Of a stretch of DNA of 64,000 nucleotides, positions 1 to 64,000 are shown piece after piece (position 1 is the first letter of the stretch; each line of letters starts with the position of its first letter). The translations under genes and the position numbers were made by a program. This stretch comes from Candidatus Gastranaerophilales bacterium. Lineage in GTDB: Bacteria; Cyanobacteriota; Vampirovibrionia; Gastranaerophilales; Gastranaerophilaceae. The DNA is taken from contig CANRGC010000004.1 of the NCBI GenBank assembly GCA_947630045.1, positions 1-64,000 on the forward strand. Reading direction: 5' to 3'. The notes beneath the pieces are model-generated. The model saw only the letters and a list, made by a program, of their open reading frames with translations. It was not told where the DNA came from and did no database searches.

Positions 1-320
1 TCTCAGTCCCATTGTGGCTGATCATCCTCTCAAACCAGCTACTGATCGTCGCCTTGGTAGTCCATTACACCACCAACAAGCTAATCAGGCACAGGCTCAT
101 CTTAGGGCGCCGGAACTTTCAAGATTGGTATTTCAACCAAGCTCATATGGGGTATTAGCAGAAGTTTCCCTCTGTTGTCCCCCACCCTAAGGCAGATTTC
201 CTATGTTGTACTCACCCGTCCGCCACTTATGTATTCCCGAAGGAACCTTATCGTTCGACTTGCATGTATGAGGCACACCGCCAGCGTTTGTCCTGAGCCA
301 GGATCAAACTCTCCGTTGTC
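1..320 (-). rRNA. rrs: 16S ribosomal RNA, 5' part
   Basis: The reverse strand carries the conserved start of bacterial 16S rRNA: AGAGTTTGATCCTGGCTCAG reads leftward from base 312 and is followed by the usual GACAAACGCTGGCGG block. The left edge falls near the conserved GGGACTGAGA segment, roughly E. coli position 320, so only about the first fifth of the gene is present. The exact mature 5' end is not visible; I place it about 8 bases before AGAGTTTGATC by analogy with other bacteria. The fragment is ideal for placing the organism. Confidence 0.96.
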
Positions 321-670
321 AGAAATTTATGTCCGACAGACTTAAGAAGTCTGATTGACTCAAATTTAAAGCATTAGCTTTGTCCTTAATTGTTTTCTTA
401 AAAAAATCAACAGGTATTTGTCGTTTGTATAGTTACAAATGTTATTCAGTTTTCAATGTTCAAGATTTGAATAAATCTTTTCATGTTAACGGACGCTGTA
501 AAATTCAGCTTTTTAAAGCTTCAACCATCCTTCAACCGACAGCATAAAATCACTGCCTTTAGTATGTTATCACCTCAAGTTTTAAAGTCAAGCTTAGTTT
601 TCTCTCATCTTAACTAAAGTTTACACTTGAGAAATAACCTCTCGGGTATTGAATTAACCCCAGCTTTTTA
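321..670 (-). other. rRNA operon leader
   Basis: This stretch between the 16S start and the proposed rRNA promoter has no plausible gene on either strand. On the minus strand, bases 465-441 read CTTGAACATTGAAAACTGAATAA, which resembles the conserved segment often found in rRNA leaders and spacers of low-GC bacteria, where it can act in antitermination and RNase III processing. The role here is inferred from that resemblance only. Confidence 0.5.
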
Positions 671-698
671 AGTTTATCATTTCAATTTTTATTGTCAA
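671..698 (-). promoter_or_regulatory. Promoter of the rRNA operon
   Basis: Minus strand: perfect -35 TTGACA at 698-693, 16-base spacer, -10 TAAACT at 676-671, pointing toward the 16S gene about 350 bases away. It is the best sigma-70-type match in the gap between ispE and 16S. Other rRNA promoters may exist further into the leader. Confidence 0.6.
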
Positions 699-844
699 GC
701 GATTTTTTTAAAAATCGTTTTTTAAAAGTTGTTAATGTTTTCTTTAATTTGTGGTATTTGAGAATGTGCTGTCTTCAACAGTTTCTAATGTACATCTTAA
801 ATATTTTTTTGCAAGCACTTTTTTTTATTTTTTTTAAATTCGCT

Positions 845-1624
845 CTATATAAGGCTTACGCCCTCATTGACAGATTTCAAATTTTCGATGATTTGATATT
901 TTTTTCTGTCTATATCTTGATTTATGCATGGTTTTTTTATAAAAAACGTTGGTCCTGAGCCTGACATTTGAAATCCGTTTTCATGTAAATATCTCAATTC
1001 TTCATAAAACGGGCAAAGCGCAAATTCAAGATCATTTGGCATGTTTGATTTTGTTTTAAGGTTATCAAAAGCAAGATAGGCGTCTTTTGTTGAAATTTTA
1101 AGAGAATAAGGCTTTATGAGCGAAATGGGAAACTCAACAAAATCAAGTTTTTCCATAATGTCGCCCTTGCCTTTGCAAAGAGAAATTCCGCCTTTATAAC
1201 AAAAATTAATGTCTGAACCCAAAGAAGAATTTATAATATATATGTCTTCATCCGAAAGAATATCTTTATATATATAATTAAGAGCATAAATCATGCCCGC
1301 AGCGTCGGTTGAACCGCCCGCAAGCCCCGCAGCCACCGGAATATTTTTTTCAAGAAATATATCAAGACCAAAATTTTTAATTTTTGACATCTCAAAAAAC
1401 ATTGAACATGCCTTAACAATAAGGTTATTTTCGTCGTATTCAATTTCTTTGGAATTGCCCGTAAGATTAATTTTTCCCGTATTATTGACTTTAATTGTCA
1501 AATAATCATAAAGGCTTATTGCCTGCATAACGCTTTCAATCGGGTGAAAACCCGTTATCTCGTCTTTTTTAAAAACCTTAAGAGAAAGGTTAATTTTTGC
1601 GGGACATTTAACTTTGAGTTTCAT
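845..1624 (-). CDS. ispE: 4-diphosphocytidyl-2-C-methyl-D-erythritol kinase (IspE)
   Basis: Phosphorylates CDP-methylerythritol in the MEP isoprenoid pathway using ATP. The N-terminus has the family signature PAKINLSLKV, and near residue 90 is the GHMP-kinase ATP loop PVAAGLAGGSTDAAG; the C-terminal segment MSGSGPTFF is the third GHMP motif. At about 259 residues it is slightly shorter than E. coli IspE. Three consecutive ATG codons (1630, 1627, 1624) begin the frame; the GAGGA ribosome site at 1635-1631 is best spaced (6 bases) for the third, so I start there. The start lies inside the end of rsmA, so the two are translationally coupled. ispD, encoding the preceding enzyme's partner step, lies at 43.1 kb. 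Confidence 0.94.
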   Translation of the reverse strand: MKLKVKCPAKINLSLKVFKKDEITGFHPIESVMQAISLYDYLTIKVNNTGKINLTGNSKEIEYDENNLIVKACSMFFEMSKIKNFGLDIFLEKNIPVAAGLAGGSTDAAGMIYALNYIYKDILSDEDIYIINSSLGSDINFCYKGGISLCKGKGDIMEKLDFVEFPISLIKPYSLKISTKDAYLAFDNLKTKSNMPNDLEFALCPFYEELRYLHENGFQMSGSGPTFFIKKPCINQDIDRKKYQIIENLKSVNEGVSLI

Positions 1625-2459
1625 CATCATTCCTCTTTAGTTCAAGCGACAGTCTGTAAAAATCTTCAATCGAAAGGTTTTCCCCTCTCAAATTTGAGTC
1701 TATTGCGCATTTTGCAAGGGCTTCTTTAGAATTTATAAACCCCGAAGCTAAAAGACAATTTTTAATGTTTTTTCTTCTCTGTGAAAATGCGGCTTTTACG
1801 GTTTGTTTAAGATAAGGAGTAATTTCAACTCTTGGCATGGAGTTTATTTTAAACTTTACAAGGGCGGAATCAACCTTCGGAGAAGGATAAAAACATTTTT
1901 TTCCGACTTTTCTTATAATTGATGTGTCTGCCCAAAAGTTTGACAATAAAGATAAAAGCCCGTATTCCTTGTTTTTAGAGTTGTTGTCGGCAACAATTCT
2001 TTTTGCAACTTCATATTGAACCATTAAAACAATTTCATCAATCATATTCCTTGTTTTATGGTTAACATCTTCAATTTCCCCCAAAAGATGAAGCAAAATG
2101 GGCGTTGTAATGTAATACGGAATATTGGCAATGACCTTGATTTTTTCATTTTTATCAAATAAAGAAGGAATGTCGGTTTTTAAAATATCGTTTTCAATTA
2201 ATTTAAAGTTTTCAAACCCGCAGAGATTTTTATTAAGATGAAATATTGCCTCTTTGTCAAGTTCAACGGCAACAACACGCTTTGCCTTTTGAACAAGCTT
2301 TTCTGTCACAAAACCTATTCCTGCGCCAATTTCTAAAACCGTATCATCACTTTCAACGAAAGATAAAATTTCATTTATAACATCGGCAGAAACAAGAAAA
2401 TTTTGCCCCAGACGTTTTTTAGTTTTAAATTTTTTGGCACGGATAAGATATTCGTTCAT
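1608..2459 (-). CDS. rsmA: 16S rRNA (A1518/A1519) dimethyltransferase RsmA/KsgA
   Basis: Dimethylates two adjacent adenines in the 3' hairpin of 16S rRNA during small-subunit maturation. Sequence marks are the N-terminal KKRLGQNFL, the SAM-binding motif VLEIGAGIG near residue 43, the adenine-methyltransferase motif NIPYY near residue 114, and FYPSPKVDSALVKF, typical of KsgA/Dim1. Length (283 residues) is normal. It is first in a unit with ispE, whose start it overlaps, and reads toward the rRNA operon. There is no Shine-Dalgarno sequence: a perfect TATAAT ends 6 bases before the ATG, so the mRNA is probably leaderless. Confidence 0.95.
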   Translation of the reverse strand: MNEYLIRAKKFKTKKRLGQNFLVSADVINEILSFVESDDTVLEIGAGIGFVTEKLVQKAKRVVAVELDKEAIFHLNKNLCGFENFKLIENDILKTDIPSLFDKNEKIKVIANIPYYITTPILLHLLGEIEDVNHKTRNMIDEIVLMVQYEVAKRIVADNNSKNKEYGLLSLLSNFWADTSIIRKVGKKCFYPSPKVDSALVKFKINSMPRVEITPYLKQTVKAAFSQRRKNIKNCLLASGFINSKEALAKCAIDSNLRGENLSIEDFYRLSLELKRNDDETQS

Positions 2460-2465
2460 AAAAAA

Positions 2466-2471
2466 ATTATA
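2466..2471 (-). promoter_or_regulatory. -10 element of a leaderless rsmA promoter
   Basis: TATAAT on the minus strand, separated from the rsmA ATG by six T residues. Transcription would start at or next to the A of ATG. I see no good -35 match. Confidence 0.55.
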
Positions 2472-2519
2472 CAGGAAAATTAAATAAAGATTGACAAAAA
2501 TATAATTTACATGTTTTAT

Positions 2520-4172
2520 ATGAAAGTTGTGAAAATCGATGGAATAAAAAATTTATCAAGTTTTAAAGGTGCAACCATTAATATAAATGCGCTGTCGGAT
2601 ACTCACGGACATGTTGAGCTTTCAGACAAAGCTTTTGAGGCAATGGCTTCATGTAAAGATGATATTTTTATAAAAAATGACGGAAAGAAAAGCGCTGCAA
2701 ATTATTTTATTGTTGGCGGAGATTGGTTTATATCAGCCGACATAAAAGGTTTTTTAACAAGCCCTAAAACCCCTCTCGGCGATTTTCAAACAAAAATGTT
2801 AAACAAAATGACAGATTGCATAAAAACGTTATGTCCTTCGGTAAAACCGATTTTTGTCCCCGGAAATCACGACTTAGATTGCGGCGGGGATGTTTTTCAT
2901 AATTGCGCAAAAAATATGAACTCCAAAATTATTGTAACAAATTTAGATTTTGAAAATTCACCTTCCGTAAAAGATTTGATTGACGAAGATAAAATTGTAA
3001 AATCTCAAATTGATTTTATACAGGATGATAAAGATAAAAATAAAACTCACCCCGTTTTAAATCTTGGCGTTTCGCCCGTAAACCTTTCATATTACGTTGC
3101 AGACAGCGGCGTTAAAATGGTTGAAGATAAAAAAATTCCGCAAAAGTTTGTGGCTCAGGAACACTTTAAAAAGACATTTGATGAAGTTCAAACACAGGTT
3201 CAAAATTTCAAGAAAAAATATCCAAACGGAAAAGTTATTCTTACTTGCCACACGGGAGCAAATTTTGCCGATTACTGCGCAAAAAATTATCTGGCAGATA
3301 TCATTTTTGACGGGCATGAGCACAAAGATGAAGTCAGGTTTGTAAACAATATACCGATTATTGGGCTTTCACAAAATTTTAAAAAAATTGTAAATGCCAA
3401 ATTAAGTTTGGATGATGACGGAAAACTTAAAGAAATAAAAATACAAAATATAAAACCGGAAGAAGAACCGGAAAAGTCAGGCGAATTAGATAAATATTAC
3501 AAAGAACTTTTCAGAAAAGATTCAAAGAAAATATTTAATATTCAATGCGAAGGAGCAAAAAAACTTGATATTGAAGGAATAAGAAGCAAAAATAACCACC
3601 TTGCAAATTTTCTTTGTGATTCTCTTTTGAGCGAAATAAAAGAATATGACCCTTCAGTCCAAATTTTTGCGCTCTGCGCCTCTGCCATGAGAGGAAGTTT
3701 TAAAGTTTCAAAACAGCCTTCAATTTCAATGTTTGATGTAATGAACGCCTTAAACGGAATAAGCAAAAAACAAAGCAGGGTTTTTGTAAGTGAAGTTAAG
3801 GGTTCTGAGCTTGCAACAATGGTTGGGGACAATTTTTTGTTTAACTCAATAGACACGGAAAAAAATCCCATTATTCACTATTCGGGAATTAAAGTGAATA
3901 AAACGGAATTTGTTAAAGGCGCTCTTATGGGGCAAAAGGAAGACGAGCTTTGTAAATATATAACTTTTGAAGAAACAAACGAGCCTGTTGACCCCGACAA
4001 GACATATAAAATTGCAAACCCCGAAAAATATTTTATCAAGACAACAAACCCAAAAATAAAGGGTATTTATCAAAAATCATACCCTTTAGATATTAATATA
4101 AGAGATTTATTGCCTCAATATTTTATGAAACATAACTCCATAAAAACAGAAGCAAAAGAAAGATTTTATTAA
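2520..4172 (+). CDS. 5'-nucleotidase/UshA-like metallophosphoesterase without signal peptide
   Basis: Two-domain 5'-nucleotidase-type hydrolase. The N-terminal calcineurin-like domain shows the metal-binding series DTHGH, GGDW, GNHD, TCHTGAN and GHEH. The C-terminal half (from about residue 320) looks like the 5'-nucleotidase substrate domain, with [10 protein letters not shown] near its end. Family members are usually exported, yet no Sec signal or lipobox is present; instead the protein begins with a short segment containing LSSFKGA (see findings). Start uncertain: ATG at 2511, ATG at 2520 or GTG at 2529. TATAAT at 2501-2506 would put the transcript start near 2513, favouring 2520. The gene overlaps the end of convergent glgC by 4 bases. 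Confidence 0.8.
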
Positions 4173-5410
4173 TTGTTTAAAATAGCGTCTTTTGGAACAA
4201 CGGTTATTCCGCCCGCCGAAACATAAAAGCCCCGTCTCAGGTCATCTTCTTTGTTTATGCCTATTTCGGTTCCTGCGGGAATTTCGACGTTTTTGTCTAT
4301 TATTGCCCTGTTTATTTTGGAATATCTTCCGACATTAACGTTTTCAAGCAATATAGAGTTTGAAATGTGGCAATAACTGTTTATGCGCACTTTCGGCGAA
4401 AGAACACAGTTAGACAGAGAGCCGCCTGATATTATACAGCCTTCAGACACAAGCGAATTTTTCGCAACTCCAACCCTTTTGTCTTCGTCCCAAATAAATT
4501 TTGCGGGCGGAAAGTTATAGTTAAATGTTCTTAAAGGCCAATCTTTTGAATATAAATTTAATTCGGGATTATATTCAAGTAAGTCCATATTTGCCTGAAA
4601 ATAACTGTCTATATTTCCGACATCTCTCCAATATCCCCGTTCGGAATCAGACATTCCGGGGAAGGTGTTTGTTGAAAAATCATATACAAAAACTTCTTTT
4701 CCTTTTTTTAACATGTTTGGAATAATGTTTTTGCCAAAGTCATGTTCTGAGGCTTCATTTTTTGAATCTTCCGTCAGCTCCTCAACCAATTTGTCAGCTT
4801 TGAAAATATAGTTACCCATTGAAACAAGACACTTTGTCGGGTCATTCGGCATAGATTTCGGGGTTGTTTTCGGTTTTTCGATAAAACCGGTAAGGCGCCA
4901 ATTGTCATCAACTTCAATAACTCCGTATTCCGAAGCCAATTCAATCGGCACGGGAATGGCGGAAATTGTTATGTCTGCGTTCTTTGTATGGTGATAATCA
5001 AGCATTTTTCGAACGTCCATTTTATAAACATGATCGCCCCCAAAAACACAGACTGTTTGATATTTGTCGTCCGTTATCTGATTAATGTTCTGATAAACGG
5101 CGTCTGCCGTGCCTTTATACCAGTTGCCGTCCGTTCTCATCTGGGCGGGAACCAAATCAACATATTGGTCAATTGAAGATGAAAGATCCCATCCTCTTGA
5201 AATATGCTTATTTAAAGAGTCTGACTTATATTGAGTTAAAACTTTAATTCTGTATAAACCCGAGTTTACAAAATTATTCAAAACAAAATCTATAATTCTG
5301 TATCTTCCGCCGAAAGGCACAGCCGGCTTTGCTCTGTCCCTTGTTAAAGGATAAAGACGTTTTCCCTGACCGCCTGCCATAATCATTGTTAAAACTTTTT
5401 CAAAATACAT
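4169..5410 (-). CDS. glgC: Glucose-1-phosphate adenylyltransferase (ADP-glucose pyrophosphorylase)
   Basis: Makes ADP-glucose from glucose-1-phosphate and ATP, the committed step of bacterial glycogen synthesis. The N-terminus has [23 protein letters not shown], shortened here to its key parts GGQGKRL and KPAVPFGG, followed by [18 protein letters not shown] and [10 protein letters not shown] are further family blocks. The C-terminal third (from about residue 300) is the left-handed helix domain. Length (413) is typical. A clear AAGGAG precedes the ATG. No other glycogen gene is in the window, so glgC is not in a glg operon here. Confidence 0.96.
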
Positions 5411-5597
5411 AAGTTAAACTCCTTATAATTATTAAAACAAATTTCAAAAAAACAGGCAAGAGATTATCGGCGTATTTTGAAATTTTTCCGCTTATAAGGT
5501 TTATTTAATTTCAAAGTTTGGAGCAAATTTTAGCCGATTTTGAATAAAACAGGCAATTTACCGCTTATATAAAACGTAAAATTGCCGTTTGGAAAAA
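5411..5597 (-). promoter_or_regulatory. glgC upstream region with two imperfect repeats
   Basis: Gap between the hydrogenase end and the glgC start. Two blocks recur on the plus strand: AACAGGCAA at 5451-5459 and 5548-5556, and CCGCTTATA at 5488-5496 and 5561-5569. The second pair lies in a hairpin (stem arms 5552-5561 and 5576-5586, one bulge) that may end the hydrogenase transcript. The repeats could be protein-binding sites controlling glgC or leftovers of a duplication. Confidence 0.35.
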
Positions 5598-7061
5598 TTA
5601 ATCAAGCTTGATATCATTGCTTTTATCAACATAATTTTTAACACGTTTAAATGCGTTTCTTGGCATGCAAAATGTTGAAGGTCCGCCGACACAACCGCCT
5701 TCGCAGGACATAATTTCAATTAAATTGCCAAATTCACAAGTTTTTTCTTTTGCAAATTTTTTCAAATCTTTTATGGATTGCTTATTTAAGCCCGAAATAA
5801 CGTACGGCTTCACGAGTTCTTCTTTGTTTAAAATTTTAAGAGCGTCTTTAACGGCGCTCATGACACCTGTTGTTACGGGAAAATTTCTTCCCTGTTTTGA
5901 GGCTTCGGCTTCAAACGGTGTTTCTTCACATTCCGAAACATTGATTTTTAAGGCGTCAAAAAGACTGTTTAATTCTTGAATATTCATTACATAGTCAACA
6001 TTCGGGTTATCAAGCCCTTCTCTCCTTTTTGTGGCGCAGGGGCTGACAAAAACCGTTACAACTTCATTATTCTTTTGTTTTTCAATTTCGGCAGAATAAT
6101 AAAGCGGGGTCTTTGTTTCGGATACAAATTCTTTGATTTCCGGTATATGTTTTTTAACAAGCTCATTCCAAGCCGCACAACATGAAGTTGTCATAAACGG
6201 GTCATTTTTTTCCATTCTTTCAATAAAATCATGAGCTTCAAGTTTTGTTGTAATATCGGCGCCGAGGGCAACTTCAACAACATTGTTAAAGCCCGCTTTT
6301 ATTAGTGCGGTTTTTACTTTTGTCAAGGGCTCGTCAAACTGTCCGGCAACCGCCGGTGCAAGCATTGCAACAACGTTTTTACCTTCTTTAATTCTTGATA
6401 AAATATCAATTATTTGGCTTTTTTCATGAATTGCCCCAAAAGGACATTTTGAAAGGCACTTTGCGCATGAAATACATTTTTCTTCAAAGTTAATTCCGGC
6501 ATGCCCCGAGTCATCTTTTCTTATTGCATCAACCGGACAAGCGCTTTCACAGGGAACAACAATTCTCGTGATAGCTCCGTAGGGGCATGCTTGAATACAC
6601 ATTCCGCAATTTTTGCACTTTGCGGGGTCTATGGTAGATTTGCCGTTTACTATGGAAATTGCGCCAAATTTACAGCTCCCCTTGCAGGGTCTTGCAACAC
6701 AACCTTGACAAAGGTCTGTAACATGTACTCTTGAAGGAACGCAGCCCTTGCAAGCGTCTTGAAGCACGGTTAAGATTTCTTTTTCGGGCTCTTTTCTTTG
6801 TGTTGCTTTCCTTGCATATTCAGACAAAAGCGTTATTTCATCGTCATTTTCAATTGAAAAGCCGAGTCCGGCAATAATTCTGTCTCTGATAACGGCTCTT
6901 TCTTTATGTATACAACATCTGAAAGGCACCTCACAATTTTTTGGGCGCATTACATAAGGAATTTTTTGAACGTTATTTTCAAAGTCATCCGAAAAAAACG
7001 CTTCTATAATTTTTGTCATTATCTCTTTTTTTAAATTTAAAATCTGATTTACATTAGTCAT
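5598..7061 (-). CDS. [FeFe] hydrogenase, monomeric group-B-like
   Basis: Proton-reducing or H2-oxidising enzyme of fermentative anaerobes. After an N-terminal segment rich in Cys, residues about 130-230 carry two ferredoxin-type [4Fe-4S] sites (CKNCGMCIQACP and CISCAKCLSKCP) plus additional Cys groups (CKGC, CQGC). The H-cluster domain follows with TSCCAAW, SPCATKRE-like (SPCATKRREG) and MSCEGGCVGG. The Ala in TSCCAAW and Ser before PC instead of MPC point to group B rather than the well-studied group A enzymes. The start could be ATG at 7061 or a second ATG 14 codons in. No maturase (hydE, hydF, hydG) is in the window. Confidence 0.88.
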   Translation of the reverse strand: MTNVNQILNLKKEIMTKIIEAFFSDDFENNVQKIPYVMRPKNCEVPFRCCIHKERAVIRDRIIAGLGFSIENDDEITLLSEYARKATQRKEPEKEILTVLQDACKGCVPSRVHVTDLCQGCVARPCKGSCKFGAISIVNGKSTIDPAKCKNCGMCIQACPYGAITRIVVPCESACPVDAIRKDDSGHAGINFEEKCISCAKCLSKCPFGAIHEKSQIIDILSRIKEGKNVVAMLAPAVAGQFDEPLTKVKTALIKAGFNNVVEVALGADITTKLEAHDFIERMEKNDPFMTTSCCAAWNELVKKHIPEIKEFVSETKTPLYYSAEIEKQKNNEVVTVFVSPCATKRREGLDNPNVDYVMNIQELNSLFDALKINVSECEETPFEAEASKQGRNFPVTTGVMSAVKDALKILNKEELVKPYVISGLNKQSIKDLKKFAKEKTCEFGNLIEIMSCEGGCVGGPSTFCMPRNAFKRVKNYVDKSNDIKLD

Positions 7062-7127
7062 TTTTGTTGTTGCTCCGGTATCTTTGAAAAGAATATCATA
7101 AAAAACTCTGTTTTAAAAATAAAAAGA

Positions 7128-7203
7128 CCCCTTTTTAAAAAAAAGTGTAAAAAGGGGAGATGAAAAGCAATCAGAAGAGTTGAGGATTTACATTATTATT
7201 ATA
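7128..7203 (-). ncRNA. Possible attenuator leader or small RNA upstream of the hydrogenase gene
   Basis: On the minus strand a TATAAT (7203-7198) is followed about 40 bases later by a strong hairpin, CCCCTTTTT/AAAAAGGGG with arms 7157-7149 and 7136-7128, then TCTTTTTATTTT. That is the form of an intrinsic terminator lying upstream of the hydrogenase start at 7061. It could end a short RNA or make hydrogenase expression conditional. No -35 match supports the promoter, so the call is tentative. Confidence 0.35.
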
Positions 7204-7292
7204 AAAATTTAACCCTTTGAATTAATTAGATAAAATTCCTATCTTTTGAATAATACTTTGTGGTACAATAAACAAAAAGCAAAGGATAAAAA

Positions 7293-7988
7293 ATGAGAGT
7301 TGACGGCAGAGAAAATGACGAATTAAGAACCGTAAAGTTTTCAAAAAACTATACAAAATATGCAAAGGGTTCGGTTCTTGTTGAGTTTGGAGATACGAAA
7401 GTTTTGGTTTGCGCAACTTGCGAAAACACAAAGCCGAAATGGATGCCGAAAGAAGAAACGGGCGGCTGGATAACCGCCGAATATTCGCTTCTGCCCAGTT
7501 CAACTTCAACAAGATGTCAAAGAGAAAGAACAAAGCTCTCGGGAAGAACTCAAGAAATTCAAAGGCTTATCGGAAGAAGCTTAAGAGCTTGTGTTGACCT
7601 TGAAAAACTCGGTGAAAGAACGGTCACGATAGACGCCGACGTTATTCAGGCAGACGGCGGCACAAGAGTGGCTTCAATTTGCGGCGGTTTTGTTGCGCTG
7701 AATGATATGTTTGAAAAAATGGTAAGTGAAGGCGAACTGGAAGAAAACCCGATTATCGAACCAATTGGGGCGGTTTCTGTCGGAATTATGAACGGTGAAA
7801 TTTTAGTTGACCTTTGTTATCAGGAAGATTCAGGCACGGATGTTGATTCAAACATTGTTTTAACAAAATCGGGCAAAATAATTGAAATTCAAGGAACTGC
7901 GGAAGGTGACCCCTTTTCAAAAGAAGAATTCGACACAATGTTCTATCTTGCAAAAAAATCAATTTCTAAAATTATGGAATTATATTAA
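7293..7988 (+). CDS. rph: Ribonuclease PH
   Basis: Phosphorolytic 3'-5' exoribonuclease that trims tRNA 3' ends. The start MRVDGRENDELR is diagnostic, and GWITAEYSLLP, RTQEIQRLIGRSLR and DADVIQADGGTR follow the family order. Length 231 is typical. TACAAT at 7276-7281 region and an AAAGGA ribosome site precede the ATG. Its end overlaps the convergent histidine kinase gene by 4 bases. No tRNA lies beside it. Confidence 0.95.
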   Translation: MRVDGRENDELRTVKFSKNYTKYAKGSVLVEFGDTKVLVCATCENTKPKWMPKEETGGWITAEYSLLPSSTSTRCQRERTKLSGRTQEIQRLIGRSLRACVDLEKLGERTVTIDADVIQADGGTRVASICGGFVALNDMFEKMVSEGELEENPIIEPIGAVSVGIMNGEILVDLCYQEDSGTDVDSNIVLTKSGKIIEIQGTAEGDPFSKEEFDTMFYLAKKSISKIMELY

Positions 7989-8683
7989 GGCAAAAGGAAG
8001 CCTGACTTATAAATTCCGTTTTCTATATTCCCTTTTTGAAATTTGCCTTTGTGAAGCAATATGATTTTTTCACAAATTAAAAGCCCAAGCCCGCAATTTA
8101 GCTTCTTTTTATCGGTATTATCAAAAGGCTTGCCCTTAAAACATTCGGGCAAAACACTTTCTATTAAAACGGAAAGTCTGTTTCCGTCGTTTTTTATGGT
8201 TATTTCTATGGAAGAATTTTCTTTCGCATATTGAAAAGCGTTTGATAAGAGATTAATCAAAACCCTTTGAATTTCTATCTCGTCATATTTTTTTATATAG
8301 TTGTCTGACAGATAGTTTATAACAACTTTTTGTTCTTTGACTTCCGATAAAATTCCTATATTGCACAGCGCTTCTTCAAGCGTTTTTCTAAAGTCGTGGT
8401 TTTGTTTGTTTATTAAAAGTTTTCCGCTGTTTATTCTGTAACGGTTTAATACGTTATCCACCATGCTTTGCATATATTTGTTAGAAGCAATTACATTTAA
8501 AATAATGTTTTTTGCTTCGGGGGAAAATTCGCCGCAAATTCCTGAATATAAAAGATTCATTGCCCTGACTTGTGCATTAATCGGCGTTTTTAAATCATGC
8601 GCAAGCATTGCAATAAATTCGGTATCATTGGTTGCAAATTCTTGAATATTGGACATCAGCCTATCAGTTAACGTTCTTAGCAT
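7985..8683 (-). CDS. Small histidine kinase without sensor domain
   Basis: Contains only the two kinase core parts of a two-component sensor. The dimerisation/phosphoacceptor helix has AMLAHDLKTPINA, with His as the phosphorylation site near residue 30, and the ATPase domain has an N box (LINLLSNAFQYA) and a G-rich box (CGLGLLICEKI). No membrane segment or input domain is present in about 232 residues, so input must come through a partner or a cytosolic signal. No response regulator is adjacent. The first in-frame codon is a TTG at 8692; I prefer ATG at 8683. Confidence 0.85.
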   Translation of the reverse strand: MLRTLTDRLMSNIQEFATNDTEFIAMLAHDLKTPINAQVRAMNLLYSGICGEFSPEAKNIILNVIASNKYMQSMVDNVLNRYRINSGKLLINKQNHDFRKTLEEALCNIGILSEVKEQKVVINYLSDNYIKKYDEIEIQRVLINLLSNAFQYAKENSSIEITIKNDGNRLSVLIESVLPECFKGKPFDNTDKKKLNCGLGLLICEKIILLHKGKFQKGNIENGIYKSGFLLP

Positions 8684-8731
8684 ATAATACAACTTATATT
8701 TAAATTTTAATATAAGCCATAAGGTTAATTA

Positions 8732-10318
8732 TTATGCTCCTTGAAGGATTAGCCCGTATAATATGCTGTCTGCAATTGCATTGTACGAAGCGGCAATAAT
8801 GTTTTCGGAAACTCCGACAGTATCCCACTTGTTTCTGCCGTCCGTGCTTTCGATTGAAACTCGGACTTTTGCTGCTGTGCCGTCTTTTGAATCTAAAATT
8901 CTGACCTTAAAGTCGGAAAGTTTAAAGTTTTTAACTGAAGGATACTTTTCAAACAGAGCCTTTCTGAGCGCAATATCAAGCGCATTAACGGGCCCGTCCC
9001 CTTCAGATACGGTGTGAATAATTTCGCCGTTTATTTTAATTTTTACGGAAGCTTCGGTAATTGTTGAATTGACACACTTTCCTTGAGAATCAATGAGTGC
9101 GGTGTCGCCGATTACTCTAAAGCCCAAAAGCTCAAAGAGTTCGGGTTTTTTATTCAAAGTATCCATAACAAGAATTTCAAAACTGGCGTCAGCCCCCTCA
9201 AAAGCAAAACCTTGCCATTCAAGCTGTTTTATTCTCGAAATTATTTTTTTAATTTCATCGTCATTTTCAATTTTTATAAATCTGAAATTTTTTGCCTTTT
9301 CTTTAACGGAAGCATTTCCCGCTTGTGTTGAAACTAAAAATCTTCTTTCATTTCCTATTAATTCAGGATTAATATGTTCATACGTTTGAGAATTTTTTCT
9401 GACACCCGAAGCGTGAACCCCCGCTTTATGCGCAAAGGCGCTGCTTCCAACGTATGGAAGGTTCGGATTTAATGATTTATTCGCAATTTCCGCAATTTGT
9501 TTTGCCGTTTCGACAAGCATAACTATCTTTTCGCCTAAAAGTTCATAGCCCCGTTTTAACTGAAGGGTTGGAATAATTGAGCAAAGATTTGCGTTTCCAC
9601 ACCTTTCGCCATATCCGTTAATTGTTCCCTGAACTTGAACTGCGCCCCCGTCCACCGCCGCAAGAGAATTTGCGGTGGCTAAATCAGAGTCGTTATGAGC
9701 ATGTATTCCAAACAAAGCGTCGGGCAAAACGTTTTGCAATTCAAAAAAAACTTTGTATATGTTGTTATTCATTGACCCGCCGTTTGTATCACAGAGAATG
9801 AGTCTTTTTGCGCCGGCTTTGTGCGCAACTTTTAAAACTTCAAGAGAATAGTCTTTGTTGTCTTTATAGCCGTCAAAGAAGTGTTCGGCGTCAAAAAAAA
9901 CTTCTTTTCCCCTTGAAATTAAAAATTTTATGCTTTCATCAATCATTGAAAGGTTTTCATCCAAAGTTGTATTCAGCGCTTCTTTGACATGAAAGTCCCA
10001 GCTTTTTCCAAAAATGGTAATTATTTTTGCCTTTGAATTGGCAAGATTTATAAGAACGTTGTCGCTTTCCGCTTTAACGTTCGGTTTTCTTGTAGAACCA
10101 AAAGCAACAATTTTTGAATTTTGAAGCTCAATTTCATCAAGTTTATCAAAAATTTCGCTATCAAGCGGGTTTGCCCCCGGCCAGCCGGCTTCTATAAAAT
10201 CAACTCCCAGAGCGTCGAGTTTTTTTATTATTTTCAGCTTGTCGGAAACCGAAAAGTTAATTCCTTCAGACTGTGCGCCGTCTCTTAGAGTAGTATCGTA
10301 AATTTCAATCTTTTTCAT
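8732..10318 (-). CDS. cimA: (R)-citramalate synthase, LeuA/CimA family
   Basis: Condenses pyruvate and acetyl-CoA to citramalate, opening the threonine-independent route to 2-oxobutyrate and isoleucine. The N-terminal TIM barrel starts with EIYDTTLRDGAQSEG and contains HAHND and NGYGERCGNANL; the C-terminal 130 residues are the LeuA-type regulatory domain. DTTLRDGAQSEGINFS and the overall length (528) match the long citramalate synthase branch better than isopropylmalate synthase. I start at 10318 because an extended -10 (TGG then TATAAA) ends 7 bases before that ATG, and upstream in-frame codons look unlike protein. leuD and a decarboxylating dehydrogenase lie 3.6 kb away. Confidence 0.88.
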   Translation of the reverse strand: MKKIEIYDTTLRDGAQSEGINFSVSDKLKIIKKLDALGVDFIEAGWPGANPLDSEIFDKLDEIELQNSKIVAFGSTRKPNVKAESDNVLINLANSKAKIITIFGKSWDFHVKEALNTTLDENLSMIDESIKFLISRGKEVFFDAEHFFDGYKDNKDYSLEVLKVAHKAGAKRLILCDTNGGSMNNNIYKVFFELQNVLPDALFGIHAHNDSDLATANSLAAVDGGAVQVQGTINGYGERCGNANLCSIIPTLQLKRGYELLGEKIVMLVETAKQIAEIANKSLNPNLPYVGSSAFAHKAGVHASGVRKNSQTYEHINPELIGNERRFLVSTQAGNASVKEKAKNFRFIKIENDDEIKKIISRIKQLEWQGFAFEGADASFEILVMDTLNKKPELFELLGFRVIGDTALIDSQGKCVNSTITEASVKIKINGEIIHTVSEGDGPVNALDIALRKALFEKYPSVKNFKLSDFKVRILDSKDGTAAKVRVSIESTDGRNKWDTVGVSENIIAASYNAIADSILYGLILQGA

Positions 10319-10325
10319 ATTTCTA

Positions 10326-10331
10326 TTTATA
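10326..10331 (-). promoter_or_regulatory. -10 element of a leaderless cimA promoter
   Basis: Minus-strand TATAAA preceded by TGG (extended -10) ends 7 bases before the cimA ATG. No Shine-Dalgarno sequence is present. Confidence 0.5.
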
Positions 10332-10422
10332 CCATAAAATTTTAAACTTTTATTAAAATTAAGCAAATTTTTTTGCCTTTTCGTTTTTATAAAAATATAA
10401 GGAAGTAAGGTTAAAATTCAAA

Positions 10423-10908
10423 ATGGGTTTTTTGTCATTTTTGAATAAAATATTTAGAACTATAAAAAGTGTCGATAACTCGGTAAAATCGGGCTTCAGA
10501 TTTACGCAAAGCGAAATTGCGGAAATTATGTCGGTTTCAAAAAAAGAAAATCTTAAATATTTTGAAACGCTTTCAAAAATGCCCAATTTAAAAAGTTTTG
10601 ATATATGCTTTTTGCTGAGCCGAATTGATTTGAATGATGAAAAAATTGAAATCATAAAAGAGGCGCAAAACATTTATAATGAACAAGAATTTCAAGAAAA
10701 CGGACAAACAAAGTCTGACTTTATATTCAGAGTTGCGGTTAATCTCGGCTATTTGAATTTAGACAACATTCAACTTTTTAAAGAGCTTGTAAAATGTAAA
10801 AAAGAAATCTATGATTTTAAAGAAGCTCTTGAAAACCCGATGGCTTTTATGGCAATAAATAAAGCCAAAGAACCTGTATATGCTTTTGAGAGAATTTATA
10901 CAGACTAA
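10423..10908 (+). CDS. Hypothetical protein, 161 residues
   Basis: I do not recognise this protein. It is lysine- and phenylalanine-rich, predicted mainly helical, with no signal peptide and no convincing membrane segment. It begins MGFLSFLNKIF, an amphipathic segment that could touch the membrane. A loosely spaced purine-rich run (GGAAGTAAGG) lies about 12 bases before the ATG. It is followed 28 bases later by another orphan gene on the same strand, so the two may form an operon, but nothing shows a shared function. Confidence 0.7.
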   Translation: MGFLSFLNKIFRTIKSVDNSVKSGFRFTQSEIAEIMSVSKKENLKYFETLSKMPNLKSFDICFLLSRIDLNDEKIEIIKEAQNIYNEQEFQENGQTKSDFIFRVAVNLGYLNLDNIQLFKELVKCKKEIYDFKEALENPMAFMAINKAKEPVYAFERIYTD

Positions 10909-10936
10909 TTTAAACACGACATAAAAGGGAGCAAAA

Positions 10937-11494
10937 ATGATTGTATCCTCTATAAAAGATTATAAGCAAGAATGCGGACTTGCTGCGGCAGGTGCGGGTC
11001 TTGGCATGTTTATCGGAAAAAACATTTACAAAAATGTCCCCTCTTCCATGGCAAAGGTTGTTTATCAAAACGGAGAAAGAAAAACCGTAATTACAAACAG
11101 GTTTGTTGACTATACGCTAAAAGCTTATAAGAAAAATTTATATTCTCATATAGACGGCCATACCGAACGTGCTTGGCTGAACAAACAGATTTCAACAATG
11201 AAACAGGCTGCATATGAGGCAAAAGCAAACCCTGCAAAAGACGGTTGGCGCTTTCAACAGGTTTATGATTACGGGGTTGATTATCTGACGGGAAGAAGAC
11301 CCGTTGACAAAGGAAATCTCGGTCTTGCAAAAAGAGGCGCCAGCGCAATTAAATATGGAAATAAAGTTGAAAAAAGATTTCTTATGGGCGGATGTGCGGT
11401 ATTGTGCGCAGCGGTTTTAGTCGGACTAAAAGTCGGAATTTCAAAATTTATTGATTACAAAAAAAGCCTTGAAAAAGAAGACAAAAAGGTTTGA
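10937..11494 (+). CDS. Hypothetical protein with Gly/Ala-rich and C-terminal hydrophobic segments
   Basis: Not recognised. The 185-residue protein has a Gly/Ala-rich hydrophobic stretch near residues 14-28 (GLAAAGAGLGMFIG) and a clear hydrophobic segment near residues 150-170 (GGCAVLCAAVLVGLKVGI), followed by a lysine-rich tail, suggesting membrane attachment with a basic middle domain between two segments. AAAGGGAG lies upstream of the ATG. The rpsO promoter overlaps its stop codon region. Confidence 0.7.
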   Translation: MIVSSIKDYKQECGLAAAGAGLGMFIGKNIYKNVPSSMAKVVYQNGERKTVITNRFVDYTLKAYKKNLYSHIDGHTERAWLNKQISTMKQAAYEAKANPAKDGWRFQQVYDYGVDYLTGRRPVDKGNLGLAKRGASAIKYGNKVEKRFLMGGCAVLCAAVLVGLKVGISKFIDYKKSLEKEDKKV

Positions 11495-11519
11495 CAAAAA
11501 AATATGTTTATAGAATACT
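11491..11519 (+). promoter_or_regulatory. rpsO promoter
   Basis: Perfect -35 TTGACA (11491-11496), 17-base spacer, -10 AATACT (11514-11519). Transcription would begin near 11526, leaving a leader of about 55 bases before rpsO, long enough for the S15 autoregulatory folding known in other bacteria; no specific structure is claimed here. Confidence 0.7.
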
Positions 11520-11580
11520 GAAAATTGCACAATAAACCTTTGTGTACTGTGATGAGCAAGACAAAGAAGGGATTTTAAAA

Positions 11581-11850
11581 ATGTCAATCAATTTAAAAAA
11601 CAAACAGGAAATTATCAAAAAATTCGGTAAAGATGCAAAAGATTCCGGCTCTATTGAAGTTCAAATCGCTATGTTATCTCAAAAAATTTCCGAATTAACA
11701 GACCACCTGAAAGACAACGCTAAAGATTTTCAAGCTAAAAGAGGTCTTATGATGATGGTCGGCAAAAGAAAAAGAATGTTAGTTTACTTAAAAAATGCTA
11801 ACCTCGAGAAATACAGAAAACTCGTTAAAGATTTGAAATTAAGAGGATAG
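11581..11850 (+). CDS. rpsO: 30S ribosomal protein S15
   Basis: Primary 16S rRNA-binding protein of the small subunit. Recognisable from GSIEVQIAMLSQKI, LTDHLKDNAKDF, GLMMMVGKRKRML and YLKN in the standard order; 89 residues is the usual length. An earlier in-frame ATG at 11542 exists, but the conserved S15 start MSINLKNKQEII begins at 11581, preceded by GAAGGGA. It is flanked by its own promoter and by a strong terminator, so it is a single-gene transcript. Confidence 0.97.
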   Translation: MSINLKNKQEIIKKFGKDAKDSGSIEVQIAMLSQKISELTDHLKDNAKDFQAKRGLMMMVGKRKRMLVYLKNANLEKYRKLVKDLKLRG

Positions 11851-11863
11851 TTTAAACAAAATG

Positions 11864-11891
11864 AAAAGAGGCTTTTTAAAAAGCCTCTTTT
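11864..11891. terminator. Bidirectional terminator between rpsO and the LptF/G gene
   Basis: A perfect 28-base palindrome, AAAAGAGGCTTTTT and its complement, with a T run on the plus side and one on the minus side. It can end rpsO from the left and the convergent permease gene from the right. Confidence 0.9.
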
Positions 11892-11902
11892 TTTATTAAA
11901 AC

Positions 11903-13066
11903 TTATGTAATTTTATAGGCTTTTCTCCGATATAATATAATTCCTATAATGCTTATTGAAATAACAGGCAGCCATGCCGCCGCAATGGGGGGAATTTTTC
12001 CCGCTTCGCCCAAATTAAGCGAAAACGCCCTTACAACATAATATACAAAAATAATCATAACAGAAAATAAAAACCCTCTGTTATACCTTACTCTTGGCGG
12101 GGTGAGTGCAAGCGGAATTCCGACAAGAGCGAGTGCAAATGTTGTCAAAGGAAGCGCTATTTTATCATAAAGCTGAATTTGATATTCGTTTTTCAATTCT
12201 TTTATAAAGTCTTTTTCTTTAGAATGTTTTTTAATATATTTCATTAGTTTAAAGAAGTTAAACTGGCTTGCTTCTTCTTTTGAAAAATCTCCAAAGTCAT
12301 CCATACCAAAATCAACAACCGAATTGTCAAAAAGGGTTGTATTAAATTCATCTCCCTTAACGCTTAGAGTATAAATGACACCACCGTCAAAAACCCACCC
12401 CTTATCGGATGTGCTTCCGAGTTTTGCCTGAATAAGCTGAATAACATTTTTCTTTGTGAGGTCTAATACGGTAATATTGTTTAATATTTTATTTTGACAT
12501 TTTTGAACGTAGAAAAGTCTTTTAACGACGCCGTCACTTCCCACTTCATTAAGCGTAAAATTTCTTCTTCCTTCGGGAACATTTCTCTGCTGAAGAGAAT
12601 AAATAGCCAGCTGTCTTGCTTGTCTGCTCATTGCCGGAACCACAAACTCGTTCATTATAAAGCTTGCAATTGTCATTACTATAGCGAATGCAAAAACGGG
12701 CTTTGCAATTCGGTTAATTCCGATACCGCAAGCTCTTAAAACCGTTATTTCAGAACTTAAACTCAACCTGTTTATGGTCATAACCGTTGCAAAAAGGGTT
12801 GAGATTGGAATTGTCATAACAAAAACCTGAGGCAAATTTAAGACAATCATCAAAATTGCAATATTGAAAGGAATGCCGTAGAGAGTAATTTGTTTGATAA
12901 GCTGGGTGAAAGTTTCCGATGCAAAAATAATTGATGTGAAAATAATTACACCCAAAACAAAAACTTCAAGTATCTGTTTTACTATGTATTCATCCAAAAG
13001 GGAAACTGAAAAAAACCTTTTTTGTCTGAATAATCTTTTATACGCCCTAAATCTTTTTTGAATCAA
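11903..13066 (-). CDS. LptF/LptG family permease (LPS export)
   Basis: Membrane subunit of the ABC machine that extracts lipopolysaccharide from the inner membrane and drives it to the outer membrane. Membrane helices lie near residues 35-60, 70-95, 110-135, then a large periplasmic domain (about 140-290), then three C-terminal helices, the standard YjgP/YjgQ layout. SLLDEYIVKQILEVF and LPLTTFALALVGIPLAL are family-like. One gene is seen; LptF and LptG cannot be told apart. The start overlaps the tyrA stop by 4 bases, so it is translationally coupled to tyrA. Confidence 0.88.
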   Translation of the reverse strand: MIQKRFRAYKRLFRQKRFFSVSLLDEYIVKQILEVFVLGVIIFTSIIFASETFTQLIKQITLYGIPFNIAILMIVLNLPQVFVMTIPISTLFATVMTINRLSLSSEITVLRACGIGINRIAKPVFAFAIVMTIASFIMNEFVVPAMSRQARQLAIYSLQQRNVPEGRRNFTLNEVGSDGVVKRLFYVQKCQNKILNNITVLDLTKKNVIQLIQAKLGSTSDKGWVFDGGVIYTLSVKGDEFNTTLFDNSVVDFGMDDFGDFSKEEASQFNFFKLMKYIKKHSKEKDFIKELKNEYQIQLYDKIALPLTTFALALVGIPLALTPPRVRYNRGFLFSVMIIFVYYVVRAFSLNLGEAGKIPPIAAAWLPVISISIIGIILYRRKAYKIT

Positions 13067-13860
13067 AGTTTGTTTTTCCCGTCTTTATCATACATAAGCC
13101 CTCTTTTTCGGGCAATTTCTTTAAGTTTGATTTTAAACTTATCTTCGCTCAAACTTAAAATTTTTTCAATTTCCGTGCCGAATTTTTGATAAGCTTTTAA
13201 AATGTTTTCACGATTATAATTTAACATATCATACGCCAAATCTTCGTTTGTAAGCGCAAGCCTTGTTGTATCTCTAAAACCTGATGAAGCGATTTTCAGA
13301 GCATTTTCATCCGCACTTTCAAACAATGCTGTTGAAATTAACATCGGAAGATGAGAAATCATTGCGGCATATATGTCATGCTCATTTTCATTTAATAAAT
13401 AAGGCTTTGCGCCCATATCTTCAATAACTTCTCTTAAAAGTTTATTTTCCTTGCATATTATCCATTTTGCACCGTAAAAAAGTTCTTTAAAAGAATTTTC
13501 AAACCCGAAAAATTCAGTCCCCGCCATAGGATGAGAGGGTATAAAATTAAATTTATATTCGCACTTTAAAAAGCCTTTAATTGAACAAACATCGGAAACA
13601 ATTGTGTTTTCCGACAAAACGGAATTTAATTTTTCCAAATTGTCATTTGTTTCACTCATTTTGGAACAAACAAAAACAATGTCGCAATCAGACAAGATTT
13701 TTACATCGTCCGAAGTTTTTGCATATTTTTCCGCCTTTTTATAAGAAGACTTTGAAACGGCGAAAAGTTGATATTTTTGTTTTTCAAAAAGCGCTTTTAA
13801 AATTGAGCCCCCGATAAGCCCTAAACCCAAAATTCCGATTTTTAAACTTTTATTTTCCAT
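13063..13860 (-). CDS. tyrA: Prephenate dehydrogenase, TyrA family
   Basis: NAD(P)-dependent oxidative decarboxylation of prephenate (or arogenate) for tyrosine synthesis. The Rossmann loop GILGLGLIGGSI is at the N-terminus; SHPMAGTEFFG near residue 110 and SHLPMLISTAL near residue 168 are catalytic-region motifs. At 265 residues it is the short form without chorismate mutase or ACT domain. No Shine-Dalgarno sequence; TATAAT ends 7 bases before the ATG, so the transcript is probably leaderless. Confidence 0.9.
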   Translation of the reverse strand: MENKSLKIGILGLGLIGGSILKALFEKQKYQLFAVSKSSYKKAEKYAKTSDDVKILSDCDIVFVCSKMSETNDNLEKLNSVLSENTIVSDVCSIKGFLKCEYKFNFIPSHPMAGTEFFGFENSFKELFYGAKWIICKENKLLREVIEDMGAKPYLLNENEHDIYAAMISHLPMLISTALFESADENALKIASSGFRDTTRLALTNEDLAYDMLNYNRENILKAYQKFGTEIEKILSLSEDKFKIKLKEIARKRGLMYDKDGKNKL

Positions 13861-13867
13861 AGTTTAT

Positions 13868-13875
13868 ATTATAAT
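13868..13875. promoter_or_regulatory. Symmetrical -10 element shared by tyrA and leuD
   Basis: ATTATAAT is its own complement, so TATAAT reads both ways: 13873-13868 on the minus strand (7 bases before the tyrA ATG, leaderless) and 13870-13875 on the plus strand (29 bases before the leuD ATG, leaving room for its GAGGA ribosome site at 13893-13897). Confidence 0.55.
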
Positions 13876-13904
13876 TGAAACAAAAGAAGTTTGAGGATAA
13901 TTTT

Positions 13905-14408
13905 ATGGAAATTAAAAAAGGCAGAGCATTTAAGTTTGGGGACGGCATTTCAACAGACCATATAGCCCCCGGCAGACTTTTTCATTTAAGAAGCAATCTT
14001 GAAGAATTTTCAAAACATGTTCTTGAAGATGCAGACCCAACCTTTGCAAGCTCAATGAAAAAAGGCGATTTTGTCGTTGCCGGAAATAATTTCGGTCTGG
14101 GTTCTTCAAGAGAGCATGCCCCGCAGATTATTAAAATTGCCGGCGTAGGCGCAGTTATTGCAAAAAGTTTTGCAAGAATTTTCTATAGAAATGCAATCAA
14201 CATCGGGCTTCTTCTAATAGAATGCGATACGGATAAAATTGATGCGGGCGATGAGCTTGAACTGGATGTTCAAAAGGGAATTTTAAAAGATGTCACAAAG
14301 GGTCTTGAGATTGAAATAATGCCCTTGCCGGATGTTATGATAAAACTTTTAAATGACGGCGGCTTAATCGAACATATAAAGAAAAATGGCGATTTTAGTT
14401 TTGTTTAA
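13905..14408 (+). CDS. leuD: 3-isopropylmalate/citramalate dehydratase small subunit (LeuD family)
   Basis: Small swivelling subunit of an aconitase-like isomerase. FGDGISTDHIAPGR near the N-terminus, GNNFGLGSSREHAP near residue 60 and AKSFARIFYRNAINIG are the family's substrate-contacting motifs. The 167-residue length fits the archaeal/clostridial-type LeuD. The frame opens earlier with TTG, but GAGGA is spaced 7 bases before ATG 13905. The large subunit (leuC) is not in the window. The next gene follows after 9 bases, so the two are probably co-transcribed; the partner could make this an aconitase-type small subunit instead. Confidence 0.88.
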   Translation: MEIKKGRAFKFGDGISTDHIAPGRLFHLRSNLEEFSKHVLEDADPTFASSMKKGDFVVAGNNFGLGSSREHAPQIIKIAGVGAVIAKSFARIFYRNAINIGLLLIECDTDKIDAGDELELDVQKGILKDVTKGLEIEIMPLPDVMIKLLNDGGLIEHIKKNGDFSFV

Positions 14409-14417
14409 GGAATAAAA

Positions 14418-15413
14418 ATGCACAATATAACATTAATTAACGGGGATGGAATAGGCCCTGAGATATCGAATGCGGTTGTTGAAATTATAAAAAGTGCGGG
14501 CGTTGAAATCAATTGGGATGTTCAAAGCGCCGGAGCAAAAGTGGCAAGTGAAGAAGGAGACCCGCTTCCAAAAAGGGTAATTGAGAGCATTAAAAAAAAC
14601 AAGGTTGCTCTTAAAGCGCCTGTCACAACCCCGATTGGAAAGGGTTTTCGCTCAGTTAACGTTCGATTGAGAAAAGAACTTGACCTTTATGCAAATGTTC
14701 GCCCATGTAAAAATATTAAAGGAATTAAAACCCCTTTTAATAATGTTGATTTGGTTGTTGTAAGAGAAAACACCGAAGATGTTTATGCGGGTGTGGAAGA
14801 AAAAATTGACGATGATACAATGCATTCAATTAAAATCATCACAAGAAAAGCCTCTTTAAGAATTGTTGAATATGCCTTTAATTATGCAAAAAAAATGGGC
14901 AGAAAAACCGTTTGGGCAGTTTCAAAAGCAAACATCTGTAAGTTAACCGACGGGCTTTTTCTTGAATGCGCAAGAGAAGTTGCAAAAAAATATCCCGAAA
15001 TTGAATATAAAGAAATTTTGGTTGACGCCCTTTGTATGCAGCTTGTTCAAAACCCCTCAAAGTTTGACGTTCTCGTTATGCCGAATTTATACGGGGATAT
15101 TGTTTCAGATTTAACCGCCGGGCTTATTGGCGGGCTTGGCGTTGCTCAAGGGGCAAATATCGGGCTTGAATGCGCCGTTTTTGAGCCTGTACACGGGTCA
15201 GCGCCCGACATTGAAGGCAAAAACCTTGCAAACCCGACAGCACTCTTAATTTGCGCCATCCAAATGCTGAACCATATAAACGAAAAAGAAAAAGCCGCAA
15301 AAATTGAAAAGGCGCTTTTTAAGACAATTGAAGAAGGAAAAGTTTTAACTCAAGATTTGGGCGGAAGCGCCACAACAACAGAATTTAGAGATGAAATCAT
15401 AAAGAACTTATAA
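14418..15413 (+). CDS. NAD-type isocitrate/isopropylmalate dehydrogenase family
   Basis: Beta-decarboxylating dehydrogenase. INGDGIGPEI at the start, TPIGKGFRSVNVRLRK, LYANVRPC, RENTEDVYAGVE and NLYGDIVSDL mark the superfamily, and EPVHGSAPDIEGKNLANP the nucleotide-binding end. The Ser in GFRSVNVRLRK and RENTEDVYAG resemble NAD-dependent isocitrate dehydrogenase more than LeuB, which usually has RELTGGIYFG. The neighbour leuD leaves two readings: an oxidative TCA half (with an aconitase-like enzyme) or a 3-methylmalate/isopropylmalate step serving citramalate synthase. The sequence favours the first, the context the second. AAGGAATAAAA precedes the ATG. Confidence 0.88.
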   Translation: MHNITLINGDGIGPEISNAVVEIIKSAGVEINWDVQSAGAKVASEEGDPLPKRVIESIKKNKVALKAPVTTPIGKGFRSVNVRLRKELDLYANVRPCKNIKGIKTPFNNVDLVVVRENTEDVYAGVEEKIDDDTMHSIKIITRKASLRIVEYAFNYAKKMGRKTVWAVSKANICKLTDGLFLECAREVAKKYPEIEYKEILVDALCMQLVQNPSKFDVLVMPNLYGDIVSDLTAGLIGGLGVAQGANIGLECAVFEPVHGSAPDIEGKNLANPTALLICAIQMLNHINEKEKAAKIEKALFKTIEEGKVLTQDLGGSATTTEFRDEIIKNL

Positions 15414-15424
15414 GGAGAAATTTT

Positions 15425-15625
15425 ATGTATCAGGTTTACACGGAAAAAAATCATTCTGAATTTTCAAGAAATTTGGTTTTAGAAACAGACGATTATGAAG
15501 AAGCTTTGGAAAAAGCAAAAGCCGCAATTAAAGGAAAAGAAGGCTATAACTATATTGTTGAAAAGACTGACGGCAGCTTTAACAGCTATGGCGAATTGAT
15601 TGCAACCGTTGTTGCCGAAGGATAA
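15425..15625 (+). CDS. Small hypothetical protein, 66 residues
   Basis: Third gene of the leuD unit, starting 11 bases after the dehydrogenase with AAGGAGAAATTTT before the ATG. The acidic 66-residue sequence has a run of alternating charges (DDYEEALEKAKAAIKGKEG) that should be helical, framed by short strand-like segments. No family recognised; the strong ribosome site and codon usage like its neighbours support that it is real. Confidence 0.7.
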   Translation: MYQVYTEKNHSEFSRNLVLETDDYEEALEKAKAAIKGKEGYNYIVEKTDGSFNSYGELIATVVAEG

Positions 15626-15631
15626 TTAATC

Positions 15632-16297
15632 TTAGTTTTCGCCTGATTTTTGAAAAACTTGATAAGATATTATTCCAAAAAGCAAGTTTCTTTTTAAAAT
15701 AACCTTAAACCCTTTTTCACAAAGAGTTTCAAACGGGTTATCCGGAAAAAGGAACTTGTTTTTTGATTTAATTAAATATTTATAAGCATAATATTTTTTA
15801 GAAAAAATTTTGGCAAGAAAAAGAACAAATCTGTCATAAAACCACCCCAGATAAGACCTTCCGAAATCGAGATGTAAAAAAAGCCCTTCCTTTTTTAAAA
15901 CCCTGTTTATTTCAAGCTGTGCCCCTTTTTTGTTTTCAATGTTTCTAAACCCGAAAGCGCAAACGATTATGTCAAATTCATTATCGTAAAAAGGCAAATC
16001 AGAGGCATCTTTTTTAATATATTTTATGTTTTTGTTTTTAAATGCGGCTTTTTCAATCATTTTTTCGGAAATATCAACCCCGATAACAGAGGCTGTTTTT
16101 TCACGCTCCATAATCAATGCGCCCATATCGCCCGTTCCCGAACACAAGTCAAGCACCTTTGAATTTTCGGGGATAAAAAGCGAGTTTACGGCAAGGCGTT
16201 TTACAATTTTATGGGTAAACAAAGATATCAGATTGTTTAAAAAATCATAATCATAAGATATCTCATCAAACATTTTTTCAATGTCAATATCAGCCAA
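15632..16297 (-). CDS. ubiE: Demethylmenaquinone/ubiquinone C-methyltransferase (UbiE/MenG)
   Basis: SAM-dependent methyltransferase for the last ring methylation in quinone synthesis. MFDEISYDYDFLNNLIS at the N-terminus and VLDLCSGTGDMG (motif I) near residue 49 are characteristic; CAFGFRNIENK (motif post-II) is the UbiE signature. Length 221 is normal. It starts with TTG, with AAAGG 6 bases upstream. No other quinone gene or respiratory complex is in the window, so its role in a presumably fermentative organism is open; a generic methyltransferase function cannot be excluded. Confidence 0.83.
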   Translation of the reverse strand: MADIDIEKMFDEISYDYDFLNNLISLFTHKIVKRLAVNSLFIPENSKVLDLCSGTGDMGALIMEREKTASVIGVDISEKMIEKAAFKNKNIKYIKKDASDLPFYDNEFDIIVCAFGFRNIENKKGAQLEINRVLKKEGLFLHLDFGRSYLGWFYDRFVLFLAKIFSKKYYAYKYLIKSKNKFLFPDNPFETLCEKGFKVILKRNLLFGIISYQVFQKSGEN

Positions 16298-16306
16298 AAT
16301 TAACCT

Positions 16307-17260
16307 TTAAATCTTCTTAAACAGGCTTTTTCCATGATTATCGATATCGCCTGTTTTGTTTATTTTAAATATTTCGGAATGCTTTTTAATATATTCGATA
16401 ATTTCAGGGTTTTCAACATCATATGATTGATAATACCCCTCAGTATATTTTAAATTGTTGGGGGCTGAAAGCCAATATTTTAAAAACAGGTAATCTATAT
16501 AAGTTTCATAATGACAAACGTTATCATACCTTATATACCTTGCGGGGTGAGCAATTCCTATCAGTCCTTTTTTACTCATTAATTTTATTGCCGATTCAAA
16601 ACTTCTTGAAGTATAATTCCATTTGTCGTCTTTGCCCCTTATCTTCTTAAAAACTTCGTTTAACTCTTCGTCATATGGGTTTATCCCGAGTGCAAGAAGG
16701 TGAATATGGATTTTATCCGACAAAATTTTAAAAACGGGTCCCATTTCGGAATACACTTCAAGTCCGAGTGCAATTTTCAGATTTTTATATTTTTCAGGGT
16801 TTTTTTCTAAAATATCAATAACGTCTTTTCCGCTTTTTACGGTGTTATGATCGGTTATCGCTATATAAAAAGGTTTTGGCGCAATTTTATTTGCATATTC
16901 TGCCGCTAAATCAAGATATTCGGTTAATTCCAATTTGCCGTCCGAATTTGTAGTGTGCGCATGAAAGTTAGCATTAAAAATTCCTTTTTTTAAATTATCC
17001 TCGCTTGGGGTATAAATTTCAGGATTTTTGTCATTTTCTTTTATAAATTCTTCAATTTCATACGGACCCATAATTGATTTAAGCTTATCAACCGTGTAAT
17101 CAGGGTTTTTAGAAGATTTAACAAGTTCATTTTTATATTGAATATCGTCTTTTAAATGAATTTTATAAGTAATGGTAAAAAGATTGCAGCAATAAATTAA
17201 TAAAACCGCAATACATAACAAAAATAAAGCCAAAAAACTCGTTATCAACTTTTTTCTCAT
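16307..17260 (-). CDS. Membrane-anchored PHP-domain phosphoesterase
   Basis: One N-terminal hydrophobic segment (residues about 7-29, signal anchor or signal peptide with Cys) followed by a polymerase-and-histidinol-phosphatase domain. Metal-binding motifs are visible: FHAHTTNSDG near residue 100, ITDHN near residue 140, GLEV near residue 168, HIHLLALG near 188, and AHPAR near 240. The substrate is unknown; the location suggests an extracytoplasmic phosphoester. A consensus promoter (TTGACA, 17-base spacer, TAAGAT) ends 6 bases before the ATG, so it is the clearest leaderless case in the window. Confidence 0.82.
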   Translation of the reverse strand: MRKKLITSFLALFLLCIAVLLIYCCNLFTITYKIHLKDDIQYKNELVKSSKNPDYTVDKLKSIMGPYEIEEFIKENDKNPEIYTPSEDNLKKGIFNANFHAHTTNSDGKLELTEYLDLAAEYANKIAPKPFYIAITDHNTVKSGKDVIDILEKNPEKYKNLKIALGLEVYSEMGPVFKILSDKIHIHLLALGINPYDEELNEVFKKIRGKDDKWNYTSRSFESAIKLMSKKGLIGIAHPARYIRYDNVCHYETYIDYLFLKYWLSAPNNLKYTEGYYQSYDVENPEIIEYIKKHSEIFKINKTGDIDNHGKSLFKKI

Positions 17261-17266
17261 ATAAAA

Positions 17267-17295
17267 ATCTTATAAAAAAGCTCTGCGGTTGTCAA
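17267..17295 (-). promoter_or_regulatory. Leaderless promoter of the PHP gene
   Basis: Minus strand: TTGACA (17295-17290), exactly 17 bases, TAAGAT (17272-17267), then TTTTAT and ATG. The transcription start should coincide with the start codon. Confidence 0.75.
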
Positions 17296-17340
17296 ACAGC
17301 TTAAATTTATGATACGATTTAACTAAATAAAGGAGATTTT

Positions 17341-18321
17341 ATGAACTGGTTTGGCTGGCAAATTGACTATTTATTATTTCTTCAAAATTTTAGAGATTTA
17401 ACAAACCATATTTTTGATAATTTTTTCTTCGCCATGTCTGATTTTGGAATTGCAACCGTTACTTATTTTCTTTTGTTCGGGGTTTATTGGTGTGTAAACA
17501 AAAAAATCGGTTCCTTTATGATAAACTGTTTTGCTCTTTCTTATATGGCAAACATTTTTCTGAAATTGACTTTTTGCATATACAGACCTTGGATTATCGA
17601 CAGCAGGGTAAAACCTCTTGAAAAAGCTTTTCTGACCGCCCCCGGATATTCCTTCCCAAGCGGACACACGGCAGGGGCAACTTCCTGTTGGGGAAGTTTT
17701 GCCGCTTCATATTGGAACAACAAAATTATAAGATATTCATCACTTATAATAATTCTTCTTGTTATGTTATCAAGAAATTATTTGGGCGTTCACACCCCGC
17801 AAGATGTTATTGTTTCTTTTATTGTCGGTATCGCATTTATAGTCGGAATTAAAAAACTGTTTGATTTTATGGATAAAAAAGAAGACAGATACGGCTATTT
17901 TATTGTCTTTGCTTTTATTGCCATAATTTTACTCGGGTTATATATTTATTTCAAACCATACCCGATAGATTTTGTAAACGGTGAACTTTTATATGACCCA
18001 ACGGACGTTAAACTGAGCAGTATTGCAAGAATTTTTAACCTCTTCGGGCTTATTTTCGGGTGTTATTTGGAATTAAAATTAATCAATTTTAAGGCGGAAC
18101 ACGGCGGAATTATTGAAAAAATATGCAGACTCGGGCTCGGGCTTTATATTTTAAACCTTCTTGATTTAAATTTGGCTGATATTTTGGGCGGCTTTGTTGA
18201 TTATCAAGCGGGAAAATGCGCCGCATATTTTATTTTAGGTCTGTTCCCGACATTCATCTATCCTTGTTTTATAAAGCTTTTTGAAAAACTGACCTTGAAA
18301 AAAGAAACGGAAGCAAAGTAA
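17341..18321 (+). CDS. PAP2-type membrane phosphatase
   Basis: Polytopic membrane protein of the phosphatidic-acid phosphatase type 2 family, which dephosphorylates lipid phosphates (for example undecaprenyl or phosphatidyl phosphates) at the membrane. The three PAP2 motifs are present: KLTFCIYRP near residue 75, PSGHT near residue 105 and SRNYLGVHTPQDV near residue 143. About eight hydrophobic segments; the C-terminal half (from about residue 190) has further membrane helices beyond the minimal domain. AAGGAGA precedes the ATG, with TACGAT as the likely -10. Substrate not predictable from sequence. Confidence 0.88.
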   Translation: MNWFGWQIDYLLFLQNFRDLTNHIFDNFFFAMSDFGIATVTYFLLFGVYWCVNKKIGSFMINCFALSYMANIFLKLTFCIYRPWIIDSRVKPLEKAFLTAPGYSFPSGHTAGATSCWGSFAASYWNNKIIRYSSLIIILLVMLSRNYLGVHTPQDVIVSFIVGIAFIVGIKKLFDFMDKKEDRYGYFIVFAFIAIILLGLYIYFKPYPIDFVNGELLYDPTDVKLSSIARIFNLFGLIFGCYLELKLINFKAEHGGIIEKICRLGLGLYILNLLDLNLADILGGFVDYQAGKCAAYFILGLFPTFIYPCFIKLFEKLTLKKETEAK

Positions 18322-18396
18322 ATAAAATAGTTTTGGCTGTTATCTTTATTGAATTGCGCTTAAAAATAAGATAAAATCAGAAATATAAAAACACGG

Positions 18397-19452
18397 ATGT
18401 TTAAAAGGTTTTACTTTATGATTAAAAAATTTGTTCTTTCCTCCAAAAAGGAAAAAAGCACTTTATCGGGTTTTACTTTAGCTGAAATTTTAATAACATT
18501 AAGCATAATCGGAATTGTTGCGGCTATTACCATTCCTTCTTTAATGGCAAATGTTCAGGAAAAAGCTTGGGCTGCGCAAAAAAAGGCGCTTGCGGCAAGA
18601 ATGAGCCAAACTTTTCCTCAGCTATCAAAGTTAAACGGTTACGGAATAGGTACGGACGGGACGATAGACAAGGCAAATGCGGCGCAAATTTTTATAACGG
18701 AAGGTTTATCTAAGGTTTATAAAATTGCAAGCGTTTGTTCAAAAGATAATATTTCATCTTGCGGAATACCTTCTCAGATAACGACTTTGGGCGGTACAAA
18801 ACAATATACTTTTCCTAAATCTTTTGCCGAATTAAATAAAATTTTAACTTCTTCCGTAAAAGATGAAAACAATAAAGACAGAAACACGCTTGAAAACGGC
18901 GGAATTATTGAAGACACTGATGTTGCCGCTTTTGAAACAATGAACGGGGAATCAATTGCGCTTTTTTATAACCCGAAATGTAAACAAATCTCTTCGGTTA
19001 TAACAAACAAATATGCGCAAAGTGAAGTCTGCGCCAATCTTATATACGACTTAAACGGAACAAAAGCGCCAAATGAAGTCGGGAAAGACATTGGTTTTAT
19101 TACCGTGTTTTCTTCAACTGACCCTGTTGTTGCCGCTCCTGTGCCGGTTTTACCCTTTTATGATAAAGGAAAAAGCATGTATGGTGAAAGCGGAAATGAT
19201 GCTATTTCTTATTGCAAAAGCCAAGATACAAATTCAAGGCTTCCCGATATGTATGAAGGGTATTCAATGTTTTTAAATGACCAGCTTTTGGGTTACACAA
19301 CCGAAGGTTTCGGCGACTATTGGACAGGAACACCGATAAGCGGTGTTGGAAAAGACGGCTATACGGTTGTTATATGTTCGCATGTCGGACAATATCTTAA
19401 AAGAAAAAACAGCGACACCGCAAGCACTCTTGTAAGGTGTGTTGAAAAATAA
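18397..19452 (+). CDS. Type IV pilin-like protein with DUF1566/Lcl-like tail
   Basis: The N-terminus has a basic leader and the prepilin cleavage/methylation site G25-FTLAEILITL, followed by the pilin helix. Midway is CANLIYDLNGTKAPNEVG, matching the D-x-N-G-x-K-x-P-N motif of many pseudopilins and minor pilins. The last 90 residues (YCKSQ, RLPDMYEG, YWTGT, VRCVEK) resemble the DUF1566/Lcl C-terminal fold of lectin-like proteins. It would be processed by a prepilin peptidase not seen here. Start is ATG 18397 or 18418; the second has a better AAAAGG spacing. It stands alone, not in a pilus operon. Confidence 0.82.
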   Translation: MFKRFYFMIKKFVLSSKKEKSTLSGFTLAEILITLSIIGIVAAITIPSLMANVQEKAWAAQKKALAARMSQTFPQLSKLNGYGIGTDGTIDKANAAQIFITEGLSKVYKIASVCSKDNISSCGIPSQITTLGGTKQYTFPKSFAELNKILTSSVKDENNKDRNTLENGGIIEDTDVAAFETMNGESIALFYNPKCKQISSVITNKYAQSEVCANLIYDLNGTKAPNEVGKDIGFITVFSSTDPVVAAPVPVLPFYDKGKSMYGESGNDAISYCKSQDTNSRLPDMYEGYSMFLNDQLLGYTTEGFGDYWTGTPISGVGKDGYTVVICSHVGQYLKRKNSDTASTLVRCVEK

Positions 19453-19481
19453 AACTCATTACATCTGAATAAGTCTTGTTT

Positions 19482-20468
19482 TTAATTTCTTGAAAATGCT
19501 TCCAAGGTCAAAGGTTCATCTGTTTTAATGGGATTAAAATAGGCACAGGAAGCAACCATTGCGGCATTATCCGTACAAAATTTCATCTGGGGCGCAAAAG
19601 TTTTATAGCCTTCATTTTGAAGCGCAAAAAGTTTTTTTCTCAGCTCGGAATTAGCGGCAACTCCGCCCGATAAAACAATTGTTTTGATACCGTATTTATC
19701 AGCAAGTTTTTTTGTTTTATTTATAAGAGTTTTTGTAATTCTTTCCTGAAAACTTGCACAAATGTCTTTAACGGGAAGATTATCTTTGTCATAGCTTTGA
19801 ACAACCCTCAGAACAGCGGTTTTAAGCCCTGAAAAGCTGAATTCGTTTTCTTTAACTTTGGCTTCGGGGAATATAAATGCCTTTTTATTTCCTTCCTGTG
19901 CAAGTTTATCGAGTTTTATACCCCCCGGATACGAAAGCCCCATAAGCCTTGCCACTTTATCATAAACTTCTCCCGTTGCGTCATCTGTTGTGGAAGCTAT
20001 GATTTCCTGTTTGTCATAGTCTTCAACCTTTATAACCTGAGTGTGTCCGCCTGAAACCAAAAGACAAATAAAAGGCGGTTTTAAGTCAGTTTCAAGAAAA
20101 TTTGCACAAACATGCCCCTGAAGGTGATTAATTCCGATATACGGCTTATTATAAACAAGAGAAAGAGCCTTTGCGGCATTTAACCCGACAAGCAAACACC
20201 CGACAAGCCCCGGTCCAACCGTTGAAGCGTAAGCGTCAATGTCGTCAGGGTCAATATTAAAGTCTTTTTTTGCAATATCAAACGCCTCATTTACAACAAT
20301 ATTAATTGTGTCAAGGTGTTCTCTTGCAGCCACTTCGGGAACAACCCCGCCAAAAGCCTCATGGGTTTTAATTTGAGAAGCAACAACATTTGCAATGACT
20401 TCTCTGCCGTCTTTGATTATTGCCGCCGCCGTTTCATCGCAGCTTGTTTCTATTCCTAAAATTAACAT
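19482..20468 (-). CDS. tsaD: tRNA N6-adenosine threonylcarbamoyltransferase TsaD
   Basis: Transfers threonylcarbamoyl to A37 of ANN-decoding tRNAs with TsaB and TsaE. GIETSCDETAAAI opens the ASKHA fold; the metal-binding HLQGH lies near residue 109, followed by LLVSGGHTQ, and SGGVAANSELR is in the C-terminal lobe. Length 328 is typical. AAAAGGA precedes the ATG, inside the tail of the dapL terminator, so expression may rely on read-through or a promoter within that region. Confidence 0.96.
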   Translation of the reverse strand: MLILGIETSCDETAAAIIKDGREVIANVVASQIKTHEAFGGVVPEVAAREHLDTINIVVNEAFDIAKKDFNIDPDDIDAYASTVGPGLVGCLLVGLNAAKALSLVYNKPYIGINHLQGHVCANFLETDLKPPFICLLVSGGHTQVIKVEDYDKQEIIASTTDDATGEVYDKVARLMGLSYPGGIKLDKLAQEGNKKAFIFPEAKVKENEFSFSGLKTAVLRVVQSYDKDNLPVKDICASFQERITKTLINKTKKLADKYGIKTIVLSGGVAANSELRKKLFALQNEGYKTFAPQMKFCTDNAAMVASCAYFNPIKTDEPLTLEAFSRN

Positions 20469-20483
20469 AAAATTCCTTTTAAA

Positions 20484-20503
20484 AAGGGGGTTAAAACCCC
20501 CTT
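20484..20503 (-). terminator. dapL terminator
   Basis: Hairpin AAGGGGGTT/AACCCCCTT with a 2-base loop, followed on the minus strand by TTT. It sits between dapL and tsaD. Confidence 0.75.
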
Positions 20504-20506
20504 ATA

Positions 20507-21700
20507 TTAAACTAAAGCGCCTTCTTTCGACATTGAATAGCAAATTCCCGCTTCCTTCATTCTTTGAATTGCTTTTTTCAAAACGTCGACAGGCTTTGTA
20601 ATTGCTATTCTTATATATCCTTCGCCATATTTGCCATAGCCGTTTCCGGGCGGCACAACAAGGTGAGCTTTTTCAAGCATGACCGTTGCGAATTCTTCGC
20701 TTGTAAAACCTTTCGGGCATGGAACCCAAATATAAAAAGTTGCTTTTGAAGGCTTGATATCCCAGCCGAGATCTCTTAAGCCCTGTTCCATAACCTCTTT
20801 TCTTTCTTTATACATAAGGTTTAACTTTTGAATTTCTTCCGCAGGAGCACTGTATCCTTTAATTGCAGCTTGTTGAACAGCTTTGAAACAGCCTGAGTCA
20901 ATATTGTTTTTAATTGTTCCCAAAGCCTTAATTGCCTCTTTATTCCCCGCAACAAAACCGACTCTCCAGCCTGTCATGTTATATGATTTTGAATGAGAAT
21001 AAAATTCAATTGCAACATCTTTTGCCCCTTCAACTTCAAAAACCGAAGGTGCAACATAGCCGTCATAAGTCATTTCGCAATATGCCATATCCGAACAGAG
21101 CAAAATATCATATTTTTTGCAGAACTCAACGGCTTTTTTATAAAAATCTAAGTCACAAACTGCCCCTGTCGGGTTGTTTGGGTAATTTATAAACATAATT
21201 TTTGCAGCTTTTGCAACATCAACAGGAATTTTATCCAGCTCGGGCAAAAACCCGTTTTCAGCTGTTAGCGGCATTGAATAAGGTTCTCCGCCCGCAAGAA
21301 TTGTTGCATTTTGATAAACGGGATACCCCGGATCAGGGCAAAGCGTAACATCTCCGCTATCGACGAATGCAAAGAAAACATGGGCTATTGCTTCTTTTGA
21401 ACCGATATTTGCCAAAATTTCATCTTTCGGGTCCATATCAACGTTAAATCTTTTCTTCATCCAATCAGCGCTTGCCTTTTTAAATTCAAAAGTGCCGTCA
21501 TACGGGGGATAGTCATGGTTTTTAGGGTCGTTAATCGCAATATGCATTTCATCCACAACAGACTGTAATGTCGGCATGTCGGGATCGCCGATTCCGAGAG
21601 AAATTACATCAATTCCTTTTGCCTTGGCTTCGGCAACTTTGGCGTCTATTCTTGCAAATAAATATGGTGGTATTCTGTCTAATCTTTTCGAAGTTTTCAT
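20507..21700 (-). CDS. dapL: LL-diaminopimelate aminotransferase (DapL)
   Basis: PLP enzyme converting tetrahydrodipicolinate directly to LL-diaminopimelate, the short lysine/peptidoglycan route known from plants, cyanobacteria and Chlamydia. The family motif SHSKSYNMTGWRVGF carries the PLP lysine near residue 236, with NYPNNPTGA near 172 and a C-terminal RIAITKP. Residues RLDRIPPYLFARID match the second DapL subfamily. AGGAG lies 10 bases before the ATG. Confusable with other class I aminotransferases, but the start and length (397) favour DapL. Confidence 0.9.
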   Translation of the reverse strand: MKTSKRLDRIPPYLFARIDAKVAEAKAKGIDVISLGIGDPDMPTLQSVVDEMHIAINDPKNHDYPPYDGTFEFKKASADWMKKRFNVDMDPKDEILANIGSKEAIAHVFFAFVDSGDVTLCPDPGYPVYQNATILAGGEPYSMPLTAENGFLPELDKIPVDVAKAAKIMFINYPNNPTGAVCDLDFYKKAVEFCKKYDILLCSDMAYCEMTYDGYVAPSVFEVEGAKDVAIEFYSHSKSYNMTGWRVGFVAGNKEAIKALGTIKNNIDSGCFKAVQQAAIKGYSAPAEEIQKLNLMYKERKEVMEQGLRDLGWDIKPSKATFYIWVPCPKGFTSEEFATVMLEKAHLVVPPGNGYGKYGEGYIRIAITKPVDVLKKAIQRMKEAGICYSMSKEGALV

Positions 21701-21724
21701 TTGTACATGTCTCCTATTTTGTGC

Positions 21725-21734
21725 TACAATTGTA
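21725..21734. promoter_or_regulatory. Symmetrical -10 element shared by dapL and the TPR-NHL gene
   Basis: TACAATTGTA is a perfect palindrome. On the plus strand TACAAT (with an upstream TGC) ends 6 bases before the leaderless ATG at 21737. On the minus strand the same element gives a start near 21722 and a leader of about 22 bases with AGGAG for dapL. Confidence 0.55.
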
Positions 21735-21736
21735 TC

Positions 21737-22780
21737 ATGAAAAAGAAATTTTTGTTGAGTGTTTTTTTATCATTAATTTTGTTTTCGCCCGCTTTCGGTG
21801 CAGGTGAAGACGACGCTACCGTTTTGTATAACAAGGGAATAGACCTTTACGAACAAGATAAAATCGAACAGTCTATCGCCACGTTTAAAAAAGCCGTTGC
21901 AATTGACCCGAATTTTTATGAGGCTTATTACAACCTTGCAAGAATAGAAGAAGCCGCAGGAAAAACTCAGGACGCAATCGCTTCGTATGAAAAACTTTTA
22001 AAAATTGCGCCGGATGATTATGAAAGCACATATCAATTCGGAGAATTTTTGTATAAAAAAGGATACCTGTCAAAATCATTGTCTTATTTGACAAAAATTC
22101 CTTCCACATCAGAATACGGTAAAAAGGCAGCGCCTCTTTGCGAAAAGATTAAAAAACGTCAGGTTGAACTTGCCGAAGAGTCTAAATTAAAAGCGGCTCA
22201 GTCGATGAAAACTTCCACTGTCGGAAATGTACAAGCGCCCTCGGGGCTTGTTGTTGACAACAAGGGAAATATTTATGTTGCAAGTTTTACCGAAAACAAA
22301 ATTTTGAAAATTTCAAAAGACGGAACCCAAACGCTTGTTGCGGACAAAACAAAAGGAATAGAAGGCCCGATTGGAATTGCAATTGATTCATACGACAATG
22401 TCTATGTTGCAAACTATACAAAAGGCAGCGTTGTTGTAATAGACAGCCTTGGCAAGCCTCAAACCCTTATGTATGTTAAAAAACCATACGGCATAAGTAT
22501 TGATGAAAATAAAGGAAAGCTTCATATAACCGAACAACAGAATAATTCAATTTTGTCTTTTGATGTTTCGGATATTTTAAAAAATTCTCAAAAAACGCTC
22601 AAACCTGAAGTTAAGGGCGAATTTAGCGAAATTAAACCTGAGCCGAAAGTCATTACCGTGCCAAAAAAAGATGACCTTCCTCTCGGAGTGCCTTCAATTC
22701 AAGAGTCGAATTTTACGAAAAACCCCTCAACAAGCATTACTGCACCTATCATGATTCCGTCAGGAAGCATGTTTGACTAA
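21737..22780 (+). CDS. Secreted TPR and NHL-repeat protein
   Basis: Sec signal peptide (MKKKFLLSVFLSLILFSPAFG), then about three tetratricopeptide repeats (residues 25-135; LYNKGIDLYEQDKIEQSI, YYNLARIEEAAGKTQ) and then at least three NHL-type beta-propeller blades (GLVVDNKGNIYVAS, GIAIDSYDNVYVAN, GISIDENKGKLHIT). The C-terminal 80 residues are Pro/Lys-rich and probably disordered. TPR-NHL fusions usually act as envelope scaffolds; the partner is unknown. I start at 21737 because TACAAT is 6 bases upstream and the signal peptide begins there, although the frame is open earlier. Confidence 0.82.
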   Translation: MKKKFLLSVFLSLILFSPAFGAGEDDATVLYNKGIDLYEQDKIEQSIATFKKAVAIDPNFYEAYYNLARIEEAAGKTQDAIASYEKLLKIAPDDYESTYQFGEFLYKKGYLSKSLSYLTKIPSTSEYGKKAAPLCEKIKKRQVELAEESKLKAAQSMKTSTVGNVQAPSGLVVDNKGNIYVASFTENKILKISKDGTQTLVADKTKGIEGPIGIAIDSYDNVYVANYTKGSVVVIDSLGKPQTLMYVKKPYGISIDENKGKLHITEQQNNSILSFDVSDILKNSQKTLKPEVKGEFSEIKPEPKVITVPKKDDLPLGVPSIQESNFTKNPSTSITAPIMIPSGSMFD

Positions 22781-22802
22781 AGAGCATTGTATCCTATATA
22801 CT
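22773..22802 (+). promoter_or_regulatory. Leaderless promoter of the LOG gene
   Basis: TTGACT (22773-22778, overlapping the previous stop), 18-base spacer, TATACT (22797-22802), then 6 bases to ATG 22809. Confidence 0.6.
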
Positions 22803-22808
22803 TTTATT

Positions 22809-23402
22809 ATGGAAATTAAAAATATTTGTATATTCTGTTCTTCAAGCGATTCGCTGGAAGAAATTTATTATAAAGACGCCGAACTTCTCGGAAAACTATT
22901 GGGGGAAAACGGATATAACGTTGTTTACGGCGGTTCAAAACTCGGGCTTATGTATAAGGTTGCAAAAAATGCACAGGACAGCGGCTCTAAAATTATAGGA
23001 ATAATGCCCGAAAAACTCTATGACCTCGGAGTGAGCGAAAGTTTTTGCGATGAGTTTTATTTAACCTCGGGCATGAGAGAAAGAAAAGCTCTTTTAGATG
23101 AGAAATCGGAAGGAATTATTGCGCTTGCGGGCGGGTTTGGAACATTGGAAGAACTTTCGGAGATGATTGTTCAAAAACAGCTTTGCTATAATAACAAACC
23201 AATTATAATTTTAAATACTGCAAATTTTTATGATAACCTTTTGAAGTTTTTTGAAAATATTGTTTATAAAAAATTTGCAAATAAAAGTGCAAAAAACCTT
23301 TATTACGTTGCAAATTCGCCTTATGAAGCAATTAATTATCTCAAAAACTATTCGGGCGAAAAAGACAATTTTGAACTAAAAGAACAGGTCTTTAAAAAAT
23401 AA
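22809..23402 (+). CDS. LOG family protein (nucleotide phosphoribohydrolase type)
   Basis: Rossmann-like protein of the LOG/YvdD family, members of which release free base from cytokinin or nucleoside monophosphates. CIFCSSSD and VVYGGSKLGLM at the N-terminus, GMRERKALL and AGGFGTLEELSE fit the family; the usual PGGxGTxxE motif has Ala in place of Pro. The frame opens at 22773 but the homologous start MEIKNICIF and the promoter spacing support ATG 22809. The substrate in this organism is unknown. Confidence 0.85.
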   Translation: MEIKNICIFCSSSDSLEEIYYKDAELLGKLLGENGYNVVYGGSKLGLMYKVAKNAQDSGSKIIGIMPEKLYDLGVSESFCDEFYLTSGMRERKALLDEKSEGIIALAGGFGTLEELSEMIVQKQLCYNNKPIIILNTANFYDNLLKFFENIVYKKFANKSAKNLYYVANSPYEAINYLKNYSGEKDNFELKEQVFKK

Positions 23403-23417
23403 ACCGTTTTTTTGTGA

Positions 23418-23423
23418 TATCAT
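23418..23423 (+). promoter_or_regulatory. -10 element of a leaderless ffh promoter
   Basis: TGA then TATCAT (extended -10), six T residues, then the ffh ATG at 23430. No Shine-Dalgarno sequence is visible. Confidence 0.5.
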
Positions 23424-23429
23424 TTTTTT

Positions 23430-24842
23430 ATGTTTGATAATTTATCGGAAAATTTACAGGAAATTATAAGAAAAGCTTCCAATAATGCAACATTAACGGA
23501 AGAAAATATGCAAGACGCAATAAGAGAAATCAGGCGTGCGCTTTTGTCTGCCGACGTTTCTTTGAGCGTTGTAAAATCTTTTATTTCAAATGTTAAAGAA
23601 AAGGCGGAAGGCGAAAATGTTTTAAAAAGCGTCAAGCCCTCTGAAATGCTCATAAAAATCGTTAATGATGAGCTTGTTAACCTTATGGGCGGCGAAAACA
23701 AACCGCTTAATCTGACGGGAAACCCCTCTGTTATAATGATGTTAGGGCTTCAAGGCTCCGGAAAAACAACCTCAAGCGCAAAGCTTGCAAAGAAATTAAA
23801 AAACGAAGGAGCCGCACCCCTTCTTGTCGGCTGTGATATTTACAGACCCGCAGCAATTAATCAGCTTAAAATTTTGGCTGAAGAAATAAATGCCGGTTTT
23901 TATACTCTTGAAAATTCAAAAAATGTCGTCGAAATCGTAAAATCTTCGCTGGAATATGCAAAAACAAACAATTACAATGTTGTGATTTTAGATACGGCGG
24001 GGCGCCTTCAAATTGATACTGATATGATGGCAGAGCTTCTTTTAATAGACAGAACTTTTTCTTTGAATGAAAAACTTCTTGTAATCGACTCTATGACAGG
24101 TCAAGAAGCGGTTGATATAGCCAAAAATTTTGATGAACAGTTAAATATAACAGGTGTTATTTTAACAAAGCTTGACGGCGATACAAGAGGCGGGGCGGCA
24201 CTATCCGTTTGTTATTCAACAAAAAAACCGATTAAACTCGTCGGAATGGGTGAAAAAATTGAACCTTTGGAAGCTTTTTATCCCGACAGAATGGCAAGCA
24301 GAATTCTTGGCATGGGAGATGTTGTAACTCTTGTTGAAAAAGCCCAAAAAGCTTTTGACGAAGAAAACACAAGAAAACTCGAAGAAGAAATGTTGAAAGA
24401 TACATTTTCTTTTGAAAGTTTTTTAAGACTTCAAAAAACAATGAAAATGTTTGGCTCAATTGACGGGCTTTTAAACATGCTCCCCATTCAAGGGTTGAAC
24501 AAAGACGATAAACAAAAAATTTCAAACGAAGGCGAAAAACAGTTTAAAAAAATTGAAGTTATGATATCTTCCATGACGCCTGAAGAAAGAAAAAAACCTG
24601 ACCTGTTAAATTCTTCGAGAAAAAAACGTATTGCAAAAGGGGCGGGCGTTTCGATTGATGAATTTAATAAATTTATTCAACAGTTTGAAATGATGAGAAA
24701 AATGATGAAAGGTTTTGGCGGGCTTTTTAACGGCTTTGGCGGTTTTGGCGGAAAGGGAGCTTCTAATCTTGCAGCAAAACAAGCCCAATTAAACATGATA
24801 AATAAAGCAAACTCGATGAAAAATAAATACAGATTTAAATAA
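23430..24842 (+). CDS. ffh: Signal recognition particle protein Ffh
   Basis: GTPase that binds signal sequences of nascent membrane and secreted proteins. The N domain (1-90) is followed by the G domain with GLQGSGKTTSSAKLA (P loop), DTAGRLQ and TKLDGDTRGGAALS. The M domain (from about 310) has the Met-rich and Gly/Phe-rich tail (MMRKMMKGFGGLFNGFGGFGG). Length 470 is standard. As a highly expressed essential gene that appears leaderless, it is a good test of start-site usage here. Confidence 0.97.
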   Translation: MFDNLSENLQEIIRKASNNATLTEENMQDAIREIRRALLSADVSLSVVKSFISNVKEKAEGENVLKSVKPSEMLIKIVNDELVNLMGGENKPLNLTGNPSVIMMLGLQGSGKTTSSAKLAKKLKNEGAAPLLVGCDIYRPAAINQLKILAEEINAGFYTLENSKNVVEIVKSSLEYAKTNNYNVVILDTAGRLQIDTDMMAELLLIDRTFSLNEKLLVIDSMTGQEAVDIAKNFDEQLNITGVILTKLDGDTRGGAALSVCYSTKKPIKLVGMGEKIEPLEAFYPDRMASRILGMGDVVTLVEKAQKAFDEENTRKLEEEMLKDTFSFESFLRLQKTMKMFGSIDGLLNMLPIQGLNKDDKQKISNEGEKQFKKIEVMISSMTPEERKKPDLLNSSRKKRIAKGAGVSIDEFNKFIQQFEMMRKMMKGFGGLFNGFGGFGGKGASNLAAKQAQLNMINKANSMKNKYRFK

Positions 24843-24870
24843 AAAACCCGCATTTAAGCGGGTCTTTTAT
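24843..24870. terminator. Terminator between ffh and the Bax-inhibitor-type gene
   Basis: ACCCGC-6-GCGGGT hairpin (24846-24863) with A-rich left and T-rich right flanks; serves both convergent genes. Confidence 0.88.
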
Positions 24871-25616
24871 TATTTTGAATTTCTTCTTGCAAAGAGTTTT
24901 AAAAACTCGATATAAACCCAAACAATTGTAATTAAAAGTGAAAATGCTCCGTACCATTCAAAGTTTTTATGAAGCCCCACATTTGCAGCCTGTTCAATAA
25001 AATGAAAATCAATAATAAAGTTTAGTGCCGCAATAATACAAATTACAATATTCACAACAAGAGCGGTACTTCCGCCCGAAAAAAGAAAGTTAGCAATGTT
25101 TGGACTAAAAAAGCTTGAAATAAAGCTTACAAGATAAAGAGCGGCAACGCCCAAAGTTGCAACACAAACGGTTGCCATAAACTTTTCTGTACATCTTATA
25201 ATTTTTGCCGAATAAAGGAAAAACATTGAACACAAAGTTATTAGCGTTGCAAGAACAGCGTTTATCGCAACCGAATCGCCGAAAGACGAAGTATACATTG
25301 CCGTTAAACCGCCAACCGAAAGCCCTTCCAAAGCCGCATAACAGATTGAAAGCAAGGGCATTTGCGCAACGGGTTTTTTATAAATCATAAAAAGGCTCAA
25401 AACAAAAGCGCCTATAAGACCCGCCGTCATGAGCATCATTGCCTTGTCACTAAAGTTGTTAAGAATAAGATTATATGTATATGAGCCGGCAGCCGCAAGA
25501 ATAGCAAGCAACACAACGGTTTTTCCCATTGTGCCGGAAACGGTTGAAGGTCCGCTTCCGTCAAGCGGAATTGAATATGCATCTATACATTCATTTTTTA
25601 AAGCGGGATTTGACAT
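24870..25616 (-). CDS. Bax inhibitor-1/YccA family membrane protein
   Basis: Seven hydrophobic helices fill residues about 28-240 after a soluble N-terminus. Order and features (GKTVVLLAILAAAGSYTY, PLLSICYAALEGLSVGG, ALNFIIDFHFIEQA, WYGAFSLLITIVWVYIEFLKL) match the bacterial YccA/DUF-type branch of Bax inhibitor-1 proteins, some of which conduct calcium or modulate FtsH. Upstream is an extended -10 (TGG-TATAAT, minus strand 25647-25642) and a strong AAGGAGAG ribosome site. Function here is unknown. Confidence 0.87.
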   Translation of the reverse strand: MSNPALKNECIDAYSIPLDGSGPSTVSGTMGKTVVLLAILAAAGSYTYNLILNNFSDKAMMLMTAGLIGAFVLSLFMIYKKPVAQMPLLSICYAALEGLSVGGLTAMYTSSFGDSVAINAVLATLITLCSMFFLYSAKIIRCTEKFMATVCVATLGVAALYLVSFISSFFSPNIANFLFSGGSTALVVNIVICIIAALNFIIDFHFIEQAANVGLHKNFEWYGAFSLLITIVWVYIEFLKLFARRNSK

Positions 25617-25755
25617 TTTTTTCTCTCCTTTTTTTAGAAATATTATACCATATTTTTATAAAGAAATGTAACAATTGTCAAAAATTAAGAAAAGATTTTT
25701 TAAAAAAAATACTTTATTAATAAGTGGAAGGTATTAGTTAGATATTGGTGTTCAA

Positions 25756-26574
25756 TTGACTAACGTGGAAGGTATAAAACTATATACAACTAACAGCATT
25801 AATGCTCCCAAAAACGCTTCAGCGGGCGTTTATAATTCTTTGAGCAAGGGCGCATATGATGTTAAGCAAGATTCTTTTACCCCGACAAAAGAAAAATGCC
25901 AAAATCCTATTTATATAAAGTTTGACAGCTTTCTTGCAAAAAACGCACCTAAACTTTTCATAGACAAATATATAAATATAAAAACTCTCGAAAAAGCCCT
26001 TTCAGAAAACCCTGAAATTGTAGATATAATAAAATCAAAGGGCATAGAGCCTAAAATTTATCTTCAAAATGTAACGGGAAAAAATCAGGAACATTTTCTT
26101 ACTACTTATGACAAAGCAAAAGAGCTTGGAAAATGTCTTCCCGATGAAGAATTAAATATTTTAATGCAAGCCGCTCTTCTTCATGACATAGGAAAGGCGT
26201 TTATTCCGTCCGAAATTTTGAATAAAAACGGCAAATTGACAGACAGAGAAAGAGAAATTGTCGATATTCACGCAAAACTCGGTGAAGCAATTTTGAAAAC
26301 AACAAATTTAAGCCCTAAAGTTGCTCACTATGTAGGGTTACACCATACGCCCAGCACAAGCCCACTGAAGGCAAGCATTTCGGCACACATTCTTTCCGCA
26401 GCGGATGTATATAGCGCCCTTAAGGAAGAAAGACCTTATAAAACAAAATTTTCAGATGAAGAAGTGAAAAATATTATGGAAAACGACTCGAAACTCAATC
26501 AGGGAGTTGTAAAAAGCATGTTTGAAGAAACTATTCCCGATAATTACGATAAACAGATTTCAATTCCGGCATAA
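25756..26574 (+). CDS. HD-domain phosphohydrolase, HD-GYP-like without GYP loop
   Basis: Residues about 135-260 form an HD domain: LLHDIGKAFIPSEI, then HAKLGE, then GLHHTP, and ADVYSALKEERPYK, a block typical of HD-GYP c-di-GMP phosphodiesterases. The usual GSGYP after the second His pair is replaced by STSP, so activity on cyclic dinucleotides is doubtful. The first 45 residues are unrelated and contain QDSFTPTKE, similar to other tagged proteins here. Start is a TTG (25756) or GTG (25765); no ATG is available. An 11-base direct repeat, GTGGAAGGTAT, occurs at 25724 and 25765. Confidence 0.78.
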   Translation: MTNVEGIKLYTTNSINAPKNASAGVYNSLSKGAYDVKQDSFTPTKEKCQNPIYIKFDSFLAKNAPKLFIDKYINIKTLEKALSENPEIVDIIKSKGIEPKIYLQNVTGKNQEHFLTTYDKAKELGKCLPDEELNILMQAALLHDIGKAFIPSEILNKNGKLTDREREIVDIHAKLGEAILKTTNLSPKVAHYVGLHHTPSTSPLKASISAHILSAADVYSALKEERPYKTKFSDEEVKNIMENDSKLNQGVVKSMFEETIPDNYDKQISIPA

Positions 26575-26587
26575 GTCCAATAAAAAA

Positions 26588-26605
26588 CCGTCTTTAATAA
26601 GACGG
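26588..26605 (+). terminator. Terminator after the HD-domain gene
   Basis: CCGTCTT-TAAT-AAGACGG hairpin followed by CTTTTTTG. Confidence 0.88.
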
Positions 26606-26631
26606 CTTTTTTGTTTAATTCTTCTTTTGCT

Positions 26632-26778
26632 TTATGCGTTAAATGCTGATACTACCGGTGCGCTGATATTACTTGCTGCGCCTATGCGGTTTATGTAAAT
26701 AAATGTCCACGAAAACATAACAATTGTCATTAAAAGTAGGCTGGAAAGAAGAATGTTTACCACCTTAATTTCGCTCAT
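26632..26778 (-). CDS. 48-residue membrane peptide
   Basis: Short frame beginning MSEIKVVNILLSSLLLM and ending SAFNA. A single hydrophobic stretch (residues about 6-29) is followed by a small polar tail, so it is a single-pass membrane peptide. GAGGTAGAAT before the ATG is a good ribosome site. It starts 51 bases after the GETAG repeat gene on the same strand, so they may be one transcript. I do not recognise it; toxin-like peptide, export partner or anchor are all possible. Its small size would hide it from standard gene calling. Confidence 0.6.
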   Translation of the reverse strand: MSEIKVVNILLSSLLLMTIVMFSWTFIYINRIGAASNISAPVVSAFNA

Positions 26779-26829
26779 ATTCTACCTCATCAATATAGTT
26801 CTTACTCTTTTCTTACTCCTTTTGAAATT

Positions 26830-27141
26830 TCAGGCAACAAGATTTAAGTGTCCGCCGTGTGCCAGTTGTCCTGCGGTTTCTCCAAACTTTTTATCTTGAA
26901 TGTCGTTGCTTGCAAGAGTTCCTGCGGTTTCACCAAAAAGGCCGTCTGATTTGTTACTTGCAAGAGTTCCGGCTGTTTCGCCAATTCCGCTATTTTTGCC
27001 GACATGGCTTCCGCCGAAGTCTGCCGCAAAAATGTTGTCTTTTAAATCAATGTCTTTGTGTTGATTTCCGACACGGCTTACTGAACTGACGGAACTTCCG
27101 AAATGATTGTTGCTTACTGCTCCGATTGCATCTGTTGACAT
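26830..27141 (-). CDS. GETAG-repeat protein, 103 residues
   Basis: Unrecognised Gly/Ser/Asn-rich protein. Residues 54-103 hold three tandem units of 16-17 residues, each starting GETAG: GETAGTLASN-KSDGLF, GETAGTLASN-DIQDKKF and GETAGQLAHGGHLNLVA. The N-terminus is MSTDAIGAVSNNHFGSS, with no signal peptide. AAGGAG sits well before the ATG. The repeats differ in third codon positions, so they are kept by selection rather than freshly copied. The 48-residue membrane peptide lies downstream. Confidence 0.75.
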   Translation of the reverse strand: MSTDAIGAVSNNHFGSSVSSVSRVGNQHKDIDLKDNIFAADFGGSHVGKNSGIGETAGTLASNKSDGLFGETAGTLASNDIQDKKFGETAGQLAHGGHLNLVA

Positions 27142-27271
27142 AATTACTACTCCTTATATTACTTTTATTATTTTTTAATCTCTACATTTATATAAAAACG
27201 ATATAAATTGTATGATTTCAACATGGGGTTTTTTTGTTACAAAAGTACACAATTAAAATAGAGCACTCTAT

Positions 27272-27295
27272 AAAAGCCCTACTATAGGGGCTTTA
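27272..27295 (-). terminator. Terminator at the end of the U32 gene
   Basis: AAAGCCC-8-GGGCTTT hairpin that contains the stop codon of the U32 gene and is followed by TTTTATAG on the minus strand. A second reading is a translation/termination coupling signal. Confidence 0.55.
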
Positions 27296-29048
27296 TCACC
27301 ATTTCACAATTTTTACAATCAAATTCCAGTATATACTTTTTATTGTTATCTGTCAGATACAAACTTTCGTTTTTACATCCCGTCTTAAGGCAAATGTCAT
27401 AAGCCCTTCTGAGGCAATGTTTGGTGCGCATAAGTTCTTTGTTTTTAAAATTTCCCGTGCTTTCAAGCGATTTTTCAACGGCTCTTACCCCGCATTTTTC
27501 GTAAAATTCTTCCGCTTTTTTATTGTGAATATTAAGCCTGTAATCTTGAATTTTTTCTATGTAGGGAGAATATTTTATTTTTCCAAACCGAGGTCTTTGA
27601 TAGTTTTTAAGCCTTTCATCCTGCATTTTTTGAAATAATTCCCGTCTGAGTTTATTTAATTCAGACATAGATAAAAAAGGAATTTTGTCCGTTTTAAAGT
27701 TAACTTTTTCGCATGAGAAAACAGACTCTCCGCTTTTTTTAAACGACACCCTGAAATTTTCTTTCATCTTTTCTTCATTTTTTGCAAAACTTCCAAATTT
27801 AAAAGGCAAAGTTACCTTAAAATTGCCGTCTTTTCCCTCAAGATAATCTTTATATACGGAAATTTCAACAAAGATAACTCTTTTTATTTTTGCGTTTTTG
27901 AGCAAATTTTCAAATTCGACATTTTTATTTCTGTAAATTTTATCCCCGACTTTAATATCTATATGTTTATTTGGAAAAATTTTCCCGTTTTCTGTTTTAT
28001 TTACAAGAAAACCTTCCGTTTTGTTTTTTGAAATTATTAAAAGCCCGTCCTGAGGGGAAATTTTTTGGCTTGTTGATAAAGTAAAACCTTGTTTTGAAAC
28101 ACTTTTCACTTCTCCCATATATTCGCCGGTAGACTTTGGGGTTTCAAAATTAAAAATTTCATCTTTACCTGAAAGAAAATATCTCGTGTATCCTCTGTTA
28201 AAAGTTTTGTTTATATCGGGCTTAAAATCTGTTAAAATAAGCCCGTCAGAAGGTTTTTCATATTTATTCAGCAAATTTCGATAATACAAAACAACATTTT
28301 TTACATAATTTTCATCTTTTAATCTGCCTTCAATTTTAAAAGATTTTACCCCCGCTTGAATAAGTTTGTCCAAATAATCTTTTGCGCAAAAGTCTTTCAG
28401 CGAAAGAAGATGTTTGTCTTTTGCAATAACTTTTCCGCTTTCTGTTAAAAGAGAATATTTCATTCTGCAACATTGGGCGCAATCACCTCTGTTGGCGCTT
28501 CTTGAACCGTTATATGCGCTCATGTAACATTGCCCCGAATATGAAACGCAAAGGGCACCGTGAATAAAAGTTTCAAGCTCAATATTTGTATATTTTGAAA
28601 TTTCTTCAATTTGTTTAATTGAAAGTTCTCTTGCAAGAATTGCTCTTTTTATGCCGATTTCTTCAAAAAACTTTGCCTTTTCTTTTGTTCTGATATTACA
28701 CTGTGTGCTAGCATGAAGCTCAAGCGGGGGCAAATCAAGCTCTAAAAGCCCCATATCCTGAATAATTAAAGCATCAGTGCCTATTTCATAAAGCTTGTTT
28801 ACAAGTTTTTCGGCTTCAACAAGCTCTTTATCGGTCAAAATAGTGTTTAAAGTAACATGAACTCTTGCATTATAAAGGTGAGCAAAGTTTATCAGCTCTT
28901 TGATGTCATCCAAGCTGTTCCCCGCATTTTTTCTTGCCCCGAATGAATATGCGCCGATATAAACTGCGTCTGCGCCTGATAAAATTGCCGCCTTGCCAAC
29001 GGCAAGGTTTTGTGCCGGAGCCAAAAGTTCTGGTTTAACTTTATTCAT
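27282..29048 (-). CDS. Peptidase U32 family protein (RlhA/YhbU type)
   Basis: The first 300 residues carry the U32 signature ETFIHGALCVSYSGQCYMS with its conserved Cys, plus ELLAPAQNLAVGKAAILSGADAVYIGA at the N-terminus. The C-terminal half (about 310-588) has additional Cys and basic residues, resembling the extended U32 proteins that act in tRNA or rRNA hydroxylation (TrhP, RlhA) rather than in proteolysis. Iron-sulfur and RNA roles are inferred. -10 TAAAAT ends 6 bases before the ATG, so it appears leaderless; the divergent secreted-protein gene is also leaderless. Confidence 0.87.
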   Translation of the reverse strand: MNKVKPELLAPAQNLAVGKAAILSGADAVYIGAYSFGARKNAGNSLDDIKELINFAHLYNARVHVTLNTILTDKELVEAEKLVNKLYEIGTDALIIQDMGLLELDLPPLELHASTQCNIRTKEKAKFFEEIGIKRAILARELSIKQIEEISKYTNIELETFIHGALCVSYSGQCYMSAYNGSRSANRGDCAQCCRMKYSLLTESGKVIAKDKHLLSLKDFCAKDYLDKLIQAGVKSFKIEGRLKDENYVKNVVLYYRNLLNKYEKPSDGLILTDFKPDINKTFNRGYTRYFLSGKDEIFNFETPKSTGEYMGEVKSVSKQGFTLSTSQKISPQDGLLIISKNKTEGFLVNKTENGKIFPNKHIDIKVGDKIYRNKNVEFENLLKNAKIKRVIFVEISVYKDYLEGKDGNFKVTLPFKFGSFAKNEEKMKENFRVSFKKSGESVFSCEKVNFKTDKIPFLSMSELNKLRRELFQKMQDERLKNYQRPRFGKIKYSPYIEKIQDYRLNIHNKKAEEFYEKCGVRAVEKSLESTGNFKNKELMRTKHCLRRAYDICLKTGCKNESLYLTDNNKKYILEFDCKNCEMVIKPL

Positions 29049-29054
29049 CTTTAA

Positions 29055-29060
29055 ATTTTA
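29055..29060 (-). promoter_or_regulatory. -10 element of a leaderless U32 gene promoter
   Basis: Minus-strand TAAAAT, six bases (TTAAAG) before the ATG at 29048. Confidence 0.45.
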
Positions 29061-29072
29061 CAATAAAAATGA

Positions 29073-29078
29073 TACAAT
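29073..29078 (+). promoter_or_regulatory. -10 element of a leaderless promoter for the Pro/Tyr-rich protein
   Basis: Extended -10 TGA-TACAAT, six bases before ATG 29085, 17 bases downstream of a weak -35 TTTAAA (29050-29055). Confidence 0.5.
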
Positions 29079-29084
29079 GTTTAT

Positions 29085-29540
29085 ATGAAGAAATTTTTCT
29101 GGGTATATGGTTTATTGATATTTTTTTCTATGGGCATGGTTTTTGCACAAAACGCCGTGACTTCAACGGGTTGGACAACAACCGTCAGACCAAAAGCGCC
29201 TGTATATCAGCCGCCCGTGTATCAATCTCCCATGTATAAATATCCCGCTGCGCATATTCCCGCATATTATCCTGTATACCCTTCAAATGGCAGCATTCAA
29301 GGAGTATATTACAACCCCGCAACAAGATCATATCAATATTATCCCGTTAATCAGGCATATGGAACAAACTATTATTCGGGCTCAAGAACGGTTTATATTC
29401 CCGATTCAAACGGCACGGTTATTTGCATGAATAAATACACTTATCTTGTTGTTGATTGCGAAGATAACGACTTGAGAGAAAATGAAATGACTTGTATTGA
29501 CACTTTTTCTCATAAGACAACAAAATGCCCCAAAAAATAA
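29085..29540 (+). CDS. Secreted Pro/Tyr-rich protein
   Basis: Sec signal peptide with cleavage near AQNA (residue 21). The mature part is rich in Pro and Tyr in pairs (VYQPPVYQSPMY, HIPAYYPVYP), followed by a segment with Tyr repeats (YYNPATRSYQYYPVN) and a C-terminal part with four Cys. The composition suggests an extended, possibly surface-exposed or cross-linked protein. No family recognised. The signal peptide and a promoter at the correct distance support that it is real. Confidence 0.75.
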   Translation: MKKFFWVYGLLIFFSMGMVFAQNAVTSTGWTTTVRPKAPVYQPPVYQSPMYKYPAAHIPAYYPVYPSNGSIQGVYYNPATRSYQYYPVNQAYGTNYYSGSRTVYIPDSNGTVICMNKYTYLVVDCEDNDLRENEMTCIDTFSHKTTKCPKK

Positions 29541-29612
29541 AATTTTTGTTGCCTCAAATGAGTTTTTCCTGTAAGTTTACTATTGTAATGTGAATTTAAG
29601 GATATTGCGTTA

Positions 29613-30197
29613 ATGCAAAGTGTATTATTTGATCCCGGATATTCAGAGTGTATTTATGGGGTTGCTGACAGTGTGACTTTTATGTATGAAGTTTTCAGTT
29701 CTTCTTATATGCCTTTAAAACAAAAGAAATTCCAATTTTCCGTTCTTATAAACAAAATAAAATATTTAATCAGGAAAAATGTAGGTTTTTATTTGGGGTG
29801 TTTACTTTGGGCAAGCCGCATAAAAAATGAAAAGGAAGCTTCTATAGAAAATAACCCTTGTCTGGGGGATACTTATAACGAAGAAAGCGCCCTTTGTGAT
29901 ATTCTTGAGCTTTATAATTTTATAACAGAAAAATTAAACAAAGAATCGGTTTATTATTTAAACAGAAAATATGAACCCGACAAAACCTATTTAACAATTT
30001 TGGAAACTTATATGGAATTTGTTAAAATAAATAAAGGGTTTGTTCAAACAAAAAAAACAAAGGAACTTTTATTACCGGAAAATATCAAAAGCCTTAATAA
30101 AACAGACTGTATAACTGTTGAAGAAAAGATAAAAGAAGCAATTGAAAAAAAGGACCTCACCTTGCTTTTTGATGTTTACTCTTTAATTTTGGATTAA
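29613..30197 (+). CDS. Hypothetical protein, 194 residues
   Basis: Not recognised. A soluble, helix-rich protein with no signal peptide; the C-terminal third is Lys/Glu-rich. AAGGA lies about 10 bases before the ATG. It ends 2 bases before the prepilin gene, so the two are probably translated together and may work together, for example as an assembly or chaperone partner; that link is inference from position only. Confidence 0.7.
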   Translation: MQSVLFDPGYSECIYGVADSVTFMYEVFSSSYMPLKQKKFQFSVLINKIKYLIRKNVGFYLGCLLWASRIKNEKEASIENNPCLGDTYNEESALCDILELYNFITEKLNKESVYYLNRKYEPDKTYLTILETYMEFVKINKGFVQTKKTKELLLPENIKSLNKTDCITVEEKIKEAIEKKDLTLLFDVYSLILD

Positions 30198-30199
30198 TA

Positions 30200-31030
30200 A
30201 TGGTGAAAAAGAAGAAAAAGTTTGTTATTAATATAAAAAATATGGGCGTTAATATTGATAAAAATGAATATAGAGAAATTGTTCTTTCAAATTCTAACCG
30301 CCCTGACATAATTAAAAACAAAGAAAAAAAGGGGTTTACGCTTGCTGAGGTTATACTTGCGCTTGTTGCCGTCGGAATTGTTTTTATACTTATTATTCCT
30401 TCGCTTGTAAAAAACTACCTTCAAAATTCTTATGCTACGGCATTTATGAAATCGCTCAACGCCTTAAACGACGCAATTAGACTGACAACTGCCATTGAAG
30501 GCGAAACCCCGCTCAATTCATCTTCGCTTTTTAATTACTTACAAGGTCATATGATTATTACAACAAAGGGAAAAACTGACTGGAAGGCAAAAGTCAAACT
30601 ACAAAACGGGGAGTATGAATATCGCAATTTAGCTTTTTATACACTTGACGGGGCAAGATTTGAATTTCCGACTCAAGGAACAAACCCCGTAAAATTATAT
30701 GAAACGGGCGTGGAATTTTCGGAAGCTCCGAAAAAAGACGGTCCTTCAAATTGCGGTTCTTTCGGAACAGAAAAATACGTATCCGGAGAACCCAAAAATT
30801 ATCCGTGCATTATTGTGGTTGATGTTAACGGAGATAAGCCGCCTTCTCCTTATTTTTCAAAGGATAAAAAAACAGAAAAAAATAAGGATGATTCTTTGCC
30901 TGTTGGATTATACCAACTTACACTCTCTGAAAAAGAAGATTTTTCGGACATCTACACAATTTTAATAACAGATAAAGAAGCAATTCCATACGGAGCGGTT
31001 GCTCAAAAAATAATGTATGGAGGTAAATAA
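30200..31030 (+). CDS. Type IV prepilin-like protein with unusually long leader
   Basis: KKG45-FTLAEVILALVAVGIV is the prepilin cleavage site and N-terminal pilin helix, preceded by about 45 residues, whereas most prepilin leaders are under 30. The mature protein has a pilin-like C-terminal domain with a Cys pair (NCGSF and YPCIIVV) and the motif VDVNGDKPPSP. No ATG closer to the G-F-T site has a better ribosome site; the only upstream signal is translational coupling from the gene ending at 30197. A later start at ATG 30242 is possible. Confidence 0.8.
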   Translation: MVKKKKKFVINIKNMGVNIDKNEYREIVLSNSNRPDIIKNKEKKGFTLAEVILALVAVGIVFILIIPSLVKNYLQNSYATAFMKSLNALNDAIRLTTAIEGETPLNSSSLFNYLQGHMIITTKGKTDWKAKVKLQNGEYEYRNLAFYTLDGARFEFPTQGTNPVKLYETGVEFSEAPKKDGPSNCGSFGTEKYVSGEPKNYPCIIVVDVNGDKPPSPYFSKDKKTEKNKDDSLPVGLYQLTLSEKEDFSDIYTILITDKEAIPYGAVAQKIMYGGK

Positions 31031-31053
31031 AAAGGGACTTAAAAAGCCCCTTT
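31031..31053. terminator. Terminator between the prepilin gene and the SFG-tagged orphan
   Basis: AAAGGGACTT-AAA-AAGCCCCTTT: hairpin with one A.C mismatch and T runs on both sides. Confidence 0.6.
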
Positions 31054-31058
31054 AATCT

Positions 31059-31628
31059 TTATTTTGAAATTTTTCTCAGCCCTTTTACCTTAACCTCTTT
31101 CGGCTCTTTGGCGTCAGACTGATCAATAATGCCTGACCATCTGACATAATCGGCATCGCTCATTTTGGGTCTTATCGCCTGTAAAAGACGTTTTGTGTCT
31201 TTTTTTGAAAGTTTCGGATTGTTCCAATTTGCTTCAAAAAGTTCTTTCTCGGCATCTACAAATGAACTGTATGCTTCAGGATTTCTTGCAGCAAGCTTTG
31301 ACAAATAGACTTGTGTTTGACGGTTTAGCGCTTGATTTTTGATAAATAAAGCGTCTACATAATCAATTCCGCTTGTTCCATGTTGAACCATAGAGTCTGC
31401 AACCGTTTGAACTTGTTCTTTTTTGATACCTTTTTTCTTAACCGGAACTTTTGATTCGGCAAACTTTAAAAATTCAGGTTTTATAACTGTATGTTTTGAA
31501 TAAAATTTGTCGTTGTTATATTCGTTGAAATCTCCGGCGCCGGCAGCTTCCGCAAGACGTTTTCCCTCTCTTGAAAATTTTGCCATACCGAAAGAAACAT
31601 TACTGATCGGAGAAACAGATAAACTCAT
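31059..31628 (-). CDS. Hypothetical protein with N-terminal SFG segment
   Basis: Unrecognised 189-residue protein. Begins MSLSVSPISNVSFGMAKF, then a basic, helix-rich body (KVPVKKKGIKKEQ; KRLLQAIRPKMSDADYVRW). No signal peptide, no membrane segment. AAAGGTAAG lies before the ATG. The opening matches the pattern seen in other orphans of this window (I-S-N-V-S-F-G versus I-S-K-I-S-F-A at 34.6 kb). Confidence 0.72.
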   Translation of the reverse strand: MSLSVSPISNVSFGMAKFSREGKRLAEAAGAGDFNEYNNDKFYSKHTVIKPEFLKFAESKVPVKKKGIKKEQVQTVADSMVQHGTSGIDYVDALFIKNQALNRQTQVYLSKLAARNPEAYSSFVDAEKELFEANWNNPKLSKKDTKRLLQAIRPKMSDADYVRWSGIIDQSDAKEPKEVKVKGLRKISK

Positions 31629-31686
31629 TTTTCTTACCTTTCTTCTAATTTTATGTCCTTATAAAACATGTAAATACATAAAATTG

Positions 31687-33465
31687 CTATTGAATTTTTG
31701 GTGCGTTTCTGAGTTTTATATGTAATTCTCTTAACTGCTCTTCAGAAGCAATTCCCGGAGCGTCAGACATCATATCCTTTGCCTGCGCATTTTTTGGAAA
31801 TGCAATAACATCTCTTATGGAATCAGAACGTGTTAAAAGCGCAACAAGTCTGTCCAAGCCGATTGCAAGCCCGCCATGCGGTGGTGTGCCATATTGAAAA
31901 GCTTGAACCAAAAATTCAAATTTTTCTTTAATATCTTGTTCCGTAAGCCCGAGTGCCTTAAATGCCCTTCTTTGAATTTCGGCGTCATGAATTCTGATTG
32001 AACCGCCGCCGAGTTCGCAGCCGTTATATACAATATCATAGGCTATTGATTTAACATTTCCTTTATCGTTTTCAAGCTTGTCCAAATCTTCATAGGCAGG
32101 CATTGTAAACGGGTGGTGAACCGAAACGTATCTGTTATCTTCAGCCGAATATTCAAACAACGGAAAATCAACAACCCATAATAAATCATGTTTAGATTTA
32201 TCAATCATATTGAGTTTTTCGCCAAAATAAAGTCTGAATCTTCCAAGAACATCATAAACAACCTTTGGCATGTCGGCAACAAAAAAGACAATGTCGCCTT
32301 TTTGAGCGTCTGCACGCTTTTGAATTTCGGCAATCTGGTCTTCATTTAAGAATTTAAATACGGGTGATTTTACGCTGCCGTCTTCCATATAAGTAACCCA
32401 CGCAAGCCCTTTTGCGCCGAACTTAATTGCAAGGTTTCTGACATCGTCCATTTCTTTTCTTGAATAGTGGGCGATGTTTGGAATTTTAATCGCTCTAACC
32501 GTGCCGCCGTTATTTATGACAGCTTTGAAAGCTTCAAAAGTTGAAGCTGCCATAATATCGGTTACATCAAAAAGTTCAAGCCCAAATCTTGTGTCAGGTT
32601 TGTCTGACCCGAATCTGTCCATTGCCTCTTGCCAAGTTAATCTTTTGAAAGGTGGATTAATATCAACGCCCGCCGCTTTAAACGCTTCTTTTACAAGACC
32701 TTCGGTCATTTTAATAATATCATCCTGTTGAACAAAGCTCATTTCAATATCAACCTGAGTAAATTCGGGTTGTCTGTCTGCTCTAAGGTCTTCATCTCTG
32801 AAACATTTTGCAATTTGATAATATTTTTCAATTCCGCCAACCATTAAAAGTTGTTTAAAAACTTGAGGTGATTGAGGAAGAGCATAAAATTTTCCGTCAT
32901 GAATTCTGCTCGGAACAAGATAATCTCTTGCGCCTTCGGGAGTTGTTTTAATTAAAATCGGGGTTTCAACTTCAAGAAAATCAAGCCCGTTTAAATAATT
33001 TCTGATTGAAGTTACAATTTTGTGTCTTAAGACAAGATTGTTTAACATCTTTTCACATCTTAAATCAAGATATCTGTATTTAAGACGAATATCTTCAGAA
33101 ACGGTTTCATCTTCCAAAACAAAAGGAAGGGTTTTTGATGAAGATAAAACTGTTATTTCATCAGGATACATTTCAATTGTACCTGTTTTTAATTTTTCGT
33201 TAATCGTATCCTCGGGACGTTTTGAGACTTTGCCTTTAACTTGAATTACAAATTCGGATTTTAACGTTTGGAAAGTTTCATAAACTTGAGGGTTAATTTT
33301 AGGGTCGGCAACAACTTGAAAAAGTCCGCTCCTGTCTCTGATTTCAACAAAAATAATTCCGCCCAAATCTCTTATGGTAGAAGCCCAACCCGCAAGAAGC
33401 GCTTCTTTTCCTATATATTCTTCGTTTAATTCCGTACAATTTTGTTTTTTATATGCAAGTTCCAT
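31687..33465 (-). CDS. aspS: Aspartyl-tRNA synthetase
   Basis: Class II aminoacyl-tRNA synthetase. N-terminal OB-fold anticodon domain, class II motif 2 FRDEDLRADRQPEFTQVD near residue 215, GAD-type insert in the middle, and motif 3 region GLAIGLDRLVALL near the end. Length 592 is the bacterial type. GAGGA before the ATG. It lies downstream of a terminator for the tagged orphan at 33.6 kb. Whether it also charges tRNA-Asn is not decided by sequence here. Confidence 0.97.
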   Translation of the reverse strand: MELAYKKQNCTELNEEYIGKEALLAGWASTIRDLGGIIFVEIRDRSGLFQVVADPKINPQVYETFQTLKSEFVIQVKGKVSKRPEDTINEKLKTGTIEMYPDEITVLSSSKTLPFVLEDETVSEDIRLKYRYLDLRCEKMLNNLVLRHKIVTSIRNYLNGLDFLEVETPILIKTTPEGARDYLVPSRIHDGKFYALPQSPQVFKQLLMVGGIEKYYQIAKCFRDEDLRADRQPEFTQVDIEMSFVQQDDIIKMTEGLVKEAFKAAGVDINPPFKRLTWQEAMDRFGSDKPDTRFGLELFDVTDIMAASTFEAFKAVINNGGTVRAIKIPNIAHYSRKEMDDVRNLAIKFGAKGLAWVTYMEDGSVKSPVFKFLNEDQIAEIQKRADAQKGDIVFFVADMPKVVYDVLGRFRLYFGEKLNMIDKSKHDLLWVVDFPLFEYSAEDNRYVSVHHPFTMPAYEDLDKLENDKGNVKSIAYDIVYNGCELGGGSIRIHDAEIQRRAFKALGLTEQDIKEKFEFLVQAFQYGTPPHGGLAIGLDRLVALLTRSDSIRDVIAFPKNAQAKDMMSDAPGIASEEQLRELHIKLRNAPKIQ

Positions 33466-33531
33466 TTTTTATCCTCAATACGATACAGGACAATTTTATA
33501 TCAAAAAAATAAATTTTCAAAACCGTTTTAA

Positions 33532-33560
33532 AAAAATCAGCCTTTTATCGGCTGATTTTT
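33532..33560 (-). terminator. Terminator of the double-tagged orphan gene
   Basis: AAAAATCAGCC-7-GGCTGATTTTT hairpin followed by T-rich sequence on the minus strand. Confidence 0.85.
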
Positions 33561-33586
33561 AATTTTTTAAATAATTTTTACCGTTT

Positions 33587-34609
33587 TTACGCTTTTGAAA
33601 CGTATAAAACATTATTGTCGTCATCGAAAAAAATCTTGTAATCGAAGTGATATTCAACATCAAAGTTATCCAACATTGCTACGTAGTTTTTAGAGTAATG
33701 ATCTAAAACTGCGGGGCTGTCATCTGTCGGAAAAACATAAAATTGTTCTATGTTTGTTCTGCCGTGATGTTCTTCAATATTTCTTGCCGCAGAGGTAAGC
33801 TTACCCGTTTTGCTATCGAAAAAATATTTCATTTTAGACACCCTTACGCCGTTTGAGCGATTGCTGTCGACACTTACAAGAATGGGTTTTCCTTTTTTAT
33901 TAAATAAAAAGGTTTTGTCAAATTCCAAATCATATCCGAAACGTTCCCACTCTTCCTGCAAATCTTCGTGCATGTCTTCCTGCATGGTAAAGTTTTTAGC
34001 ATATGTAATTAAGCCGCCGTTTCTGTCGAATGAATAAACTTTTCTTGCCATCATTTTGTCTTCGGCAAGATAAGAAACATCTCTGCCATATACAAGCCCT
34101 CGGGAACCTTTTACTATTACATCTTTATTGCCATGTTCACCGTAAAGATATATTCTGTTGACGCCGCTGTCTTCGTCTTCAAATTTAGTTTCTTTTACGC
34201 ATCTTTCATTCTCGTCAAACTCTCTTATTCTTCTGTCTCTGGATTTTGTTACTTTTAGTTTTCCGTCAGGATAATATAAAACATTTGTGTGTTCCGCACG
34301 AAGTTCTTTTGCAAGTTTTATTGAATCGCTATAAATATTCTTTATTTTTTTATAAATCGGGCCGGCGGATTCAATAATGTTCTTACCTTCGTCAATAATA
34401 TTTTGTCCTTCTTTTGCAAGTATTCTTCCTTTTTTAACTGCATTTCTTCCTATAAGTTCGGCACGATAGTTGCGCGGATAAACATATCTTCCCGTGTCCG
34501 ACTCTTTTTCCGAGTTCTTTTCTCCCGTGAAAGAAGGTTGTTTTTTAGGGGCAGCATACATATTTCTTGAAACAGGCGCAGCGAAGGAAATTTTGCTTAT
34601 AGAAACCAT
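33587..34609 (-). CDS. Hypothetical protein with two SF-type N-terminal segments
   Basis: Unrecognised, 340 residues. N-terminus MVSISKISFAAP, then a second tag-like segment KKQPSFTGEK, then a basic helical region and a beta-rich C-terminal half (KVYSFDRNGGLITYAKN, KTFLFNKKGKPILV, KYFFDSKTGKLTSAAR) whose repeating strand-turn pattern looks like YD-type or other antiparallel repeat modules. The frame opens at a TTG (34621), but GGAGAAAA is the ribosome site of ATG 34609. No signal peptide. Confidence 0.72.
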   Translation of the reverse strand: MVSISKISFAAPVSRNMYAAPKKQPSFTGEKNSEKESDTGRYVYPRNYRAELIGRNAVKKGRILAKEGQNIIDEGKNIIESAGPIYKKIKNIYSDSIKLAKELRAEHTNVLYYPDGKLKVTKSRDRRIREFDENERCVKETKFEDEDSGVNRIYLYGEHGNKDVIVKGSRGLVYGRDVSYLAEDKMMARKVYSFDRNGGLITYAKNFTMQEDMHEDLQEEWERFGYDLEFDKTFLFNKKGKPILVSVDSNRSNGVRVSKMKYFFDSKTGKLTSAARNIEEHHGRTNIEQFYVFPTDDSPAVLDHYSKNYVAMLDNFDVEYHFDYKIFFDDDNNVLYVSKA

Positions 34610-34762
34610 TTTTTTCTCCAAATAGTAAATCTCTCGTCATAGTAAAACATGAAATAAAAAATTTTTGCAAACTTCTTTTCATACTTTACATTTCTTATAA
34701 AACGGGAAAAAGAAAGATTTTGTAATTATAATGTTAAGTACTGTTAAACAAAGGAAAAAAAG

Positions 34763-36034
34763 ATGACAATAAAAAACTTTTTATTCACCTCTGAATCAGT
34801 AACAGAGGGACATCCCGATAAAATTTGCGATCAGATTTCAGACGCAATTTTGGACGTTTTTTTAACAAAAGACCCCACCGCCCGTGTTGCCGCAGAAACT
34901 ATGGCAACGACAGGCATGGTAATGGTTGCGGGTGAAATTTCATCTTCATGTTATGTTGATATTCCAAGCGTTGTAAGAGATACAATTAAAAAAATCGGTT
35001 ATAAAGGCGAAGAAGGCGGCGGATTTGATTATAAGACATGTGCCGTTTTAACAACCATTGATGAACAATCAACCGATATTGCAAGCGGGGTTAACAAGGC
35101 GCTTGAAAAAAGAATTGAAGCCTCAAATATAACAAACAGCGAAACTCAAGATATCGGTGCGGGCGATCAGGGAATTATGTTCGGTTATGCCTGCAAGGAA
35201 ACAAAAGAGTTTATGCCCCTTCCGATTTCACTTGCCCACAAGCTTGCAAAAAAACTTTCCGAGGTCAGAAAAGAAAAGCTTGTTGATTATTTAAGACCGG
35301 ACGGCAAAACTCAAGTTACCGTTGAATATAAAGACGGAAAACCGTACAGAATTGATACAATAATAATTTCAACTCAACATGAGCCCGAAATTAACGGCAA
35401 CAGTGACAACAGCTTTATTCAAAAAACAATCGAAGCCGATATAAAAAAATATGTAATAGATGAGGTCTTTAAGTCAGAAGAAATTAAACCTGACAACAAG
35501 ACAAAATATTTCATTAACCCGTCCGGAAGGTTTGTAATCGGGGGACCGCAGGGGGACGCCGGACTTACCGGAAGAAAAATTATCGTTGATACCTATGGCG
35601 GATATTCCCGTCACGGCGGCGGCGCTTTTTCAGGCAAAGACCCGACGAAAGTTGACCGTTCCGCTGCATATGCGGCAAGGTGGGTTGCTAAAAATATTGT
35701 TGCTTCCAATCTTGCGGAAAAATGCGAAATTGAGCTTGCCTATGCAATCGGAATGGCAAAACCTGTTTCTGTTCATATAAATACCTTTGAAACGGGAATC
35801 ATGCCTGACGAAAAGCTTTCTGAAATAATATATAAAAATATTGACCTGAGTCCTTCCGCCATTATAAAAAGGTTTAAGTTGAGGGAACTTCCGGCTTTAA
35901 ACGGCGGAAAATTCTATCAAAAACTTGCCGCATACGGGCATATGGGAAGAAGTGACTTTTTCGTTCCTTGGGAAGAAACTGACCTTACAGACACTTTGAA
36001 AAAGCTTGCGGGCGAAATTGTTCAAACTATTTAA
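34763..36034 (+). CDS. metK: S-adenosylmethionine synthetase
   Basis: Makes SAM from methionine and [24 protein letters not shown] opens the protein (shortened to its core TEGHPDK), [12 protein letters not shown] is the ATP loop, and [19 protein letters not shown] the phosphate-binding block. Length 423 is slightly long. TATAAT near 34726 and an AAAGGA ribosome site precede it; the roughly 30-base leader is too short for a SAM riboswitch. It overlaps the end of the convergent GH3 gene by 8 bases. Confidence 0.97.
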
Positions 36035-37091
36035 GCTGTTCTTTCAGTTTAATTATTTTATTATAAGAGTTCACAAGATTTTCAGGCAGAATTTCACCCG
36101 AAACAAGACCTTTTTTAATTTGGAAACTTATCTTTGACGCAAGATCTTTATCCGAGTTATCTCTGTTTGAAAACAGAAGAATGTTTTCGCCGGCGTTTAT
36201 TGCAAGCGAAACAACTTCATCAAGCTCATAATTCTTCTTAATTGCGCCCATATCAAGGTCGTCTGAAATAACAACGCCGTGAAAATCGGTCTGAAGCCTT
36301 AAAAACTTTTCTATTGTTTTATAAGAAAGGCTGGCAGGATATCTGTCATCCACTTTTTTATTGTAAATATGAGAAATCATAACCGTTTGCATTGGGTTTA
36401 AATTGGCATTTTGAAAGTAAGGAAAAAGTTCTTCTTCGCTGAACGTGTTTGTTCCGTCGACAAAACCCATATGTGTATCGCCCGAAGTGCTTCCGTGACC
36501 GGGGAAGTGTTTAAGAGAGGTTATAATTTTATTGTCATAGTGAGCTTTTATAAACTGCGCCGAATAATTGCTTACAACTTTCGGGTCAGAAGAAAAGCTT
36601 CTTTCTTTCTTTTCAATGATTGAGTCTTTGTTTATGGACAAATCAATACAAGGGGCAAGATTAAAATTAATATTTGCTTCTTTTAACATTTTTGCAAGCT
36701 CGAAATATTCGCTGTATGCCTCATCCAAACTCAAATTTGCAACCTGTTTTGCGCTTTTAAAATCTCTAAAACCGTTTTTGGAATTCATTCTTTGAACATA
36801 TCCGCCTTCCATATCAATGGCAATAAACGGGGTATATTTAGCTTTTGAGTTTTTTATGGCAGATGTCATTTTAATAAATTCTTCTTTATCTTTGATGTTG
36901 TCTTCAAAAAAGATAACTCCGCCGATTTGATTTTTGTTTATTTGTTTTAAAATGTGCTGAAAATCTTTTGACTTAACGGTGTTTCCGTTAAAACCAAGCA
37001 TTATCATCTGACCCGTCATTTCGTCAATATCAACGGCATAACAAGGCAGGGCAAGCAAAAACGCAAAAATTACGATTAACAACTTTTTCAT
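36027..37091 (-). CDS. Secreted glycoside hydrolase family 3 (NagZ-like)
   Basis: Signal peptide ([19 protein letters not shown]), then a GH3 N-terminal domain. [14 protein letters not shown] holds the catalytic His region, and [10 protein letters not shown] the nucleophile Asp. E. coli NagZ, which cuts N-acetylglucosamine from peptidoglycan turnover products, is cytosolic; this one looks exported, so extracytoplasmic muropeptide or glycan cleavage is more likely. Start chosen at 37091 where the signal peptide begins, with GGGGG as ribosome site; the frame opens 24 codons earlier. Confidence 0.87.
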
Positions 37092-37140
37092 AAAAAACCC
37101 CCATAGCTTTCTTATAAAAATTATTTTACCACAAGAATAT

Positions 37141-38577
37141 TCAAGGCTTATATCCGTTAACAATTTTATCTATATCTATAATGCCTTCGTTAAATAAAAG
37201 TTCAACCTGATTTATGTTATATTCAATGACAGATTGAAGATATTCTATCCTTGCATTTGTTTTAAAGGTTTGAGCCTGAATTACATCAAGTAAAATTCCC
37301 TGACCGGCGTCCAGCCTCATTTCGGCAAGTTCCACCGTTTGAGTTGCATATTCTACCTGTTGTTTTGTGATATCAATTTGTTTTAAAAGAAGTTTTGAAT
37401 TGTAATATGAATTTAAAAGGTCTTCTTTTATTCCCCTTAATTTGTTTGTTATTTCCAAGGAAAAAGAGTTTATTTCATGGGTTTTGGCTTTTGCTTTTGT
37501 AATTGTTCCGACTCCCATGTTTTCACCAAGCATAAAATCTACATAGCCGCCGACAACAACCGCACGCCCCAACCCTATCTTGTTTGTTCCTTCCTGAACA
37601 AACTGGGCGTCAACTCTCGGCTTTGGCACAAAATCGGTATAAATCACCCTTCTTTCGTTTTTCATTGCCATAACCTTGTCTTTCAGGGCTTTTATATCTT
37701 TTCTGTTATTTTCGGCAACTTTAAAAAGCTCATCAACCGTAATGTTTTTATCGACGAGATTTAAGGTTTCAACTTCTTCTTCAACGGGAAAAAGACACGT
37801 TTGAATTTCAATTCCCATAACGTTTGAAAGTTTTGCCTGCATAAGTTTGTAGTTATTTACGGAATTAATAAGAGTTCTTTTTGCGTTTGCAACTTCGTTT
37901 TTTTGCCTTATAACGTCAAATTTTGTTCCCATTCCCGCCATTTCGAGATTTTCGGTTAATTTTAACTGTGCTATTCTTTCATGAAGATTTTTTATATGAA
38001 TTTCTATGTTTATTTTATTTTCCAAAAGCTGCCAGTAATATATGGCGGTATTTTTCAAAACTTCCTCTTTAGTAAAGTTTAAATCTTCTTTTCTTTGATA
38101 TTTTTCAAATTTTCTGACTTTTGCTTCAAAAATTTGCCTTCCCCCTTGAGTAAGGTCATGCTTTGCAACAAAGAGTGAAGAAAGAGCAAGCTCGTCAAAC
38201 TGGTCTATAAGGGCTGTGCCGACTAAAACCTGACCTCTGTAATAAATTGAATAAAAACTGTAGCCGACATCCGGCAAAAACTTCGCAAGAGCGTTTTTGT
38301 GGATATATTCAGCGCTTTTATAAGTTTCATATCTTGCTTTAATATCAAAGTTATTTTGAAGGGCTATATCAAGACACTCGTCCAAACTGACGGGAATTTG
38401 TTTCTGTTCCAAGAACCTTGCTATTTCTTCTTCCAACTCAATTTCTTCTGAACAATTTTCGCAGTGAACTTTCAAGTCTTGTTCATAATTTTTGTCTAAA
38501 TAATCGTAAGCCTCAGAATTAACGGGGGTTTGAAAAAAAATGAAAAATAATATAGTTACAATGAGCCCATTTTTCAT
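37141..38577 (-). CDS. TolC-family outer membrane efflux protein
   Basis: Outer-membrane channel subunit for efflux or type I export. Signal peptide at the start, then two copies of the long coiled-coil/strand unit (residues about 60-260 and 270-470) of the OEP family, ending IQAQTFKTNARIEYLQSVIEYNINQVELLF. The mature N-terminus has an acidic Cys motif (VHCENCSEEI) that is unusual. No membrane fusion protein or ABC pump is adjacent. The expected start has no clear Shine-Dalgarno sequence and no perfectly spaced -10. Confidence 0.85.
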   Translation of the reverse strand: MKNGLIVTILFFIFFQTPVNSEAYDYLDKNYEQDLKVHCENCSEEIELEEEIARFLEQKQIPVSLDECLDIALQNNFDIKARYETYKSAEYIHKNALAKFLPDVGYSFYSIYYRGQVLVGTALIDQFDELALSSLFVAKHDLTQGGRQIFEAKVRKFEKYQRKEDLNFTKEEVLKNTAIYYWQLLENKINIEIHIKNLHERIAQLKLTENLEMAGMGTKFDVIRQKNEVANAKRTLINSVNNYKLMQAKLSNVMGIEIQTCLFPVEEEVETLNLVDKNITVDELFKVAENNRKDIKALKDKVMAMKNERRVIYTDFVPKPRVDAQFVQEGTNKIGLGRAVVVGGYVDFMLGENMGVGTITKAKAKTHEINSFSLEITNKLRGIKEDLLNSYYNSKLLLKQIDITKQQVEYATQTVELAEMRLDAGQGILLDVIQAQTFKTNARIEYLQSVIEYNINQVELLFNEGIIDIDKIVNGYKP

Positions 38578-38682
38578 AATTTCTAAAAAATAATCAAATT
38601 CAAAAGAAAAAATAATACACTTTGTAGGCTAGTTCTTTTGTGATATTATTTATTTGAAAAATTATCAGTTCTCGAGGAAATT

Positions 38683-41283
38683 ATGCAAAAAGACGTTAAA
38701 AACCTTTCAACCACCTATAATGCACGAGAAGTTGAAAAGGAAATTTATAAATTTTGGGAAGATAACGAATTTTTTAAGGCAAACAGCCAAAGCGACAAAC
38801 CGCCGTTTTCAATAGTTATTCCCCCGCCGAATGTCACGGGAATTCTTCATATGGGACATGCGCTGGACGGAACTTTGCAAGACATTTTAACAAGATATAA
38901 AAGAATGAACGGCTTTGAAACCCTCTGGCTTCCGGGGTGTGACCATGCGGGAATTGCAACTCAAAATGTAGTGGAAAAAAATCTTGCAAAAGAAGGCAAA
39001 ACCCGCCATGATATCGGCAGAGAAGAATTTTTAAAAATTACGTGGGAGTGGGCAAATTCTCACAAAACAAAAATATTAGACCAGTTTAAAACTCTCGGCG
39101 CTTCTTTTGACCTTTCAAGAGCAAGATTTACCCTTGATGAAGGATGTTCAAAGGCGGTTAAAAAAGTTTTTGTAGACTTATATAACAAAGGGCTTATCTA
39201 TAAAGGCTCATATATTGTAAACTGGTGCCCGAGGTGTCAGTCTGCAATTTCTGATATTGAAACGGAATATGAAACGGAACAGGGTCATCTTTGGGAAATT
39301 TCATATCCCCTTAAAGACGAAATGGGCGCTATAGTTATCGCAACAACACGTCCCGAAACCATGTTCGGCGATGTTGCCGTTGCCGTTAACCCGACTGATT
39401 ATAAATATAAAGATTTAATCGGGAAAAAATGCGTTATTCCTTTAACCGGAAGGGAAATTCCGATTATTGCGGATGAATACGTTGATAAATCTTTTGGAAC
39501 GGGGGCTTTGAAAATTACTCCCGCCCATGACCCGAATGACTTTGAAGTTGGCAGACGCCACAAATTGCCCTTCATTAAGGTTATTGACGAACAAGGGAAA
39601 ATGATTGCAAGAAGCGAGGTTCACCCTGAATTGCACGGGCTTGACAGATATGAAGCAAGAGAGCGCACAATAAGAATGCTTGAAGCTCATCAGGTTCTTG
39701 TAAAAATTGACGAACACGAACACAATGTCGGAAAATGCCAGCGTTGCAATACAACAATCGAACCTTTGTTATCCGAACAGTGGTTTGTTAAAATGGAACC
39801 GTTAGCCAAGGCTGCAATTGAAAAAGTTAAAGACGGTTCCATTAAGTTTGTTCCGAAGCGCTGGGAAAAGAATTATTTAATGTGGATGGAAAACATCCGT
39901 GACTGGTGTATTTCAAGACAACTGTGGTGGGGACACCAAATTCCCGCATATCACCATAATGAAACAGGCGAAATGGTTGTTGCGCTTGAAAATCCTGACC
40001 CTAAAAATTATACTCAGGAAACCGACGTCTTAGACACTTGGTTCTCAAGCGGTCTGTGGCCTTTTGAAACAATGGGCTGGCCTGATGTTAATTCGCCCGA
40101 TTTCAAGAAATTCTACCCTACAACAACTCTTATTACGGGCTTTGATATTATATTTTTCTGGGTTGCAAGAATGATAACCATGGGGCTTGAATTTACAAAA
40201 GTTCCGCCTTTTTCAACCGTTTACATTCACGGTCTTATAAGAGATGAACTGGGGCAAAAAATGTCAAAATCAAAAGGAAACACCATTGACCCCGTTTTAT
40301 CAATTGAAAAATACGGTTGCGACGCCGTAAGATTTACCCTTGCAAGCATGTGCACCTACGGCGGACAGGATATTAAACTTTCAGACGAAAAATTTGAGTT
40401 TGGAAGAAACTTTGCAAATAAAATCTGGAATGCCTCAAGGTTTGTTTTAATGAACCTTGAAAATAAAGACTTTGAGCTTGATTTAAACAATTTATCAATT
40501 GCGGACAAGTGGATATTAAATAAATTGAACAAGGCAACATATGAAATTGTTGAAAATCTTGAAAACTATAGAATGGGCGAAGTTACAAACATTTTATACG
40601 ACTTTTTCTGGAATTCATTCTGCGATTGGTATGTTGAATTGTCAAAAATCGAAAAAAATGAAAGTGTCTTAACTTTTGTTCTTGACAGATTTTTAAGGCT
40701 TCTTCATCCGTTTATGCCTCACTTAACGGAACAAATCTGGCAATTAATGCCGATTAAAAAAGAAACGCCCGCAATTATGCTTTCTTCATACCCGAAATAT
40801 GATGAAAAATTTAATTTTGAAGAAGACTCAAACGCAATGGAGCTTGTGTTTGAAGCAATAAGAAGCATAAGAAATATAAGGTCAAGCTTTAATATCGCTC
40901 CTTCAATTAAGGTTAATCTTAAAATTCAAGGGGAAAAAGAGCTTTACAAAAAAGTTGAAAGCTATCTTAAACGTCTTGCAAGAGCGGAAAACATTGAATA
41001 TGTCGAAAATGCCGAAGTAAAACAATCGGCAAGCACTGTTGTCGGAAATTCAAAAATAATAATTCCGCTTGCCGGTCTTATTGATATTAAAGAAGAAATT
41101 CAAAGACAAAATAAAAAGCTTTTGAAATTAAACACTGAAAAAGAGAGCCTCTCTCAAAGAATGATGAATGAAAAATTCGTTAAGAGCGCTCCTTTAGAGG
41201 TTGTTCAAAAAACAAAGGCTCGAATTGAAGAATTGAGCTCTGAAATTGAAGTTATTGAAGGCTTAATCAAGAGTCTTTCATAA
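38683..41283 (+). CDS. valS: Valyl-tRNA synthetase
   Basis: Class I aminoacyl-tRNA synthetase. HMGHALDGT near residue 58 is the HIGH motif, KMSKSKGN near residue 525 the KMSKS motif; the editing domain lies between, and the C-terminal coiled coil (LLKLNTEKESLSQRM and on) is typical of ValRS. Length 866 is normal. GAGGAAATT before ATG. Confidence 0.97.
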   Translation: MQKDVKNLSTTYNAREVEKEIYKFWEDNEFFKANSQSDKPPFSIVIPPPNVTGILHMGHALDGTLQDILTRYKRMNGFETLWLPGCDHAGIATQNVVEKNLAKEGKTRHDIGREEFLKITWEWANSHKTKILDQFKTLGASFDLSRARFTLDEGCSKAVKKVFVDLYNKGLIYKGSYIVNWCPRCQSAISDIETEYETEQGHLWEISYPLKDEMGAIVIATTRPETMFGDVAVAVNPTDYKYKDLIGKKCVIPLTGREIPIIADEYVDKSFGTGALKITPAHDPNDFEVGRRHKLPFIKVIDEQGKMIARSEVHPELHGLDRYEARERTIRMLEAHQVLVKIDEHEHNVGKCQRCNTTIEPLLSEQWFVKMEPLAKAAIEKVKDGSIKFVPKRWEKNYLMWMENIRDWCISRQLWWGHQIPAYHHNETGEMVVALENPDPKNYTQETDVLDTWFSSGLWPFETMGWPDVNSPDFKKFYPTTTLITGFDIIFFWVARMITMGLEFTKVPPFSTVYIHGLIRDELGQKMSKSKGNTIDPVLSIEKYGCDAVRFTLASMCTYGGQDIKLSDEKFEFGRNFANKIWNASRFVLMNLENKDFELDLNNLSIADKWILNKLNKATYEIVENLENYRMGEVTNILYDFFWNSFCDWYVELSKIEKNESVLTFVLDRFLRLLHPFMPHLTEQIWQLMPIKKETPAIMLSSYPKYDEKFNFEEDSNAMELVFEAIRSIRNIRSSFNIAPSIKVNLKIQGEKELYKKVESYLKRLARAENIEYVENAEVKQSASTVVGNSKIIIPLAGLIDIKEEIQRQNKKLLKLNTEKESLSQRMMNEKFVKSAPLEVVQKTKARIEELSSEIEVIEGLIKSLS

Positions 41284-41286
41284 AAA

Positions 41287-41676
41287 TCAGGCACAACACT
41301 TTTTTAAGCGGCGCAAATATTTGTTTTGCGCCCTTTTTAATTTTTTAAGCTTTCTTTTATTTGGGCAAGTTAAGCCTATATAATCAAGTTCAAAGTTTAA
41401 ATTTTCAAAAAACTCGCTGTATTCTTCCGAAATCAAAGAAAAAATGTATGCGCAATCTTGTTTTGATTTTTGACCGTTTATGAAATTTTCAAAATCTTCA
41501 AATTTATTTTTATAAATTTCATAAACCAAATCAAAAGACATTAATTTTTCTTTTGGAATTTTTGTGTATTCGATATAGTTTTCGTAAAAACAGGCAAAAT
41601 CGCTTGTAATGGCGGCATTTGCCTTAATATTAAAAAATAAAAATATCAAAAAAAGTAAAAAACATTTCAGCCTCAT
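41287..41676 (-). CDS. Secreted Cys-containing hypothetical protein
   Basis: Signal peptide (RLKCFLLFLIFLFFNIKANA), then a small helical domain with five Cys (ACFYENYIEY, QDCAYIF, LTCPNKRK, RLKKCCA) and a basic C-terminus. No family recognised. Disulfides are plausible outside the cytosol. No obvious ribosome site; AATAAT lies 9 bases before the ATG. Confidence 0.7.
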   Translation of the reverse strand: MRLKCFLLFLIFLFFNIKANAAITSDFACFYENYIEYTKIPKEKLMSFDLVYEIYKNKFEDFENFINGQKSKQDCAYIFSLISEEYSEFFENLNFELDYIGLTCPNKRKLKKLKRAQNKYLRRLKKCCA

Positions 41677-41741
41677 ATAAGAAAAATTATTATGAATTAT
41701 AGAAAAAATAAATTATCTTCCCGATTAATTAAAAAATTTTG

Positions 41742-41770
41742 TTGACTGAAAATTTTGTTCTTGGTATCCT
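41742..41770 (+). promoter_or_regulatory. tRNA-Lys promoter
   Basis: TTGACT (41742-41747), 17-base spacer, TATCCT (41765-41770). Transcription would start near 41777, about 75 bases before the tRNA. Confidence 0.6.
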
Positions 41771-41852
41771 TTTTTAGTCGACTGTTTAAGTTAAATTAAA
41801 TCTGTCGGACAAATTCCCTTTTCAAAAGAAGGAAAACAAAAAAATTAAATTT

Positions 41853-41925
41853 GCGCTTGTAGCTCAGTCGGTAGAGCAATCCCCTTTTAAGGGAGAGGTC
41901 GCGCGTTCGAATCGCGCCAGGCGCA
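41853..41925 (+). tRNA. tRNA-Lys, anticodon TTT
   Basis: Full cloverleaf: acceptor GCGCTTG/CAGGCGC, D arm GCTC/GAGC, anticodon stem closing loop CTTTTAA with TTT, and T arm GCGCG/CGCGC with loop TTCGAAT. Discriminator A; CCA is not encoded. The acceptor stem is extended outward by AAATTT (41847-41852) and AAATTT (41925-41930), giving a perfect 10-bp inverted repeat that could aid processing or termination. Confidence 0.95.
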
Positions 41926-41955
41926 AATTTTTTATGCCTTTTTTGAAAAATGTGC

Positions 41956-41961
41956 TATAAT
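41956..41961 (+). promoter_or_regulatory. -10 element of a leaderless DUF3137 gene promoter
   Basis: Extended -10 TGC-TATAAT, seven bases before ATG 41969; no Shine-Dalgarno sequence. Confidence 0.6.
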
Positions 41962-41968
41962 TCAACTT

Positions 41969-43156
41969 ATGAGCGATATAAATTCCATACTTGTTAATTA
42001 TAAAGAAAAATTTGACGAAGTCTGTTTAAAAACACTCTCTGCGTGTATGTTTGCATATGAGTTTAAGTTTAAATTGTGTTTTATTTTATACACGCTCGGC
42101 GCTTGCCTTCTTCTCATATTTATAGGAATAGTTCTTGCAAAAAGCGTATTTCTTTTAAATATTGAAAAAAACCTCTATAGCTACATGCCGGCTTTGCTTA
42201 TTACAGGTTTTGTTATTATCGTCCTTACGGGTATCTTTGAGCGTTTTGTCAAAAAATCGGCAAAACGGGCATGTATGCCAAAATTTATTGAGGTTTTTGA
42301 CAACCTTAAGTGGATAAAGCCGCCTGAAGTGTTCAACACTTTGGAAAACGGCATATTCACAAACAATGAGCTTTTAGACGCTCGCCTTTTTGACGGCTAT
42401 ACGGAAAAAACCACGGATGATTCTTTTATCGGTTCATATGACGATATAAAATTTAAAATTTCTGAAATTAAACTTTTCAAACTGAAACATAACAAAGAAG
42501 GAAGACCCACCCGCCACAAAGTTTTTGGCGGTATAGTAATCGGCTGCAAACTTAAAGGAAACGTCAAAAACAGATTTGAAATCTCAACAAAAAATGAGTT
42601 TAAATTAACAAACACAGGAAGTGCCTTATCAAACTTATTGATTTTTGTTATGGCGGCGGCTTTCGTTTTGTTTGCGTTTTTTGGCAGTATAAAAAGTTTT
42701 TCTTTGGAAAATATTAATTCCTATATAGTTTCACTTTTATTTGTTTTATTTATTATCGGCATTTGGCTTGTTAGCATTTTTGCCCAAAAAAGATACAGAA
42801 AGGCATTGTTCAACACCAAAAGGGGCTCTTTTTCGGATAAATATTTTAACTTTTATTTTGAAGCTCAAGGTGAAAATAAAATGCCCGCCATGCCTGAACT
42901 TTTAAGCATTATTCAAAAAATTAAAAATGTTTATCAGGCGCTAAATGTCGATGTTGCCTTTTTTGATGATAATGTTTTTGTTGCAATAAATACGGGGCGT
43001 GACTTTTTTGAGTTTGGCGGAGTTTCATATAAGCCTTTTGAAAAAAATCATCCTTTAGAGATGCTTTTTAACCCTATTGCCTGTGTTTATATGCTCTGCA
43101 ACCATATTTCAAAAAATCAGGATAAATATATAAATGAAAGCTCAAACCAAAATTAA
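41969..43156 (+). CDS. DUF3137-like membrane protein
   Basis: Membrane protein with two N-terminal helices (residues about 30-55, 73-95) and two further helices (about 218-268). The soluble part has DSFIGSYDDIKFKISEIKLFK and GGIVIGCKLKGN, resembling DUF3137 proteins, whose biochemical role is unknown. Length 395. It shares a 23-base overlap with ispD and probably the same transcript. Confident as a gene, moderate as DUF3137. Confidence 0.72.
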   Translation: MSDINSILVNYKEKFDEVCLKTLSACMFAYEFKFKLCFILYTLGACLLLIFIGIVLAKSVFLLNIEKNLYSYMPALLITGFVIIVLTGIFERFVKKSAKRACMPKFIEVFDNLKWIKPPEVFNTLENGIFTNNELLDARLFDGYTEKTTDDSFIGSYDDIKFKISEIKLFKLKHNKEGRPTRHKVFGGIVIGCKLKGNVKNRFEISTKNEFKLTNTGSALSNLLIFVMAAAFVLFAFFGSIKSFSLENINSYIVSLLFVLFIIGIWLVSIFAQKRYRKALFNTKRGSFSDKYFNFYFEAQGENKMPAMPELLSIIQKIKNVYQALNVDVAFFDDNVFVAINTGRDFFEFGGVSYKPFEKNHPLEMLFNPIACVYMLCNHISKNQDKYINESSNQN

Positions 43157-43832
43157 GAATTACGCCGTCATTTTGGCTTCGGGCAAAGGTTCCAGATTTA
43201 ATTCAAGCCAAATGAAGCAATTTATTAAAATAAAAAATAAAACCCTGCTTGAATATTCAATCGAGGCTTTTGAAAAAGTTGATTTAATTGATGAAATTAT
43301 TCTTGTAATTACTCCGAATTTTGAAAAAGAAGCGGAAAAAATCATTCTAAAAAACGGATATAAAAAAATTAAGAAGATTTTAGCCGGCGGAAAAATAAGA
43401 AAAGAAAGCTCATATATAGGAATTTCAGCCATAGAAGAAGATGAGGCAAACGTTTTAATTCACGATTGCGCAAGGCCTTTTGTTTCAAAAAAAATTATCG
43501 AAGACTCTGTTATGGCGCTTGAAACCCATAAAGCGGCAGGAGTTGGAATATATTCCACAGACACAATAGTATCAATGAAAGATGGCTTTATTTCCGAAGT
43601 TTTGGAAAGAAAATCTCTGAGAAAAATTCAAACCCCCCAATCTTTTAAGCTTTCCGTAATTAAAAAAGCTCACGAATTATCTTTGGGCAACGAAAACTTT
43701 ACTGACGACTGCGGACTTGTTTTAGAACACAAGCTTGCAAAAATTTATATGGTTGAGGGAGATGAAAACAATTTCAAAATAACCTATCCCAACGACATTT
43801 TTTTGGCGGAAAAAATTGCAGACAACATTTAA
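43134..43832 (+). CDS. ispD: 2-C-methyl-D-erythritol 4-phosphate cytidylyltransferase (IspD)
   Basis: Joins CTP to methylerythritol phosphate in the MEP pathway, upstream of IspE (0.9 kb in this window). ILASGKGSRFNSSQMKQF is the glycine-rich CTP motif, but the usual P-K-Q after it reads M-K-Q; LIHDCARPFVS carries the conserved Asp/Arg. A ribitol-5-phosphate cytidylyltransferase (TarI-like) is the main alternative, since both are closely related. AGGA lies about 11 bases upstream; the gene starts inside the previous one. Confidence 0.85.
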   Translation: MKAQTKIKNYAVILASGKGSRFNSSQMKQFIKIKNKTLLEYSIEAFEKVDLIDEIILVITPNFEKEAEKIILKNGYKKIKKILAGGKIRKESSYIGISAIEEDEANVLIHDCARPFVSKKIIEDSVMALETHKAAGVGIYSTDTIVSMKDGFISEVLERKSLRKIQTPQSFKLSVIKKAHELSLGNENFTDDCGLVLEHKLAKIYMVEGDENNFKITYPNDIFLAEKIADNI

Positions 43833-43834
43833 AA

Positions 43835-45433
43835 TCAGTCTTCATTCCTTGAAATGGTCAAATGGCGGTCATCCCCTTCGCCAACACTTTGAGATTGAAG
43901 ATTATATGCGTCTGCAAGCTCATGCTGAAGCTTTCTTATGTTTTGAGGCTGCGGCTCAAGCTCAACCGATTCTGCCCCTTCCATAACTTTTGCAATGGCA
44001 GCCTTTGCCTCGTCAAGCGCCAATTCCGATTCGTCTTTGAAGTTTGTGGTAACTTCTTTAATGTCGGGGTTATCAGCCATATGAAGCGCATCTTTTAAAA
44101 CTTTTTGAATTTGTGACATTGAATTTGTTCTTACAAAATAGACGGGAATTCTGTATTCGTTTGCTATGGATAAAATTTTTGTGCCGCCTTTTGCAAAATT
44201 TTTATGCGCAATCACAATGTCGGAATCTTCAACGTTTCTTGTAATTTCAACGTTTATATCAAGTCTTTCTATTATTTTATTGACAATAGATCTTGAAACT
44301 GCGTAAATATAGATTTTTTTATAGTTTTTAACGGAATTTATATAGCTTTGTCTGTTAAAAGAAAAATTCATCGGGTTTTTAGCCTTGTTGTCAAGTTCCT
44401 GAACCCTGTCGAGTGTTTTTTCAAGATTAGTTTTTTGCGGAGTCTTAAAATCATAAGTCTGGTCAACTTTTCTGATTTCCGGAGTAACCGGCCAGCCCCT
44501 TAAAATGCAATCTACGGCTTCTGCCGTATCTTTATAGACCGCAAGAGTGTTTCTGTCAATTATCTCAATTACGATATCAAATGTGGGCTGTTTTTCACGC
44601 TCAAGAACAGTTTTTTGAGAGCCTCTGTGTTTTGCTTCGTCATCTCCCAGAGTAACGGAACTCACTCCGCCAACCAAATCTGACATGGCGGGATTTTTAA
44701 TTAAATTATCAAGAGTGTTCCCATGGGCGGTTGCAATCAACATAACGCCACGCTCTGCAATCGTTCTTGCCGCCGCAACTTCAAGCTCTGTGCCGATTTC
44801 ATCAACCACGATAACTTCGGGCGTATGGTTTTCAACCGCCTCAATCATTATATCTTTTTGAAATTCCGGCTGCGGAACCTGCATTCTTCTGGCTTTTCCT
44901 ATTGCAGGGTGCGCAACATCGCCATCCCCCGCAATTTCATTTGAGGTGTCGACAACAACAACCCTTTTTCCGAGTTCGTCAGCCACAAGCCTTGAAATTT
45001 CTCTCAGCTTTGTCGTTTTGCCAACTCCGGGGCGCCCCAAAAAAAGAATGCTTTTATTTTGCATAACAAAATCTTTTATACACGCAATCGTTCCCGTAAC
45101 AACACGCCCTATACGGCATGTAAGCCCGATAATTTTTCCTTGTCTGTTTCTTATTGCGCTAATTCGATGAAGCGTTCCCGCAATTCCCGAACGGTTGTCG
45201 GATGTAAATTCGGGAATTTTTGCGGTGATAGAGTCAATATCATCGCTTGTGACGTTATCCGTCCCCAAATATTCAATCTTTCCGTTCCCAATTCTTACTT
45301 CAGGAAGCCTTCCAATATCAAGAACAATTTCAATAGCATCATCCAAAAGCCCGTCGTAGATAGCCCTTTTGATTTTGCCCGGTAATATTTCAACTAATTT
45401 CGTGAGGTCGCTTTGATATTGCACTTCACTCAT
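43835..45433 (-). CDS. Ycf45-type AAA ATPase with C-terminal R3H domain
   Basis: Residues about 115-300 are an SpoIIIAA-like AAA ATPase: FLGRPGVGKTTKLRE (Walker A) and VIVVDEIGTELE (Walker B). A linker and a second small domain follow, and the C-terminus has RKLQHELADAYNLQSQSVGEGDDRHLTI, the R-x3-H pattern of R3H nucleic-acid-binding domains. This layout is that of Ycf45, common in cyanobacteria and red-algal plastids, and supports a cyanobacterial-lineage genome. The start is preceded by a 3-codon frame (ATG AGT TTA TGA) whose stop overlaps it. Confidence 0.88.
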   Translation of the reverse strand: MSEVQYQSDLTKLVEILPGKIKRAIYDGLLDDAIEIVLDIGRLPEVRIGNGKIEYLGTDNVTSDDIDSITAKIPEFTSDNRSGIAGTLHRISAIRNRQGKIIGLTCRIGRVVTGTIACIKDFVMQNKSILFLGRPGVGKTTKLREISRLVADELGKRVVVVDTSNEIAGDGDVAHPAIGKARRMQVPQPEFQKDIMIEAVENHTPEVIVVDEIGTELEVAAARTIAERGVMLIATAHGNTLDNLIKNPAMSDLVGGVSSVTLGDDEAKHRGSQKTVLEREKQPTFDIVIEIIDRNTLAVYKDTAEAVDCILRGWPVTPEIRKVDQTYDFKTPQKTNLEKTLDRVQELDNKAKNPMNFSFNRQSYINSVKNYKKIYIYAVSRSIVNKIIERLDINVEITRNVEDSDIVIAHKNFAKGGTKILSIANEYRIPVYFVRTNSMSQIQKVLKDALHMADNPDIKEVTTNFKDESELALDEAKAAIAKVMEGAESVELEPQPQNIRKLQHELADAYNLQSQSVGEGDDRHLTISRNED

Positions 45434-45441
45434 AAACTCAT
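45430..45441 (-). promoter_or_regulatory. Three-codon frame overlapping the Ycf45-type start
   Basis: Minus strand ATG-AGT-TTA-TGA; its TGA shares bases with the main ATG (ATGA). AAAGGC (45450-45445) is 4 bases before this frame but 12 before the main start, suggesting reinitiation. Confidence 0.35.
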
Positions 45442-45513
45442 TTTGCCTTTCAACAAGAAAAGTCTTTTATTCTTATTATAACCCCTTTTTGGGCAAATAC
45501 AAGTGTCTTAAAA

Positions 45514-46149
45514 TTACTTATACTTGATAAAACCTATCCTGTGTATGGGCCAAAACTTGAATACAGCATGACCTATGATGTTTTCTTTCGGCAAAAGCCC
45601 CCAAAAACGACTGTCTTGACTGTTTCCTCTGTTGTCACCCATCATAAAATATTTGTCTTCGGGAATTTTTATGGGCCCGCAATACATATCATCTCTGCAT
45701 GGTATCCAGTCGGTTTGGCTTAAAATATAAGGTTCTTCCTCTTTTTTACCGTTTATAAAAACAAAATAGTTGTCCCCTTCTTTTTTAATTTCAAGAGTAT
45801 CTCCGGGGGTTCCTATTATTCTTTTTATATAGGCTATATCTTTGCAAAGAACGCCTGTAAGCCTTGCCATTACAGATAAAAAATCTGTTTTTAAAACTTC
45901 ATCCGGCGGGTAAAAAACGACAACATCACCCCTTTTTGGCTCAACAAAAGGTTTTGTCACTTTTTCAACAAAAATTCTATCGCCTTCAATCATTGTGGGA
46001 TACATTGAAGATGAAGGTATCCACCTTAATTCGCCTATGAAAAATCTTATAAGAATTACGGCAACAAGAACAAAGACAACCGTTTCCATAAATTCTTTAA
46101 AAATCGCCTTTAAATTTTTATCAATTAACTCTTCGTTTTCGTCGCTCAT
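45514..46149 (-). CDS. lepB: Signal peptidase I
   Basis: Membrane peptidase releasing exported proteins. PSSSMYPTM carries the nucleophile Ser near residue 42, AYIKRIIGTPGD the catalytic Lys, and MGDNRGNSQDSR the C-terminal box. One N-terminal membrane helix (about 15-37). GAGGA before ATG. It is the last gene of the lipid A gene string. Confidence 0.95.
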   Translation of the reverse strand: MSDENEELIDKNLKAIFKEFMETVVFVLVAVILIRFFIGELRWIPSSSMYPTMIEGDRIFVEKVTKPFVEPKRGDVVVFYPPDEVLKTDFLSVMARLTGVLCKDIAYIKRIIGTPGDTLEIKKEGDNYFVFINGKKEEEPYILSQTDWIPCRDDMYCGPIKIPEDKYFMMGDNRGNSQDSRFWGLLPKENIIGHAVFKFWPIHRIGFIKYK

Positions 46150-46152
46150 AGT

Positions 46153-47001
46153 TTAATCCTCATTGAAAATGTTTAAGTAAGCGGTCAGTTTTTGGTCTTT
46201 ATCTTTTGATTTTATTATATTTTTTGTTTTATTTATAAGATTATCTAAAAATAAATCAGCACTCTCAATTATACCACAAGAGTTTAAAATTTCTGGCAGA
46301 GTGCAAATTCCGTTGTTTTTGTCGCTTGAAATTTTATCTTTGTCTTTATTTTTAAAATTGTTGATATCGTCTTTTATCTGGAAACAAAGGGCGAAATTTT
46401 CGGCAAAATCAATTAAACTCTTATCAATTTTAACATTTTTAATCTCTCCAACCCCGATAACAGCGCCTTTAAAAAGCGGTGAGGTTTTTTCCGTTGAATA
46501 AATAAGATAATCATTCAGATTTTTGTTATTAAACCTGTTTTTGAGGGCGGATATTTCACTTTTTGTCATTTCATAACTTATTTTTGCCATTATGTTTATA
46601 ATTTCGATATTTCCGATTTCATATACAAGTTGCATTGCCGTTGAAAGAAGATAATCTCCCGCAAGCACAGCTGTTTTATCGCCTTTTTCAAAGTTTAGGC
46701 AAACAAGCCCTCTGCGCTTCTTTCCGTCATCTAAAATGTCATCATGAATTAAGCTTGCGGAATGCAAAAGTTCTATTGCACAGGCAAAAGAAATAATTTT
46801 TTCATCAATATCAAGATTTAAAAAATCACAAACGGAAAAAATGAAAAGAGGACGAAGCCTTTTTGCATTATTAAAAAGAAACTTTTCAAAATATGAATTT
46901 AATTCGGTTTGATTTGAATTAAGTGTGTCCTTAAGTCTGATTTCAAGCTCTCGGAGCCTTTTTTCATTATGATTTACAAGGTCATTATAAAATTTGTTCA
47001 T
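46153..47001 (-). CDS. Polyprenyl diphosphate synthase
   Basis: Chain-elongating isoprenyl synthase, probably making the C40-type precursor for quinone or for undecaprenyl-like carriers. First Asp-rich motif HDDILDDGKKRRG is complete; second reads QIKDDINNF, with Asn replacing the usual Asp in DDxxD. GDYLLS and KTSPLF also fit. 282 residues. It starts 3 bases after the M29 gene, so it belongs to the same transcript. Confidence 0.88.
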   Translation of the reverse strand: MNKFYNDLVNHNEKRLRELEIRLKDTLNSNQTELNSYFEKFLFNNAKRLRPLFIFSVCDFLNLDIDEKIISFACAIELLHSASLIHDDILDDGKKRRGLVCLNFEKGDKTAVLAGDYLLSTAMQLVYEIGNIEIINIMAKISYEMTKSEISALKNRFNNKNLNDYLIYSTEKTSPLFKGAVIGVGEIKNVKIDKSLIDFAENFALCFQIKDDINNFKNKDKDKISSDKNNGICTLPEILNSCGIIESADLFLDNLINKTKNIIKSKDKDQKLTAYLNIFNED

Positions 47002-47004
47002 AGC

Positions 47005-48105
47005 TTAAATTACAAATTTACCGTCTTTGTATACCAATTTGTCATCCATAAAAATTTCGCCGTTTTTCATGTTTTTGATAATATCCCAATGAAGCCCCGA
47101 AACATTTTTGCCGCCCGTTTCGGGATAGCTTGCTCCAAGCGCCATATGAATTGAACCGCCGATTTTTTCATCAAAAAGAATATTACCCGTGACATTTTTA
47201 ACTCTTTCGTTTGTGCCGATAGCAATTTCGCCCGAAATTTTTGAGCCTTCATCCATATTGAGCATGGATAAAAGAAAATCTTCACCAACCTCGGCTTTGG
47301 CTTCAATTACCCTTCCTTTGCTGAATTTAAGGTAAATTTTTTCTGCCGAATTACCCCTGTATATTGCGGGGAAATCGAAATAAATTTCGCCTTCCGTTAA
47401 ATCTTCAACGGGGGATGTAAAAATCTCGCCGTCAGGAAAATTGTTTAACCCGTCGCATGAAATCCATTTTCTGTTTTCGGTATTAAAGGTTATATCGGTT
47501 TTTTCGCCAATAATATGAACATTTTTGGTGTTTTGAATTAAATTCACTATTCTGTTTTGCTCTTTACTGATTTCTTCCCATTTTTGAACGGGGTTTTCCA
47601 AATCAAGATAGCAAGCCTTAATTAAAAACTCAGTATAGTCTTCGAGGCTCATTTTTGCTTCCTGACTGAGCGCATGGGTTGGAAAATCAGCTATAACCCA
47701 ATTAAGTTCACCTTTTTCGGAGCGTTTTAACATTGTCTGGGAAAGCTCTCTTGTTGCCTTTGAGCGTTTTGCCAGTTTATCGGAATTAACGCCCGCCATA
47801 GCTTTTACGTTAAACGGAGCACCTATTGAAATTAACTTGTCAATTTTGTTATATTCAAGTTTTGAAATATCGTCAACAAAAGAAAGCTGCTCATCCGAAG
47901 CATTTTTTATAAAAATTTCGCTTAAGCCTTCAAGACCGCACCTTACAATGGGGTTTGCACCGTTTTTTAATACCAGTTTATAAATTTCTTTAATCAAAGG
48001 TTCCGCAAGATAAGATTCCGCTTTAATCAGCACCAAATCGCCCTTTTTAACTTTTGTTGAATAGTTAACAAGGACATCTGCATATTTTTGATAAAGGTTA
48101 TTCAT
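47005..48105 (-). CDS. Aminopeptidase, M29 family
   Basis: Metallo-aminopeptidase of the thermophilic M29 (AmpS/AmpT) family. The N-terminal domain (NYSTKVKKGDLVLIKAE) and the C-terminal metal-binding blocks GEIAIGTNERV, DEKIGGSIHMALG and SGLHWD, with Glu, His and Asp ligands, are all present. Length 366 is slightly shorter than usual. Its stop overlaps lpxA's end region by 8 bases at the gene start, so it is translated with the lipid A genes without an obvious functional link. Confidence 0.88.
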   Translation of the reverse strand: MNNLYQKYADVLVNYSTKVKKGDLVLIKAESYLAEPLIKEIYKLVLKNGANPIVRCGLEGLSEIFIKNASDEQLSFVDDISKLEYNKIDKLISIGAPFNVKAMAGVNSDKLAKRSKATRELSQTMLKRSEKGELNWVIADFPTHALSQEAKMSLEDYTEFLIKACYLDLENPVQKWEEISKEQNRIVNLIQNTKNVHIIGEKTDITFNTENRKWISCDGLNNFPDGEIFTSPVEDLTEGEIYFDFPAIYRGNSAEKIYLKFSKGRVIEAKAEVGEDFLLSMLNMDEGSKISGEIAIGTNERVKNVTGNILFDEKIGGSIHMALGASYPETGGKNVSGLHWDIIKNMKNGEIFMDDKLVYKDGKFVI

Positions 48106-48910
48106 TAAAATCGTTTCCCGCTTTTATAAACTCTTTGTTTGTCTTTATGTTAACCCCTCTTTTTGAGGTCTTAATAAATTCAATTAATTTATCAACGTAA
48201 GAATTTTTTTCGACTTCTTTTTCAATTTTTTCAATTGCTTGAGTTGTATTATAATCTGTGCTTTTTAAAATTCTAACTGCCTTATGTATTGCATCCACAG
48301 AGGCTTTATCCACACCTTTTCTTCTTAGCCCGATTGCGTTAACACCGATTGCAATTGCAGGCAGTCCTTCAGATTTTGTATAGGGAAGAATATCGACTCT
48401 TGAAGCTGAGGCGCCCGAAATTATAGCCATTTCACCTATTCTGACATTTTGATGAAAAACGCTCATTCCGCCAAGCCAAGCGCCGAAGCCGACATGGACA
48501 TGCCCGCCTATTGTCGCCCCGTTTGCCATAATTACGTTATTTCCCAGTACACAGTTGTGTGCAACATGTGCATATGCCATTATAAGGCATTCGTCGCCTA
48601 TTATAGTGTTTGTGCCTTCGCCGGAACCTCTGTTTACGGTTGAAAATTCTCTTATCCAGCAATTTTTTCCGATTATAACTCCGGTTTTTTCGCCCTTATA
48701 ACCCAAGTCTTGAGGCTCACCGCCAATTGAAGCAAAAGGTGCAATCTTTGTACCTTCGCCAATTGTTGCAAACTCAATACTAACGTTATTTCCGATTGTA
48801 ACCCCTTTTTCGATTACAACATCTTTGCCGATAACCGTGTATGCTCCGATTTCAACGTCCGGAGCAATTTTTGCATTTTCGTCTATTATTGCCGTTTTAT
48901 GAATTGCCAT
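48098..48910 (-). CDS. lpxA: UDP-N-acetylglucosamine acyltransferase (LpxA)
   Basis: First acyl transfer of lipid A synthesis. Left-handed beta helix with hexapeptide repeats from the N-terminus (HKTAIIDENAKIAPDVEIGAY); MAYAHVAHNCVLG carries the catalytic His near residue 125. Helical C-terminal tail (GVNAIGLRRKGV and after). 270 residues. Preceded by fabZ with a 12-base gap. Confidence 0.95.
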   Translation of the reverse strand: MAIHKTAIIDENAKIAPDVEIGAYTVIGKDVVIEKGVTIGNNVSIEFATIGEGTKIAPFASIGGEPQDLGYKGEKTGVIIGKNCWIREFSTVNRGSGEGTNTIIGDECLIMAYAHVAHNCVLGNNVIMANGATIGGHVHVGFGAWLGGMSVFHQNVRIGEMAIISGASASRVDILPYTKSEGLPAIAIGVNAIGLRRKGVDKASVDAIHKAVRILKSTDYNTTQAIEKIEKEVEKNSYVDKLIEFIKTSKRGVNIKTNKEFIKAGNDFNE

Positions 48911-48922
48911 TTTACTGTCCTT

Positions 48923-49375
48923 TTATTTTAATGCTACCGTAAGTTCCGCTTCAACGCATAATTTTCCGTCTACATATCCTCTCCCTTGACATTTTGCAAT
49001 CGGTCCTTTTACCTTTGTTGTATAAACTTCCATATCAAATCTGTCTCCGGGGCGAACAACATTTTTAAAGCGGCAGTTGTCAACGCCTGCAAAAAGTGCA
49101 AGTTTGCCCTTAAATTGGTCAAGAGTAAGCAAAATTGGCGCCGCCGTTTGAGCAAGAGCTTCAATTTGAAGCACCCCCGGCATTATCGGATTGTTTGGAA
49201 AATGCCCGTTAAAAAACATTTCATTCACACTAAGGTTTTTATAGCCCTTGGAATATTTGCTCGGAACGCATTCCGTTATTCTGTCTACAAGCAAAAAGGG
49301 ATATCTGTGGGGGAGCATTTCCATAATTTGTATTATATCAAGTGAAATCGGTTTAATTTCTTGATCTTCAGTCAT
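48923..49375 (-). CDS. fabZ: 3-hydroxyacyl-ACP dehydratase FabZ
   Basis: Hot-dog dehydratase in fatty acid elongation. MLPHRYPFLLVDR and NGHFPNNPIMPGVLQIEALAQ carry the catalytic His and Glu. Length 150. Its location between lpxC and lpxA is the classical gamma-proteobacterial/cyanobacterial arrangement coupling lipid A and fatty acid supply. Confidence 0.97.
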   Translation of the reverse strand: MTEDQEIKPISLDIIQIMEMLPHRYPFLLVDRITECVPSKYSKGYKNLSVNEMFFNGHFPNNPIMPGVLQIEALAQTAAPILLTLDQFKGKLALFAGVDNCRFKNVVRPGDRFDMEVYTTKVKGPIAKCQGRGYVDGKLCVEAELTVALK

Positions 49376-49389
49376 ATTATTTCTCCTAT

Positions 49390-50208
49390 TTATTGTATTG
49401 CTTCAGACAGAATTTTTGCCGCCTGAATATGATATCCATGCCCCGCCTCTTTAACAAGGATGTCGGCATTCAATTTTAAAGGGTTTACACCCGTCAAGTA
49501 AAAGTCGCCGATAATATCTAAAATTTTGTGTTTTATCGGTTCAAATTCGCTTCTCAATTCCGTTGTATATCCGTCCTCGGTTAAACCGACGGTATTTTCA
49601 ATTGTAACCCCTTTTGAAAAGCCCATTTTTTGAAAGGTTTCCAAATCTTTTAAATAGCCAAACGTTCTTGCCTCAACAATTTCATTTAAATTAGCGTCTG
49701 TGTTTAATGTTGTCCACCTGTTTTTGAGTTCGGGGTGGTTAAAATTAACGGAATATGTAATTGTCGTTTTTTCAGACGGAATAAGAACTATAGAGCTTTT
49801 ATTTGCCTTAAAAACAACCGTTTTTTTAAGAGGTTTTACAGGCTCGCTTTCGCCCTTATAGCCGATTTTGTTAAATTCATCAACCCAGACTTTTGCGCTT
49901 CCGTCAAAAATCGGGGTTTCATATCCTTCCGATTTGACATAAACATCGAGTGCGTCAATTCCGACTATTGCACAAGAAGCTATAAAATGTTCAACGAGAG
50001 CAATTTTGGCATTTGCACCGTTTTCAACATTAGCAAGCACAACGCAGTGGTCGGTTGCAACGACATTTTGAAGTTTTGCTTCTATGACATTTTCATTAAA
50101 ATGAAACCTTATTCCTTTTTTATCCGAAGGATGAATTTCAAAGGTTGACAATATGTTAGACATAAGCCCGTTTCCGGACAATGTTATGTTAGATTTTAGC
50201 GTCTTCAT
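49390..50208 (-). CDS. lpxC: UDP-3-O-acyl-N-acetylglucosamine deacetylase (LpxC)
   Basis: Zinc deacetylase, committed step of lipid A synthesis. [14 protein letters not shown] holds the first zinc His, and [12 protein letters not shown] the second His and the Asp. [10 protein letters not shown] is typical. Length 272, shorter than E. coli's 305. Its start lies 20 bases inside the end of lpxD. Confidence 0.95.
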
Positions 50209-51298
50209 TTAAAAATTTCTCATAGTCTTCTAAAAGGTGTTGATATTTTTTATATTTTTGAACCATAACTTCGGCTTCCGCAAGATATTTCATTCTCTTT
50301 ATGAAATCTTTTCTGTAAACAGCGGGAGCGCCCATAATAACGCTTTTTGCGGGGAATGATTTTGTAACACCCGCTTGAGCAAGAACAATTGAGTCATCGC
50401 CGATATCAGTATGGTCTTTGAGCCCTGCCTGACCTGCAATAACAACTCTGTCGCCGATTTTACAGCTTCCGGCTATACCAACCTGAGAAACTATCATACA
50501 AGCTGAGCCGATTTTACAGTTGTGCCCAATCATAACAAGGTTATCAATTTTTGTTTGGTTTCCAACCGTTGTGTTTTCTATCGTGCCTCTGTCGATTGTC
50601 GTGTTTGCGCCGATTTCGACATCATCTCCGATTTCAACGGAACCTAAAGAAGGAATTTTGTATATTTTTTGATTTTCCTTCCCGCCTTTAACTTCGCCCT
50701 CTTTTCTTGCCGTTTCAATATTGTCTGGGGTTTCGGTTACAAAGCTGAACCCGTCAGCCCCGATTGAAGCGCCATGGTGCAATATACATCTGTCACCGAT
50801 TTTTACAAAGTCACCGACGTTAACTCCGGGGTGGAAAAGACAATCTGAGCCGAGTTTTGCAAATTTTCCGACATAAACGTTTGCCAAAAGTTTTGTATTA
50901 TCGCCAATTTCGGCTCCTCTTGAAATTACGACATTCGGACCGATTGAAACGTTTTGTCCCAGTTTCGCTTCGGGATGAACAACCGCAGTAGGATGAACAC
51001 CCACGTTATAGTCAGGACCTTCATAAAATACATTTAAAAGCGTCATCATCGCAAGTCTCGGGCGTTCAACCTCAATTGTTGAAATAAAGGGAAGGTTAAC
51101 ACCCAAAGGAACAAGGGCGCATTTTGCCTTGGTTTCTTTTAAATCTTCAATTTCTTTTTCACCGAGTGCAAGTGCAAGAGTACTTTCATCCGCAAGCAAA
51201 GGCGGCAAAACTTTATTAATGTTGCTGTCTTTTACTTTGCTTAAAATTCCCTTTACAAGACTTGCCAAGTCTTCCTGACTATATGTTTTATTGCTCAC
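50189..51298 (-). CDS. lpxD: UDP-3-O-(3-hydroxyacyl)glucosamine N-acyltransferase (LpxD)
   Basis: Adds the second acyl chain to the lipid A precursor. N-terminal uridine-binding domain (residues 1-110) then hexapeptide beta helix; [23 protein letters not shown] carries the catalytic His (GHNCKIG), and the C-terminus has a coiled helix. Length 369. Here it heads the run lpxD-lpxC-fabZ-lpxA. GAAAAGGAGAAATT precedes the ATG. Confidence 0.95.
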
Positions 51299-51345
51299 AA
51301 TTTCTCCTTTTCAAAGCCATGTGGTTCTTATCCATTGTATTACAT

Positions 51346-51810
51346 TTATTTTATTTTGTCGATTATTTTTGTTGTTGATTTTCCCTCTACAAGCTTAATA
51401 AACTTAATCTCTCCCCCGTTTTTCATTATTGTTTCCGCCTCGGGAAGGGTTTCTTCGGTGTAATCGGCTCCTTTTGTGTAGATATCGGGCTTTACCTTGT
51501 CTAAAAGCGTTTTTGGAGAGATTTCGTCAAAAAGAATAATGTAATCGACAGATTCAAGCCCCGATAAAACTTCCGCTCTGTCATCCTGATTATTTATCGG
51601 TCTTTCAGGACCTTTTAGTGCACGGACCGAAATGTCCGAATTTAAGCCTACAATTAAAATGTCTCCGAATTTTTTACTTTCTTTAAGATATCTTACATGA
51701 CCGGCATGCAAAATATCAAAACATCCGTTAGTCATGACAATTTTTTTGTTTATTTTTTTTAAATCATTTAAAAAAGCGTCCAGATTTTCTTTTTCAACAA
51801 GTTTTTCCAC
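51346..51810 (-). CDS. rfaE2: D-glycero-beta-D-manno-heptose 1-phosphate adenylyltransferase (RfaE2)
   Basis: Stand-alone adenylyltransferase domain that activates heptose for LPS core synthesis. TNGCFDILHAGHVRYL is the nucleotide-binding motif, GLNSDISVR and EGKSTTKII follow. Length 154 corresponds to the C-terminal half of E. coli HldE; the kinase half is elsewhere. Starts with GTG; AAGGA 8 bases upstream. It supplies the donor for the heptosyltransferase at 59.5 kb. Confidence 0.93.
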   Translation of the reverse strand: MEKLVEKENLDAFLNDLKKINKKIVMTNGCFDILHAGHVRYLKESKKFGDILIVGLNSDISVRALKGPERPINNQDDRAEVLSGLESVDYIILFDEISPKTLLDKVKPDIYTKGADYTEETLPEAETIMKNGGEIKFIKLVEGKSTTKIIDKIK

Positions 51811-51830
51811 TTAATAATTCCTTTTTTTGA

Positions 51831-51868
51831 AAATAAAAGCCGCAATTTAAAATTTACGGCTTTTATTT
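51831..51868. terminator. Terminator between the PpiC lipoprotein gene and rfaE2
   Basis: Perfect 12-bp stem AAATAAAAGCCG/CGGCTTTTATTT. On the minus strand it ends the transcript from mfd and the PpiC gene, so rfaE2 must have its own promoter. Confidence 0.88.
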
Positions 51869-51877
51869 AGTGTTTAT

Positions 51878-52999
51878 TTATTTTACAGCTTGCGTTTTTT
51901 GTTCTTGCGCCTGCGCAGAAGCTTTTTCTTTTATTGCATTTTCAATTTTATTTATGTCAAAATCAGGGTCAACGTAGTTAACTTTTGCCGAAGCCTTGAG
52001 CCCGTCAAAAAGTTTTGCGAGTGCGTCAGCTCTTTTTTTCTGTGTAAGATAAACGTTAATTTCATCTTTCAATTTTTCAAAAGGCTGAACACCGGCTTGC
52101 GCCTTGTCGGTAACGATAATTATATGATAACCGAAGTCTGTTACGACGATTTCTGACACCGTTCCGGGTTTTAACTTAAATGCAACGTCGGAAAAAGGTT
52201 TTACCATTGCGTTTCTGTCAAAAAATCCTAAGTCGCCGCCTTTTTCCGCAGAAGCTTTGTCATCAGAATATTGTTTTGCAAGAGCGGCAAAGTTTTCAGG
52301 GTTTTTAGCCGCTTTCGCTCTGACTTCTTTTGCAAAATTCATCTTTGCATCAACCGCTTCTTGAGTTTTTTTGTTGATTTCATCGCTTGTAAGCGTTCCT
52401 TTTTTATCCTGACTTACAATTTCCTGCTTAATTTGAGCCGGATTAACCTCAATTAATATATGCGAAGCCCTGACTCTTTCGGGGAAATTGAACATAGCTT
52501 TATTTTTGTTATAAAAGTCTTTAACTTCTTTATCGGTAACTTTTGAAGAGTCAATTTTATCAATTAACTTATCGATTTTTATCTCGGCTTCAAGGTTTTC
52601 TTCAAACTCTTTGTTTGAAACTCCGTTTGTCCTTAAAAACTCATCCATTTTTTCTTTAGAGCCGATTTTGTTTTGAATTTCAGCTTTTTTTGCCTCTATT
52701 TCATCTTTTGATACGGTTATATTTCTTTTTTCAAATTCCTGTTCAATAATTGCCTTTAAAATAAGTTCGTTAACGAGTCTGTCTTTTAACATAAGCGACA
52801 TAAGACTGTTTTCATCTTTAAGATATTCTTCAATCTGTTTGTTGTCGGCAGCTTTGATTTCTTCATTGTAAATTTTTTCATATTCGGCTTTTGTGATTGG
52901 TTCGCCGTTAACTTCGATAATTGCGGTTTTATCTTTAATACAGCCGGTTAAGCCAAAAAGCAACAGTGTGCTTGCAAGCAAAATTCTCGTAAGTTTCAT
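51878..52999 (-). CDS. SurA/PrsA-like PpiC peptidyl-prolyl isomerase lipoprotein
   Basis: Lipoprotein signal (LFGLTGC, Cys as lipid anchor near residue 20). N-terminal SurA-type chaperone helices (residues 30-170), then a parvulin domain with RASHILIEV, GGDLGFFDR and VTDFGYHII, and a helical C-terminus. Likely folds exported proteins in the periplasm or at the outer membrane. It begins 1 base after mfd, whose stop and this start nearly touch. Confidence 0.9.
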   Translation of the reverse strand: MKLTRILLASTLLLFGLTGCIKDKTAIIEVNGEPITKAEYEKIYNEEIKAADNKQIEEYLKDENSLMSLMLKDRLVNELILKAIIEQEFEKRNITVSKDEIEAKKAEIQNKIGSKEKMDEFLRTNGVSNKEFEENLEAEIKIDKLIDKIDSSKVTDKEVKDFYNKNKAMFNFPERVRASHILIEVNPAQIKQEIVSQDKKGTLTSDEINKKTQEAVDAKMNFAKEVRAKAAKNPENFAALAKQYSDDKASAEKGGDLGFFDRNAMVKPFSDVAFKLKPGTVSEIVVTDFGYHIIIVTDKAQAGVQPFEKLKDEINVYLTQKKRADALAKLFDGLKASAKVNYVDPDFDINKIENAIKEKASAQAQEQKTQAVK

Positions 53000-55900
53000 T
53001 TATTTCTCCTCTTTATTTTGTTTAAATTCTAATACTACCTTTGATATATAATAAAACAAATCCGCCAATATGTTAAATGTTTCATCAAACGAGAGGTAAT
53101 CATTCTTCATTAAAAGAACCCCCTTTAACTTCTCATCGGTTTTTTGCGGTTTTGTCCACTTAAAATATTTTGTAATATTTAAAGGAAGTTTAAGATTAAT
53201 AATTCTCCACTCCTGAACGGTAAACGGGGTATAAATTCTGATATTTTCAGGGGTTTCCTGAATTTGGGTTATATGAATATTTGTGCCTAAAATTCTAAGC
53301 CTTATAAGCTTAAAAAGGTTTTCAACAGGCAAGGGCAATTTTGCAAACCTGTCTTTAAAGCTTGATATAGCGGCTTCCAATTCATCTAAGGTTTTAATTT
53401 CGGCAAGTTTTTTATATTCAATCATTTTTTGTTCGTATGAGCCCGCCCAATCATCCGGAATATAAGCATTTGTCTTAATATCAACAAGACAGGGGTCAAA
53501 TTTTTCTTTTCTTTTTGAAGGCGGAATTTTTTCTTCTTTAAGTTCCTCGATTGCTTCTTCCAAAAGGGCGCAATACGTATCAAAGCCGACATTTACCATA
53601 TGCCCGTGCTGTTTTGCACCCAGAATGTTTCCAACCCCTCTGATTTCAATATCTCTCATTGCAATTTGATACCCTGAGCCGAGAGATGTAAAATCTTTAA
53701 TTGCCTTGAGGCGTTTTATTGCTTCAGAATTAAGCTCTTTCGATTGTTTATAAAAACAATAACAATAAGCCTGTCTGTCAGAGCGCCCCACCCTTCCTCT
53801 CAGCTGATAAAGCTGAGCAAGCCCAAATCTGTCCGAGTTGTCAATTATTATTGTGTTTGTATTTGGAATATCCAGCCCCGATTCAACGATTGTGGTGCAA
53901 ACAAGAACGTCGTATTCTTTGTTTAGAAAATCGAACATAACCTGTTCAAGCTCTTTTTCCGCCATTTGACCGTGAGCGATTGCAACCCTTGCGTTTGGAA
54001 CTAAATCTTGAACATATTTACCAATTCTTGATATATCTTCAACCCTGTTGTGGACAAAGTAAACTTGCCCGTCCCTTTGAAGCTCATGGTTTATTGCGTT
54101 TTTAAGATAGCCTTCGTTAAATTCGCCGACATAAGTCTTAACAGGAAGCCTGTTTTTAGGGGGCGTATTTATTAAAGAAAGGTCTTTAAGCCCTGATAAA
54201 GCCATGTTGAGAGTTCTTGGAATGGGGGTTGCCGACATGGAAAGAATATCAATATTTTCTTTATATTTTTTGAGTTTTTCTTTGTGGTTAACCCCGAATT
54301 TGTGTTCCTCGTCAACCACAAGAAGCCCTAAATTTTTATACTCAATGTCCGCCAAAAGTCCGTGTGTTCCGATTACAACATCGCACGTTCCGTTTTTGAG
54401 CATTTCTTTAATTTTTTTTCTTTCTTTTAAGGTTTTAAACCTTGAAATCAACTGAACATTAACGGAAAACGGCTTAAATCTTTCTTCGATTGTTTTAAAG
54501 TGTTGAAGCGAAAGAATTGTGGTGGGCGCAATCATAATCGCTTGATATCCCGACATTACAGCCTTAAAAATCGCCCTTGTGGCAACTTCTGTTTTTCCGA
54601 AGCCGACATCAGCGCAAATAAGTCTGTCCATTGGTTTATCAGATTCCATATCCGATTTGGTATCAATAATTGCCTGCATTTGGTCTTTAGTTTCGGTAAA
54701 TTCAAAACTGTCTTCCATTTCATACTGCCAGTTTGTATCGGGCTGAAAGGCAATTCCTTTTGACATTTTTCTTTTTGCATACAGTTTTAAAAGGTCATAT
54801 GCCACCTCTTTAACTTCTTTTTTCGCTTTGTTTTTAATGTTTTCCCAAGAAGCACCGCCCATTTTTGATAAAGAAGGAGAAACGCCCGTTCCTCTGTATC
54901 TTTTTAAAAGGTTAATCTGTTCTGCGGGCATAAAAAGCTTATCTTTCCCTTGGAACTCAATCTCAAGATAGTCTTTTTTGCTTCCGTCAAAATCTTGTTT
55001 GGTAAGCCCCCTGAAAATTCCGATACCGTGAATGTAATGAACAACATATTCTCCTTCTCTTATATCGTTAACAGAGTCGATATAATCGGGAGATTGCTTG
55101 TTATACATATATTTTCTTGATGTAATGTCTTTGGAATGGCGGCTGAAAAGTTCTTTGTCGGATAAAACCGTGTAATTAATTCCTTCAATCTTAAATTCAC
55201 CACCCGAAGTTGAAATCGGGGGCAAAATTTTAACTCTGTCGGTAAAAACTTCAAACTCTTTTAAAATTTCTTCCACCCTGTTTTTATAGGCGGTCAAGAT
55301 TATAACCTCAGCTTTTTCCTTGAGTTTGTTTCTTATGTATTCCGCTATTTTTTCACCGTTTGAAACAAAAGACGGGGGCATTTGAGAATTAAAATCGGTT
55401 ATTTTATCGGAAAAAGTTTCCTCATCTTCAAAAAAATCGTCTTCTATAAAGTTATCAAACCCGATTTTTTTAAAACCTTTTACAGTCTTTTTAAATTCAT
55501 CCGCATTGAGATGATTTTTGCCCGAAAGAGGCAAAATCAGATAATTTTCAAGGTTATTTTTATAATCGTTTGAATATTCATAATCAAGGCTTTCCGCCTT
55601 TGAATTAATCAGGGCTGATTCATCGAAAATTAAGATATAGTCTTTAAAATAATCAAAAACATTCGCCAAATTTTTGTTTATATATGAAATATAATATTCA
55701 ACCCCTTCAAAATAATCGAAGTTTTCGATTTTTTCTTTTGTTTCATTAAATAAAAGTTTTAGAGCCTCGTTTTCAAATAAAGGAGAGGAGTTTTTTTCAA
55801 GCTCTTTTTTAAAAGAAGTTTTAATATTTTCATTTGCAATAAATTTATACAGTGGCTGAATTTCGACTTCAGAAGCCTTTTTAAAGCTTTTTTGGGTGTT

Positions 55901-56497
55901 AGGGTTAAAAAATCTTATATCTTCAATCGTGTCAGCAAAAAATTCAACTCTGAGAGGAAAATCGTACAGTCCGTATACGTCTAAAATGTCGCCCCTTATT
56001 GCAAATTCTCCTATATCAAGCGCCATTGTGCTTCTTTTATAACCGAGTTTTACAAGGGTATTTATCAGGTTGGTAAGGTCATAATCTTTATTTTTTTCAA
56101 GTTTTATTGAATTTTTGTTTATAAAGTCTTCGTCGGGAAATTTTTCAAGGGCAGCTTTTATTGGCATTACAATAAAATCGGGCTTTGATTTTAAAATTTC
56201 AAACTGTTCTTTATAGATATAATAGTTTTTATCAACGGTCGCATAAGGGCTTATTTCTTGGTAAGGAAAGACTTTTGGCGAATAATCAAAAAGGCTTTCA
56301 TAGTCTTTTTGATATTTCAGGGAACTTTGTTCATCGGAAGTTATAAGAAGTATTTTTTTATCTAAAGATAAAATATGGTTAATAATCGCAAGTTTTAAGG
56401 GCGGATTTAAGCCCGACATACAGTAGGCGCCGCTAAAACCGTTTTTTAAAAACCGATTCAGTTCGGGGAGATTAAATTTAAACAAATTTTCAGTCAT
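53000..56497 (-). CDS. mfd: Transcription-repair coupling factor Mfd
   Basis: Removes stalled RNA polymerase and recruits UvrA. Order is canonical: UvrB-like N-terminal part, CarD-like RNA polymerase interaction domain (YVVHYIHGIGIFRGL near residue 500), RecG-type motor with ADVGFGKTEVA (Walker A) and VVDEEHKFG, TRG region, and C-terminal TRCF domain. 1165 residues. The start overlaps the acyltransferase gene by 8 bases. Confidence 0.96.
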   Translation of the reverse strand: MTENLFKFNLPELNRFLKNGFSGAYCMSGLNPPLKLAIINHILSLDKKILLITSDEQSSLKYQKDYESLFDYSPKVFPYQEISPYATVDKNYYIYKEQFEILKSKPDFIVMPIKAALEKFPDEDFINKNSIKLEKNKDYDLTNLINTLVKLGYKRSTMALDIGEFAIRGDILDVYGLYDFPLRVEFFADTIEDIRFFNPNTQKSFKKASEVEIQPLYKFIANENIKTSFKKELEKNSSPLFENEALKLLFNETKEKIENFDYFEGVEYYISYINKNLANVFDYFKDYILIFDESALINSKAESLDYEYSNDYKNNLENYLILPLSGKNHLNADEFKKTVKGFKKIGFDNFIEDDFFEDEETFSDKITDFNSQMPPSFVSNGEKIAEYIRNKLKEKAEVIILTAYKNRVEEILKEFEVFTDRVKILPPISTSGGEFKIEGINYTVLSDKELFSRHSKDITSRKYMYNKQSPDYIDSVNDIREGEYVVHYIHGIGIFRGLTKQDFDGSKKDYLEIEFQGKDKLFMPAEQINLLKRYRGTGVSPSLSKMGGASWENIKNKAKKEVKEVAYDLLKLYAKRKMSKGIAFQPDTNWQYEMEDSFEFTETKDQMQAIIDTKSDMESDKPMDRLICADVGFGKTEVATRAIFKAVMSGYQAIMIAPTTILSLQHFKTIEERFKPFSVNVQLISRFKTLKERKKIKEMLKNGTCDVVIGTHGLLADIEYKNLGLLVVDEEHKFGVNHKEKLKKYKENIDILSMSATPIPRTLNMALSGLKDLSLINTPPKNRLPVKTYVGEFNEGYLKNAINHELQRDGQVYFVHNRVEDISRIGKYVQDLVPNARVAIAHGQMAEKELEQVMFDFLNKEYDVLVCTTIVESGLDIPNTNTIIIDNSDRFGLAQLYQLRGRVGRSDRQAYCYCFYKQSKELNSEAIKRLKAIKDFTSLGSGYQIAMRDIEIRGVGNILGAKQHGHMVNVGFDTYCALLEEAIEELKEEKIPPSKRKEKFDPCLVDIKTNAYIPDDWAGSYEQKMIEYKKLAEIKTLDELEAAISSFKDRFAKLPLPVENLFKLIRLRILGTNIHITQIQETPENIRIYTPFTVQEWRIINLKLPLNITKYFKWTKPQKTDEKLKGVLLMKNDYLSFDETFNILADLFYYISKVVLEFKQNKEEK

Positions 56498-57314
56498 CTT
56501 CTTCTTTGATACCGATACTTTTAAGTTTTTGTTCTATCGCACGCCACCAGTGAAGTTTTTGTTTATAAATGTAATTATAACCTTCAAAATTTCCTTTGCT
56601 TATATTTTTATCATGAATATCGAGAAATTTTTCAAATTCGCTCTGCAATTCCACGGTCAGTTTTTTTCTGTCGGGAACAGGTTCCGTTATGGTTCTGTGT
56701 TCGCCAAATTCGGTTATAATTTCCGGTCTGTCCTGTCTTAGGAACATAAAACTGTTTGCAACGGGAACAAGGTTAACGCCGCCATATAATTTAACCGCCT
56801 TATCAACCATAAAAGCAAGCCCTGTCTGAAAAATTTCAGGTCTGTAATGCGGCGGACGAATAATTCCCTGCGGAAATATCCAAAAGGCAATGTCGGGTTT
56901 ATCAAGCGTGGTAACCGCATAATTTAAAGATTTTATTGCGCTTTGCGCAGATTTTTTATTTATCGGAAAACAGCCAATGTATTGAAAGAGCGGAAACCTG
57001 TTCATTTCTTCAATCATAAATCTGAAGCGTTTATTTTTGATTACATGATAAACAAGAAAATATGCCCAAATTCCGTCCCACCAGTTTGTGTGGTTTGCAT
57101 AAAAAATTGTTGCAAAACGCTTATCGCAGCTGTAGACATTTTCTTTGCCTTTTACCATTGAGGCATAAAATCGGCTTTTTATCATAATTGGAAAAATAAC
57201 GTCTGCGGCAAAATGCCAAAAAGGAATATTTTTGGCTATCCTGAACTTTTCTTCCCTGTTTCTTTGCTTTGTCGGCGGTATTTCAGGGTACATATGCATA
57301 GGGCTGTTTGTCAT
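56490..57314 (-). CDS. PlsC-type acyltransferase
   Basis: Membrane-associated glycerophosphate or lysophospholipid acyltransferase. YANHTNWWDGI carries the H-x4-D catalytic box; the second motif reads FPQGIIR where most PlsC proteins have FPEGxxS, so substrate use may differ. N- and C-terminal hydrophobic stretches are weak. I start at 57314, not at the TTG upstream, because a perfect TTGACA-17-TAAAAT promoter ends 7 bases before that ATG. Confidence 0.83.
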   Translation of the reverse strand: MTNSPMHMYPEIPPTKQRNREEKFRIAKNIPFWHFAADVIFPIMIKSRFYASMVKGKENVYSCDKRFATIFYANHTNWWDGIWAYFLVYHVIKNKRFRFMIEEMNRFPLFQYIGCFPINKKSAQSAIKSLNYAVTTLDKPDIAFWIFPQGIIRPPHYRPEIFQTGLAFMVDKAVKLYGGVNLVPVANSFMFLRQDRPEIITEFGEHRTITEPVPDRKKLTVELQSEFEKFLDIHDKNISKGNFEGYNYIYKQKLHWWRAIEQKLKSIGIKEEDD

Positions 57315-57321
57315 AATTATA

Positions 57322-57350
57322 ATTTTATTTTTATAAGTGTATTGTGTCAA
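57322..57350 (-). promoter_or_regulatory. Leaderless promoter of the PlsC-type gene
   Basis: Minus strand TTGACA (57350-57345), 17-base spacer, TAAAAT (57327-57322), seven bases, ATG 57314. Confidence 0.7.
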
Positions 57351-57362
57351 CAAGGTTAAAAA

Positions 57363-58754
57363 TTAAAATTTACCTATAATGAGCGCCCATATATCATTAA
57401 AGAGAATAAGCACCATTAAGAATATTAACAAAATAAAAAATATTTTGCTTATATTTTCGACTGCGCCTTCGTTTAAAGGCCTTCCGATAATTTTTTCAAT
57501 AATGATAAACATTAAATGTCCGCCGTCAAGCGCCGGAATGGGCAAAAGGTTAATTATTGCAAGATTTATACTTATAAGCGCAGTTAATAAAAGACCGTTT
57601 AGCATTCCTTGATATTGAATAATGTCAGAGCCGATTTTTGCAATTGCAATAATTCCATGCATTTCACTTGCGGGAATTTTTCCCGTAACAAGCTGTTTAA
57701 AGCCGTAACACATATATTTTGTGCTTGACGCCATATAGTTAAAAGAGTCTTTTAATATGTTTTTAATTCCCCTGACATCTTTATAAATGTCGACTGAAGA
57801 AAGGCTCAAGCCCAAAACTCCTTCTTTTGGAGAAATAATATTTTTAAACTCAATCTCACTTCCGCCTCTTTCAACCGTGATATCCAAGGGCTTATATGAG
57901 TCTGAAATTGCGTTTGCAAGCTCATTTAAAGTGATTGAAGTTTCTGTCTTATAAGTTGTGTTATTTTCAATTTTATCTCTCAAATTTATTTCTTTTTCGC
58001 TCAATTGAACTTCATTTAACTCAAGTTTATCAAGCCCTTTTGCAACTTCATCGCTTACAACAAGTGTTTTTTCGGGGGTTTTATTCGGAAGTTTTATTGT
58101 TGTTCCCTCTTTAACCGGTTCGTTTTCAGATAAAGCCGGATTTAACTTTAAAAGCTTGTTTAAATTTTCTTTTGCAATTTCAGGGTCAATTTTGCCGTCG
58201 TTTGTTTTGCTGTTTTGAACATAGAAAATAAACTTATATGTCGAATCAATATTATTTCCGTTAACTTTTAAAATTTTATCTCCGTTTTCAAAGGTGTCAG
58301 GGTAATTTTTTTGAACAAACCCGTCTTTAACAACTTCGTTTATAAAAACATCAGCCCTTCCTGTCGGAAGTTTATGAAAAATGAGGCATGCAAGAACAAT
58401 CAGGAAAAACGCAAAAATAATATTCATAATAACGCCCGCAGAAATTATAACGGCACGCTTTATTGCGGGCTGATTCATTAACCTTTCGGGAGAATCTTTG
58501 GGCAAAATCTCATTTCCGTCTTTATCTTCTTCATCGTCCGGAAAAGAAACGTATCCGCCCAAAAGACAGGCATGAACCAAAATTTCAAGATCGCCCTTCT
58601 TTGTTTTAAAGAGGGTTGGACCGATTGGCATTCCTATTCCGAATTTTGTAACTTTCACTTTGAAAATTCTTGCCGCAATATAATGCCCCCACTCATGCAC
58701 AAGCACGAGAAGGCTGATTAAAATTATCATTATAATTAAACTTACAGGGTTCAT
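57363..58754 (-). CDS. rseP: Site-2 protease RseP with inserted segment in its PDZ domain
   Basis: Intramembrane zinc protease. HEWGH lies in the first helix, NLLPIPALDGGH in the last third, both zinc motifs, with at least four membrane helices. Between the two PDZ-like strands (YKFIFYVQNS near residue 185 and KPLDITVERG near 295) sits an insert of about 90 residues; LLKLNPALSENEPVKEG and TTIKLPN inside it resemble half of a LysM peptidoglycan-binding motif. Length 463. Overlaps nothing; the next upstream gene is 3 bases away. Confidence 0.9.
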   Translation of the reverse strand: MNPVSLIIMIILISLLVLVHEWGHYIAARIFKVKVTKFGIGMPIGPTLFKTKKGDLEILVHACLLGGYVSFPDDEEDKDGNEILPKDSPERLMNQPAIKRAVIISAGVIMNIIFAFFLIVLACLIFHKLPTGRADVFINEVVKDGFVQKNYPDTFENGDKILKVNGNNIDSTYKFIFYVQNSKTNDGKIDPEIAKENLNKLLKLNPALSENEPVKEGTTIKLPNKTPEKTLVVSDEVAKGLDKLELNEVQLSEKEINLRDKIENNTTYKTETSITLNELANAISDSYKPLDITVERGGSEIEFKNIISPKEGVLGLSLSSVDIYKDVRGIKNILKDSFNYMASSTKYMCYGFKQLVTGKIPASEMHGIIAIAKIGSDIIQYQGMLNGLLLTALISINLAIINLLPIPALDGGHLMFIIIEKIIGRPLNEGAVENISKIFFILLIFLMVLILFNDIWALIIGKF

Positions 58755-58757
58755 TTT

Positions 58758-59378
58758 TTATATCGCAATTTTTTTGTTTTTTCTGTTTTTTGCAAATTCA
58801 AAATCATACACTTCCTGTTTAATCGGGTTAGTATAACTTTGCTTGAGAACAATTTCCGGTCTTTTTCCGGTTTGGTAGAGTTTTTTGTTCAAATCTATTG
58901 CATCTTTATATTGAACTCTGACCGCAGGTTCTCTTTTTAATTTCATTGTATCAGAATAACACTTTTGAGCAAGAACTAATATTAAAGCTAAAAGTCCTGT
59001 CACAAGACTTATTTTATTATAGTCAACGGGAGCCTTGCTTTCTTTTGGCACAAAAATTGCCTTAACATCTTCCACTCCGGCGCCTTTGAGATAAATTCTC
59101 GCTTTCCTTCCTATCTGTTGATTTACAACGCTGAGGTCGGAAGAATAATTAATTTTATAATTGTCGGCAAATTTTGCGTTTTTTATATCAAAATAAATGT
59201 CGTTTGAATTTTCTCTTACTGTTTGAATATCGCCTCTGTAGGTGCTTTTAAGGTTAAGAGTAATTGCACCGTTATCGGCTTTTTCAACAATTGCTTCATT
59301 TATATAATTAACTGTTTTTCCGGAGTTTATTCCAAAATAAAGGCAAAGCGCCAATAACAATATGACTGTTTTTTTCAT
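58758..59378 (-). CDS. Hypothetical exported/membrane protein
   Basis: Signal peptide or anchor (MKKTVILLLALCLYFG), a beta-rich domain of about 90 residues, one membrane helix near residues 125-145 (VTGLLALILVLAQKCY) and a basic tail. The middle domain is faintly AMIN-like, but this is weak. It precedes rseP in the same transcript by 3 bases, so a periplasmic role with RseP is possible. GGGGAGTG is the ribosome site. Confidence 0.68.
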   Translation of the reverse strand: MKKTVILLLALCLYFGINSGKTVNYINEAIVEKADNGAITLNLKSTYRGDIQTVRENSNDIYFDIKNAKFADNYKINYSSDLSVVNQQIGRKARIYLKGAGVEDVKAIFVPKESKAPVDYNKISLVTGLLALILVLAQKCYSDTMKLKREPAVRVQYKDAIDLNKKLYQTGKRPEIVLKQSYTNPIKQEVYDFEFAKNRKNKKIAI

Positions 59379-59488
59379 TATTCACTCCCCGATATTTAAA
59401 AGGCATTAATCAGCCCGTATTATATTTTTACCTTTTTTTAAAAATATCTTCATCTATCTTTGGAAGGATAATTTTATTAATCTTTAGA

Positions 59489-59517
59489 TTGATTAAAACC
59501 TTTGTCTTTTATATAAT
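59489..59517 (+). promoter_or_regulatory. Leaderless promoter of the heptosyltransferase gene
   Basis: TTGATT (59489-59494), 17-base spacer, TATAAT (59512-59517), six bases, ATG 59524. Confidence 0.6.
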
Positions 59518-59523
59518 TTTCTT

Positions 59524-60564
59524 ATGGATATTAAGGGGAAAAAGATTCTTTTAATCAGGCTGAGCGCCCTTGGGGACGTTGTTTTCAATATTCCTCTTTC
59601 AAACGTTTTGAAAGAAAACGGAGCAATTGTTCATTTTCTTGTTTCCGAAAAAGGGTATGACATTATAAAAGATAACCCCTGTAACGACAGAACAATTCTT
59701 GCCCCCGTTGAAAAATGGAAAAAAAGTAAAAATTTAATAAAAAACTTTTTTGAATATTTAAAAATTATAAAAGAAATAAGAAGCGAAAATTACGACATTG
59801 TCATTGATACCCAGCTTATTTTAAAAAGTTTAATCTGGACAATTTTTTCAAAAGGAAAGAGAAGAATTGTTTCAAAAAGCGCAAGGGAAGGCGCTATTTT
59901 GGGCGGGAACGAATTTATAGAGCCTATTTTTAAAGATTTTTCAGTTCATGCCGTTCAGAATTATTTTCAATTTGCAAAACATTTGGGATTGGACACTTCA
60001 AATATAAAGTTTACACTTCCCGTGTGCAAAAAAGAAACAAAAGAAAAAATTGAACATTTGCTTTCAAATTTGGACAAAAACAAGAAAAACCTTATGCTTG
60101 CGCCCGCAACAACTTGGAAAAACAAACATTGGGATGAAGAAAACTGGAAAAAACTCATAAAAGAAATTGATAAAACAAAATATAACCTTGTTTTTTTGGG
60201 CACACAAAAAGATTTGGGGCTGATTAGCCGAATTGGCGGAGATGAATTTTATAATCTTGCCGGTAAAACAAACCTTTTAGAGTTGGTTGAGGTTTTTTAT
60301 CATGCAGACATTTTAATTTCGCTTGATTCAGGCTCAACTCATCTTGCGTGCGCTACGGGACATCCAAAAATTATTTCAATTTTTACATCCACCCCGAAAG
60401 AAAGATATGCGCCCACAGGTTCAGGTCATATTGCCCTTTCCGGAAATTTAAGCTGTCAGCCCTGCCACAGAAAAAAATGTTTAAAAATGACTGATGAATG
60501 TACCAAAAAACCTTCTTATACGGAAGTTTTAGACGCTATTAAACAAATAGAGGCAATTTTATGA
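59524..60564 (+). CDS. Glycosyltransferase family 9, LPS heptosyltransferase-like
   Basis: GT-B enzyme that transfers heptose from ADP-heptose to LPS core. LIRLSALGDVVFNIPL at the N-terminus, PATTWKNKHWDEENW near residue 195, and SLDSGSTHLACATG near 265 are WaaC/WaaF-type motifs. The C-terminal part has CQPCHRKKC. 346 residues. Overlaps waaA by 4 bases, so the two form an LPS core unit. Which heptosyltransferase it is cannot be told. Confidence 0.88.
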   Translation: MDIKGKKILLIRLSALGDVVFNIPLSNVLKENGAIVHFLVSEKGYDIIKDNPCNDRTILAPVEKWKKSKNLIKNFFEYLKIIKEIRSENYDIVIDTQLILKSLIWTIFSKGKRRIVSKSAREGAILGGNEFIEPIFKDFSVHAVQNYFQFAKHLGLDTSNIKFTLPVCKKETKEKIEHLLSNLDKNKKNLMLAPATTWKNKHWDEENWKKLIKEIDKTKYNLVFLGTQKDLGLISRIGGDEFYNLAGKTNLLELVEVFYHADILISLDSGSTHLACATGHPKIISIFTSTPKERYAPTGSGHIALSGNLSCQPCHRKKCLKMTDECTKKPSYTEVLDAIKQIEAIL

Positions 60565-61832
60565 AAAAACTTTTTTTATATTTTTATTCAATTTTATCTT
60601 CAATTTTATCGCTCGTTATTTTGCCTTTAATTTGGCTTATAAGAATTATTCAAAAAAAGGATGTTTCAAGCTGGAAAATTAAACTCGGAAACTTTAATTT
60701 GCCCGATAATTTTGATAAAACCAAAAAAACAATTATGATTCACGGTGTTTCCGTGGGCGAGGTTGTTTCATTGGAAAAATTGGTAAGAAAAATTAAGGAA
60801 AATTTTCCAAATTATAACCTTGTTTTAACAACGGGTACAAAAACGGGGCAAGAAACCGCAATTAAAAAAATGTCCGATACTGCGGATTTTATAACCTATT
60901 TTCCTATAGACATTCCTTTTTGCGTTAATTCTTTTCTGAAAAAAATAAAACCCGACGTTGTTTTAATCGCAGAAACCGAAATTTGGCCCGTATTTGCATT
61001 TTCTTGTAAAAATAAAAAAATTCCTCTTTTTATAATTAACGGCAGAATGAGCGAAAATTCTTTCGGGTCATACAAACTTTTAAGCCCGTTTTTCAGGTGT
61101 GTTCTTCCTCTTTACACGGGAATTTACACCCAGAGCGAAATTGATAAAGAAAGGCTTCTTAAAGTCGGAGCAAACAAAGACACTCTTGAAGTTATGAAAA
61201 ATTTAAAGTTTGATGTCAGCAAATTTAATGTCGATATGGATATAAAGCCTCAAGGTTCAAAAGTTTTGATTGCAGGAAGCACCCATAAAGGCGAAGATGA
61301 AATTGTTTTAAAGGTTTATAAAAAACTCAAAGAAACTGAAAATGTAAAGCTTCTTTTAGCGCCAAGACACGTCACAAGGACGGAAGATGTTGAAAATTTG
61401 CTTAAAAGTGCGGCTCTTTCATACAATCTGTATGACAAAGCGCCTTATTTTGAAGAAAAAGACGTGCTTTTATTAAATGTAACGGGTGAACTTGCAAAGC
61501 TCTATGCGCTTTCTGACGTTGCGTTTATTGGCGGAAGTTTCAACCAAACGGGGGGTCATAACCCGCTTGAAGCCATAATTTTTGATAAGCCCGTCATTTC
61601 AGGGCCTTCAATTAAAAACTTTACGGATATATACTCTATTTTAACGAATGCAAAAGCGGCTTTTGTTGTGCAAAATGACGAAGAGTTTTATAATATTGCT
61701 CAAAAACTCTTTGCGGATGAGAAATTTTATGAAACAATTTCAAAAAACGCTCTGGGCGTCTTTACAAGCCAGCAAGGAGCTCTTGAATTTGTTATTGATA
61801 AATTGAGAAAGGTTTTTATAAATGAAAATTAA
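60561..61832 (+). CDS. waaA: 3-deoxy-D-manno-octulosonic acid (Kdo) transferase
   Basis: Adds Kdo to lipid A. One N-terminal membrane helix, then GVSVGEVVSLEKL, TTGTKTGQETA, AETEIWPVF and NGRMSENSFGSY, with GGHNPLEAI near the end. Length 423 fits. Overlaps the upstream gene by 4 bases and the next by 11. Confidence 0.96.
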   Translation: MKKLFLYFYSILSSILSLVILPLIWLIRIIQKKDVSSWKIKLGNFNLPDNFDKTKKTIMIHGVSVGEVVSLEKLVRKIKENFPNYNLVLTTGTKTGQETAIKKMSDTADFITYFPIDIPFCVNSFLKKIKPDVVLIAETEIWPVFAFSCKNKKIPLFIINGRMSENSFGSYKLLSPFFRCVLPLYTGIYTQSEIDKERLLKVGANKDTLEVMKNLKFDVSKFNVDMDIKPQGSKVLIAGSTHKGEDEIVLKVYKKLKETENVKLLLAPRHVTRTEDVENLLKSAALSYNLYDKAPYFEEKDVLLLNVTGELAKLYALSDVAFIGGSFNQTGGHNPLEAIIFDKPVISGPSIKNFTDIYSILTNAKAAFVVQNDEEFYNIAQKLFADEKFYETISKNALGVFTSQQGALEFVIDKLRKVFINEN

Positions 61833-62307
61833 AGTTTTATTAACATTATTGGTTTTATCCGTTGTGCTTAAGGCGAATGCCGATGTGGCTTTCACTCTGC
61901 CGGCTGATTTTTTAACTCAGGTTTCAAAAGGGGTTCAATTTAAAACCGATTTAAACTTTATTGAAAGACTTCTTGTTAATCAAACCGTTAAAAACACTTC
62001 AATAGACGGAATTAAGCTTAACGATTACAAACCGGAAACTCTTTTGAAATATTTCAATCAAGACAGCACTTTTAAACAAATTGCCCCGAACAAACTTGTT
62101 GAACCAAGAACGGGGGCAACTCTTGAATTTAACTCCGACAATATGTGTGACGGCAAAAATTGCACCATTACCGTAGATTTAAACGGAGAAAAAGGCCCGA
62201 ACCAAAACTGGACGGAATTTGCAAACCCGAAAGACAGAATAATCTTAATAATTAAAAAAACAGGGGACGGCGGACTTGACGTGCAGTTTCCCGAATTTAA
62301 CAACTAA
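61822..62307 (+). CDS. Secreted protein with pilin-type DxNG motif
   Basis: Ordinary Sec signal peptide (MKIKVLLTLLVLSVVLKANA), no prepilin G-FTLAE site. The C-terminal half has CDGKNCTITVDLNGEKGPNQNW, closely matching the D-x-N-G-x-K-x-P-N region of the two pilins in this window. So it looks like a pilin-like C-terminal domain without the pilin helix, translated with waaA. Function unknown; an envelope or assembly role is inferred. Confidence 0.72.
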   Translation: MKIKVLLTLLVLSVVLKANADVAFTLPADFLTQVSKGVQFKTDLNFIERLLVNQTVKNTSIDGIKLNDYKPETLLKYFNQDSTFKQIAPNKLVEPRTGATLEFNSDNMCDGKNCTITVDLNGEKGPNQNWTEFANPKDRIILIIKKTGDGGLDVQFPEFNN

Positions 62308-62406
62308 GAGTTTTTAAACTTTGTAAATTTTTTTATAAAAACTGTTAAAAAATTTTGTTTTGATGTTTTCAAGCAACAAAAGACACGGTTTTAACAGGAT
62401 ATCAAT

Positions 62407-64000
62407 GCGAATAAATCCTATAAATTACGAATTTAAAAATAATAAATATAAACAAACTCAAGAAAACACCGCCCCTTTGTCTTTTACCTCGCACAGAGTT
62501 ACTTCAAAAGACTTGGACAATGTCGTTTCTATGATAAAAAAATATGATTCTTCAAGGCTGGACGGCACTTTTCAGAAGTTTTATCAATATAGTGATTATA
62601 TGGTAAAAGCGCCTGATTTGTCTGCAAGCGGAACGCCAATTAAAGAATTTTATGCGCTTTCAAGACTTGAACAATCTAAAATAGGCAGCGGAATAGCCCC
62701 AAAAAATGCGGTTCTGTCAAGAATGGGGAACAGATATTTTCTTGTTGAAGAATTTGTTAACGGCAAAAGGCTTTCTACCCTTCCAAGCAATATGGAACAT
62801 ACTGATGACATATTAAAATCTCTTTTTTCAATGGATGTTTCAGGGGTGGTAAATCACGATTTATCTCCCATAAACATTTTAATCGGCAAAGACAATCTGC
62901 CGAGAGTTACAAACTTTGACACTTACAGTTTCATTGCAAATGACGGAAAAATCATACAGTCTGCTTCAACACCAAGCATATATTACCTGACAAAAACGCC
63001 TGTTGCCAAATTTGCGCAAACAGGCAGGCTTGACATTGATTCCATGCCCGCAGAAAAGGGGTTTAAAGAAATTTTCGCAGACAGTTTTTATCTGAAAAGA
63101 AAACGCCCGCATTCCATACATGATTTAATGTATGTAAGAGATTTATCCGAAAACCCTTATATTGGCTTGCCTTCAAACTTGGCAAGTTTTGAGTCAAGAA
63201 CTTTATATAAACAAATAATGAACGGAGATGTCGAAAACCCCGCAGATTTTTTGTGTGATTACATACAAAAAAAGGCAAATACATATCATACCAAAATGAG
63301 AGATTACCTAAAAACGCTTGATATAAAGGAAGATAGCGCAGGAAGCGCCCTTAAACTTTCAGGTGAACAAGCAAAAACAAAACTTCAAAATGCGATTAAA
63401 TATGAAGATTTTCTTATAAACCTTTTTGGAAGCAAAAAGCCTGACCCTTACTTTGGAAAGCTTGAAGCCGCAAAAATTCAGTTAAATGCGCTTTTGTATC
63501 ACAACGATTTAGACAAAGAAGTTCCAAATTCGCTAAGATTGCCCGCAGCATATCGCAAACTTATGAAAGTAATAAGAGAGGGTCTTGGGGTTTATGACGA
63601 ACCTGAATATAAGACATATCTTGAAAGCGAACTTAAAAGATATAAAAATATTTACGCAAGAACAGGAATAGGGCAAACAAATATCCAACAGATAATTCCA
63701 AAAGACCTTGATATTATAGAAAGCAAATTTAAGGGAATTATGGCAAAAGGCACAGGCAAACATTTAAATGATTTTTTAAACAGACTGGAGCCCAACTTAA
63801 AAGATAAAGAAGAAATTGTAACTGAAATGGTTTTTTCCGGCGACGGAATTGAAGGAAAAATTAATCATCTGGGCAAAACAAGCCAACACAAAGTATACAG
63901 AATTAAATCTCGCACCACTTTAAAGAAAGGCTTTGAAAAAACAATTGAAAAAGTTAAAACTCAAGCCAAAGGAGTGATTGAAAAAGTTGAAGAAAAAGAC
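62407..64000 (+). CDS. Large kinase-like orphan protein, 3' end beyond window
   Basis: Open from ATG 62407 (AACAGGA upstream) to the window edge, at least 531 codons. N-terminus MRINPINYEFKNNKYK and, near residue 26, PLSFTSHR. Residues about 85-175 have kinase-like order: a hinge-like YFLVEEFVNGKRL, then NHDLSPINILI (H151, D152, N157), the catalytic loop pattern HxDxxxxN, and VTNFDTYSF where a DFG or DFD would be expected, with Asn170 in place of the first Asp. The rest is helical with a Lys/Glu-rich end. Active kinase, atypical kinase or pseudokinase cannot be decided. Confidence 0.72.

Follow-up and report, generated by a model that had tools for sequence, protein, structure and literature searches.

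The Locus

The window, i.e., the whole 64,000-nucleotide stretch of DNA considered here, comes from the Gastranaerophilales, which are non-photosynthetic gut relatives of cyanobacteria, and it closes on a gene for a kinase-like protein whose reading frame is open up to the last base. The original prediction had this frame running off the window, as it does, with the stop 234 bases past the window end, at 64234; the start that it gave, 62407, is two bases off, the ATG being at 62405, and an in-frame TTG is found at 62360. On the 5' side lie waaC-like and waaA-like genes, and then a gene for a small protein whose start is signal-like. This order of waaC, waaA, small protein, and kinase is repeated in five genomes, in which gene-order comparison places an ortholog of the window gene at the same locus. 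Synteny and sequence both agree, and for this reason these five relatives are regarded as orthologs; the window protein shares 35–37% identity with those of its own genus and 31% with the fifth. Neither frameshifts nor stops occur inside the window gene, and the completeness and contamination of the assembly are 99.8% and 0.65%, respectively. The features of the locus are given below, with residue conservation counted over 75 distinct family members, the window protein included.

61822..62307 (+), small protein with a signal-like N-terminus, upstream of the kinase-like gene and separate from it, syntenic with the kinase across the genus
62405..64000 (+), window part of the kinase-like gene (full gene 62405-64234 of contig C4, 608 amino acids)
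62477..62494 (+), N-terminal tag LSFTSH, residues 25-30; Phe27 aligned in 70/75 relatives
62597..62614 (+), beta-3 strand YMVKAP with the ATP-binding Lys68, residues 65-70; Lys in 65/75, Arg in 8/75
62642..62650 (+), KEF with the alpha-C Glu81, residues 80-82; invariant in 75/75
62735..62767 (+), hinge-like YFLVEEFVNGK, residues 111-121; Gly120 invariant in a 12-sequence alignment
62852..62881 (+), catalytic loop NHDLSPINIL, residues 150-159; Asp152 and Asn157 conserved, Asn150 at the HRD His position
62912..62920 (+), NFD replacing DFG/DFD, residues 170-172; Asn170 at the metal-binding Asp, which is Asp in 72/75 members
63152..63694 (+), family-specific C-terminal helical domain, about residues 250-430, with NPxxxxxSNxxxFE, Tyr286, and Lys290

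Relationship to Protein Kinases

Taken alone, the window protein gives only sub-threshold matches in Pfam and NCBIfam, several of them to kinases (RIO1, E 0.08; the MAD6 kinase; LanKC). Against the PDB, the profile of the six orthologs, i.e., the window protein and its five counterparts, reaches a best E of 1.4e-5 from the hinge to the activation segment, with the best 60 structures all kinases, and the profile of 74 family members reaches E 2e-16, spanning the N-lobe and the catalytic loop. Pfam Pkinase is matched by 55 of the 74 members, its curated cut-off is exceeded by four of eight members tested, and the orthologs L020 and L021 pass the cut-off of Pfam RIO1. In profile comparisons, the window protein aligns with the DFG-bearing subfamily over residues 59-410 (E 7e-27) and with the canonical HRD/DFG subfamily at E 1.2e-5, or 8.9e-12 when the six orthologs are taken together. 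Judged by these searches against PDB, Pfam, and the subfamilies, the window protein is homologous to protein kinases, as had been proposed, with the link for this protein alone passing only via intermediates.

Structure prediction was attempted with AlphaFold on six-row alignments for the window protein and for ortholog L020, and gave mean pLDDT values of 49 and 51, respectively; the kinase half lies mostly below 50, and the helices of the C-terminal domain reach about 75–90. Fold searches with these low-confidence six-sequence models returned no convincing kinase match. PADLOC matches to PD-T4-6 and mad6 were set aside as indications of a defense function because they reflect general kinase similarity.

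Among known enzymes, the family resembles Hanks-type kinases (PF00069 Pkinase; StkP, CDPK, and TTK in the PDB) in its Gly loop, present in most members, its VAIK Lys, alpha-C Glu, hinge, catalytic Asp and Asn, and DFG Asp, and in the order of these elements, besides the profile E value of 2e-16 given above. It differs from them in that the similarity ends at the activation segment and is followed by the family-specific helical domain, and the window copy differs further in lacking the DFG Asp and the HRD His. The RIO kinases (PF01163) share the DLSxxN catalytic loop and a reduced C-lobe, and two orthologs exceed their cut-off, whereas the window protein stays below it; moreover, the ribosome-biogenesis context is absent, and the tag, transmembrane tail, and C-terminal domain of the family are foreign to RIO.

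A Lineage-Specific Family

The window protein was originally called an orphan, a label that has to be dropped: the protein family is distributed mainly in Gastranaerophilaceae, 117 of the 383 genomes sampled from the organism's own taxonomic family contain it, the relatives found in named records come from 'Candidatus Gastranaerophilales' metagenome-assembled genomes, and a second member is encoded in the same genome (C6:4098-5132). This paralog has a full catalytic set (IK, E, HGDLNMNN, DFG), and a joint action of the two proteins is conceivable, a suggestion based on their co-occurrence. Viral contigs searched with five subfamily queries contained no relatives, hence nothing points to phages as carriers of the family. 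In the literature searched, we found no account of this family, or of relatives of kinases from this lineage of gut bacteria, and the family appears to be large, lineage-specific, and so far undescribed.

Regarding the architecture, the kinase profile matches end after the activation segment, which is shortened, and no recognizable APE or alpha-F to alpha-I region follows. Instead, there are about 180 residues with invariant N258, E263, and Y286, which belong to no Pfam family; their comparison with solved structures gave nothing significant (no relative at E < 0.1, best E 0.11). A search of 240 genomes of the class with this C-terminal domain as the only query found it in 36, of which 34 belong to the same taxonomic family. 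It may be a C-lobe that has diverged, or else a domain of its own. A transmembrane segment follows it, with Lys-rich residues behind, in roughly half of the family, the window protein and most of its orthologs among them. Several partial copies of the domain lie close together on single contigs (C16 and C3 of genome G053; C15 of genome G016), suggesting local expansion of the family.

Neighboring Genes and HAD-Type Phosphatases

A tagged gene for a HAD-type phosphatase adjoins 35 of the 75 family kinase genes, in divergent orientation at 22 loci, upstream on the same strand at 11, and downstream at two. The HAD proteins have the invariant residues DxDxT, TGR, Lys, and GDxxND, and give weak Pfam matches to sugar-phosphate and Cof-type phosphatases; their profile found nothing in the PDB at E 0.01, so the assignment rests on these motifs and Pfam matches. 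A search for the protein in the 117 genomes found about 31 genes. Comparing the coordinates from this search and from that for the kinases, we count a family kinase gene at a distance of up to 1 kb for 18 of them and of up to 5 kb for three more, and 15 of the best 16 matches are among those near kinase genes. At two loci, L012 (1-1248, then 1252 onward) and L069 (667-1908, then 1912 onward), HAD and kinase share one frame with a single stop codon between them. Since the orientations differ among loci, these data argue for a functional link between the two proteins rather than for one arrangement that was inherited.

This arrangement recalls the Stk/Stp pairs of Gram-positive bacteria, in which a kinase gene also lies beside a phosphatase gene. 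Unlike those pairs, the phosphatase of this family is HAD-type and tagged, not PP2C, and the window gene has no phosphatase neighbor, no family HAD having been found in its own genome.

The nature of the HAD neighbors also bears on what the kinases act upon. The family might phosphorylate small molecules, or other substrates that are not proteins, in the manner of APH, RIO, ABC1, or choline-kinase-like enzymes, with the activity of the window protein changed or lost. The weak sugar-phosphate and Cof-type matches of the HAD proteins would agree with this, as would the scattered matches of the kinases to RIO1, APH, ABC1, and Kdo kinase models, and the helical domain that apparently stands in place of a eukaryotic-type C-lobe. 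However, the matches to Pkinase are both the best and the most frequent, and we hold this alternative as a tentative one, somewhat on the unlikely side.

At the locus of the window gene itself, the five orthologs have a different neighbor, i.e., a divergent, tagged gene of 219–247 amino acids without Pfam assignment, which lies beside the kinase as follows:

L019:3125-3823, minus strand
L020:3113-3853, minus strand
L021:2721-3425, minus strand
L022:3130-3828, minus strand
L023:3281-3937, minus strand

This gene was found neither in the window, nor in the rest of the organism's genome, nor in three members of the genus that lack the kinase. The copy without the metal Asp is thus also the copy without the partner gene of its orthologs, which is suggestive, even though it amounts to a single event.

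The Active Site and the Loss of the Metal-Binding Aspartate

The segment HDLSPINIL had been proposed as a kinase-type catalytic loop preceded by a hinge-like segment, and both motifs are present. Asp152 is kept in 74 of the 75 family members, and Asn157 and Asp144 in all 75; the conservation of Asp152 and Asn157, together with that of Glu81, Lys68, and the DFG Asp across the 75 relatives, argues against a motif arisen by chance. The expected active-site trio of H151, D152, and N157 was right in the numbering of the latter two residues, while H151, which directly precedes D152, corresponds to the Arg of HRD and not to its His. The His position is occupied by Asn150 in all six orthologs, window protein included, and being common to all of them this residue has no diagnostic value for inactivity.

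The NFD reported at the DFG position is indeed there, as TNFD at residues 169-172. An Asp at the first position is found in 72 of the 75 family members, the three exceptions being the window protein and the sister genes L065 and L068. The five orthologs all read DFD, hence Asn170 is confined to the window copy within its clade.

Bacterial pseudokinases are recognized in sequence by the loss of at least one of three residues, namely the beta-3 Lys, the HRD Asp, and the DFG Asp (PMC12599244). The window protein has lost the last of these, with Lys68, Glu81, Asp152, and Asn157 kept, and it is probably catalytically silent because the residue that holds the metal ion is gone. As far as can be judged from its sequence, we consider it somewhat probable that the window protein is a membrane-tethered pseudokinase, or a strongly impaired kinase, derived from an otherwise active kinase family. 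The protein would consist of a short tag, a kinase N-lobe with the catalytic loop, the helical C-terminal domain, and a transmembrane helix tethering it to the membrane. With Asn170, Mg-ATP would not be positioned normally and little or no phosphotransfer would be expected, and the persistence of the Lys68-Glu81 pair, Asp152, and Asn157 may still allow a nucleotide to bind. Its role might then be that of a non-catalytic partner, such as a scaffold, decoy, or allosteric regulator, for whatever the catalytically complete relatives act on. Several points stand against a pseudokinase: the predicted structures are of low confidence (mean pLDDT 49 and 51), Asn170 occurs in one sequence of one assembly, most of the key residues are intact with D172 close by, leaving activity possible, and the loss of the neighboring gene is one event.

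The main rival explanation is that the kinase is active and its metal site altered, with Asp172, or Asn170 itself, taking over the coordination of the metal. The original prediction had left room for such an unusual arrangement alongside a pseudokinase; of the two, the pseudokinase is the better reading, given that Asn is found only here and the five orthologs read DFD, and the other is possible, with D172 adjacent and conserved in the clade. Beyond the retained Lys68, Glu81, Asp152, and Asn157, an altered site is favored by D172 being invariant across the six orthologs, in a position where Asp, Glu, or Gln is common in the family, and by the lack of extra acceleration in the window protein. 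Nevertheless, all five orthologs have Asp170 and Asp172 together. Asp172 was therefore already present in the ancestor of the clade and did not appear as a replacement when Asp170 was lost, and in those proteins it replaces nothing. The other Asn170 members, moreover, have lost further catalytic features together with their similarity to kinase profiles. All in all, an active enzyme of this kind appears quite unlikely.

The rate of evolution was compared with that of the neighboring genes. In the window genome, the identity to orthologs is 29.6–34% for the kinase versus 65–71% for waaC and waaA, and the Asp-bearing ortholog of genome G005 gives a like contrast, 29–34% versus 68–70%. The whole clade evolves fast, and the window copy is not conspicuously faster than the Asp-bearing ortholog. 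Because the gene is not simply decaying, a protein that is kept, and is non-catalytic or weakly catalytic, is our best guess.

Real degeneration does occur in the family. L065 and L068 form a sister clade that reads NFG at the DFG position, L065 also has HNL with the catalytic Asp lost, and neither of the two matches any kinase model. On the tree, Asn at position 170 requires at least two independent changes, one in the window protein and one in L065/L068, and the latter pair may be viewed as another pseudokinase lineage of separate origin.

Were Asn170 an error of sequencing or assembly, or a variant of the strain, the window protein would be an ordinary active member of the family. A single assembly stands behind Asn170, and the change from GAC to AAC is one base. 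This explanation is highly improbable, considering that the gene has no frameshift or stop, that the assembly has the completeness and low contamination given above, and that the absence of the neighboring gene suggests a real change at the locus.

Pseudokinase families already described in bacteria include ActPs1-3, DLHK, GLW, CP1, and DYD, all of which have lost at least one of the three catalytic residues; some of these families (GLW) have a C-terminal transmembrane region, and CP1 is reported in cyanobacteria (PMC12599244). Compared with them by description only, the window protein differs in losing the metal Asp alone, with the Lys and the catalytic Asp kept, and in belonging to a family whose members are mostly catalytically complete.

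The N-Terminal Tag and the Possible Role of the Family

The N-terminal SFTS noted in the window protein as a tag belongs to a motif, [SN]F[GKTL][GSAN], that is found in 46 of 75 family N-termini versus a mean of 4.2 and a maximum of 8 in shuffles, and for this reason it is considered a true feature of the kinase family. Over about 477 kb of the organism's own genome, the strict motif is not enriched in N-termini (7/392 versus 1.3% of control segments), so a genome-wide tagged set is not proven by a simple pattern.

One explanation of the tag is that it serves as a secretion or sorting signal, and that these fast-evolving kinases are effectors exported by the cell, or factors associated with its surface. 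The frequency of the tag in the family points in this direction, as do the kinase identity, about half that of the neighboring housekeeping genes, and the Lys-rich tail behind the C-terminal transmembrane helix in many members. Conversely, the window protein has no classical signal peptide and the strict motif is not enriched in the 477 kb of its genome that were sampled, and we think export unlikely.

A broader scheme, which we also rate as unlikely, is a lineage-specific system of reversible phosphorylation in Gastranaerophilaceae, made of tagged, membrane-tethered kinases, many of them beside tagged HAD phosphatases, that the tag would target to a common place; the window pseudokinase would have lost its partner gene and would regulate non-catalytically. 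On present evidence, the novelty lies in a lineage-specific family inside the kinase superfamily, one member of which has degenerated, and does not extend to a new type of system. The family and its pairing with a phosphatase, which is undescribed in the literature searched, look more interesting than the single window gene: being widespread, fast-evolving, tagged, and often HAD-paired, with a helical domain that has no solved relatives, the family offers a handle on the function of the tag and on the targets of phosphorylation in these bacteria. The window copy and its Asp-bearing orthologs at the same locus, for their part, provide a clean natural comparison for asking if a kinase that lacks the DFG Asp can still function or be retained.

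Tag-like N-termini are also seen in three other proteins of the window, encoded at 2511-4172 (metallophosphoesterase/5'-nucleotidase-like, SSFKGA), 31059-31628 (SNVSFGMA), and 33587-34621 (QPSFTGEK), none of which has a classical signal peptide. In addition, a phosphofructokinase-like protein with the tag-like VSFGEK in an N-terminal extension (L115:5377-7053, contig C6 of G000) is encoded next to the kinase paralog of the same genome.
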